From positions 1 to 39,838 of the forward strand of contig JASJAZ010000039.1 of the NCBI GenBank assembly GCA_030066785.1: DNA of 39,838 nucleotides, given 5' to 3'. Origin of the DNA: Desulfobacterales bacterium (GTDB taxonomy: Bacteria; Desulfobacterota; Desulfobacteria; Desulfobacterales; JASJAZ01). This document shows positions 1-39,838 of the stretch, in pieces. Each line of letters starts with the position of its first letter. Position 1 is the stretch's first letter. The translations under genes and the position numbers were made by a program. A model generated the notes under the pieces. That model had not been told where the DNA came from, ran no database searches, and worked only from the letters and a program-made list of their open reading frames with translations.

Positions 1-501
1 CTTGAACATCTTAATAGTCCGGACCAAATTGGTGACTTTGGCGATACATAAATGTTCCAGGCTTCCGGCTGAAATTTTCGAAACCGTCGGAGACGGCTGG
101 GCCGCACGATCCTTCGGAAGCACTAATCCATCAGAACCCACACAAGCAGCGGTGCGCACCAGAGCCCCCAGATTGTGTGGATCCATCAGGTTGTCTAAAA
201 TTAGAAAAAAAGCATTGTTTGCACGCCTGCCATCCACCTTAAGCATATCCGCCCAGTCAGTTAGCGGCAAAGGGCTGACCATTGCCGCAACACCCTGGTG
301 CTGTTTACTGCCAGCTAAATGCGCGATTTGCGCCGAATCCATATGTTTGGTGGGAATTTTTAATTGTGCACTATGATCAAGAATTTCTTTTAGACGGTGT
401 GATGATTTCTGAGGATCCGCATACACCGTATATATTTTGCGGCGACCGGCACGCAACGCCTCTCGCACTGGGTGAATGCCGTAAAGTGTTTCTGTTTTCA
501 C
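1..501 (-). CDS. rlmB: TrmH/SpoU-family 23S rRNA 2'-O-ribose methyltransferase, RlmB-like (partial)
   Basis: The protein transfers a methyl group from SAM to a ribose 2'-hydroxyl in rRNA. The 167 visible codons give an N-terminal substrate-binding domain starting VKTETLYGIHPVREALRAG and the beginning of the SPOUT domain, with the family motif 1 seen as LDNLMDPHNLGALVRTA. The C-terminal part with the trefoil knot (motifs 2 and 3) lies beyond base 1. I chose the GTG at 499-501 because an AAGGAAG ribosome site sits about 9 bases upstream and the next gene (gmk) ends only 14 bases before it. It is the last visible gene of a minus-strand operon that also holds gmk, remA and yicC. Family assignment is firm; the RlmB rather than other TrmH paralogue call rests on the N-terminal domain. 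Confidence 0.9.
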   Translation of the reverse strand, partial: MKTETLYGIHPVREALRAGRRKIYTVYADPQKSSHRLKEILDHSAQLKIPTKHMDSAQIAHLAGSKQHQGVAAMVSPLPLTDWADMLKVDGRRANNAFFLILDNLMDPHNLGALVRTAACVGSDGLVLPKDRAAQPSPTVSKISAGSLEHLCIAKVTNLVRTIKMFK

Positions 502-515
502 CGAGCTGTTCTTCC

Positions 516-1145
516 TTATTTGGGCGCCGCCTGCCCGGACTGATAACCGGCAATGATTCTTTTCAATGCTTCAACGGTGTCATCCAGGTCGTCATTTACG
601 ACTGAATGACGGTACATTTTTTTTTGCCCCATCTCTTTTTGGGCTGCCCGCAGACGTCGTTCAATCGCTTGGGCATCATCGGTGGCCCTGGCCGTCAAAC
701 GCGTACGCAGGGCTTTGAGGGATGGTGGTGCAATAAAGATAGTAATCGCTTGCGGATACCGCTTTAGCAATTGAATCGTACCCTGCACATCAATATCAAG
801 CAGGATGGCCTTGCCCGCCTGCAGCGCCTGATCAATAACTTCGGCGGAAGTGCCATAAAAATTGCCATAGACCTCGGCCCATTCCGCCCACAAATCTAAG
901 TTGATACGTCGAGAAAATTCCATTCTGCTGATAAAAAAATAGTCGATACCATCTTGCTCATCACGTCGCGGTTTGCGGGTCGTGTAGGAAACCGAATACA
1001 GCATTTCTGGAAAGTGCTTGCGAACGGCACGGCAAAGGGTCGTTTTGCCGGCACCCGACGGCGCGGATATGATAAAAAGCTGTCCCTGGTTTGCCGAGTG
1101 AGCCTCAGGAGCAGAGGGTTTGTCTATGGGGCTAGTTGATCGCAT
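516..1145 (-). CDS. gmk: Guanylate kinase
   Basis: Phosphorylates GMP to GDP with ATP in the cytoplasm. The 209-residue product matches the family length. The P-loop SAPSGAGKTTLC is at about residues 27-38, followed by the GMP-binding SYTTRKPRRDEQDGIDYFF region and the lid segment with RLRAAQKEM. The first 20 residues are a short family-atypical extension rich in S, P and A; no later start fits better because GQLFIIS must be included. It lies 11 bases after remA and 14 before rlmB, so all three are probably co-transcribed. The yicC-remA-gmk order is common in several bacterial phyla. Confidence 0.96.
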   Translation of the reverse strand: MRSTSPIDKPSAPEAHSANQGQLFIISAPSGAGKTTLCRAVRKHFPEMLYSVSYTTRKPRRDEQDGIDYFFISRMEFSRRINLDLWAEWAEVYGNFYGTSAEVIDQALQAGKAILLDIDVQGTIQLLKRYPQAITIFIAPPSLKALRTRLTARATDDAQAIERRLRAAQKEMGQKKMYRHSVVNDDLDDTVEALKRIIAGYQSGQAAPK

Positions 1146-1156
1146 TGACGCTTTGA

Positions 1157-1411
1157 TTATGGGGTTTCTCTGAGAGCGGCAAACCGCTGGGAGATGGTTT
1201 CGGCTTGTATTGCCGACAGTACGACATGATTGCAGTCCGTAATGATAATCGAACGCGTCCGGCGGCCATGGGTGGCATCGATCAAGCGACGCTCTTCTTT
1301 AGCCTCATCCTTTAGGCGTTTCATGGGCGCTGAATTTGGAGAGACAATTGCGACCACCCGATCAGCCACGACTGAACTGCCGAACCCGACATTTAATAAC
1401 GTTTGTTCCAT
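1157..1411 (-). CDS. remA: RemA/DUF370 family protein
   Basis: Small protein of 84 residues ([20 protein letters not shown]...) of the DUF370 family. The Bacillus member RemA is a DNA-binding activator of matrix and osmoprotection genes; what it does in Gram-negatives is unknown. The family hallmarks are the NVGFGS start, the [12 protein letters not shown] segment and the [11 protein letters not shown] strand. I start at 1411 rather than further upstream because a strong AGGGGG site precedes that ATG and DUF370 proteins begin there. A 141-base gap separates it from yicC upstream, large enough for its own promoter. Confidence 0.92.
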
Positions 1412-1552
1412 ATGTCCCCCTGAAATATTTTTGCAAAGCTGTAAAGTGATTTTCCCGCTCGGCAAACCATGGCGGCACACCTATTTTTTTCTATGCCATC
1501 AAACCGTATTCCTTGATGCAGTGAACCATTTGTCACAAAGCGCTTTTGAAGT

Positions 1553-2434
1553 TTATTCCACATTCTGCACCTGTTCTCGCAATTTTTCGATTTCAGCTTT
1601 CACGTTTACGATGATATGTGACAGCGCGGCGTTGCCCACTTTCGCGCTCATGGTATTAAATTCGCGATTAAATTCCTGCAGTAAGAAATTTAATTTGCGC
1701 CCGGCGGGCTCATCGGATTGCATGATTGTCCGAAATTGTGCCAGGTGGCTTTGGGCCCGTGTGATTTCTTCGGTGATGTCGCTGCGATCCGCAAGAAAAG
1801 CGGCTTCCTGGGCAATGCGTGCTGGATCGATCTCGACCAAACCACGCGTTAAGCTCGTGATGCGTTCCTTGAGCCTTTCTTGATAAATTGGCACTAAATT
1901 GTTGGCGTCTTTCTCGATGGTAGCGACACTATTTTCAATGTGGTCTAACCGTTTTTTCATATCATCGGAGATGAAATCACCTTCTTTTTTTCGCATGGCC
2001 ACGAGATCCACCATGGCCACATTGATACTTGCTTGAATAACATGCCAGTCCTTGTCTAGATCACTGATGACTTCCGCTGGTTGGACGAAACCGCCGGCGC
2101 CTAAAAATTGTTCGATGGCAATCTCGGAAGAAAGGTTTAGCTCCGTTTTAAGCTGGGTCAGGATATCGTAATAGGCTTTTGCTTTGGTAACATCCAATTC
2201 AAATGCCACGGCACCTTCAGTTTCATTTTTAATTGAAATCCTTACTTCAACACGCCCGCGGGTTAGATGGGTCGCAATCAAACTTTTAACGCGTTCCTCT
2301 AAAGACATATAAATCTGGGGAATCCTCGTCACGATATCCAAATATTTGCTGTTGAAAGATCGGATTTCTACCTGCACGGACATCTGGTTTTCCGATTTCT
2401 CAGCCCTTGCAAAGGCGGTCATGCTTTTAATCAT
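1553..2434 (-). CDS. yicC: YicC family endoribonuclease-like protein
   Basis: 293-residue member of the YicC/YloC family. E. coli YicC has been tied to RNA decay and proposed to be an endoribonuclease. The start MIKSMTAFARAE and the segment VEIRSFNSKYLDIVTRIP are typical, as is the C-terminal DUF1732 part with EFNREFNTMSAKVGNAALSHIIVNVKAEIEKLREQVQNVE, which carries the conserved acidic and histidine residues and ends in the expected place. It sits between DUF4416 upstream (37-base gap) and remA downstream on the same strand. Confidence 0.94.
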   Translation of the reverse strand: MIKSMTAFARAEKSENQMSVQVEIRSFNSKYLDIVTRIPQIYMSLEERVKSLIATHLTRGRVEVRISIKNETEGAVAFELDVTKAKAYYDILTQLKTELNLSSEIAIEQFLGAGGFVQPAEVISDLDKDWHVIQASINVAMVDLVAMRKKEGDFISDDMKKRLDHIENSVATIEKDANNLVPIYQERLKERITSLTRGLVEIDPARIAQEAAFLADRSDITEEITRAQSHLAQFRTIMQSDEPAGRKLNFLLQEFNREFNTMSAKVGNAALSHIIVNVKAEIEKLREQVQNVE

Positions 2435-2471
2435 TTTTCAGTCAACACCGTTATTGCTGTTTTCGGATCAT

Positions 2472-3002
2472 TTACGCAACCTGCCTGAGATCTTCAATAT
2501 ATTTGCGGCGAACTCTGCCAAGAAACACAAGCATGGACTCATCGGCATAATCGGGATAGGTCCACGGCAGTGATTGGAATGCTCCTTTTTGAAAAATAAG
2601 GGTTAGATCCGCATAAATTTGCTGGCCGATGTAGATTCGATGGGTAAAATTTTTACCGCTGGCCAATACAAATCGCTCGAGCAGCATATAACCGGGATCA
2701 ATGTTAACCTGCCGGTTCGATTGTCTGGCAAACTTGTTTTCCACATTGTTGGTGTGCAGTTTAATATCGGCAAGATCAGTTTGGGCAATCAAATTTTTAA
2801 AGGCCAACATGCGCCTGAACAAAGGCGCCCCCATTTCCTTGGCATAATAGGTGGTAAAGTCAAAGGCCAACCACGGGCTGACAATATCAATTAGACCGTG
2901 CTGTTCGCAGAGGTTTTGGACGACCGGCTTAAGCAATTGGCGGTCTTGCATGAAGAGCCCTACAACCAGTTTGGCCGGTTTCGGTGGCTGAGGACGGCTC
3001 AT
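2472..3002 (-). CDS. DUF4416 family protein
   Basis: 176-residue protein matching the DUF4416 family: an N-terminal KLVVGLFMQD strand, then WLAFDFTTYYAKEMGAPLFRR, then IKLHTNNVENKFA, VNIDPGYMLLERFVLASGKN, HRIYIGQQIYADLTLIF and WTYPDYAD. No biochemical function is established for the family as far as I know. The many conserved polar positions (DFT.YY, NIDPGY, HRIY) suggest an enzyme or a nucleic-acid binder. It lies 27 bases downstream of the Trm112-like gene and 37 upstream of yicC, so it probably belongs to the RNA-related operon. Confidence 0.85.
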   Translation of the reverse strand: MSRPQPPKPAKLVVGLFMQDRQLLKPVVQNLCEQHGLIDIVSPWLAFDFTTYYAKEMGAPLFRRMLAFKNLIAQTDLADIKLHTNNVENKFARQSNRQVNIDPGYMLLERFVLASGKNFTHRIYIGQQIYADLTLIFQKGAFQSLPWTYPDYADESMLVFLGRVRRKYIEDLRQVA

Positions 3003-3029
3003 GGGTGCTGGTGGTTGCTAATGCCAAAC

Positions 3030-3203
3030 CTAAGGTTCAATCGGTTGGGCTTCATCGATCAACATAATGGGAATATCATCTCTAATTTCATACATCAGCT
3101 TGCAGGAATCACAAATCAAACCATCTTGCGTTTCGTTCAAATAGATAACCCCCTTACATTGCGGGCAGACTAAGATATCAAGCAATTCCTGACTGATGGC
3201 CAT
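3030..3203 (-). CDS. Trm112/UPF0434-like small zinc-ribbon protein
   Basis: 57-residue protein read from the ATG at 3201-3203 to a TAG at 3030-3032: MAISQELLDILVCPQCKGVI at the N-terminus, then a second pair of cysteines in LICDSCKLMYEIRDDIPIML. The CPxC...CDxC pattern (C13, C16, C31, C34) and the ending DDIPIMLIDEA are characteristic of the YcaR/UPF0434 (Trm112p-like) family. Eukaryotic Trm112 activates methyltransferases; the bacterial form's partner is not generally known. An AAAGGAT site precedes the start. It is the first gene of the minus-strand operon and faces kdsB across a divergent gap. In other bacteria this family often neighbours lpxK/kdsB, which fits the location. Confidence 0.9.
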   Translation of the reverse strand: MAISQELLDILVCPQCKGVIYLNETQDGLICDSCKLMYEIRDDIPIMLIDEAQPIEP

Positions 3204-3316
3204 ATCTATATCCTTTCATTAAATAAAATTTCCCAGTATGAAATCATGGTCTCTATATCAGACTAAGCGATCGCATGCAAAAAATAAAATTCACATCAGC
3301 AAGTCGAACACTAAAA

Positions 3317-3349
3317 AAAAGCTTTAACGCTTCAACAATCAAAGCTTTT
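3317..3349. repeat. A/T-rich inverted repeat in the Trm112/kdsB divergent gap
   Basis: Arms AAAAGCTTT (3317-3325) and AAAGCTTTT (3341-3349) are perfect complements around a 15-base spacer. Read on the minus strand the second arm runs into eight T, which resembles a weak terminator or attenuator ahead of the Trm112-like gene. An operator is equally possible. Confidence 0.35.
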
Positions 3350-3394
3350 AGCTGGGGTATTTTTCAAATTGACAGTTCAACGCCCACTGTAATA

Positions 3395-3408
3395 AACAGC
3401 GGGCTGTT
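3395..3408. promoter_or_regulatory. Short palindrome upstream of kdsB, possible operator
   Basis: AACAGC-GG-GCTGTT is a perfect 6-base dyad about 45 bases before the kdsB start, just after a TTGACA hexamer at 3370-3375. No good -10 box at standard spacing follows that hexamer, so the promoter itself is uncertain. The site could be an operator or chance. Confidence 0.25.
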
Positions 3409-3453
3409 GGATGCATCCATGCGCTGAATTAATGGTTTAAATAGAAGGTTTCG

Positions 3454-4197
3454 ATGAAAACGCCCCCCGTAAATTTTGGGTTTATACCAGCTCGATACCA
3501 ATCAAAACGTTTCCCAGGCAAACCACTGGCCGATATTTGCGGGAAACCGATGATATGGCATGTTTATCATCGGGCAATACAGTGTCCGCACTTAGACAGG
3601 GTAACATTGGCCACCGATGATGAACGTATTCAGACGGCTGCAATATCCCTTAATATTCCCGTTATAATGACCCGCAGGGATCACCCCACCGGTACCGACC
3701 GAATTCTGGAGGCCGCTGAGATATTAGAGGTGCCCAATGAAGCGGTGGTGGTTAATATTCAGGCCGACGAACCTTTGTTGGATCCTGAGACTATAACCCA
3801 ATTGCTGTTGAAATTTGCCGATCCATCAATTCAGGTAGCCACACCGGTGGCCCAACTGAATCCCGCGCAGGCCCAAGATCCCAATGTAGTGAAAGTCGTC
3901 ATCGACAATGGTGATTGCGCCCTCTATTTTTCACGGGCACCCATACCCTATTCATTCGGTAAACCGAACGTGCCCTTTTACGGACATATCGGTGTCTATG
4001 CTTTTCAGATGCAGGCATTGAAAGCGTTTGGTCGTTTTGGTCCTTGTCATCTAGAAACCATTGAAAAGCTGGAACAGCTCAGGTTTCTTGTAAATCATAT
4101 TCCGATTCATGTGGTTAAAACCACTCAGCAGGATTCGGGCATCAATCGGCCGGCTGATTTAAAAAGAGTCTCTGCCATCATTCGGTCGCGTATTTAA
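3454..4197 (+). CDS. kdsB: 3-deoxy-manno-octulosonate cytidylyltransferase (CMP-KDO synthetase)
   Basis: Activates KDO with CTP to CMP-KDO for LPS inner-core synthesis in the cytoplasm. The 247-residue length is normal. The nucleotide-binding N-terminus reads FIPARYQSKRFPGKPLADICGKPM (seen in pieces at residues 10-33), followed by VTLATDDERI, the TGTDRILEAAE segment and VVNIQADEPLLDPE, the metal/CTP-binding QADEP. The C-terminal HLETIEKLEQLRFL and the GINRPADLKRV end are also family features. The gene stands alone in orientation between the divergent Trm112-like gene and a signalling gene. Its presence shows the host makes KDO-containing LPS. Confidence 0.97.
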   Translation: MKTPPVNFGFIPARYQSKRFPGKPLADICGKPMIWHVYHRAIQCPHLDRVTLATDDERIQTAAISLNIPVIMTRRDHPTGTDRILEAAEILEVPNEAVVVNIQADEPLLDPETITQLLLKFADPSIQVATPVAQLNPAQAQDPNVVKVVIDNGDCALYFSRAPIPYSFGKPNVPFYGHIGVYAFQMQALKAFGRFGPCHLETIEKLEQLRFLVNHIPIHVVKTTQQDSGINRPADLKRVSAIIRSRI

Positions 4198-4504
4198 AAA
4201 TCGAAAGATCCGGCTCACCCCTTCTTCCAAAGCCCTAGTATCCAGATCGTGTCATCGTCCCCAAATGCTTACAGATATAATCTTGCTGACAAATACAGCC
4301 CGTAAAAAATGGGCGTGTGAACAAGCTAACCATATGTTTTGTAACAGTTTTTCATTTTGTTTGAATATGCCCTTGACCTTTTTCTAAGGTTTGCATTCAT
4401 CTCAGGGGTGTGATAATCTCCGTCCAATTTTGACCCTATGTCATGACTTAAAGCATCCCTAAGCGGTTGAATTGAAGCATTTAAAGAAAGAGAAAGTAAA
4501 TCGT
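4198..4504. other. Intergenic region between kdsB and the response regulator
   Basis: About 300 bases without a credible gene. It holds a small hairpin (GCCC near 4300 with GGGC near 4312, A-rich loop) without a T run, so it is a poor terminator. A GATAAT sequence near 4412 with TTGCAT about 15 bases upstream is a weak promoter candidate for the next gene. Nothing else stood out. Confidence 0.4.
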
Positions 4505-5668
4505 ATGAGCACTCCAGAAACCAATGAAACTCAGCAACCCACTGAACGCATTTTACTTGTTGACGACAATCCCACAAACTTGCAGGTACTTTACCAGACG
4601 CTGGATGGTCGCGGCTACCATTTGCTGGTGGCTAAAAATGGCCAAGCGGCCCTGGCTGTTGCCCGCAAAGCCGATCCGCATTTGATTCTTTTGGATATTA
4701 TGATGCCGGATATAGACGGCTACGAGGTGTGTCGCCAGCTTAAAGCTGATGCCGCCACCCAAGAAATTCCCATTATTTTTCTATCAGCTCTCAGTGATAC
4801 CGAAGATAAAGTGAAAGGTCTAGATTTGGGAGCGGTTGATTACATTTCAAAACCATTTCAACCCGACGAAGTCATCGCGCGCGTCAATACCCATCTGACC
4901 ATTGACCGGCTGCGCCGTGAAGTACAAACGCAAAAAGATGCCCTTGAAAACGAACTTGAAACCGTAGCCCAATTGCAGCTCACATTGCTGCCTAGAAAGC
5001 TTCCTGACATTAACAATTTAGCGCTGGGTGTCTATTACGCCACCAGTCGCTATGCCGGCGGCGATTACTACGATATTATCCAATTGCCGGACAATCGATG
5101 GGGATTTCTGATCGCCGATGCAGAGGGCCACAGCGCCCGTGCCGCTGTCAGCATGGCTATGACCTGCACACTGTTTCGATCTTTGCCTGGGCCCTCCGAT
5201 GATCCCGCGCAAGTGCTTCAATACGTGAATAAACATCTATGCGAGGTTATCGGCAACAGCTTTGTGACCGCATTGTTTGCGTTGTACGATCCTGCTACGC
5301 GCAAAGTCCAAATGGCTCGTGGTGGACACCCGCCGCCGATTTTGTATCGGCCGACTACCGGCGAGGCTAAGCCGGTTGAAAGTAAAACGGTGTTTCCCAT
5401 GGGAATCGATCAATATGATCAGATTCCGGTAACTGAATTTGAATTAGCCGCCGGAGACCGTCTTTTATTTTACACCGATGGCCTGACCGAACAGCATAAT
5501 ACCAATGGTGAATTATACGGTGAAAACCGTCTGTGTGAAAAATTGGCCAGCCTTGACAGTGACGATCCCCAGGTCATTGCTGAAGCCATTAAGGACGATG
5601 TGGCCCGTTTTTCAGCCGGTCTGCCTGTGGAAGATGACCAGCTCATTTTTATGGGTGTGGCCCGCTGA
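4505..5668 (+). CDS. Response regulator with PP2C-type (RsbU/SpoIIE) serine phosphatase output domain
   Basis: 387-residue cytoplasmic signalling protein. Residues 15-130 are a receiver domain: acidic pair D20/D21 in LLVDDNP, phospho-acceptor D64 in LLDIMMPD, and K116 in YISKPF. A charged helix (about 135-165, ending QLTLLPRKLP) links it to a PP2C/SpoIIE phosphatase domain with GGDYYD (185-190), IADAEGHS (203-210), GHPPPIL and FYTDGLTE, ending in DDQLIFMGV. Such proteins usually dephosphorylate an anti-sigma-factor antagonist after phosphorylation by a histidine kinase. No kinase, STAS or anti-sigma partner is encoded in the window. I use the ATG at 4505; an in-frame TTG at 4472 would add 11 residues. 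The loop usually read D(V/A)xGHG is DAEGHS here, keeping the metal-binding D and G. Confidence 0.93.
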   Translation: MSTPETNETQQPTERILLVDDNPTNLQVLYQTLDGRGYHLLVAKNGQAALAVARKADPHLILLDIMMPDIDGYEVCRQLKADAATQEIPIIFLSALSDTEDKVKGLDLGAVDYISKPFQPDEVIARVNTHLTIDRLRREVQTQKDALENELETVAQLQLTLLPRKLPDINNLALGVYYATSRYAGGDYYDIIQLPDNRWGFLIADAEGHSARAAVSMAMTCTLFRSLPGPSDDPAQVLQYVNKHLCEVIGNSFVTALFALYDPATRKVQMARGGHPPPILYRPTTGEAKPVESKTVFPMGIDQYDQIPVTEFELAAGDRLLFYTDGLTEQHNTNGELYGENRLCEKLASLDSDDPQVIAEAIKDDVARFSAGLPVEDDQLIFMGVAR

Positions 5669-5714
5669 TTCTATCGGTGGCAGGGTAAACCAAAAAATTT
5701 CAAGGGATTATCGC

Positions 5715-6503
5715 ATGTATCAGACCAAACGGCACCCACTTCTGTGGTTAGTGGTAGTGATTCTGTTTTGCATTTCGCCGCCAGCGGTAATGGCACAGGA
5801 TACAAAAAATTTGACCATAGTCGCAGGCGCCGGACCCGGCTTTGCGCCTGATTATGAAGGTTCGGATAGTTACGAGTTGGTACCAATCGTTTTTGCGCGC
5901 GCCGACTGGAGCAGCGGGCGCTATATTCATTTTCAAGATCTGACCTTAAGCGCCAATGCTATTGCCAGTAAAACGTGGGAAATCGGCCCTGTGGTCCGCT
6001 ACCGCCCCAAACGAGATGACGTGCACAACAGCAAGGTCGATGATCTGGATGAGGTCGATGCCGCAGTAGAAATCGGCGGTTTTGTCGGTTTTAACATCAA
6101 AGAGTGGCGCTTTAGCTTAGAGGCCGTCCAGGATGTTGCCGACGGTCATGATGGGGCGCTAGTCGCTTTTAGTATAGACTATGTATTAGATTTTTCGGAA
6201 AAGATAGATTTTTTCGTATCTGCTTTTACAACCTATGCTGATGATGACTATATGCAAAGCTATTTTGAAGTCGACCGCCGCGATGCGGCCCGAAGCGGAC
6301 TTGATGAATATAATGCCGACGCAGACTTAAAAGATGTTGGCGCCAGTTGGATGGTTCGCTACGACATTTCAGATAAATGGGATTTTACGGGCACGCTCAA
6401 ATACACACGGCTATTTAACGATGCCAAAAGCACGCCCATTGTTGATGATGAGGGCGACCCGAATCAGTATTCCGGCGGTATTGCCGTTGTGTATTCTTTT
6501 TAA
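5715..6503 (+). CDS. MipA/OmpV family outer-membrane protein
   Basis: 262-residue predicted beta-barrel. An N-terminal signal peptide (MYQTKRHPLLWLVVVILFCI, cleavage likely after VMA at about residue 26) leads into GAGPGFAPDYEGSDSYELVPI, the typical MipA opening strand. Alternating polar/hydrophobic strands follow and the protein ends IAVVYSF with a terminal phenylalanine, as outer-membrane proteins require. E. coli MipA is a scaffolding partner of a lytic transglycosylase and a polymerase; other members are porin-like. The start at 5715 has AAGGGAT upstream. It lies 46 bases after the PP2C regulator and may share its transcript. Confidence 0.88.
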   Translation: MYQTKRHPLLWLVVVILFCISPPAVMAQDTKNLTIVAGAGPGFAPDYEGSDSYELVPIVFARADWSSGRYIHFQDLTLSANAIASKTWEIGPVVRYRPKRDDVHNSKVDDLDEVDAAVEIGGFVGFNIKEWRFSLEAVQDVADGHDGALVAFSIDYVLDFSEKIDFFVSAFTTYADDDYMQSYFEVDRRDAARSGLDEYNADADLKDVGASWMVRYDISDKWDFTGTLKYTRLFNDAKSTPIVDDEGDPNQYSGGIAVVYSF

Positions 6504-6626
6504 AAGCCCGCTGATAACTGCCCGTGGCTTCATACCAACCTGCTCAAAATACGATTCCTTCTGTAAATTCAAATGATGTTATCAGGCGATATCATAATCG
6601 GAGTCCTTTGCTCACGAATCTTCACC

Positions 6627-6658
6627 AAAAAAAAGCCCCGCCGTATTTGGCGGAGCTT
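6627..6658 (-). terminator. Intrinsic terminator of the mla locus
   Basis: On the minus strand, GCTCCGCC and GGCGGGGC pair (one G-U) around AAATAC, and the stem is followed by eight T. It lies 73 bases after the mlaA stop codon. On the plus strand the stem lacks a T run, so it probably does not end the MipA transcript efficiently. Confidence 0.85.
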
Positions 6659-6730
6659 AAATTGCTAGTATCTGAATTATCAATTAATTCGAATATATTG
6701 CGCCCGTTATAACCTTAATGCCCTCAATTC

Positions 6731-7567
6731 CTATTCATTAATTTTTTTCTGCATGTTGGAGACATAGGCATCTCGAATCGCCTGGTAGGGATCCACGGCC
6801 ATTTCTTTTAAACTTTCATATTCACCGATTCGAAAGGTAAACTCATTGACCTTTTCGTAAGCAGGCACGCCGTATTTGATGTACCAATCCTGGTTCCATA
6901 ATATCCAGGTCATTGGATCCAGCGCCATATCACCCACCAGTCCAAACGTATCACGGAAAGTGGAGGGTCCAAAAATCGGCCATGTGAGGTAAAATCCATT
7001 GCCGATTCCCCAATAACCCAACGTCTGCGCCGTCGATTCAGCCGGTGGATTGAGGCCGGGATTATCCTTGACAATATTAAACAGCCCAGCCGCCCCAAAG
7101 GTACTATTAACACAAAAACGCCAAAATTCCTGCGCACCACGATCGATTTTGCCCTGCAAGACACTGTTTACGAACCGAATCGGCATCCGGATATTGTAAA
7201 AGAAATTGCGAACACCGGTTCTGAAAAATTGGGGGGTGATGGCCTTATATCCCTGTGCGGCAGGTTTCAGTAACCAGAAATACAACTTATCATTGAAATG
7301 AAACCAGATAACATTAAAGCCATATAGCGGGTCGGCAACCGTGATCCCCGGCTCATCCTCGATTTCATCCAAAAAATCCATATCATCATCGGCATAGGGA
7401 TCATCTTCTTCGGCTGCTTTCTCAGAAGCCGCCAGAAAAATCGAGGCGGTTTCGGTATCAGCAGGGATTAACGGTGATGATTGTGCCCGTGCAGCAGGGG
7501 GTAAATATAAAGTTTGAAGAATAAACAGAGCCGCCAGCAAGCAAATCCCAAAAGTGCCACGCTTCAT
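6731..7567 (-). CDS. mlaA: MlaA (VacJ)-family phospholipid-transport protein
   Basis: 278-residue VacJ-family protein. In E. coli MlaA is an outer-membrane lipoprotein that takes misplaced phospholipid from the outer leaflet. Family features are DPLYGFNVIWFHFNDKLYFWLLKPAAQGYK, FFYNIRMPIRFVNSVLQGK, GAQEFWRFCVNSTFGAAGLF and TLGYWGIGNGFYLTWPIFGPSTFRD, all at expected spacing. The N-terminus is a classic cleavable signal peptide ending PPAARA followed by QSSP; there is no lipobox cysteine, the only nearby cysteine being C9 inside the hydrophobic core. An acidic linker (EEDDPYADDDMDFLDE) precedes the domain. Start at 7567 has AAGGATTG upstream. It follows mlaD after 306 bases and is closed by the terminator at 6627-6658. 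Confidence 0.93.
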   Translation of the reverse strand: MKRGTFGICLLAALFILQTLYLPPAARAQSSPLIPADTETASIFLAASEKAAEEDDPYADDDMDFLDEIEDEPGITVADPLYGFNVIWFHFNDKLYFWLLKPAAQGYKAITPQFFRTGVRNFFYNIRMPIRFVNSVLQGKIDRGAQEFWRFCVNSTFGAAGLFNIVKDNPGLNPPAESTAQTLGYWGIGNGFYLTWPIFGPSTFRDTFGLVGDMALDPMTWILWNQDWYIKYGVPAYEKVNEFTFRIGEYESLKEMAVDPYQAIRDAYVSNMQKKINE

Positions 7568-7873
7568 AATATCAATCCTTATCCATTTATCGGTGTTAAA
7601 AGCATTAATAGAATTATCAACTTCTGAGGACCGCACCATTTCTAAAACCGATTATATGTCAGAGATAATCACATCAATCAATTTAGATATAGGTTCGCTA
7701 TTATATTCGCGTTTAAAGCTGCCTGCTTTTTACTTCCAGTTAACCAAACTCCAGCACGTGATCTAAATATTTTATTTGAAGGCAACCGCCAGTTGAGCTG
7801 TCATTTGCTTGCCAAGGCTGCGATTGCCCCACTACTATAAATCAACTTTTAAACGTTGAGAGATTCTGCAGGG
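7568..7873. other. Gap between mlaD and mlaA
   Basis: 306 bases with no open frame of convincing quality on either strand. It is too short for an intact mlaC. A separate mlaA promoter could lie here, but I cannot name clear hexamers. No hairpin with a T tail was seen after mlaD, so read-through into mlaA is possible. Confidence 0.4.
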
Positions 7874-8326
7874 CTATTTTTTCACATCGCCAAAGGCATA
7901 TTTGCTGATCAGATCCCCCAAATCGATGGGCGATTCGGTTTCGGTAATGGTGTCGCCGCTTTTCAGCAAATCACCCCCGCCACCGGCATCAATGCCGACA
8001 TATTTATCGCCGATCAGACCCTCGGTTTTAATGGAAGCAATGGCATCATCGAAGATTTGAATGTCTCTTTTGATTTTTAACTCGACAATCGCGACCTGAG
8101 CATCCTGATCCATTTTAAAACCGGCCACCGAGCCGATTTCCAAGCCCAGCATATTAACCGGATTGCCGACCCGTAAACCGGTGACGGTATTGAACCGGGC
8201 AAACAACGAATAGGTATTATCTCCCAAGAACCCGACGTTTCCAAGTTTTACCGTCATATACCCGATACAAAACATCCCAATGACCACGAAAATGCCGACC
8301 ACTGTTTCTTTAGAATACTTTTTCAT
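7874..8326 (-). CDS. mlaD: MlaD-like MCE-domain lipid-binding protein
   Basis: 150-residue inner-membrane-anchored protein with one N-terminal transmembrane helix (residues 8-27, TVVGIFVVIGMFCIGYMTVK) and one MCE domain (about 40-115: YSLFARFNTVTGLRVGNPVNMLGLEIGSV, then the central hydrophobic pore loop region GLIGDKYVGIDAGG). MlaD hexamers form the periplasmic lipid channel over the MlaE/MlaF transporter. The gene starts 5 bases after the mlaF stop. Its GGAGG ribosome site overlaps the last mlaF codons, so translation is probably coupled. At 150 residues it is a short single-MCE form ending in a charged tail. Confidence 0.95.
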   Translation of the reverse strand: MKKYSKETVVGIFVVIGMFCIGYMTVKLGNVGFLGDNTYSLFARFNTVTGLRVGNPVNMLGLEIGSVAGFKMDQDAQVAIVELKIKRDIQIFDDAIASIKTEGLIGDKYVGIDAGGGGDLLKSGDTITETESPIDLGDLISKYAFGDVKK

Positions 8327-8331
8327 ATAAC

Positions 8332-9585
8332 TTAACCTCCGGTTTTACATTCAAAGCGAGCAATGGGTTTTTGATTAAATCTGGCAAATTCCATGACGGA
8401 CTCAATCTCAATTTGCGGTTTGCCCTGAGCCAGTCCGGCAGAAATATTAACTTCAATGCAGCCTTCCGAGGGCTTTTCACCCGTAATCAGCGACCCGAGA
8501 TCCGGCATTCCGTGTTCCTGGAAATCCTTGGTAAAATCTTCCATAATGCGCTTGGCTTCCTCAAGATCCGAGTACGGCAGCACCGTTGCATATTCATTGA
8601 TGGTCTGCCGGGAGGAAAATCCCCCGACAGCGCCAAAATGTTTGTTGATATAAGAACCCAGGGATCGAATGATCTGCTGGGCGACATCATGACCCAAAGC
8701 ATCACTGATGCCGTCCATGCCTTCCAACACAAAAACAGCCACAGCATAGGAGGCATCTGGTTGGCGTTTGCTCAGATCGCTTTGATAGCGAACTTTAAAA
8801 TGGCGCCTGGAATACAGCCCGGTCAATTCTTCCCCCAGACTTTCAAGACTGGTAATCAGTTCATCGCGAAACGGATGATCAAGGGCTTCAAAGGCCTCCG
8901 GGTCGCCTTGAAATACAATTTTGCGATCATAAAGGGCCAGTATACGGTTGGATATGAAATACACATCCGGAATTTCGTGGCTGATCATAAGGGCGGTAAA
9001 CCCGAAGCGCTTCTGGTATTCGGCCACCATACTCAAAATGGCATTTTTACGGATGGGGTCCTGCCCGGTAGTGGGCTCATCAAACAGCACGATATTCGGA
9101 TCAGTCACCAGGGCGCGTGCCAGCGCGGTGCGCTTTTGCATGCCGCCCGAAATCTCCGACGGGTATTTATCAAACACTTCGGTCAGTTCGGTTTGTTCGA
9201 TGCGGGCCATGGCCTTTTCTTTAATCTCTTGTTTTTTTAATTTCGTCGTGTACTTCAAGGGCATGGCTACATTTTCAAAGACTGTCATCGAATCAAACAG
9301 CGCATTGTTCTGGAACATGTAGCTGATCTGTCCAATATATTCATTCCATTCCGCTTTACTCATCTGATCAATGGCTTTTCCGCGGTATAGAATTTGGCCT
9401 TCATCGGGCTTAAGCATACCAATGATATGCTTGAGCGTCACACTCTTACCCGTTCCGGATAGACCGATAAGGGTGGTAACTTCGCCCTCATAAATGGAGA
9501 AATCGATGCGATTCAATATGTTGCGAGTGCCGAAGGTTTTGCTCACGCCCTTAAATTCAATTAACGGTTCCCTCTGGGTATCCAT
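8332..9585 (-). CDS. mlaF: MlaF-type ABC ATPase fused to a degenerate GGDEF-like domain
   Basis: 417 residues, much longer than the usual 260-270. Residues 1-250 are a complete MlaF ATPase: Walker A GLSGTGKS (41-48), Q-loop near YMFQN, signature ISGGMQ (145-150), Walker B IVLFDE (165-170) and H-loop H203. Residues 255-417 resemble a GGDEF fold: LTGLYSRRHF start, LEGMDGISDALGHDVAQQII (288-307) where diguanylate cyclases have DLDGFKxINDxxGHxxGDxxL, VLPYSDLEEAKRIM, and the terminal VNISAGLA strand. At the GG(D/E)EF site the sequence is QTINEY, so cyclase activity is very unlikely. ATG at 9585 follows AGGAA; mlaE ends 8 bases upstream. In E. coli the MlaF tail binds MlaB; no mlaB exists here, so the extra domain may take over regulation. 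Confidence 0.93.
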   Translation of the reverse strand: MDTQREPLIEFKGVSKTFGTRNILNRIDFSIYEGEVTTLIGLSGTGKSVTLKHIIGMLKPDEGQILYRGKAIDQMSKAEWNEYIGQISYMFQNNALFDSMTVFENVAMPLKYTTKLKKQEIKEKAMARIEQTELTEVFDKYPSEISGGMQKRTALARALVTDPNIVLFDEPTTGQDPIRKNAILSMVAEYQKRFGFTALMISHEIPDVYFISNRILALYDRKIVFQGDPEAFEALDHPFRDELITSLESLGEELTGLYSRRHFKVRYQSDLSKRQPDASYAVAVFVLEGMDGISDALGHDVAQQIIRSLGSYINKHFGAVGGFSSRQTINEYATVLPYSDLEEAKRIMEDFTKDFQEHGMPDLGSLITGEKPSEGCIEVNISAGLAQGKPQIEIESVMEFARFNQKPIARFECKTGG

Positions 9586-9593
9586 GGCATTTC

Positions 9594-10442
9594 CTAAATG
9601 ATAAAAGAAGTTACAATGTAATCTGAGACCAGGATCATCACACACGAAAAGACAACTGCTGATGTAGTGGACAGGCTGACGCTTTTGGCGCCATAGCTGT
9701 CAGTGCGCATGTGGGTGAAAAAACCCTGAAAACAGCAGATAGTGACAACCAGGAGGCCGAAGACAATGGATTTGTAATAGCCCCCCATAATGTCATCCAT
9801 CTGGGTGCTGGACACGACCCGGAAAAAGTAAGTACCGGAATTGACACCCAGCAGCAGGCATCCGCTGACCCAGGCGCCGAGAATGCCGATCAGGTTAAAA
9901 AAGGTAGTTAAAATCGGAAAGCTGATAATTGCTGCCGCGATACGCGGGCTGATCAGATAGCCCAGCGGATCGATGCGCATGGTGGAAAGCGCGTCGACCT
10001 GTTCTGAAATTCGCTGGATGCCGATTTCGGCGGTCATGGCCGAACCTGCCCGGGCCGTGATCATGATAGCAGTCAACACCGGTCCTAACTCCCGGATCAA
10101 TGTCAGGGCAATGGCCGTGCCCAGGACGCCGACGGACCCGAATTTAACCAGAACGAAATACAGCTGCAGTCCCAGCACCATTCCGGTGAAAAAACCCACC
10201 AGCATTACAATCTGAGCGGATTTGGCGCCGATAAAATACAACTGCTGAATAATTTCCGGGATGGCTTTAATACGGAAAATCATAAAAAAAGACCGGAAGA
10301 AAAAAATCGCCATGGCTCCCAGATTGTTGTTCAGGCGGAGGGTCCTGCTGCCAAACAGATTAAAAAATGAGGTTATCTTGCCAACGGACGGTTCGGTTGC
10401 ACTAATTTCTGCTGTATCCTGCGCGCTGCTGTCGCTAGCCAT
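9594..10442 (-). CDS. mlaE: MlaE family ABC-transporter permease
   Basis: 282-residue inner-membrane permease of the phospholipid-transport ABC complex. About six hydrophobic stretches are visible, starting after an amphipathic N-terminus: QIVMLVGFFTGMVLGLQLYF, TAIALTLIRELGPVLTAIMI, IISFPILTTFFNLIGILGAW and the last VVFSCVMILVSDYIVTSFII. The MlaE signature RELGPVLTAIMITARAGSAMTAEIGIQRISEQVDAL is intact (residues about 117-151). The first 20 residues are polar and unusually S/A/T-rich. AAAGGA precedes the ATG at 10442. It is the first gene of the mlaEFD transcript. Confidence 0.96.
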   Translation of the reverse strand: MASDSSAQDTAEISATEPSVGKITSFFNLFGSRTLRLNNNLGAMAIFFFRSFFMIFRIKAIPEIIQQLYFIGAKSAQIVMLVGFFTGMVLGLQLYFVLVKFGSVGVLGTAIALTLIRELGPVLTAIMITARAGSAMTAEIGIQRISEQVDALSTMRIDPLGYLISPRIAAAIISFPILTTFFNLIGILGAWVSGCLLLGVNSGTYFFRVVSSTQMDDIMGGYYKSIVFGLLVVTICCFQGFFTHMRTDSYGAKSVSLSTTSAVVFSCVMILVSDYIVTSFII

Positions 10443-10836
10443 TGCCTACAATCCTTTGGTTGGGTTTAAGAAGGGTAATCAAAAAGATAGAAAAGTTCTT
10501 GGCAATTTATTAAATCAGCATACAAATTTTAACTTTTTAGACTTATCAGTTTTAAAATACAAGGTTTTTTTTCAGCAATGCCGACGTTCTAAATAACATC
10601 TAATATTTATGAAAAACCTCAATCAGAATAATATGATGGTAGATTTATCAGGCTGGTGCAAACGAAGCCAAAGAACGTTTTGAAACCATTAATAAATAAT
10701 GCGATGCTTGTGTACTAAATTTAGGATAAACAAATCGCGTTTAGGGGCGGATGGTTTCTGCAACACACTTAAATCATTTCTTTATTTGCCAATGTTGCCG
10801 TTCATCGGCCTGCCAATTTCGAAATCAATATCCAAC
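10443..10836. other. Intergenic region between the FHA gene and mlaE
   Basis: 394 bases, A/T-rich, between two minus-strand genes. It must hold the mlaE promoter and the end of the FHA transcript. On the minus strand TTGTAT, 17 bases, TAAAAA (around 10560-10530) is a weak promoter candidate. I saw no strong hairpin terminator and no credible small gene. Confidence 0.35.
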
Positions 10837-11589
10837 TTAATTGCGAGACGGTTTTGAATAAATAAACAATAGCTTGGTGGGACCGATTTTGATGATATCG
10901 GATTCCTTCAGTAGAACCGTTTTTTTGAGAGGGGTATCATTAACAACCGGCTTGGCCATCCCGCTTTGATACGTTATAAAGAAACCGTCAGCCCGTTTGC
11001 TGATGACAGCCGCTTTTTTTCCGACAAAAATACCCTTGATACGGACGTCGCAAGATTTGTCCTTCCCGATCCACATTTCTTTTCTGCCCAGCTCGACATA
11101 TCCCTCGCCGCCGTGGATGAAATACAGCATGGCCGTTTTTTGTTTCTCGGTTTTGCGGGTGGCTACTTCCAAAAAGCTTTTGGAACGCATCTCTCTGTAG
11201 TGTTGGGTATCAATCACCATGGTCTGGTCACCGCCGGCCGTTGCGGGTGCCATCGGTTTGGTCAAATCGACTTGCTGATTATCAGCAGCTTCGGCCGCTA
11301 AACCGGTTTTATAAATCAGTGTATGCTCCCCGATTGAAATGATGTCACCCGGTTTTAACCACTGCGCGGTTATAAATTGTTGATTCAAAAATGTTCCATT
11401 ACGGCTGCGAAGATCGGATAATAAATACGAATTGTTCACCGGCTCGATTTTAGCGTGATGACCGGAGACCGCCGGATCATTGATAACCACATCGTTATCG
11501 TTGCTTCGACCGATGGATATCAATTTCCCCAGCTCTAAAGGAAACACCCCAATAAGATCTTTATTCCGCTTTAATTCCAGACTCGGCAT
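10837..11589 (-). CDS. Protein with two FHA domains
   Basis: About 250 residues. FHA1 (residues 1-100) has the phosphothreonine-binding residues: GRSNDNDVVI (27-36), SGHHAKI (42-48) and RSRNGTFLN (61-69), followed by a linker rich in A, D and T. The second domain (about 155-250) keeps the outline WIGKDKSCDVRI, ISKRADGFFITY and VVNDTPL but lacks the S-x-x-H motif, so it may not bind phosphopeptide. A threonine in the linker (DQTMVID) resembles motifs that are phosphorylated in FHA-partner systems; that is a guess. I start at MPSLELKR (11589) because FHA proteins of this type begin there; an ATG 21 bases upstream is possible. No kinase gene is nearby. Confidence 0.85.
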   Translation of the reverse strand: MPSLELKRNKDLIGVFPLELGKLISIGRSNDNDVVINDPAVSGHHAKIEPVNNSYLLSDLRSRNGTFLNQQFITAQWLKPGDIISIGEHTLIYKTGLAAEAADNQQVDLTKPMAPATAGGDQTMVIDTQHYREMRSKSFLEVATRKTEKQKTAMLYFIHGGEGYVELGRKEMWIGKDKSCDVRIKGIFVGKKAAVISKRADGFFITYQSGMAKPVVNDTPLKKTVLLKESDIIKIGPTKLLFIYSKPSRN

Positions 11590-11962
11590 GGTAATTACAG
11601 ATACTCCCATCAGATTGCGTATACATATTTATACCCGATAAAACCCCCTTTGCGCAAGCTGTTCGAACAAAATTCAACTTTGTTTCATTATTGAATCGGG
11701 TAAACTACACTTGGATATCATGATGAGGGTTCTTTTTGCTTGTCAAAGAACCGGATCTGACTTATGCTGACAAAAAAATTATTCGGTTTTTCTGATTGGC
11801 ATGTAACCTCGGATTTTCACACCTTCAATTCTGTTACTCAAATTAAAAATTAACTAAGCTGTTTTGCATTAACGTCTTCAATTTTGGCATGGTTCCATCA
11901 TCAATAGAGCTGTGCCCATAGCGTGGTTGACTTAATATCAATTAAAATCGCCGGGAGGAAGG
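11590..11962. other. Divergent intergenic region between FHA gene and pgk
   Basis: 373 bases carrying promoters for both directions. It contains a clean dyad at 11728-11752. I could not assign convincing -35/-10 pairs for pgk. Confidence 0.4.
11728..11752. promoter_or_regulatory. Inverted repeat upstream of pgk
   Basis: GGTTCTTT and AAAGAACC are perfect 8-base complements separated by nine bases. No T run follows on the plus strand. It lies about 210 bases before pgk in a divergent region, so an operator or a leader hairpin are both possible. Confidence 0.35.
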
Positions 11963-13168
11963 ATGTACTACGCCAATAAACTGAGTCTTGAAGATATTGC
12001 CATCAAGGACCAGCGTGTATTAATGCGGGTTGATTTCAACGTTCCCTTGGAAAACGGCCAAGTAAGCAATGACAAACGCATCCGCGCGGCCTTAAAAACC
12101 ATCAAGTACGTGATTGATCGGGGCGGCCGGCTGATTCTCATGAGCCATTTGGGACGGCCCCAAGGTCAACGCATAGCGGAGATGTCTTTAAAACCGTGTG
12201 TCTCGGTACTTTCGTCCCTTATCAAGCAACCAGTCGGCTTTGCGGATGACTGTATCGGAAGCCAGGCGACAACCGCTGTTTCCAATTTGCCGGCCAGGCA
12301 GGTGCTTCTTCTTGAAAACCTGCGCTACTATAAAGCGGAGACCGACAATGACAGCGATTTCGCGGCCCAACTGGCTAGTTTGGCCGATGTGTATGTCAAT
12401 GACGCCTTTGGAACCGCCCATCGTGCCCATGCGTCCACTGAAGGCGTCACCCATCATATCGATCACTGTGCGGCCGGCTATCTGATGATGAAAGAGCTAA
12501 CCTATTTAGGCAGAGTCATGGAAAATCCGGAGAGACCATTTGTCGCCGTATTGGGCGGGGCCAAAATTTCCGGTAAAATTGATGTCATTGCCAGCTTACT
12601 GCCCAAAGTGGATAAAATTATCATCGGAGGGGGCATGGCCTATACGTTTTATAAAGCCCAGGGCAAGGAAATCGGCGATTCTCTTCTGGAAAAAGATCGC
12701 CTTCAGCTTGCAAATGACGTGCTCGCTCAAGGAGGCGCTAAAATTGAGCTGCCAACCGATTGCGTGGTCACCGATCATTTTGATTTTAAAAATCGCAAAG
12801 TAGGTTCTCTCAAAAACGTTGACACCGATGGCATTTCCCCAGGCTGGTCGGGTGTTGATATCGGCTCTGAAACGATTGCTAAATTTGGAGCGATATTGCA
12901 GGGTGCGCAAACCATTGTTTGGAATGGGCCCATGGGTGTTTTTGAAATTGATGCCACTGCCAAAGGCACTGAAGCCATTGCTAAAATGCTGGCCCAGGCA
13001 ACTTCCCGGGGTGCAACCACTGTGATTGGCGGTGGAGATTCAGCCGCGGCCGTCAATAAAGCCGGCGTGGCGGACAAGGTATCGCATGTCTCCACCGGCG
13101 GTGGTGCTTCGCTTGAGTTCATGGAAGGCAAAGAGTTACCGGGTGTCGCCGCCTTAACCGACAAATAG
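11963..13168 (+). CDS. pgk: Phosphoglycerate kinase
   Basis: Interconverts 1,3-bisphosphoglycerate/ADP and 3-phosphoglycerate/ATP in the cytoplasm. The 401-residue length is normal. The substrate-binding N-domain shows [15 protein letters not shown] and LMSHLGRP (the signature), NLRYYKAE and [14 protein letters not shown]. The nucleotide-binding C-domain shows [35 protein letters not shown] and [11 protein letters not shown], ending with [20 protein letters not shown] strong GGAGG site precedes the ATG. It heads a plus-strand run of glycolytic and sugar-transfer genes. Confidence 0.98.
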
Positions 13169-13282
13169 GGGCTCTGGTATTTATTTTTTATACAAATGTC
13201 TTAGGTTAGCCTATTATGCTTGGTAAAGAACGAAATCTACCATCTGAAATATTTGAAATGCAACCGATTGATGGAGCTGCCA

Positions 13283-14563
13283 ATGAACACTGCTAAAATT
13301 TTCGGTGCGGTTAAAAACGTCGGGTTTATATCAACCCGCCTAGCCGGCACCGATGGGGTATCGCTGGAAACCTTTAAATGGGTGACTGTATTTGAAGAAG
13401 CGGGAGTTAACTGCTTTTATTTTGCAGGGGAATTGGATCGGGATCCCTCAAAATCATATTTGGTTGAAGAGGCGCACTTTCAGCATCCCGAGATAGCGGA
13501 AATCAATACAAACTGCTATGACCATAGCGCCCGGGGTCGGGAAGTCACCCGCCAAATCCAGCGTCTTAAAAGGCATTTAAAGGATCATCTTTATAACTTC
13601 CTCCAGCGCTTTAATATTGACCTCATTGTTCCTCAAAATGCCCTCACCATTCCGATTAATATACCATTGGGGCTTGCCATAACCGAAGTCATTGCTGAAA
13701 CCGATATTCCCACTATCGCACACCACCATGATTTCTATTGGGAACGGGACCGCTTCATGCACAGTGGCATCCAAGATTATCTTAAAATGGCGTTTCCGCC
13801 AAATCTGCCCTCGATGGATCATATCGTGATCAATACATTTGCTGATGAACAATTGAGTTTACGCTGCGGTTTATCGGCGCACGTAATGCCCAACATCATG
13901 GACTTTGAAAATCCGCCGCCGCCCACGGATGAATATACGTCCGATGTGCGTGCAGCTCTGGGCATTGAAGAAGATGAGCTATTTATTTTGCAGCCCACCC
14001 GGGTTGTGGCGCGCAAGGGAATTGAGCATGCCATTGAACTTGTGCATCGTCTCGGCATGAAAGCCAAACTGGTTATTTCGCATGCATCCGGGGACGAGGG
14101 TTATGATTACGAACTGCGTCTCAAGGAATATTCAAAGATCATGGGTGTCAACACGGTCTTTGTTTCCGATATCATCAATGAAAAACGGGGAACGACGTCT
14201 GATGGCCGCAAAATCTATACATTGGATGATGTCTATCCCCATGCTGATCTGGTAACCTACCCTTCCACCATCGAAGGTTTTGGCAACGCCTTCCTGGAAG
14301 CGGTTTATTTTAAAAGGCCCGTGGTAGTCAATCGTTACTCAATTTACGAAAAAGATATAAAGCCAAAAGGTTTTTCTGTGATCGAACTAAACGGGTATGT
14401 CACGCAAGAAGCTGTCGAGGCGACCAAAAAAATCCTCAAAGACAGCCAGTTGTGCCGGCAGATGGTGGAGCACAACTACCAGGTGGCCTTGAAGCATTTC
14501 TCTTTTTCAATTCTGCGGCGCAATTTGAAAACCTATTTGGCCGAACGCTGTGAGATGGGTTAA
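13283..14563 (+). CDS. GT4-family retaining glycosyltransferase, possibly of the mannosylglucosylglycerate-synthase type
   Basis: 426-residue soluble GT-B glycosyltransferase. The N-domain begins VGFISTRLAGTDGVSLETFKW (pieces at 13-33) with GTDGVS as the glycine-rich acceptor loop, then IAHHHDFYWERDRF (145-158). The C-domain has PTRVVARKGIEHAIEL (238-253) and the family motif PSTIEGFGNAFLEAVYFKRP with the E-x7-E pair E331/E339. ATG at 13283 is chosen for the GGAG upstream; an in-frame GTG further up is less likely. The acceptor is not shown by sequence alone. The GTDGVSLE and HHHDFYWER segments recall the GT4 group that includes mannosylglucosylglycerate synthase, but this is from memory. Its neighbour is a GH13_18 phosphorylase, which supports a small glycoside as substrate. 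Confidence 0.85.
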   Translation: MNTAKIFGAVKNVGFISTRLAGTDGVSLETFKWVTVFEEAGVNCFYFAGELDRDPSKSYLVEEAHFQHPEIAEINTNCYDHSARGREVTRQIQRLKRHLKDHLYNFLQRFNIDLIVPQNALTIPINIPLGLAITEVIAETDIPTIAHHHDFYWERDRFMHSGIQDYLKMAFPPNLPSMDHIVINTFADEQLSLRCGLSAHVMPNIMDFENPPPPTDEYTSDVRAALGIEEDELFILQPTRVVARKGIEHAIELVHRLGMKAKLVISHASGDEGYDYELRLKEYSKIMGVNTVFVSDIINEKRGTTSDGRKIYTLDDVYPHADLVTYPSTIEGFGNAFLEAVYFKRPVVVNRYSIYEKDIKPKGFSVIELNGYVTQEAVEATKKILKDSQLCRQMVEHNYQVALKHFSFSILRRNLKTYLAERCEMG

Positions 14564-14609
14564 CAATTAAAATCATTTAATTATTGTAACGACTTTAGGA
14601 CAAGCATTA

Positions 14610-16304
14610 ATGGCAGACTTTAAAATCATAAGAGATATTCTGTTTAAATTATATGGCAATACACAAGGGCCACAGGCCTTTGATCGGCTGCGACCGTTAA
14701 TTGAGAAGTATACGCAACAACCTGCTTTCGCCAAAGAATTTTTTTCAGAAAAGGACATCTACCTCATCACATATGGTGATACGCTGCAAAAACCCAACGA
14801 AGCGCCTTTAAAATCACTGTTTCGTTTTGCGGATCAGTACCTGAAAAATACGGTGTCTGCCATTCATTTTTTACCGTTTTTCCCATTTTCTTCAGACGAC
14901 GGTTTTTCGGTGATGGATTTTTTTACAATTAATCCGGATCTGGGAACCTGGCAGGATGTAGAGCCGTTCAGCCGGCAATTCGACCTCATGTTTGATTTTG
15001 TGGTTAACCATTTCTCTGCCCGCGGCAAATGGTTTCAGAATTATCTAGACGCAAAAGACCGCTTTCAGGACTTTGCCATTGAAATCAACCCTGCCACTGA
15101 TCTTTCAATGGTTACCCGCCCGAGGTCTTTACCGCTGCTGACGGAGTTTCAGAAGCGTGACCACCAAAAAGTGCACCTGTGGACGACTTTTAGCGATGAT
15201 CAGATCGATTTCAATTTCAAGAGTCTCAATGTCCTTGAAAAGATGATCGAGGTGATGCTCTTTTATGTCGCACAGGGTGCAACCAGCCTCAGATTGGATG
15301 CCATCGCCTACTTGTGGAAAGAAATCGGCACGACTTGCATTCATTTAGACCAGACCCATGCAATGGTGAAGCTTTTCCGTGCCATTCTGGATGTGGTGGC
15401 CCCGAACGTGATTATTATCACCGAAACCAATGTCCCCCATGCGGAAAATATCAGCTATTTCGGCAACGGGCGCGACGAAGCCCAAATGGTCTATAATTTC
15501 ACACTGCCGCCCCTACTGTTGCACGCATTTAGCAAACAAGACACCCGCGTGTTATCAGATTGGGCCCAAGGGCTGGATCTGCCATCCGATCACACTACCT
15601 TTTTTAATTTCACCGCCTCCCATGACGGTATCGGCGTCCGTCCCCTGGAAGGAATACTGCCGGCCGAAGAAATTGAAAACCTTTGCCGAATCGTTCAAGC
15701 CAACGATGGTCAAGTCTCTTATAAGCGCAATTCAGACGGAACCGATAGCCCCTACGAGCTCAACATCACCTATATCGATGCCATATTGGCTGATCGCTCC
15801 TCGGAAAACGCGCAAAAATTCTTAGCCTCCCAGGCTATTCAATATGCGTTGCCAGGGGTGCCGGCAACTTACATCCATAGTTTGCTGGGAACACGCAATT
15901 GGCTGGAGGGTGTTCAGCAAACCGGACGCGCCCGCACCATCAACCGGGCCCAGATCGCAATTGAACACGTGTTGGAAGACTTAAAAAATCCCCAGTCTTT
16001 TCGGTCCCGCGTCTTTTTCCCCTACCTAAAACTGATGGCGACCCGCAAACAACAACCGGCATTTCACCCCAACGCCTCTTTTGAAGTACTGCCCCTCGAT
16101 GCGCGGTTATTTGTCATCAACCGCTCGGTTGCATCACAACACATCAGCGCCGCAACCAATATTTCGGCCGAACCGGTTACACTTGATCTTAATGATCTGG
16201 GACTGCAGGCCCCGGTGCTTGATCTGATCGGCGAAAGTCGGATCACAAAAAACAACATCCAGGTGGCGCCTTATCAGTCCCTGTGGCTGGCAAAGGAAGC
16301 TTAA
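14610..16304 (+). CDS. GH13_18 sugar phosphorylase (glucosylglycerate- or sucrose-phosphorylase type)
   Basis: 564-residue cytoplasmic enzyme that should cleave an alpha-glucoside with phosphate to glucose-1-phosphate, reversibly. The GH13 catalytic triad is complete: nucleophile D230 in SLRLDAIAYLWKE, acid/base E272 in IIITETNVPHAENISYFG, and D339 in FTASHDGIGVRPLEG. The N-terminal SDDGFSVMDFFTINPDLGTW and FDFVVNHFS are also typical of subfamily 18. Its length and the TETNVPHAENISYFG segment are closer to the YcjM/glucosylglycerate phosphorylase branch than to the shorter bifidobacterial sucrose phosphorylases, but substrate cannot be fixed by reading. It starts 46 bases after the GT4 gene and is followed by a phosphohexomutase that could use its product. 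Confidence 0.92.
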   Translation: MADFKIIRDILFKLYGNTQGPQAFDRLRPLIEKYTQQPAFAKEFFSEKDIYLITYGDTLQKPNEAPLKSLFRFADQYLKNTVSAIHFLPFFPFSSDDGFSVMDFFTINPDLGTWQDVEPFSRQFDLMFDFVVNHFSARGKWFQNYLDAKDRFQDFAIEINPATDLSMVTRPRSLPLLTEFQKRDHQKVHLWTTFSDDQIDFNFKSLNVLEKMIEVMLFYVAQGATSLRLDAIAYLWKEIGTTCIHLDQTHAMVKLFRAILDVVAPNVIIITETNVPHAENISYFGNGRDEAQMVYNFTLPPLLLHAFSKQDTRVLSDWAQGLDLPSDHTTFFNFTASHDGIGVRPLEGILPAEEIENLCRIVQANDGQVSYKRNSDGTDSPYELNITYIDAILADRSSENAQKFLASQAIQYALPGVPATYIHSLLGTRNWLEGVQQTGRARTINRAQIAIEHVLEDLKNPQSFRSRVFFPYLKLMATRKQQPAFHPNASFEVLPLDARLFVINRSVASQHISAATNISAEPVTLDLNDLGLQAPVLDLIGESRITKNNIQVAPYQSLWLAKEA

Positions 16305-16391
16305 TATACAATTGGCAGCTGCCTTAGATCGTAAAAAGTTTTAACCCAAGGCTTTGATGCCCATGATAACATTCTTTTGAGGTGAACCGTA

Positions 16392-18512
16392 ATGAATACC
16401 CAAGATCTTTTGGCCCGCGTTCAAGATGGATTAAATACTCTGGATGTTTCTTCCAAATATAAAACCGCTGCGCTTAAATGGATAGAGGTCTGGTTAACAG
16501 AAGCAGCATACCAAGATTACCGTCCTCAAATCGGGTTTCTAATTGAGAATGCCAAGTGGGATTTTCTACTCGATTCATTCTACCAGGTGATTCCCTTCGG
16601 CACCGGCGGCCGACGGGGCTTGGTGGGAGTTGGTCCCAACCGTATTAATACCTGGACGATTCAAGCTTCCGCCCAGGGGCACTCTCAGTATCTCATCAAT
16701 TTATATGGTGATGAGGCTCGAAGGCGAGGGGTCGTGCTCACCTTTGATGTCCGCCGATACACCCAGCAGGGCCTATATAGCAAGAATTTACCCAATCCGG
16801 TTATGAATCTGGATGGCAAGCAACTGGCTGAAGCAGCCGCACGTGTATATGCCGCCAACGCCATCAAAGTCTACATGTTTGCAGACATTCGCAGCACGCC
16901 GGGTTTATCATTTGCTATTCGCCATTTGAATGCCATATCCGGCGACATGTTCAGTGCCAGCCACAATTTGCCGACCGACAACGGTAAAAAAGTATATGAC
17001 CTTCATGGCGGGCAGCTGATACCGCCCGAAGACCAAACCCTGGTGAATGAAGTCACCCAAAATGTCTCTGAAATTAAAACAATGGATCTTGAAACGGCCA
17101 AATCCCAAGGTCTGGTGCAGCTTGTCGGCCAAGAGGTAGATGATGCCTTTCACAACGCCGCCAGTGCCGTGTCTTTATCTGATGCCCGCGATCTAAAAAT
17201 TGTTTACGCGCCCTTGCACGGCACCGGTCTCTCATCAGTCTATCCGGTCTTAACCAAACTAGGTTTTGATGTTGAACTCGATCCGCTGACATCCAATATG
17301 AGTGGTGCTTTCGAAAACGTCACCTTCAATATTCCCAATCCCGAAGTGATTGAATCGTTTGACAACACGATTCCATATGCCGACCAGGTCAGCGCCGATA
17401 TCATTATCAATACGGACCCGGATGCCGACCGTATCGGTGTTATGGTTCGCACCGGTGACGGTTGGAAGTTTCTCAGCGGCAATGAAATTGGCATTATCCT
17501 TACCGACTACGCCATTTCAAAATTGAAGTCGCAAAATCGTTTAAATGCCGATAGCGTGGTCATCAAAACCGATGTGACCACATCACTGATTCAAAAAATA
17601 TGTCAAGAAAATAACGTTCAGTGTATCGCTGATCTTTTAGTGGGGTTCAAATATATCGCCGAAGAAATGAACAAGCTGGAAAAAGAAAATAAAATTGATG
17701 GGTTCATACTGGGAACCGAGGAGAGCCATGGTTTCCTTACCGGCAATTACTGCCGCGACAAAGATGCCGCCTGCGCCGCTGTCTGGATCGGTGAGCATGC
17801 CGCCGAATTGAAGCAGCACAACAAATCCTTGCTGGATAATCTAAACAATATTTATGCCCGTTACGGCTACTGCCACAACTACCTGACTGAAATTCGGTTG
17901 CTGGGCGCCAAAGGCATGGAGCAAATACAGTTTATTATGGATCACTTGCGCGCAACCAGTATCGATCAATTCGGCAATTATGACATCCAGCAAAAAATCG
18001 ATCGCTGGCAAGGCTCGCCGCAACCCCATCTTTCACGCACCGATACCTCATCTCGTAATGTTTTGATTTATTATTTCAGCCCCGTTGCCGGTACCGAGAG
18101 CATCAGGGCCACTGTACGACCTTCCGGCACAGAACCCAAGATCAAAATGTATTTTGAAATATTGGGAAAGCCATTCGATTCCGATGCCGTGGATACCGCC
18201 AAGCAAAAAATTGTCAGTTTGCGTGAAGATTTAGAGAAGCAATTTATGCAATATTGCTACCGGCTGTTGAATATCGACTTTCCTGACCGCGGCTTTTTAC
18301 TTTTCTGGCAATTACCATTGGACGCCAAGTTGCATTATTTCGAAGTAGAAGCAGAGATCGCCGACCTACAAAACGTCACGAATATTCAGACCAAACAGGA
18401 GCGCTTGGATGAACTGTTGCAATTTCTCGGTGCCAATCCGATCCAAAAAGTTGATGCAGCCTTTAAAGCCAAGTATGGAACCGGCATTAAAGACTTTCTA
18501 ACACTTTCTTAA
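16392..18512 (+). CDS. Alpha-D-phosphohexomutase (phosphoglucomutase type) with C-terminal extension
   Basis: 706 residues; typical members have 450-600. It should interconvert glucose-1- and glucose-6-phosphate (or the mannose pair). All four active-site loops are present: phosphoserine S190 in FSASHNLPTDNGKKVYD, metal loop DPDADR (342-347), sugar-specificity loop GTEESHG (441-447) and phosphate loop RPSGTEPKIK (576-585). The N-terminal 65 residues before FGTGGRRG form an added helical segment. After the mutase fold, residues about 620-706 (FMQYCYRLLNIDFPDRGFLL onwards) form a segment I do not recognise, containing an aromatic-rich part then a helical part ending YGTGIKDFLTLS. It lies 87 bases after the GH13_18 phosphorylase, whose product it could convert. 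Confidence 0.92.
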   Translation: MNTQDLLARVQDGLNTLDVSSKYKTAALKWIEVWLTEAAYQDYRPQIGFLIENAKWDFLLDSFYQVIPFGTGGRRGLVGVGPNRINTWTIQASAQGHSQYLINLYGDEARRRGVVLTFDVRRYTQQGLYSKNLPNPVMNLDGKQLAEAAARVYAANAIKVYMFADIRSTPGLSFAIRHLNAISGDMFSASHNLPTDNGKKVYDLHGGQLIPPEDQTLVNEVTQNVSEIKTMDLETAKSQGLVQLVGQEVDDAFHNAASAVSLSDARDLKIVYAPLHGTGLSSVYPVLTKLGFDVELDPLTSNMSGAFENVTFNIPNPEVIESFDNTIPYADQVSADIIINTDPDADRIGVMVRTGDGWKFLSGNEIGIILTDYAISKLKSQNRLNADSVVIKTDVTTSLIQKICQENNVQCIADLLVGFKYIAEEMNKLEKENKIDGFILGTEESHGFLTGNYCRDKDAACAAVWIGEHAAELKQHNKSLLDNLNNIYARYGYCHNYLTEIRLLGAKGMEQIQFIMDHLRATSIDQFGNYDIQQKIDRWQGSPQPHLSRTDTSSRNVLIYYFSPVAGTESIRATVRPSGTEPKIKMYFEILGKPFDSDAVDTAKQKIVSLREDLEKQFMQYCYRLLNIDFPDRGFLLFWQLPLDAKLHYFEVEAEIADLQNVTNIQTKQERLDELLQFLGANPIQKVDAAFKAKYGTGIKDFLTLS

Positions 18513-18604
18513 TTCCCGATGAATAGAATTCTCATCAGACTAAGCATCATGATGTTTGCCGAACGTTGACGGTTTTCAGATAACGCATACCGGAGAATTT
18601 ACCA

Positions 18605-20035
18605 ATGCCTTTTGCCGCCAATAAAACCAAAATCGTCTGTACCATTGGGCCGGCTTCCGAAAATGAAGATACGCTCATTAGAATGATAGAAGCGGGCATG
18701 AATGTCGTGCGTTTAAACTTTTCACACGGCGATTTTGCAAGTCATGCCCAAATGATTAAAAAAATTCGCAGCGCTGCCAAACAAACCGGTCGGCGCATTG
18801 CGATGATGGCGGACCTGCCGGGTCCCAAGATTCGGATCGGCGATTTGGAGACAGAGCCGATTGAGTTGGAACCTGGCGCGACCTTTGCTCTAACAACACA
18901 AGAAATTATCGGCGATCAACACCGCGCCTCGGTGAGTTTTAAAAAATTAACCCGCACGGTCAAATCCGGCGATCGCCTGTTTTTAAACGACGGCATCATT
19001 CAGCTGCAAGCCGATGAAATCTCCGACGATACCGTCCGTTGCAAGGTGATTGTGGGGGGTGAGCTGCGTTCACGCAAAGGGCTCAATTTACCGGGTATCA
19101 ATTTGGGTATCAGTGCGTTTACCGACTTTGATCATGCGTGTTTAGAATTTGCCATGTCACAAGGTGTGGACGCGGTCAGTCAATCTTTCGTGGAAAGTGG
19201 CCAGGACATTGATGCGGTAAGAGATGCCGCCCAAAAAATGGGACACGCACCCTTTATTATTGCCAAGATTGAACGTGCCAACGCCCTACGCAATATGGAT
19301 GATATTCTGGCCGCCGCCAATGGTATTATGATTGCCCGGGGCGATTTGGGTGTCGAGATACCGATCGAAGATATTGCCGTGGTACAAAAAAAACTGATGC
19401 GCCTGGCCAACCTGAAAGGCAAACCGGTCATTACCGCCACCCATATGCTCGAATCCATGACCAGCAGCAAACGCCCTACCCGCGCTGAAGCCACAGATGT
19501 TGCCAATGCCATCTTAGACGGCACCGATTGTGTGATGCTGTCGGGTGAGTCTGCCATGGGCAAATATCCGGTGGATTCGGTTAGAATGCTGGCTAAAATC
19601 GCGACCGCCAGCGAACCCCATCGCCCGGCTTTCCCGCTGCAGGAGGCTTTGAATGCGGCAATGGATGAAGAAGACCCCCGCTTGCAAGATCTAATTGCAC
19701 TGAGTGTTGAAGCCACCCTCAATCGCATCACACCCCCGACGGTGATTGTGCCGACCCATAGCGGTTCCACGGCACGCAGCATCGCCCGCTTCAAGCTGCC
19801 TGTGTGGATAACGGCGGTCAGCTCCCTTCCCGCATCCTGCCAAAATTTGATGTTTTCCTATGGCGTGCACCCGGTGCACGAACCGGATCACCCGGATAAT
19901 TGGCGGGCATGGGCACGCGAATGGCTTAACATCCAAAAAGAAAAAGGGCACCTGGTGGTACTCACCGAAGGGCCATCATCCAAACATCCGCACCGCAACA
20001 ACCGGATGGAAATTATTGATCTGCGGCGCAAATAA
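18605..20035 (+). CDS. pyk: Pyruvate kinase
   Basis: 476 residues, cytoplasmic; phosphoenolpyruvate plus ADP to pyruvate plus ATP. The N-terminus reads KTKIVCTIGPASENEDTLIRMI and VVRLNFSHGDF; the active-site segment is FIIAKIERANALRNMDDILAA, MIARGDLGVEIP and KPVITATHMLESM followed by RPTRAEATDVANAILDG. A C-terminal regulatory domain (LSVEATLNRITPPTVIVPTHSGSTARSIARFK) is present, without the extra PEP-utiliser domain some bacteria carry. GGAG precedes the ATG. It lies 92 bases after the mutase gene and is followed by a hairpin and repeat tract, so the transcript may end there. Confidence 0.98.
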   Translation: MPFAANKTKIVCTIGPASENEDTLIRMIEAGMNVVRLNFSHGDFASHAQMIKKIRSAAKQTGRRIAMMADLPGPKIRIGDLETEPIELEPGATFALTTQEIIGDQHRASVSFKKLTRTVKSGDRLFLNDGIIQLQADEISDDTVRCKVIVGGELRSRKGLNLPGINLGISAFTDFDHACLEFAMSQGVDAVSQSFVESGQDIDAVRDAAQKMGHAPFIIAKIERANALRNMDDILAAANGIMIARGDLGVEIPIEDIAVVQKKLMRLANLKGKPVITATHMLESMTSSKRPTRAEATDVANAILDGTDCVMLSGESAMGKYPVDSVRMLAKIATASEPHRPAFPLQEALNAAMDEEDPRLQDLIALSVEATLNRITPPTVIVPTHSGSTARSIARFKLPVWITAVSSLPASCQNLMFSYGVHPVHEPDHPDNWRAWAREWLNIQKEKGHLVVLTEGPSSKHPHRNNRMEIIDLRRK

Positions 20036-20051
20036 TTTTAGAGAAACGGTA

Positions 20052-20098
20052 TTGGATGGTGTCGTTCGCGCAATGAATTTTTGCGATGCACCGTCCAA
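20052..20098 (+). terminator. Long RNA hairpin after pyk
   Basis: TTGGATGGTG (20052-20061) pairs with CACCGTCCAA (20089-20098) with one G-U, and CGCAA pairs with TTGCG inside. The stem begins 16 bases after the pyk stop. No T run follows, so it may protect the 3' end or act as a factor-dependent terminator rather than an intrinsic one. Confidence 0.45.
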
Positions 20099-20111
20099 AC
20101 TCCTTTGGATC

Positions 20112-20318
20112 AAGAAGGTAGGAAATAGGAGATAGAAGGTAGAAGAGAGAAGACAGAAAACAGGAGACAGGAGGCAGGCGGTAGAATATAGAAGACAGGA
20201 GGCGGAAAACAGAAGTCGAAAGTCAGAAGGCATAAGATAAGGTTGAATTTTCATTTTTTTAATTTCCAACTTCTTACTTCTAACTTCTAACTTCTAACTT
20301 CTAAACTTTAACTCCTTA
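20112..20318. repeat. Polypurine tract followed by polypyrimidine 7-base tandem repeats
   Basis: From 20112 to about 20243 the plus strand is almost all purine, made of degenerate 7-8-base words such as AGAAGACAG, AGGAGACAGG and TAGAAGG. After a short T-rich hinge (20244-20260), the strand switches to pyrimidine-rich units, with CTTCTAA repeated in tandem about four times (20268-20305). The two halves are roughly complementary, so the DNA could fold into a long imperfect cruciform, and the purine tract alone could form triplex structures. It fills most of the gap between pyk and gpmI. Confidence 0.85.
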
Positions 20319-20404
20319 ATAGATCATTCACACTGCCATTGGAAAGATAATCTCGCAAATGTTTTAGTAAATGACGCATATATTGCTATATGCAGGAGAA
20401 CAAT

Positions 20405-22063
20405 ATGCAGCTATTAAAAAAATTAAAACAATATAGCGGTCCCCAGGGTCCCGTGGTGCTCGTTATTATGGATGGGTTCGGCATCGGCAAGTATGAGCAA
20501 GGTGATATCGTGCGTACCGTCTATACGCCGACCCTTGACTGGCTGACTCAAAATGCACTTTTCACCCAATTAAAGGCGCATGGCACCGCCGTGGGTATGC
20601 CTTCCGATACTGATATGGGCAATAGTGAAATCGGCCACAATGCCATTGGATGTGGTCGTGTTTTTGACCAGGGCGCCAGCCTTGTCAACAAATCCATCGC
20701 CAGTGGTGATCTTTTTAAAGGACCCGTGTGGCAAGAGTTGATCGAAAACGTCATCGACCACAATTCACGACTGCATTTTATCGGGCTTCTTTCCGACGGC
20801 AATGTACATAGCCATATTGATCATCTGGAAGCCCTTTTGGCGCACGCCAAAAGCGCGGGGGTCCCAAAAGCGGCCGTCCACATTCTTTTAGACGGTAGAG
20901 ATGTACCCCCCACATCGGCGCTGGAATATGTTGATCGGTTAGAAGCTTTTCTTGCGGCGTTAAACCAGGATAACACTATCGACTTTGCCATTGCCTCTGG
21001 CGGCGGTCGGATGCAAATCACCATGGATCGTTATCAAGCAGATTGGCAGATGGTTGCACGCGGCTGGAACACCCATATCCATGGGCAAGGTCGCCAATTC
21101 CCATCAGCACGCCAGGCCATCGAGGAATTGCGTGCTGAAAATCCGGAAGTGATCGACCAGGATTTACCGCCGTTCGTCATTGCCCCCAACGGACAGCCCC
21201 GGGGACCCATTGCTGAAGGTGACAGTGTTATTTTATTTAATTTTCGCGGTGACCGGGCCATAGAGCTGAGCATGGCGTTTGAAAAAGAACAATTCGATCA
21301 TTTCCCACGGGGCCCCAAACTGAATGTAACATATGCCGGCATGATGCAATATGATGGTGATGCGCTTATTCCTGAAAAATATCTGGTTGATCCTCCTGGT
21401 ATCGATCGTACCGTAGGGGAATATCTCGTGAAAGCCGGCGTTAAACAAATGGCCATCAGTGAAACCCAAAAATTTGGGCACGTCACCTACTTCTTTAACG
21501 GCAATCGTTCAGGCAAGTTTGATGAAGCCCTGGAAGATTACGTCGAAATTCCTTCGGACAAGGTGCCCTTTGAAGAGCGGCCCTGGATGAAAGCCGCCGA
21601 AATAACCGACAGGGTCATCGATGCCGTTTTCAACGAACCATACCAATTCATCAGGCTAAACTATGCCAACGGCGATATGGTCGGGCACACCGGAGTTATT
21701 CAGGCGGTTGAAATCGCGGTGCAGACGGTCGACTTATGCCTCGCCCGGTTGTTAAAGGCTGTAAAAAAAGCAGAAGGGATTCTGATCGTCACTGCCGACC
21801 ACGGCAATTCGGATGACATGTTCATTCGTGATAAAAAAACGGGCCAACTGGTGATCGATCCGGACAGTGGTAAACCCAAACAGAAAACGTCACACTCGAT
21901 AAACCCGGTACCGATCTTTATCTATGATCCAAGCGGCCAAGCGCCGATGGTGATTTCTAAACAGAAAGATCTCGGCATCGCCAATATTGCGGCCACATGC
22001 TTAAATCTACTCGGTTTTGAAACACCTGCAGATTATACACCCAGCATTATCGAATTCCGATAG
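20405..22063 (+). CDS. gpmI: 2,3-bisphosphoglycerate-independent phosphoglycerate mutase
   Basis: 552 residues; interconverts 3- and 2-phosphoglycerate using two metal ions. The alkaline-phosphatase fold is seen in VVLVIMDGFGIGKYEQGD (metal-binding D23) and SDTDMGNSEIGHNAIGCGR with the nucleophile S74. Further motifs are LLSDGNVHSHIDHLEALL, ILLDGRDVPPTSALEY, IASGGGRMQITMDRYQ, FNFRGDRAIELS, NYANGDMVGHTG and TADHGNSDDM. I choose the second ATG (20405) because AGGAG lies six bases upstream of it, while the ATG at 20390 overlaps that site and has none. It is somewhat longer than the roughly 510-residue norm. Confidence 0.97.
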   Translation: MQLLKKLKQYSGPQGPVVLVIMDGFGIGKYEQGDIVRTVYTPTLDWLTQNALFTQLKAHGTAVGMPSDTDMGNSEIGHNAIGCGRVFDQGASLVNKSIASGDLFKGPVWQELIENVIDHNSRLHFIGLLSDGNVHSHIDHLEALLAHAKSAGVPKAAVHILLDGRDVPPTSALEYVDRLEAFLAALNQDNTIDFAIASGGGRMQITMDRYQADWQMVARGWNTHIHGQGRQFPSARQAIEELRAENPEVIDQDLPPFVIAPNGQPRGPIAEGDSVILFNFRGDRAIELSMAFEKEQFDHFPRGPKLNVTYAGMMQYDGDALIPEKYLVDPPGIDRTVGEYLVKAGVKQMAISETQKFGHVTYFFNGNRSGKFDEALEDYVEIPSDKVPFEERPWMKAAEITDRVIDAVFNEPYQFIRLNYANGDMVGHTGVIQAVEIAVQTVDLCLARLLKAVKKAEGILIVTADHGNSDDMFIRDKKTGQLVIDPDSGKPKQKTSHSINPVPIFIYDPSGQAPMVISKQKDLGIANIAATCLNLLGFETPADYTPSIIEFR

Positions 22064-22220
22064 GGTGGAATCAAGTGCTTGTTGATAAAATTGGGATAAA
22101 GCTGCTTAAAAAAATTGCCGAAGACAGCTTGCAGATCACCCTCAGTTGAATTAGGTTGCTGTTTGGCCCCAGAAATTCTAAATAGGCTTTTTCTAAAATA
22201 GTTAATGATGGTGATGACAT

Positions 22221-23507
22221 ATGGAAAACAACGCTTCTGATTTTGACATACAAACATTGGGTGCCTGTCGCATCCCTTCCCCCATGCCGGCGGAGCAGTT
22301 TGTGGACGATACCGATCATGTCTTGCTCGATTCTGATTTCAGGAAAATTAAAACATATTTGGATGCGGAAAAACAACCGCCTGATTTTGAAATGGCCGGA
22401 CCGCGTGAAAATATCTATTTTGATCCCTCTAAACTCAAGTGCGGCATCGTCACCTGTGGTGGATTATGCCCGGGCCTGAACGATGTGATCCGCGCCATTT
22501 TTATGGGGCTTTACTATCACTATGGGGTGCAAACGGTGTTCGGTTTTCGTTTCGGCTTTGAAGGGCTGGCCCCTAAATACGGTCATGCCCCTTTGGAATT
22601 GACGCCTGCAGTGGTTGAAGACATTCACCAGAAAGGCGGCACCATCCTCGGTTCTTCACGCGGTCCTCAGGATGTAGCTGAGATGGTGGATACTTTGGAG
22701 CGAATGAATATCGGCCTGCTGTTTGCCATTGGCGGCGACGGCACCTTGCGGGGCGCACGCGCCATTGCAGAAGAAATCGCCGCGCGCAACATTAAAATCG
22801 CGGTTATCGGGATTCCCAAAACCATCGATAACGATATCTCCTTTGTGCAAAAATCTTTTGGGTTTGTCACGGCGGTAACCGAGACCCGCGCCGCCATTTA
22901 CTCGGCCCACATGGAGGCCATTGGGGCCCGCAACGGTATCGGGCTTGTAAAACTGATGGGTCGTTATTCAGGCTTCATTGCTGCCAGTGCTACCATGGCC
23001 AACAGTGATGTCAATATATGTCTGGTGCCGGAGGTTACTTTCACGCTTGAAGGTTTTCTTAAGGAGTTGCAGGCCCGCCTGGAAAAAAGAGGACATGCTG
23101 TCATCGTTGCGGGCGAAGGCGCAGGCCAAGATCTAATGGACAAAACCCAGGACACAGATGCCTCGGGAAATATTCGCTTGATGGATATCGGCCTTTTTCT
23201 GAGTGATAAAATTAAGGAATATTTCAAAAAAGAAAATATCGACGTCACCTTAAAATACATTGATCCCAGTTACACCATTCGCAGCATGCCGGCTAGTGCC
23301 CCTGATTCAGCCTTCTGTTTGAGCATGGGGCATAATGCGGTACATGCCGGCATGACCGGGCGCACCAATATGCTGGTGGGATATTGGAAAAACAGTTTTA
23401 CCCATGTACCGATTCCATTGGCGGTATCCAAGCGCAAGCAGATCGACCCGGCCGGGAAACTCTGGAGCGAGGTGCTGGCTTGTACTGGACAACCAAAGAT
23501 CATGTGA
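22221..23507 (+). CDS. pfk: 6-phosphofructokinase, ATP-type of the long/plant-like clade
   Basis: 428 residues, longer than the 320 of E. coli PfkA. The fold is unmistakable: CGIVTCGGLCPGLNDVIRAI (74-93), AIGGDGTLRGA (169-179), IPKTIDNDI (198-206), VKLMGRYSGFIAA, and GEGAGQDLM later. GGDGT, with glycine after GGD, marks ATP use; pyrophosphate enzymes have GGDD there. The lysine in PKTIDND (E. coli has PGTIDND) is shared by the plant-type ATP enzymes and by PPi enzymes. An extra N-terminal 70 residues carry no known domain. The ribosome site is weak (GGTGATG). It follows gpmI by 157 bases and ends the glycolytic run. Confidence 0.93.
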   Translation: MENNASDFDIQTLGACRIPSPMPAEQFVDDTDHVLLDSDFRKIKTYLDAEKQPPDFEMAGPRENIYFDPSKLKCGIVTCGGLCPGLNDVIRAIFMGLYYHYGVQTVFGFRFGFEGLAPKYGHAPLELTPAVVEDIHQKGGTILGSSRGPQDVAEMVDTLERMNIGLLFAIGGDGTLRGARAIAEEIAARNIKIAVIGIPKTIDNDISFVQKSFGFVTAVTETRAAIYSAHMEAIGARNGIGLVKLMGRYSGFIAASATMANSDVNICLVPEVTFTLEGFLKELQARLEKRGHAVIVAGEGAGQDLMDKTQDTDASGNIRLMDIGLFLSDKIKEYFKKENIDVTLKYIDPSYTIRSMPASAPDSAFCLSMGHNAVHAGMTGRTNMLVGYWKNSFTHVPIPLAVSKRKQIDPAGKLWSEVLACTGQPKIM

Positions 23508-23753
23508 TTAATAAATTTTTATATACTGATGATTCACACTGCCTTCAAAGCGAGTAGAGTTCCCAAATTGCTTTTATTAAAAAGACCTACACTGGTAGAG
23601 ACCGCGCGTAGCACAAAAACCATAATTGGATAAGGTAGCCTGCGATAAGAGTGCCATCAGAACCGTTGTCGAACCCGATTTATAGAGTTTCGAAGAAAAC
23701 ACGCATATGTTCTTGTGAATTGGGTCCAATAAACACTTCAAAGACTGACTGTC

Positions 23754-25121
23754 ATGGCTAAGAAAAAATCCTTTTCAATTGTAGCCACCATCCGTCCCAT
23801 CTTTATTACCGCCTTTACGTTTCAGCTGGTGTTGATTCTTTTGCTAACCAGCTGTGCCACCAAAAATCCATCTGTAATCGAGTTGATGCCGACTCCGGAT
23901 GTTTATGACGACGGGGCCATCAATCCCCTTTCCGATGATGATCCGACTAAAAAGATACCCTATGGCGGTATGCTGTATGCAACCGACCGGCAACCCGCCG
24001 ATGCCGAGGATCATTTTTACAGAAATGAACGTGGTTTTCTTTTACGCTTGGGATCTGCCCGAATCGTAATGGGTCCCGAAGGTATTTCCTGGGAGGAAGC
24101 GCGGCGCTTATCGCTGCTAAAAAACCGCACTGATAAATATCCGCTAAAAGTGGCCGCCGTAAATGAATTGGGTGTTCTGGATCGTACTTATTCAGGGTTT
24201 ACCGATCCCGCCTTGGTGTCACCCAATCCCCGTCAGCCGGCGAAACGCTTTGCGGAGTTCGTCAATGCCAAATTAGAATTGTCTGAGCGCAAAGATATTT
24301 ATGTATATATACATGGGTACAAAGTCGTTTTTGAAAACCCATTGCTGGTAGCCACCGAGCTATGGCATTTCCTTGGTTATGACGGTGTTGCCATTGCCTA
24401 TGCCTGGCCGTCAACTCCCAACAAATGGGCGTATTTTTCGGATTTGGAGACAGCTGCACTCTCGGCGCATAATCTACGCATATTTTTGGAATACCTAGCG
24501 AGCGAAACGGATGCCGAACGCATCCACATCGTCGGGTATAGTGCCGGCACACGTGTGGTCATCACCGCCCTTCATCAACTGGCGTTGCTGCACGTCGATG
24601 AGGGTCAACAGGCGATGCAGAAGCGGCTTAAAATCGGACACGTCATATTGGTTGGCAGCGATTTTGATCGAGAGCTGTTCGGTGACTATATTATCGATGG
24701 CCTTCTCAAGGTACCCTCGTCATTCTCCGTTTATACATCAGCTACCGATAAGCCCCTGGGAATTTCCCGCTGGCTATTTAGGCGTGAACGGCTTGGCCAA
24801 ATGTGGCGAGGATATAAGCCGCCTCCGGCTGTAGCGGATTTTCTAAACCAGCAGGAAAATTTGCATATCATCGATGTAACCGATGCCGAATCAGCGGCCG
24901 CCGGCAACGGACATGCCTATTTTCGCCAAAGCCCCTGGGCCAGCAGTGATATCCTGGTAACCTTGATGTATGATCTTGAACCGGCAGAGCGGGGATTGAT
25001 TCGATCAACAGAACTGCCTGTGTGGCAATTTCCCCCTGACTATATTCAAAACCTGCGATCTACGTTAATACGGGTCAACCCTGAATTAAAACAAGGTTTA
25101 GAAACAATTAGCACCAAATGA
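23754..25121 (+). CDS. DUF900-family alpha/beta-hydrolase, predicted lipoprotein
   Basis: 455 residues. The N-terminus is a lipoprotein signal with a hydrophobic stretch and lipobox LLTSC (C34), so the mature protein is probably membrane-tethered outside the cytoplasm. The catalytic domain has YVYIHGYKV (184-192, oxyanion strand), nucleophile S263 in HIVGYSAGTRVV, a probable acid D332 in VYTSATDKPL and H387 in GNGHAYF. This matches the DUF900 esterase/lipase-like family; substrate is unknown. A hydrophilic region of about 140 residues precedes the fold and includes GGMLYATDRQP, also typical of this family. No ribosome site is obvious before the ATG. The next gene begins 64 bases later. Confidence 0.88.
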   Translation: MAKKKSFSIVATIRPIFITAFTFQLVLILLLTSCATKNPSVIELMPTPDVYDDGAINPLSDDDPTKKIPYGGMLYATDRQPADAEDHFYRNERGFLLRLGSARIVMGPEGISWEEARRLSLLKNRTDKYPLKVAAVNELGVLDRTYSGFTDPALVSPNPRQPAKRFAEFVNAKLELSERKDIYVYIHGYKVVFENPLLVATELWHFLGYDGVAIAYAWPSTPNKWAYFSDLETAALSAHNLRIFLEYLASETDAERIHIVGYSAGTRVVITALHQLALLHVDEGQQAMQKRLKIGHVILVGSDFDRELFGDYIIDGLLKVPSSFSVYTSATDKPLGISRWLFRRERLGQMWRGYKPPPAVADFLNQQENLHIIDVTDAESAAAGNGHAYFRQSPWASSDILVTLMYDLEPAERGLIRSTELPVWQFPPDYIQNLRSTLIRVNPELKQGLETISTK

Positions 25122-25185
25122 TGAATCAGAATTTAAAGGGGGTTGATGATAGCATGTAAACCATTTCTCAAACGGAGAGCTTACC

Positions 25186-26163
25186 ATGTCTTCACTTGGC
25201 AATCTCATCAGATCATGGTTCGGGGCTCCCTCAGGTTCATCAACTGATGCGCTTCAGGAAGCCATCGAAGTTGTTGTCGATAACTCAACCCCTAAAATAC
25301 GGCTGGTTCGTGGCTATAAAAAAAAGCTTAAGCCACCCGTTGAATCTGCTTTAAACTTTATTGCTGATCTCATCAAAACCATTCCGGGTCCCATCGATGC
25401 AACTGACCAGTCCTTAGCCGATAACTTATTGATAAAAGCATTTTTCTTAAATCGTGATGAGTTCGAGGCTATTATCTCCGTTGATGAAGATTTAAATGCA
25501 TTTTTTGCTGAAAACCAGCCGGGTGATTTCTTTGTAATGCTGGGCATGCAGCGTGATGCCAAAACCACCTTTGGATCACGGCTTCAGGGCGATATTGTGG
25601 TTCGCGACGTGGCCATGCAATCCGTTACATTTTCAGATCAACGTTTCAGGGCTCCTTCTGTATCGATGGATGCTGCCTATCAAAATCTTGCATTAGGTGT
25701 TTTGCAGGTTTTGGCCCATCAGGCACTGGAAATCATTCTTGCGGAACAGGCCCGTCAGACAGAATTGGAGCAACTAGAAGATGAGTTAACCGCCAAAATT
25801 AAGGCAATGGCCCGAGCTAGACGAAACCTGGTGCTGAAAAAGAAAGATGCCGCCGATATGCACTCCTATCAAGAAGGTCAGGAATTGCTTAACCAAGTTG
25901 AGGCGGAACTGAACACCATCGAAACTGAACAACGCGGTCAAAATTATTATCTTGATCGGCTTATCCAGGTCTTGCAGCATCCTGAAAATTATATAACCAC
26001 TGAATTGAGCACGTTGCATCTTGATCGCACAGGCATTTTGCTGTCGGGTAAGTCCGATGATCCCCAAAAAAATATTAATGTGCTGGATGTTCAGCTCAGC
26101 GATAACCCGTTGCGCAGCGTAGTATTCCTAAAATGTAACCGGGAAACCCTAATGGAAGTTTAG
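25186..26163 (+). CDS. Uncharacterised protein with central coiled coil
   Basis: 325 residues; I do not recognise the family. No signal peptide or membrane helix is visible, so it is probably cytoplasmic. Residues 1-60 are polar with a basic patch (RGYKKKLKPP); 60-170 look globular with FFLNRDEFEAIISVDEDLNAFF and FFVMLGMQRDAKTTFG; about 185-265 form a long charged helix likely to coil (EQARQTELEQLEDELTAKIK and onward); the last 50 residues end LRSVVFLKCNRETLMEV. The mention of an aspartate-rich and KTTFGSRLQGDI segment is descriptive, not a P-loop. It follows the DUF900 lipoprotein by 64 bases with a clear GGAG site, suggesting co-expression. Confidence 0.8.
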   Translation: MSSLGNLIRSWFGAPSGSSTDALQEAIEVVVDNSTPKIRLVRGYKKKLKPPVESALNFIADLIKTIPGPIDATDQSLADNLLIKAFFLNRDEFEAIISVDEDLNAFFAENQPGDFFVMLGMQRDAKTTFGSRLQGDIVVRDVAMQSVTFSDQRFRAPSVSMDAAYQNLALGVLQVLAHQALEIILAEQARQTELEQLEDELTAKIKAMARARRNLVLKKKDAADMHSYQEGQELLNQVEAELNTIETEQRGQNYYLDRLIQVLQHPENYITTELSTLHLDRTGILLSGKSDDPQKNINVLDVQLSDNPLRSVVFLKCNRETLMEV

Positions 26164-26290
26164 ACGATTGGTGCGTTCAATGCCTAAATGGATTTACGTG
26201 GTTGTTGTCATATTTAATTCCGAAATCAAATGTTAAAATCTATAAAATTGACCGATTGCTGGTACCATTGAGAGGAGAAAATATCTCAAT

Positions 26291-27430
26291 ATGACCAATT
26301 CTGAGCAAAAAAAAGATGCCGGGATTTTTAGTTCGGAAATGGCCCTGTGGGCCGGCATCGTCACGACCCTTCTTATTCTGTCTATTGGTAACAGCTGGAT
26401 GATCGATTTGTCCAATCCTCTGAAGTACGGCATCCTTTTCACCTGGTTGTTTGTTGTGATGCTCTGGTTGGCGTTCGGAGTGGTGCGGCATGCCGATTGC
26501 CTGGCAATTATTCTCGGTGAACCTTACGGCACACTCATATTGACCCTGGCGGTTATCAGTATCGAGGTGGTCATGATTGCCGCAGTTATGATCACTGGTG
26601 AGAATAATCCGACCCTGGCCCGCGACACCATGTTTTCAGTGTTAATGATCGTATTAAACGGCATGCTGGGTATCACCCTTCTTATCGGCGGCATTCGGCA
26701 TCATGAACAGGAATACAATTTATCGGGGGCCAATGCCTATCTGGGTGTTTTGTTTCCTTTGGCGATATTGGGTTTGGTGATGCCGCGGTTCACGATATCG
26801 GCGCCGGGCGGCCAACCCTCGATATTGATGTCCATCTTTTTAGTCATTATATCGGCGAGTCTTTATTCGGTTTTTTTGATGTTGCAAACCATGCGCCATA
26901 GCCAATTCTTTAAGCAACCGGTTTTATCTGCAAGCAATGTAGGTATAGAAGATGATCATGACCATGCTCATTTGATCATTCGATCGGTGGGTTACCACGC
27001 CGTTTTTCTCATTCTAACAATGTTGCCCATTGTTTTGCTGTCCAAAGGCATGGCCAAACTGGTGCAACACGGCATCGATGTGCTACAGGCACCCCAGGCG
27101 TTGGGCGGGTTTCTGGTGGCCATTCTGGTGTTGTCGCCTGAGGCCATGGGTGCTGCTAAAGCTGCCCTGGCCAATAAACTGCAGCGCACTGTTAACATCT
27201 CACTGGGTTCAGCCTTGGCCACCATCGGTCTGACAGTTCCCGCTGTTTTGGCCATTAGCCTTTTTACCGGGCGCACCGTTGAATTGGGGCTCGATCCCGC
27301 TGAAATTGTCTTGTTGTTTTTGACACTGCTAGTAAGTACGGTCAATTTCGGCACCGGCCGCACCAATATTTTGCAGGGCATTGTACACTTGACTTTATTT
27401 GTGGCCTATATTGAGCTTATTTTCGATTGA
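26291..27430 (+). CDS. ChaA-type cation/proton antiporter (CaCA family)
   Basis: 379-residue inner-membrane protein with about ten hydrophobic helices. The two alpha repeats of the Ca2+/cation antiporter superfamily are clear: GEPYGTLILTLAVISIEVVM (about 76-95) with the acidic E near its end, and LVAILVLSPEAMGAAKAALAN followed by QRTVNISLGSALATIGLTVP. A central hydrophilic loop has a histidine/aspartate run (EDDHDHAH) that could sense or bind metal. E. coli ChaA exchanges Ca2+, Na+ or K+ for protons. It shares orientation and a 36-base gap with the downstream DUF3124 gene. Confidence 0.92.
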   Translation: MTNSEQKKDAGIFSSEMALWAGIVTTLLILSIGNSWMIDLSNPLKYGILFTWLFVVMLWLAFGVVRHADCLAIILGEPYGTLILTLAVISIEVVMIAAVMITGENNPTLARDTMFSVLMIVLNGMLGITLLIGGIRHHEQEYNLSGANAYLGVLFPLAILGLVMPRFTISAPGGQPSILMSIFLVIISASLYSVFLMLQTMRHSQFFKQPVLSASNVGIEDDHDHAHLIIRSVGYHAVFLILTMLPIVLLSKGMAKLVQHGIDVLQAPQALGGFLVAILVLSPEAMGAAKAALANKLQRTVNISLGSALATIGLTVPAVLAISLFTGRTVELGLDPAEIVLLFLTLLVSTVNFGTGRTNILQGIVHLTLFVAYIELIFD

Positions 27431-27466
27431 TATACACATTAGATTGCCAATTTATAAGGAGAATAA

Positions 27467-28054
27467 ATGACACCGTCAGATAATATTCCCAAGAAAAAAT
27501 CCTTGATGGGCAATAAAGCTTTCTCATCATTCTTTGGTGCGCTCTTAGCCGTGGTTATCATGGTATTGCTCATTTTGGTCTATAATATCAGCTCTCAGAT
27601 GGAAGATCTTGAAAAAAAGCTAGCATACCGTCCTCCCACCACGCAGGGTTCAGAAATACCTGCCGCAGCGGTCATTTCCGGGCAAACCGTTTACGTACCG
27701 ATTTACTCCCATATCTACGCCCAGGGCGGCAAACCGCACCTACCGGAAGCCACCCTCAGCATTCGCAACACTGACCCGCAAAATGCCATCACCATCAACT
27801 CCGTCCGCTACTACGATACCCAAGGCAATCCCATCCAAAATTATCTTAAAACGCCTTTGCAGATCAAACCGCTGGCCACCGCCGAATTTCTGGTTGAACA
27901 AAAGAAAGTCGAAGGCGGCTCCGGCGCCAATTTCAAAGTAGAATGGATATCCGACACAAAGATCTACTTACCCATCATTGAAGCTGTGATGGTGGGCAGC
28001 GTTGGCCAGGCCAGTATTTCCTTTGCACGGCCAGGGGTAGCGATTCAGAACTAA
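27467..28054 (+). CDS. DUF3124 domain protein, membrane-anchored
   Basis: 195 residues. One transmembrane helix (about 19-42, SSFFGALLAVVIMVLLILVY) anchors a periplasmic domain that matches DUF3124: GQTVYVPIYSHIYAQGG, ATLSIRNTDPQNAITINSVRYYDTQG, LQIKPLATAEFLVEQKKVEGGSGANFKVEW and IIEAVMVG. The domain looks like an immunoglobulin-type beta sandwich; function is unknown. AAGGAG precedes the ATG. Gap to chaA is 36 bases, so the two are probably in one transcript and the protein may have an envelope role linked to ion balance. Confidence 0.85.
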   Translation: MTPSDNIPKKKSLMGNKAFSSFFGALLAVVIMVLLILVYNISSQMEDLEKKLAYRPPTTQGSEIPAAAVISGQTVYVPIYSHIYAQGGKPHLPEATLSIRNTDPQNAITINSVRYYDTQGNPIQNYLKTPLQIKPLATAEFLVEQKKVEGGSGANFKVEWISDTKIYLPIIEAVMVGSVGQASISFARPGVAIQN

Positions 28055-28143
28055 CACTGACTTTTTCTTCTGTACATTTGCATCTGCTTGTATAACAATT
28101 CAAGACGCCCACAAAATAATAACGAAAAATATCTTACTTAACT

Positions 28144-29208
28144 ATGCCGGAAACAACCTCTAAAAGCCTGCGTCTCATTATCAGTTTTGCCTGCATCATT
28201 ATTATCATTGCCGGTTTTCGGGCGGCAGACGTAATTTTGGTGCCGTTTTTTCTATCTTTTTTTATTGCCATCATCTGTGCACCGGTTCTTTTCTGGCTGC
28301 AACGTCACAAAGTCCCTACCGCCATAGCGGTATTGATTATTATAACGGCGATTTCTATTTTGACCTTCTTCTTCATAACCTTTGTCAGCAGTTCCATCAC
28401 CGAATTTGCCCGCCGATTACCGGTCTACCAGGCGCAGTTGAAATCAATTATTGCGCAATATTTGGAATGGTTCGATAAGGTCGGCATTCAAATATCCAAT
28501 GAGACCTTCTTTGAATATTTCGATCCCGGTGTTGCCATGCGACTGGCGGCCAACACGCTGATGCGCCTGCGGGGTCTTCTGACCAATGGCCTATTAATTC
28601 TATTGACCGTTATTTTTATTTTATTGGAAGCCAGTGGGTTTTCCCGTAAACTGTTGGCGGCTCTGGGAACCCCCGATCAATCTCTGCAACGATTTGAACA
28701 TATCGCGACCAGCATCAATCACTACCTCGGCATTAAATCGATTTTCAGCTTGATTACCGGCGCCCTTATCGCGCTTTTATTGATTCTTATGGGTGTCGAT
28801 TTCCCTCTGCTGTGGGGCATGCTGGCGTTCCTGCTGAACTATGTACCAACCATCGGTCCCATTATTGCCGCAATCCCGGCGATTCTTTTAACCATGGTCC
28901 AGCTGGGCTTGTTTAAAGCACTGCTGGTGGGCATCGGTTATGCAGCTGTCAATGTGATTCTGGGTGCTATCATCGAACCGAAACTGTTAGGCCGCCGACT
29001 GGGCTTGTCGACGCTGGTGGTGTTTCTTTCATTGGTTTTCTGGGGCTGGGTGCTGGGACCGATCGGCATGTTGCTTTCGGTGCCGCTGACCATGATTGTC
29101 AAAATCGGGCTGGAAGCCAGTGAGGAAACTCGCTGGATAGCCGTTCTCCTTGGACCTGAACCCGACGACTCTCCTCCGGAAATCGATTCTGATAAGATTG
29201 AAACTTGA
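28144..29208 (+). CDS. AI-2E family transporter (PerM/TqsA-like)
   Basis: 354-residue inner-membrane protein of the former UPF0118 family. Hydrophobic helices come in the family pattern: two at the N-terminus (IIIIIAGFRAADVILVPFFL), a large loop region with FARRLPVYQAQLKSIIAQYLE, then a C-terminal block with FPLLWGMLAFLLNYVPTIGP, IPAILLTMVQLG, NVILGAIIEPKLLGRRLGLS, VVFLSLVFWGWVLGPIGMLLSVPLT and MIVKIGLE. Members export autoinducer-2 or act as Na+/H+ antiporters; the name does not prove quorum-sensing use here. It ends in an acidic tail. Confidence 0.92.
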   Translation: MPETTSKSLRLIISFACIIIIIAGFRAADVILVPFFLSFFIAIICAPVLFWLQRHKVPTAIAVLIIITAISILTFFFITFVSSSITEFARRLPVYQAQLKSIIAQYLEWFDKVGIQISNETFFEYFDPGVAMRLAANTLMRLRGLLTNGLLILLTVIFILLEASGFSRKLLAALGTPDQSLQRFEHIATSINHYLGIKSIFSLITGALIALLLILMGVDFPLLWGMLAFLLNYVPTIGPIIAAIPAILLTMVQLGLFKALLVGIGYAAVNVILGAIIEPKLLGRRLGLSTLVVFLSLVFWGWVLGPIGMLLSVPLTMIVKIGLEASEETRWIAVLLGPEPDDSPPEIDSDKIET

Positions 29209-29304
29209 TTGGTATGCGCCGTCGCAAACCATAGCAACATTGCCATTCAGCTTTCGTTTAAAGACATCTAAGTCCAAACAAGACCACCACGAAGGAGGAT
29301 AAAT

Positions 29305-29748
29305 ATGCATGCCGAAAAGGAAAAAGCCGGATTTATCTGTGTCAAGGACACCATCGATGGCGCTTACCCATCATTGGTTTTGGGCATCAATGCCGCCCGC
29401 CAGGGCATGGATAGCAAAATATTTTACTCTTTTATGGGACTCAACCTGGTAATGGAGGGTGGATTTGATCGGGCTAAATTTTTCCCGCCTGGTGCCATGG
29501 GCGCCATTCCGGGCATGACCACCTTGGCCACCGGTATGATGAAACGCAAAATCGAAAAAGCCAATATTCCCAGTCTGGCAGACCTGCAGGAAATGGCTCA
29601 AATTGAGGGGGTGGAGCTGATCGCCTGTAAAATGACAGTGGATATGATGGAAATCGATGAGAGCAAACTGATCGAGGGCGTTACCGTCTGGACCGCCGAA
29701 GATTTTTTGGGCTATTCCAAAGAATGTAAAATTTGTTTGTTTACCTAA
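29305..29748 (+). CDS. DsrE/DsrF-family protein (DsrE2-like)
   Basis: 147-residue soluble protein. The Rossmann-like DsrE fold is suggested by GINAARQGMDSKIFYSFMGLNLVMEG, the G/P-rich FFPPGAMGAIPGMTTLATGMM and GVELIACKMTVDMMEI, where C108 sits at the position of the sulfur-carrying cysteine of DsrE-type proteins. Two more cysteines close the protein (C141, C144 in ECKICLFT) and could form a redox or metal pair. Members take part in sulfur trafficking; in sulfate reducers and sulfur oxidisers they accompany Dsr or rhodanese genes. Excellent GGAGG site before the ATG. No dsr operon is in the window, though a rhodanese gene lies at its right end. Confidence 0.88.
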   Translation: MHAEKEKAGFICVKDTIDGAYPSLVLGINAARQGMDSKIFYSFMGLNLVMEGGFDRAKFFPPGAMGAIPGMTTLATGMMKRKIEKANIPSLADLQEMAQIEGVELIACKMTVDMMEIDESKLIEGVTVWTAEDFLGYSKECKICLFT

Positions 29749-30150
29749 CCGTCGTTTGAATAATTACAGAACGCACCTTTTCTGTGGCTTATTAGTCGAT
29801 AAAAACGACTGATAGGCTTGACAAAAAATATCTTCCCCGCTAATTTTGGCGGCATTGTTTCCGTTTGCTGAACTTCTTTTGATTGCCTTTAGCTTTATTT
29901 GATAGACAAAACCCTGGTACCATTTGTTCTACACTCAACACCCGTCATTAGTATTTCTTCGTTTATAACAGTTTCACCAAAAAATCTGCATGCTTGAATT
30001 GCCTGTAAATACGCCTAACATGCGAGCTGGTAGCCGGTATTCATAAATTTCTAACATTTGACCAATACAGTTCCCCAACCAAAAATGTCGTGCGGCTGCG
30101 CCATTTTTTAAGATACGTCAGCTAATCATGCTGTTTAAAGGAGGCAGAAA
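29749..30150. other. Intergenic region before the secreted protein gene
   Basis: 402 bases. It contains a small hairpin (AGTCG/CGACT near 29803) and a promoter-like sequence at 29818-29846. If that promoter is real, the leader of the downstream gene is about 300 bases, which is long. I found no credible small ORF. Confidence 0.4.
29818..29846 (+). promoter_or_regulatory. Sigma-70-like promoter candidate
   Basis: TTGACA, a 17-base spacer and TAATTT. The -35 box is consensus and the spacer optimal. The next start codon is about 300 bases downstream, so its target is not certain. Confidence 0.45.
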
Positions 30151-30660
30151 ATGATGAAACGACGCATTTCGTCAGGAGTGCTGTTTTTAGCAATGCTGGT
30201 CACTATCGTAGCAATCTTGCCGATTCAATTGGCATCCGCTGAGCAGGCCGGAACGTTTACCGGCACCTGGGTGGCCAGCGGTAAGCGTCAACCGTTTGAC
30301 TTTGTGAAAGGACGCGAAGTCGGCACTTTCAGGCTTGCCGGCCATGTCAACCTCAAGGATGAAATCGGTGAGACAGAGGACTACTGGGCGGAGTGTATCG
30401 GGTTGGCCGATTCCTTGGCTGGCAGCTCGGTGCGTTGCGTCTGGCGCAGCCTCGAGGGCGAAAAGGCTTACAGTGTGCTTAGCGGACAACCACTTAAAGA
30501 AGGTGTGAAAGTCACCGGTGAATTTGTTGGCGGCACGGGCAGTCTGAAGGGGCTTACCGGATCGTTTGCCTTCACCTGGACATCGACCTTCACCGACCAG
30601 AATCAGGGTGTATTTACCGGTCACACCGAGGATATCACGGGCTCATATCGTATTCCCTGA
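30151..30660 (+). CDS. Small secreted protein of unknown function
   Basis: 169 residues with a typical signal peptide (about residues 1-30, ending LASAEQ). The mature part is rich in beta-strand pattern: GTFTGTWVASGKRQPFDF, FRLAGHVNLKDE, EGVKVTGEFVGGTGSLKGLTGSFAFTWTS and FTGHTEDITGSYRIP. Regularly spaced glycines and G-T-G-x-L-x-G-L-x-G turns suggest a small beta-barrel of the lipocalin or allene-oxide-cyclase-like sort; this is a fold guess only. Two cysteines in the mature part (in AECIGL and VRCVW) may form a disulfide. GGAGG lies upstream. It is 22 bases before the Dcu transporter gene and may be co-transcribed with it. Confidence 0.85.
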   Translation: MMKRRISSGVLFLAMLVTIVAILPIQLASAEQAGTFTGTWVASGKRQPFDFVKGREVGTFRLAGHVNLKDEIGETEDYWAECIGLADSLAGSSVRCVWRSLEGEKAYSVLSGQPLKEGVKVTGEFVGGTGSLKGLTGSFAFTWTSTFTDQNQGVFTGHTEDITGSYRIP

Positions 30661-30682
30661 CAGTTAAGAAAGGATTCTACCT

Positions 30683-31987
30683 ATGTGGATCATTGAACTC
30701 ATTGTTGTGTTATTTTTCATATGGCTCGGTGCGCGCCTGGGCAGCATCGGCATCGGTTTTGCCGGCGGGTTCGGTGTGCTGGTACTTGCTCTGGGTTTTG
30801 GACTGAAACCGGGCAGCATTCCCATCGATGTGATTCTGATCATTATGTCGGTGATTGCCGCCATCGCGGCCATGCAGATAGCCGGCGGGCTTGATTATAT
30901 GGTGGATCTGGCTGAAAAAATCCTACGGCGCAATCCAAAATATATTACCTTCCTAGCGCCCGTGGTGACCTATATGATGACCATCTTCGCCGGTACCGGG
31001 CTTACCGCGTTTTCCACCCTACCCGTAATTGCCGAAATCGCCAAAGAAAAAGGGGTACGGCCTTCGCGCCCTCTGGCCATTGCCACGGTCGCCTCCCAGG
31101 TGGCCATCACCGCTTCCCCTATTTCAGCGGCCGTGATTTTCTTTGCCAGCGAACTGGAAAAAGTCGGCGTCAGTTATATCCAATTGCTAATGATCAGCAT
31201 CCCCAGTTCGTTTATCGCCTGCATGCTAGCGGCCATTGTCACGAATTTTCTGGGCAAAGATCTCGAAAATGATCCAGTATACCAGGAACGGCTGGCCCAG
31301 GGATTGGTTCAAAAACCAACGGGCACCCAGGAGCGCGACATCAAACCCGGTGCCAAAACCTCAGTACTTATCTTCCTGCTGGGCCTGATATTTGTCGTCT
31401 GCTATGCATCGGCGATCAGCAGCAGTGTGGGTCTGATCAAGGATCCGGTGCTGCCGCGTGATGAAGCCATCATGACCATCATGTTGACGGTGGCCACATT
31501 GATCGCCCTTATTTGTAAGATCAAGACCAATGACGTTTTGAGTGCCGCCACTTTCAAATCCGGCATGAGCGCCTGTATTTGTGTGCTGGGAGTGGCCTGG
31601 TTGGGCACCACGTTTGTTTCCGCGCATATCGAAGAAATTAATATTTTAGCCGGTTCGGTGCTTGAAACCAAGCCCTGGCTGCTGGCGGTGGTTCTGTTTT
31701 TCGCGGCCATGCTGCTCTATTCTCAAGCCGCCACGACCCGGGCCCTCATGCCGGCGGCGCTGGCACTAGGCATCAGTCCGGCCTCAGCCGTGGGCTCTTT
31801 TGCAGCGGTCGGTTCGTTGTTCGTATTGCCGACCTATCCAACCTTGCTGGCGGCGGTGGAATTTGATGACACCGGCTCCACCCGTATCGGCAAATACGTG
31901 TTCGACCATCCGTTTCTGATACCCGGGGTGCTCACGATTGCTTTGTCAGTAATCCTGGCTTTTCTGCTGGCCCCGGTTGTGATTTGA
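30683..31987 (+). CDS. dcuA: Anaerobic C4-dicarboxylate transporter, DcuA/DcuB family
   Basis: 434-residue inner-membrane transporter with some ten or more hydrophobic helices. It opens MWIIELIVVLFFIWLGARLG and has the Dcu landmarks GGFGVLVLALGFGLKPG, PKYITFLAPVVTYMMTIFAGTGLTAFSTLPVIAEIAKEKGVRPSRPL and ASQVAITASPISAAVIFFAS, ending with a C-terminal helix LTIALSVILAFLLAP. Dcu proteins exchange fumarate, aspartate or malate for succinate under anaerobic conditions. DcuA versus DcuB cannot be settled by eye. The aspartase gene follows 82 bases later and Frd genes after that, matching a succinate-exchange role. Confidence 0.93.
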   Translation: MWIIELIVVLFFIWLGARLGSIGIGFAGGFGVLVLALGFGLKPGSIPIDVILIIMSVIAAIAAMQIAGGLDYMVDLAEKILRRNPKYITFLAPVVTYMMTIFAGTGLTAFSTLPVIAEIAKEKGVRPSRPLAIATVASQVAITASPISAAVIFFASELEKVGVSYIQLLMISIPSSFIACMLAAIVTNFLGKDLENDPVYQERLAQGLVQKPTGTQERDIKPGAKTSVLIFLLGLIFVVCYASAISSSVGLIKDPVLPRDEAIMTIMLTVATLIALICKIKTNDVLSAATFKSGMSACICVLGVAWLGTTFVSAHIEEINILAGSVLETKPWLLAVVLFFAAMLLYSQAATTRALMPAALALGISPASAVGSFAAVGSLFVLPTYPTLLAAVEFDDTGSTRIGKYVFDHPFLIPGVLTIALSVILAFLLAPVVI

Positions 31988-32069
31988 AGCATTCATAGTT
32001 CGTCACATTCTAGGCTGCGACTAGTAAATACATAACATTTTAAAACATAGATAAAAAAGGAGCTGCACC

Positions 32070-33941
32070 ATGCAAAAAGAAGACTTCCAGCGGTTTATTA
32101 AAGAAGCCGCCCATGTAATCGACATTGCGCCCGAAGACATGCAGGCTTTTATGGATCAAGGCCAGGAGCAAGCCTATGCGGCCGGTGAATGGTTGTTTCA
32201 CGAATCCACGCCCCGTCAATGGGCCGGCTATATTATCGATGGCGAAGTAACCATTACCCGCGGTCTGCACGGCTCCAGTAAACAGGTGGCACAGCTGGGC
32301 CGTGGAGCGCTCATCAGCGAGGGTACACTACTGGATGAATCGCCCCACTCCACCAGCGCATTTACGCGCCAGGGCGCCTCCATCTGGCTCATACCCAGGG
32401 ATAAGATCGATGCGTTTCGCACCGCAAAACCGGAAATCTTTTTTCGGATCGTATCCCGGGTGGCGCGTCGCATCAGCGAACGACTGCGGACCGTTTCTCA
32501 GAAGCTGGCGGGTGCCGATTCCCTGCAGGAGCTGATGGAGGGCGTGCGGCTCGAACATGATTCACTGGGTGAACGGGAACTGCCTAATAATGTTTATTAC
32601 GGCGTTCAAACCCAACGCGCGCTTGAAAATTTTGCCATATCCGGCGTTCGGCTGCACAATTTCGAGCACATGATCGAGGCCCTGGCATTTGTTAAAAAGG
32701 CGGCCGCCATGGCCAACTGCGAGTTGGGTGTCTTGGATGAGGATAAAATGAAAGCCATCTGCGACGCCTGTGATGAGCTGCTGGAAGGCAAATTGCACGA
32801 ACATTTTGTGGTGGACATGTTTCAGGGCGGAGCGGGAACTTCCACCAACATGAACGCCAACGAGGTCATTGCCAACCGGGGCCTGGAAATAATGGGTTAC
32901 GCCAAAGGGCAGTATGAACACCTGCATCCCAATGATCATGTGAATTGCTCCCAGTCCACCAATGATGCCTATCCAACATCCATCAAGCTGGCGGTGATTC
33001 TGTCACTTAAAGATCTGCTGCGCGCCATGCTGGAACTGAAAAAAGCGCTGATGGCCAAAGGCGAAGAATTTGCCGATGTGCTTAAAATGGGCCGTACCGA
33101 AAACCAGGACGCCGTACCCATGACCCTGGGCCAGGAATTCAGTGCCTATGCCGAGATGATTGAAAGTGCCATGGAGGCCCTGGAGCGCAATGTCCAGGAA
33201 TTTCATCTGATCAATATGGGTGCCACGGCCATTGGAACCGGACTCAACAGCCCGCCGGGCTATGCCGGCCTGGTGGCTCGCAAGCTGGAAGAAGTCAGTG
33301 GCCTGCCGGTGCAAAAAGCCGATAACCTGGTGGAAGCCACCCAGGATTGCGGCGCTTTCGCCCAGATGTCGGGCACGCTCAAACGCGCGGCGGTTCAGAT
33401 TTCCAAAATCTGTAACGATTTGCGCTGGCTGTCATCCGGTCCCCGCTGCGGCCTGAACGAAATCAATCTGCCACCCATGCAGCCGGGCTCCTCCATCATG
33501 CCGGGCAAGGTCAATCCGGTCATGCCGGAAATCGTCAACCAGATCTGCTATCAGATCATCGGCTACGACGCCATCGTCTCCATGGCCGCCGAGGCCAGTG
33601 AACTGGAACTCAATATGGCCGAACCGATTATGGCCTACGACCTGCTGCACGGCTTGATGATATTGAAAAATGGCTGCATCACCCTGACCAGTCGCTGTAT
33701 TGTGGGCATCACTGCCAACCGCGAGGTCTGCCGCGGTTATGTGGAAAGAAGCATCGGTTTAGTGACCGCCCTCAATCCAGTGCTGGGATATGAAAAGTCG
33801 GCGGCCATTGCCAAGGAGGCCCTTAAGACCGGCGGCAATGTTTACGATCTGGTGCTGGAGAAAGGTTGGCTGACCCAGGCGGAACTGGACGATATGCTGC
33901 GGCCGGAAAACATGACGGATCCACGCGAAATACCCAAATAA
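32070..33941 (+). CDS. aspA: Aspartate ammonia-lyase with N-terminal cyclic-nucleotide-binding-like domain
   Basis: 623 residues: about 150 N-terminal residues plus a full 466-residue aspartase. Residues 20-145 are a CRP-like cNMP fold (AGEWLFHESTPRQWAGYIIDGEVTITR, then SEGTLLDESPHSTSAF). At the phosphate-binding cassette the glutamate is kept (E84), but the arginine that contacts cAMP in CRP is replaced by H93, so cAMP binding is doubtful. No helix-turn-helix follows. The enzyme part has GGAGTSTNMNANEVIANR, CSQSTNDAYPTS, MGRTENQDAVPMTLGQE (ENQDAVPM favours aspartase over fumarase) and the lyase signature GSSIMPGKVNP (473-483). It converts aspartate to fumarate and ammonia. Neighbours are dcu upstream and sdh/frd downstream, which fits. 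Confidence 0.95.
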   Translation: MQKEDFQRFIKEAAHVIDIAPEDMQAFMDQGQEQAYAAGEWLFHESTPRQWAGYIIDGEVTITRGLHGSSKQVAQLGRGALISEGTLLDESPHSTSAFTRQGASIWLIPRDKIDAFRTAKPEIFFRIVSRVARRISERLRTVSQKLAGADSLQELMEGVRLEHDSLGERELPNNVYYGVQTQRALENFAISGVRLHNFEHMIEALAFVKKAAAMANCELGVLDEDKMKAICDACDELLEGKLHEHFVVDMFQGGAGTSTNMNANEVIANRGLEIMGYAKGQYEHLHPNDHVNCSQSTNDAYPTSIKLAVILSLKDLLRAMLELKKALMAKGEEFADVLKMGRTENQDAVPMTLGQEFSAYAEMIESAMEALERNVQEFHLINMGATAIGTGLNSPPGYAGLVARKLEEVSGLPVQKADNLVEATQDCGAFAQMSGTLKRAAVQISKICNDLRWLSSGPRCGLNEINLPPMQPGSSIMPGKVNPVMPEIVNQICYQIIGYDAIVSMAAEASELELNMAEPIMAYDLLHGLMILKNGCITLTSRCIVGITANREVCRGYVERSIGLVTALNPVLGYEKSAAIAKEALKTGGNVYDLVLEKGWLTQAELDDMLRPENMTDPREIPK

Positions 33942-33997
33942 CAATTAATTGAAAAAAAGAGTTCTTCCTGGAAATAACTATTAAAAAATGGAAACTT

Positions 33998-34126
33998 TCT
34001 CAAAAATAGTAGATCGGGGTTCAGGGCAAGGCGCGGGGTGGAGAAAAAGCGGAGCATACACGCAGTATGTGAGCATTTTGAGCCGCACTGCAACACAGCA
34101 CTGGGCCTCTAGATGCATTTTTGAGA
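33998..34126. repeat. Palindromic intergenic element bounded by 10-base inverted repeats
   Basis: TCTCAAAAAT (33998-34007) and ATTTTTGAGA (34117-34126) are perfect complements bounding 129 bases. Inside is a second dyad: CATAC and GTATG around ACGCA (near 34051-34065), flanked by partly complementary AAAAAGCGGAGC and GAGCATTTT. The rest is G/C-rich (CAAGGCGCGGGGTGGAG). It looks like a mobile-type or REP-like intergenic repeat, inserted between aspA and the cytochrome b gene and ending about 22 bases before the latter's ATG. Confidence 0.65.
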
Positions 34127-34148
34127 TGTTTAACCAAGGAGAAACCCC

Positions 34149-34793
34149 ATGAACGGCTACATCACCTTTCTGTTCAGCTCGTCCATCGGCAAAAAACTGC
34201 TGATGGCCGTGACCGGTCTTTGTCTCATCGGTTTCCTGGCCATGCATCTGTTGGGCAACACCATGGCCTATGCCGGCGCCACGGCTTTTAACGACTATGC
34301 TAAAAAACTGCATTCACTGGAACCGTATTTTACAGTTTTTAACATTGGATTGCTGACAATCGGGCTGGTGCACATTCTTATCGGCGTTATTTTATTTTTT
34401 GAAAATCTGAGAGCCAGGCCCCGAAAATACGAAGTATTCAAGAACCCCGGTGGCATGACCTTCGGCTCCAGGACCATGCCCTATACCGGCATTCTGATTC
34501 TCATATTTGTCATCATGCACCTGTTAAAATTCACGTTTGTTGATAAATCGGTGATACCGATCTATCAGCAGATGGCCGCCACTTTTGCCAATCCCGGCTG
34601 GGTCCTGATGTACGTGGTGGCCATGGTAATCGTTGCGTTTCACATCAGCCACGGATTTTGGAGCCTGTTTCAAACCTTTGGCATCAATCACCCGCGCTAC
34701 ACCCCCTTGATCATGCGACTGGGATTGGTGGTCACACTGGTGATCGGCATCGGCTTCGGGATTTTGCCGGTATATTTGCTCATTATCGCCTAA
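34149..34793 (+). CDS. sdhC: Succinate dehydrogenase/fumarate reductase cytochrome b subunit (type B)
   Basis: 214-residue membrane anchor with five helices and candidate di-haem ligands H33 (AMHLLGN), H75 (GLVHILIG), H124 (IMHLLKF) and H165/H168 (AFHISHGF). The single large cytochrome b subunit with no SdhD partner, upstream of A and B, identifies the type-B (di-haem, menaquinone-linked) complex. The start KKLLMAVTGLCLIGFLAMHL is typical. It lies just after the palindromic element and 51 bases before the flavoprotein gene. In this group the complex can work either as fumarate reductase or as succinate dehydrogenase; the sequence does not decide. Confidence 0.95.
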   Translation: MNGYITFLFSSSIGKKLLMAVTGLCLIGFLAMHLLGNTMAYAGATAFNDYAKKLHSLEPYFTVFNIGLLTIGLVHILIGVILFFENLRARPRKYEVFKNPGGMTFGSRTMPYTGILILIFVIMHLLKFTFVDKSVIPIYQQMAATFANPGWVLMYVVAMVIVAFHISHGFWSLFQTFGINHPRYTPLIMRLGLVVTLVIGIGFGILPVYLLIIA

Positions 34794-34844
34794 CTTAAAA
34801 ATACACGAAAGCTTTTCTGAGAGTCATTTAAGGAGAAATTCACC

Positions 34845-36761
34845 ATGCAAACATTGGATGGAAAAATTCCGGGCGGCCCTTTGGCTGAAAAGTGGGACCG
34901 CCATAAAATGGATATGAAACTGATCAATCCGGCCAATCGTCGCCAGTTCTCCGTCATCGTTGTGGGCACCGGCCTGGCCGGTGCGGCCGCATCCGCCAGC
35001 CTGGCCGAAATGGGCTACAACGTCAAAACGTTTTGTATTCAGGACAGTCCCCGCCGGGCCCACAGTATTGCGGCCCAGGGCGGCATCAATGCTGCTAAAA
35101 ATTATGCCAACGACGGCGACAGCATCTGGCGTTTGTTTGTCGATACCGTCAAAGGCGGCGACTTCCGGGCCCGTGAGGCCAATGTCTATCGTCTGGCCCA
35201 GGTCAGCAACAACATCATCGATCAGTGTGTCGCCCAGGGCGTGCCCTTTGCCCGGGAATACGGCGGACTTTTAGCCAACCGGTCCTTTGGCGGCGCCCAA
35301 GTGTCGCGCACCTTCTACGCCCGGGGCCAGACCGGCCAGCAATTGCTGCTGGGAGCTTATGGGGCCCTTTCCCGTCAAATTGCGGCTGGACAGGTGCAAA
35401 TGTTTTCGCGCCATGAAATGATGGATCTGGTGGTGTCAGGCGACCGGGCCCGGGGTATTATCGCCCGCAACCTGGTAAACGGCGAGCTTGAAGCCCATGC
35501 CGCCGATGCCGTTATTCTGGCTACCGGCGGCTATTCCAATGTATTTTACCTGTCCACCAATGCGATTTCGTGCAATGTCAGCGCCATCTGGCAGGCTTAC
35601 AAAAAAGGGGCCTATTTTGCCAATCCCTGTTTTACACAAATCCATCCAACCTCTCTGCCGCATGTCAGCGGTCACCAAACCAAGCTGACGCTGATGAGTG
35701 AAAGTCTGCGCAATGACGGACGGGTGTGGGTGCCAAAAAATGCGGAGGATAAGCGTCCGGCCAACGACATTTCTGAAAATGAACGCGATTATTTTCTGGA
35801 GGAAAAATACCCCAGCTTTGGCAACCTGGTCCCCCGGGATGTGGCGTCGCGCAATGCCAAGCAACAGTGCGATGCCGGTAAAGGGGTCGGGCCCACCGGA
35901 CGGGCCGTTTATCTGGATTTCACCCAAGCCATTAAACGCGACGGCAAAGCCGTCATCGCCCGCAAATATGGCAATCTGTTCGACATGTACCGCAACATTA
36001 TCGATGATGATCCTTATGAGACACCCATGATGATCTATCCCGCCGCCCACTTTACCATGGGCGGGCTGTGGGTCGATTACAACCTGATGAGCAATATTTC
36101 CGGCCTGTTTGTTCTGGGCGAAGCTAACTTTTCCGATCACGGCGCCAATCGACTGGGAGCCAGCGCCCTGATGCAGGGCCTGGCCGACGGCTACTTTGTT
36201 ATCCCTTACACCTTGGCCGGCTATTTAGGAGATGCCGGTAAGTCCGAGATCGGAGAGGATCAAGCCGCATTCAAAGATTCCATTCAGTTCGCGCAATCCC
36301 GCATTGAGAAACTTCTGGCCATCAACGGTAAGCGCACCGTGGAAGATATTCACCGGCAGCTGGGCCGCGTCATGGAGGATCATGTGGGACTGGCCCGCGA
36401 TGAAGCCGGTCTGAAAACTGCTATCCAGCGGATTCAGGAAATCCGGGCGGAATTTTGGGAAAATGTCAAGGTTGCCGGCCCTGCCAACCGGTACCGCCTA
36501 AACCTTCAAAAAGCGGGGCGCTTGATCGATTTTCTTGATTTGGGCGAGCTGATGGCCATTGACGCCCTGAATCGCAAGGAATCTTGCGGCGGCCACCTAC
36601 GCACGGAGGCCGAAAGTGAAGAAGGCGAAGCCATCCGTGATGATGAAAATTTCTGTCACGTATCTGCGTGGGGCTACCAAGGCGAAGAAGCGCAACCCGC
36701 GCTTTTCGTTGAACCGCTTGCGTTTGAAAATGTCAAACTCACTCAAAGGAGCTACAAATAA
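34845..36761 (+). CDS. sdhA: Succinate dehydrogenase/fumarate reductase flavoprotein subunit
   Basis: 638 residues. FAD-binding [18 protein letters not shown] (41-58), covalent FAD histidine H73 in [24 protein letters not shown], substrate region [10 protein letters not shown], catalytic [16 protein letters not shown] and [16 protein letters not shown], and [31 protein letters not shown] are all present, so the subunit should be active. The C-terminal helical domain is complete. Length suits a type-B enzyme. AAGGAG precedes the ATG, and its stop overlaps the ATG of the iron-sulfur gene by one base. Confidence 0.97.
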
Positions 36762-37540
36762 TGAGCGAACACGAAACCATCAATATCACCCTGAAAGTCT
36801 GGCGGCAAAACGGACCGGAAGATAGCGGCCGATTTGAAACCATACCGGTGGCGGATGTCGACACCCATAGTTCGTTTCTGGAAATGTTGGATTTTTTGAA
36901 TGAAAAACTCATCCTGGAAGACAAGGAGCCCATTGAATTTGACAACGATTGTCGCGAAGGCATTTGCGGCACCTGCGGTATCATGGTTAACGGCATCCCC
37001 CACGGTCACGGCAAGGGTATGACCGTGTGCCAACTGCACATGCGCGAGTTCGATGACGGCGATACCATCGTTGTGGAACCTTTCCGCGCCAGGGCCTACA
37101 AAGTCATCCAGGATCTAATGGTCGATCGCAGTCCGCTGGAAAAAATTATTCAGGCCGGTGGCTACATATCGGTTAACACCGGTGGCGCGCCGGATGGCAA
37201 TGCCGTGCCCGTGGCCCAGGAAAAATCCGAAGAAGCCATGGACGCGGCGGCTTGTATCGGTTGCGGGGCTTGCGTGGCTTCCTGCCCGAATGCTTCGGCC
37301 ATGTTGTTTGTGAGCGCCAAGGTATCGCAATTTGCCTTGCTGCCCCAGGGCCGGGCTGAGGCCAACACACGTGTGCTGTCGATGCTGCAGGAAATGGATG
37401 CTTGTGGTTTCGGTAATTGCACCAATCACCGGGTCTGCGAGGCAGCGTGTCCTAAAGAAGTCTCCATCACCCATATCGCCCGCTTCAACCGGGAGTTTTT
37501 AAAAGCGAGCTTATTTGGCCGTATGCCAATGGGCGAATAA
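36761..37540 (+). CDS. sdhB: Succinate dehydrogenase/fumarate reductase iron-sulfur subunit
   Basis: 259 residues. N-terminal 2Fe-2S domain with C64, C69, C72 (DCREGICGTCG) and C90 (MTVCQLHM); the 17-residue spacing before the last cysteine is that of the non-classical type-B group rather than the 11-residue spacing of E. coli enzymes. The C-terminal domain has CIGCGACVASCP (C165, C168, C171, C175) and CGFGNCTNHRVCEAACP (C215 to C230) for the 4Fe-4S and 3Fe-4S clusters. It passes electrons between flavin and haem. Its ATG overlaps the sdhA stop by one base (TAATG), so translation is coupled. Confidence 0.96.
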   Translation: MSEHETINITLKVWRQNGPEDSGRFETIPVADVDTHSSFLEMLDFLNEKLILEDKEPIEFDNDCREGICGTCGIMVNGIPHGHGKGMTVCQLHMREFDDGDTIVVEPFRARAYKVIQDLMVDRSPLEKIIQAGGYISVNTGGAPDGNAVPVAQEKSEEAMDAAACIGCGACVASCPNASAMLFVSAKVSQFALLPQGRAEANTRVLSMLQEMDACGFGNCTNHRVCEAACPKEVSITHIARFNREFLKASLFGRMPMGE

Positions 37541-37574
37541 GCCGGCAAGCGTCATTTGCTTTTTTGAGGCAAAA

Positions 37575-38207
37575 ATGGATCCCGCGCTTTTACTCATTAT
37601 ACTCTTTAACATCGGTATCACTGTGGAAGCCATGACCGGCGCGTTGGCCGCCGGTGAACGCCGCATGGATTTGATCGGCGTGTTGGTCGTTGCCACAGTA
37701 ACCGCATTTGGCGGAGGGACGGTGCGGGATTTGCTGATCGGTCGTTATCCCTTAATCTGGGTCGCCAATCCAGAGTTGCTCTTGCTGACCTCCATTGCCG
37801 CCCTTATAATGGTCGCTATCGCGCGCTTTGCCCGCCAGTTGGAAAAAACGTTTTTGGCATTGGATGCCCTCGGCCTGGCTACCTTTACGATCGTAGGCGC
37901 CCAGCGCGCCATGGATGTCGGCCACGGACTGGCCATTGCTTCGATTATGGGGGTAATTACCGGTGTTGCCGGCGGCATTTTGCGAGATATGCTTTGCAAC
38001 CGAATACCATTGGCCTTCCGAAGTGAACTGTATGCAACCGTATCGATTGTTGCCGTGTGGTTGTTTTTGATTATGGATTATCTGGGAGTCTCTGACGCTT
38101 TGAGCATCCCGATCACTTTGGTATTCGGTTTTGCTTTTCGCATGCTGGCCCTCAAATTTCACTGGGTGGTGCCCACATTTGTGTACCAAGCCAGGCAGCA
38201 TGACTAA
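37575..38207 (+). CDS. TRIC-type cation channel family protein (UPF0126)
   Basis: 210-residue inner-membrane protein with about seven helices in two related halves. The family signatures FGGGTVRDLLIGRYPLIWV (about 46-64) and TGVAGGILRDMLCNRIPLAFRSELYA are both present, each with the GG-x-x-R-D motif. Bacterial members are homologues of trimeric intracellular cation channels. I start at the ATG at 37575 (GAGG upstream) because the protein then begins directly in its first helix, whereas an upstream in-frame start would overlap the sdhB end. It follows sdhB by 34 bases; the functional link is unclear. Confidence 0.92.
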   Translation: MDPALLLIILFNIGITVEAMTGALAAGERRMDLIGVLVVATVTAFGGGTVRDLLIGRYPLIWVANPELLLLTSIAALIMVAIARFARQLEKTFLALDALGLATFTIVGAQRAMDVGHGLAIASIMGVITGVAGGILRDMLCNRIPLAFRSELYATVSIVAVWLFLIMDYLGVSDALSIPITLVFGFAFRMLALKFHWVVPTFVYQARQHD

Positions 38208-38329
38208 ACCCTGATGAGCCATGAAGGCGGCTGGGATTAAAATTCTGATTGCGGTTTAATTCAATAACCGACCTCTGGATTTTTCCAAATTTTATTCTGA
38301 TTCATTCCGTATTGAAATTAGACTAAAAA

Positions 38330-38941
38330 ATGAAAAGCAGAAATGAAAAGTGGGACACCCTTCATGGCATTTTAGAAAATATTTGGTTAATGCTTGAACA
38401 CGGTGCCACCCATTCAGACGATCCCTTTCATTGGCCGATATTAGGCACTGCATTAAAAGCGGCTTGCAGTTTGCGAACCGTTATCTTAAGGCAAGTCAAC
38501 AAACCCGATCGGATTTTGGTTTGTCATACCGATGCACGATCCGCAAAAGTGCATGAAATCAAAAATAATTCGCAAACCAGCTGGCTATTTTATCATCCTG
38601 AAAAGAAAGTTCAGCTAAGGGTAACTGGGCATACAACCTTACATACCCACGATTCATTTGCCGATCGCCAATGGGCCGATACCAGCAGCACCAGTCGCCT
38701 GAATTACTGTGCGTCTCAGCCTCCCGGTACACCCATTGATAAGCCCTCATCCGGACTGCCCGATTTTCTGCTCAAAAAGATCCCTACCCTTTTGGAAACC
38801 GAAATGGGCCGGAAACATTTTATGGCCATTGTGTTGCACATTTATTCTATTGATTGGTTGATTTTGAAGCTAGCCGGAAACCGGCGTGCCCGGTTTGATT
38901 GGGATGAGGACGGGTTGCGCGCCACATGGCTGGTTCCGTAA
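38330..38941 (+). CDS. Pyridoxamine-phosphate-oxidase-like FMN-binding protein
   Basis: 203-residue soluble protein of the PNPOx-like split-barrel family. Landmarks are TVILRQVNKPDRILVCHTDARSAKVHEI (about 50-77), WLFYHPEKKVQLRVTGHTTLH and RQWADTSSTSRLNYCASQPPGTP, where true PNPOx has the phosphate-binding RxxxxxxYF-type segments. The C-terminal RARFDWDEDGLRATWLVP matches the Alr4036-type subgroup. FMN binding is likely; whether it oxidises PNP/PMP is not clear because the last catalytic segment of PdxH is not seen. Ribosome site is weak. It ends the plus-strand gene run before a 498-base gap. Confidence 0.85.
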   Translation: MKSRNEKWDTLHGILENIWLMLEHGATHSDDPFHWPILGTALKAACSLRTVILRQVNKPDRILVCHTDARSAKVHEIKNNSQTSWLFYHPEKKVQLRVTGHTTLHTHDSFADRQWADTSSTSRLNYCASQPPGTPIDKPSSGLPDFLLKKIPTLLETEMGRKHFMAIVLHIYSIDWLILKLAGNRRARFDWDEDGLRATWLVP

Positions 38942-39293
38942 CAGCCAAGTCGGAAGATGCAGTGTCTCCTACACGAAAATGGAACCTTGCAATTTAGCAT
39001 GAGAAGCGAAAATTAACGGCTATATATTCTAATTCGGTATCAGTGGCGATTATCAGTCGCCGGATTTTATTTTCGGCACTAAACCCGCCATCACGATAAT
39101 TTGCAGTTTTCTACAACACGCCTAAAATATTTATGAATGTTACAAAATTTCGGCTAAGGCACGGAAGACATAACTCACCTCATTGGAAAATATTGAAGAT
39201 TTCCTCACGTATTACTTAGTTCAGAAGAATTGAAAACCAGTGTCAGCAAATTAGTAATTGACGCCACCTCCCTCAATCTTCAGTTTTAATATA

Positions 39294-39322
39294 TTGATAA
39301 CATTGAAAAATAAGGATATAAG
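39294..39322 (+). promoter_or_regulatory. Sigma-70-like promoter candidate for the rhodanese gene
   Basis: TTGATA, 17-base spacer, TATAAG. It would give a leader of roughly 110 bases that includes the hairpin at 39367-39421. Confidence 0.42.
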
Positions 39323-39366
39323 CTTACAATTTTAGTGTTTATAAAACCGTATATTAGAAAAAATTT

Positions 39367-39421
39367 GAATCCGTCAAAAGTACTAACGGTGACGATAGGT
39401 GTTGCGCCTTTTAACGGATTC
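39367..39421 (+). promoter_or_regulatory. Leader hairpin next to the rhodanese ribosome site
   Basis: GAATCCGTCAAAAG (39367-39380) pairs with CTTTTAACGGATTC (39408-39421) with one mismatch in 14; the loop is 27 bases. The stem ends about five bases before the AAAAGGAG ribosome site. It may be a translational or RNA-stability element, or a DNA operator; it lacks a T tail and is not a terminator. Confidence 0.5.
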
Positions 39422-39439
39422 GTTGAAAAGGAGTAAGCT

Positions 39440-39838
39440 ATGTCGACGACAATCGATAACAACGGTCAAATGGACTTTGCGGAAGTGCTGCGCGAAATGG
39501 ATATTGAGTATTTGGTTATGGGCGAATATGGCATAACAGTTGAAGAGGCGGCCAAATATATCGACCACGATCACTTCGTGTTTCTCGATTTGAGAACCCA
39601 GGAAGAGCACGACCATCTTTTATTTCCACGCACTTTGCATATCCCGATTCATGAATTACCCGACCGTATAGATGAAGTGCCGCGTGATAAATTTGTGATC
39701 ACTTTTTGCCTTTCAGGTTTCCGAGCGGCAATGGGGTATGCATTTCTGCGGACGCAGGGGTACATTGAAGTCAAAGCCATGAAAGGGCGCTTGGATCAAA
39801 TGGCCGGTGCCATAACGCCAGGGCGCTTTTATTCCATG
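39440..39838 (+). CDS. Rhodanese-like domain protein (partial, cut by window end)
   Basis: 133 codons are visible, read from ATG 39440 behind a strong AAAAGGAG site, with no stop before the edge. Residues about 30-120 form a rhodanese domain: ITVEEAAKYID, FVFLDLRTQEEHDHLLFPRTLHIPIHELPDRI (seen across 46-77), and the active loop TFCLSGFRAAMGYAFLRTQGY with the catalytic cysteine in CLSGFR. Active rhodanese loops start CxxGxR, so this one should carry persulfide sulfur. The first 28 residues (MSTTIDNNGQMDFAEVLREM and on) form a polar helix-like lead. Whether more domains follow cannot be seen. With the DsrE-like gene 10 kb upstream, it is the second sulfur-transfer protein of the window. Confidence 0.85.
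   Translation, partial: MSTTIDNNGQMDFAEVLREMDIEYLVMGEYGITVEEAAKYIDHDHFVFLDLRTQEEHDHLLFPRTLHIPIHELPDRIDEVPRDKFVITFCLSGFRAAMGYAFLRTQGYIEVKAMKGRLDQMAGAITPGRFYSM

Follow-up and report, generated by a model that had tools for sequence, protein, structure and literature searches.

A GGDEF-fold domain lacking catalytic residues, fused to the MlaF ATPase of Desulfobacterota

What is a GGDEF-fold domain doing at the end of a transporter ATPase? The question is raised by the window analysed here, a stretch of 39,838 nucleotides from a Desulfobacterales bacterium (contig JASJAZ010000039.1), in which a single open frame joins an MlaF ATPase to such a domain. The encoded protein resembles the ABC ATPase of the E. 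coli phospholipid MCE transporter MlaFEDB, including the signature Met found in MCE ATPases (PMC7367683). However, E. coli MlaF carries a C-terminal extension of only ~25 residues and relies on a separate STAS partner, MlaB, whereas the window protein has ~165 extra residues with a GGDEF fold, and no MlaB in its operon. In our reading, the gene product probably serves as the ATPase subunit of an MlaE-F-D-A phospholipid transporter and ends in a catalytically dead GGDEF fold that would be regulatory or dimer-stabilising.

The fusion gene and its operon

The features on which the argument relies are the following:

9594-10442, minus strand: mlaE permease, 282 aa, without STAS domain (Pfam MlaE, E 7e-69)
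8332-9585, minus strand: mlaF::GGDEF fusion gene, 417 aa, ATG at 9585
8851-9585, minus strand: MlaF ABC ATPase part, residues 1-245 (Pfam ABC_tran at 24-173; E. coli MlaF the best solved structural match)
8347-8829, minus strand: GGDEF-fold domain, residues 253-413, catalytically dead (Pfam GGDEF and predicted fold)
8620-8631, minus strand: AVGG, residues 319-322, at the position of the RxxD I-site, within the near-invariant block INKHFGAVGGFS (alignment)
8590-8604, minus strand: TINEY, residues 328-332, at the GG(D/E)EF position (alignment with PleD)
7874-8326, minus strand: mlaD, short MCE protein, 150 aa (NCBIfam OM_asym_MlaD, 137 bits, above cut-off)
6731-7639, minus strand: mlaA lipoprotein (Pfam MlaA, E 2e-64)

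No internal stop interrupts the fusion frame, whose ATG comes just after the mlaE stop at 9594-9596. The operon runs, on the minus strand, from mlaE through mlaF::GGDEF and mlaD to mlaA further on, with the fusion gene adjoining mlaE and mlaD as expected of an MlaF; the mlaC genes of the source genome are located outside it. Some neighbouring genes deserve mention in their own right: a protein with two FHA domains, a possible phospho-signalling partner, is encoded upstream of mlaE on the same strand (10837-11610), and a response regulator fused to a SpoIIE-type phosphatase (4472-5668) is overlapped by a MipA-family gene that lies downstream of it (5505-6503).

The ATPase part is a complete MlaF, as the first-pass annotation had proposed. 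Indeed, Walker A (GLSGTGKS), the signature (SGGMQ), Walker B (IVLFDEP) and the H-loop (SHE) are all present, these columns are mostly invariant in an alignment of 22 relatives, and Pfam ABC_tran matches with E 5e-35. MlaF structures top the PDB lists both by sequence and by fold match, the best match of the full-length model being E. coli MlaF, which the ABC part of the model matches (TM 0.84 over the target; 34-36% identity over ~240 residues in the fold match). MlaF is also the best NCBIfam model (189.7 bits, which does not reach the curated cut-off of 441 bits). The full-length model further aligned over ~360 columns with MetN, the ATPase of the MetNI methionine importer, including its C-terminal domain. 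That domain of MetN is ACT-like and binds methionine; it is not a GGDEF domain.

The assignment of the remaining residues to the GGDEF fold, made earlier by eye, is likewise confirmed by profile search and by predicted structure. Pfam GGDEF matches residues 253-358 (E 5.9e-9; 36.3 bits against a cut-off of 23.8) and gives 38.9 bits with the isolated tail, and a phmmer search of the tail alone against the PDB returned diguanylate cyclases first (DgcR 9.8e-7, SadC 5e-6). The AlphaFold model of the tail (pLDDT 77.5, pTM 0.73) shows strands and helices in the order typical of GGDEF domains, and all 50 PDB fold matches listed for it are GGDEF structures. ABC_tran and GGDEF were both matched in 22 of 22 aligned members, and PleD RYGGEEF falls in register with R-Q-T-I-N-E-Y of the window protein, in agreement with the previous placement of QTINEY at the GG(D/E)EF position. 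The full-length AlphaFold model (pTM 0.55, linker pLDDT < 50) leaves the inter-domain placement uncertain and was rejected as a guide to it, inter-domain confidence being too low.

Two types of tail across the phylum

A scan of species genomes yielded 24 loci with the tail, 44-78% identical, nearly all labelled as Desulfobacterota or Deltaproteobacteria groups and one only as 'uncultured bacterium'. Profile searches covered 116 genomes of the same order and 247 of the phylum; once the loci had been read, the Desulfobacterota set amounted to 85 distinct MlaF::GGDEF proteins. Within the order, no fewer than 44 of these 116 genomes carry the fusion, and at least 20 more do so elsewhere in the phylum; these counts are lower bounds, only part of the candidate loci having been fetched, and leave out the mixed profile A4, which matches ordinary GGDEF proteins. 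A sequencing error or chance read-through was considered and rejected on the grounds that the same fusion recurs in these 85 proteins and in three MAG chromosome records (CP070746, CP070694, CP070697). The in-frame continuation noted at the outset thus stands.

Two types can be told apart, the window type with 37 proteins and the sister type with 48. The split is defined by a profile score of 140 bits, and in the ATPase tree a few phylum members close to this border fall on the window side. The source genome holds both, since a second mlaE-mlaF::GGDEF-mlaD set, of sister type, is found on its contig C91. Genes of the two types also occur a few kb apart within one locus elsewhere (L012:5257-10752, and contig C15 of genome G246).

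To place the catalytic residues, a PleD reference checked against its PDB sequence was added to the alignment of the 85 tails. Asp327, which binds metal, and the GG pair are kept in none of the 85, and Asp344, which binds guanine as Asn335 does, in one. Accordingly, the tail is non-catalytic, as the first-pass annotation had supposed, and the candidate role of an active diguanylate cyclase was rejected: TINEY occupies the GG(D/E)EF position of the window protein, and the catalytic residues are missing from all 85. Gln replaces Asp344 in 35/37 window-type and 37/48 sister-type tails and Arg stands at 366 in 37/37 and 46/48, shared features that fit a single origin of both types. Cys413, near the C terminus of the tail (window 8347-8349), is kept in all window-type and most sister-type members.

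Beyond these common traits, each type has motifs of its own. Sister-type proteins have a total length of ~405 residues and share the motif RYG[ML]NK[IV]. The 37 window-type proteins have the near-invariant blocks GLYSxRxFKVRYQ and INKHFGAVGGFSxR, and INKHFGAVGGFS constitutes a new, nearly invariant block in this type; its conservation suggests a protein contact or the binding of another ligand. A site for some other small ligand, such as GTP or another nucleotide, could have been remodelled from KHFGAVGGFS and nearby basic residues. Such a putative site is consistent with how strongly the glycine-rich block, FKVRYQ, Arg366 and a basic residue at 442 (33/37) are conserved, and it has a precedent in the degenerate, GTP-binding GGDEF domain of Caulobacter CC3396 (PMC7288161). 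However, nearly all window-type tails lack Asp344, Asn335, Asp327 and Arg446, and the block might just as well serve as a surface for protein contact, so that we regard ligand binding of this kind as unlikely.

The tail evolves faster than the ATPase, with ~1.8 times its divergence. Within the window type, tails are on average 50% identical and ATPase parts 72%; the corresponding means for the sister type are 33% and 64%. Nevertheless, tail dN/dS is ~0.05-0.3 for the least saturated pairs (an order of magnitude only, as several pairs have dS > 1.5 and are saturated), and the tail is conserved under purifying selection. In a quick tree of the ATPase part, with many weak nodes, tail-less MlaFs are scattered among the sister type, several of them nested between fused proteins, with close relatives from a single family among the cases (L152 and L154; L119 with L129 and L138). 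This distribution suggests repeated loss of the tail, and thereby that the domain is dispensable in several lineages. One could then regard the tail as a decaying passenger without function, in line with its faster evolution and with the nested tail-less proteins. This is highly improbable, however, given its retention in 85 distinct proteins across the phylum, a dN/dS well below 1 and the appearance of new invariant motifs.

The c-di-GMP inhibitory site

In PleD, the I-site that binds c-di-GMP is formed by R359, D362, R390 and R313 (PMC7288161). The two tail types were compared at these positions:

Window type: RxxD is intact in 0/37 tails (mostly AVGG instead), and position 390 is Asp in 30/37.
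Sister type: RxxD is intact in 32/48 tails and all four I-site residues in 26/48; taken singly, Asp362 is kept in 43/48 (90%), Arg359 in 32/48, Arg313 in 39/48 (81%), and Lys or Arg stands at 390 in 37/48.

Identity with PleD at the four I-site columns, compared with random columns, gave P ~0.002 for the sister type and P 0.49 for the window type (by column resampling, which is not a phylogenetic test). It had been suggested that the added domain could tie phospholipid transport to a nucleotide signal. For the window protein a c-di-GMP link is not supported, because RxxD is lost in all 37 window-type tails, and a direct c-di-GMP role is unlikely; for the sister type, judging from its residues, such a role is plausible.

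As a tentative possibility, the sister-type domain, represented on contig C91, may thus be a c-di-GMP receptor, in which predicted binding at the I-site would crosslink the domains of the MlaF dimer and switch phospholipid transport, the window type being a non-binding descendant. In favour of this, the active site is gone from the sister type as well, the I-site columns stand above random ones in that type and not in the window type, and the source genome encodes 23 GGDEF domains. On the other hand, RxxD is common among GGDEF domains and may simply be inherited, the conserved Asp beside the hairpin could be structural, and RxxD is not intact in 16/48 sister-type tails, including the second copy of the source genome itself (Y for R).

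Taken further, this proposal would give Desulfobacterota Mla phospholipid transporters in which a fused, catalytically dead GGDEF domain of the sister type lets c-di-GMP switch the ATPase directly; the window type would be a derived form, with the same domain rebuilt for another signal or as a lock of the ATPase dimer. We consider this broader scheme rather doubtful; if true, c-di-GMP would be coupled post-translationally to the lipid asymmetry of the outer membrane. Since one type keeps the c-di-GMP site and the other has lost it, the pair can serve as a natural control.

MlaB and the role of the tail

The tail had also been proposed to replace MlaB. The window operon contains no STAS gene, and none was found on the coding strand of the other fused operons that were read. 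These have the order E-F(GGDEF)-D, with mlaC-mlaA usually next, and lack mlaB; STAS genes encoded separately in the source genome do not lie beside Mla genes. We then examined 116 MlaE loci, chosen from the top of the MlaE ranking and not at random, 10 of which were not assignable. The 25 MlaEs that carry a STAS domain or an extended N terminus are all accompanied by a plain MlaF (GGDEF tail in 0/25). Among the 81 loci with a STAS-less MlaE, 48 have a GGDEF tail and 33 a plain MlaF; two of them, L119 (174-residue tail, scored below the profile) and L122 (where the long N terminus is only open frame), were put by hand into the STAS-less tail class. The source genome has five other MlaE genes: three are fused to STAS, two of these being followed by a plain MlaF and one lacking MlaF, one is that of the sister-type set, and one has neither STAS nor tail.

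These data would be compatible with the GGDEF domain being a structural stand-in for MlaB, needed for the assembly of MlaF with MlaE: mlaB is missing from the fused operons, the tail and a STAS-MlaE never occur together, and the genome's STAS genes sit away from its Mla genes. However, plain MlaFs accompany 33 STAS-less MlaEs, and the plain STAS-less operons read in detail (mlaE-F-D-C, usually with mlaA) also lack mlaB. Moreover, Veillonella MlaEFD works without MlaB (PMC10665443). The exclusion between tail and STAS amounts essentially to one contrast, because the STAS-linked MlaFs form one separate clade in the ATPase-part tree (the same quick tree with many weak nodes) and tail-less MlaF operons of the same clade are also without mlaB; this weakens it as strong evidence of replacement. 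In sum, the proposal is partly supported: the absence of mlaB from fused operons stands, the tail is compatible with MlaB replacement yet is not needed wherever MlaB is absent, and a strict structural requirement seems to us rather unlikely.

We return to the reading of the tail as a regulatory or dimer-stabilising module. In E. coli, the C-terminal 'handshake' extension of MlaF acts in dimerisation (PMC7367683), and the long extension of mycobacterial MceG, likewise an MCE ATPase with a functional C-terminal extension, makes contact with a partner subunit, and growth on cholesterol requires it (PMC9882608). The MceG extension nevertheless consists of ~120 residues of helices and flexible linkers, whereas the window tail has a GGDEF fold by profile and by predicted structure. 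MetN offers another parallel, an ABC ATPase with a dimeric, ligand-sensing C-terminal domain (PMC7367683), and PelD shows that a GGDEF fold without catalytic residues can serve as a regulator, binding c-di-GMP through its GGDEF domain (PMC7288161); no ABC ATPase fusion of such degenerate receptors was found in the literature searched, and the window type differs from PelD in having no I-site. By analogy with the MlaF handshake and MlaB, MceG and MetN, the two GGDEF domains of an MlaF dimer would form a C-terminal regulatory or dimer-stabilising module; since the domain sits where MlaF and MceG have their extensions, in an expected dimer, it is best explained in this way. On this reading, the ancestral protein would have responded to c-di-GMP, with the sister type as its surviving form, and in the window lineage the c-di-GMP site would have given way to a new conserved surface.

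Both parts of the protein belong to known families. Their combination, its spread and its split into two types appear undescribed, no MlaF::GGDEF or other ABC::GGDEF fusion having been found in the literature searched, with subscription journals mostly outside that scope. In E. coli, active MlaB levels are suspected to regulate Mla post-translationally (PMC7367683); the fusion of a conserved domain of signalling type to the ATPase provides a direct handle by which this level of control can be tested.

Two further loci of the source genome may be recorded. On contig C194 (L050:3281-6075), a STAS-MlaE operon in which no MlaF was found has a PF05635 protein, of the 23S rRNA intervening-sequence type, encoded between mlaE and the MCE gene. 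On contig C58 (L047:4051-7264), a stand-alone mlaC-type gene lies directly downstream of a diguanylate cyclase gene (by eye, its GGEEF and RxxD are intact) and a gene with an HD domain whose sequence resembles that of an HD-GYP protein, so that c-di-GMP and Mla genes are neighbours at a second place in the same genome.
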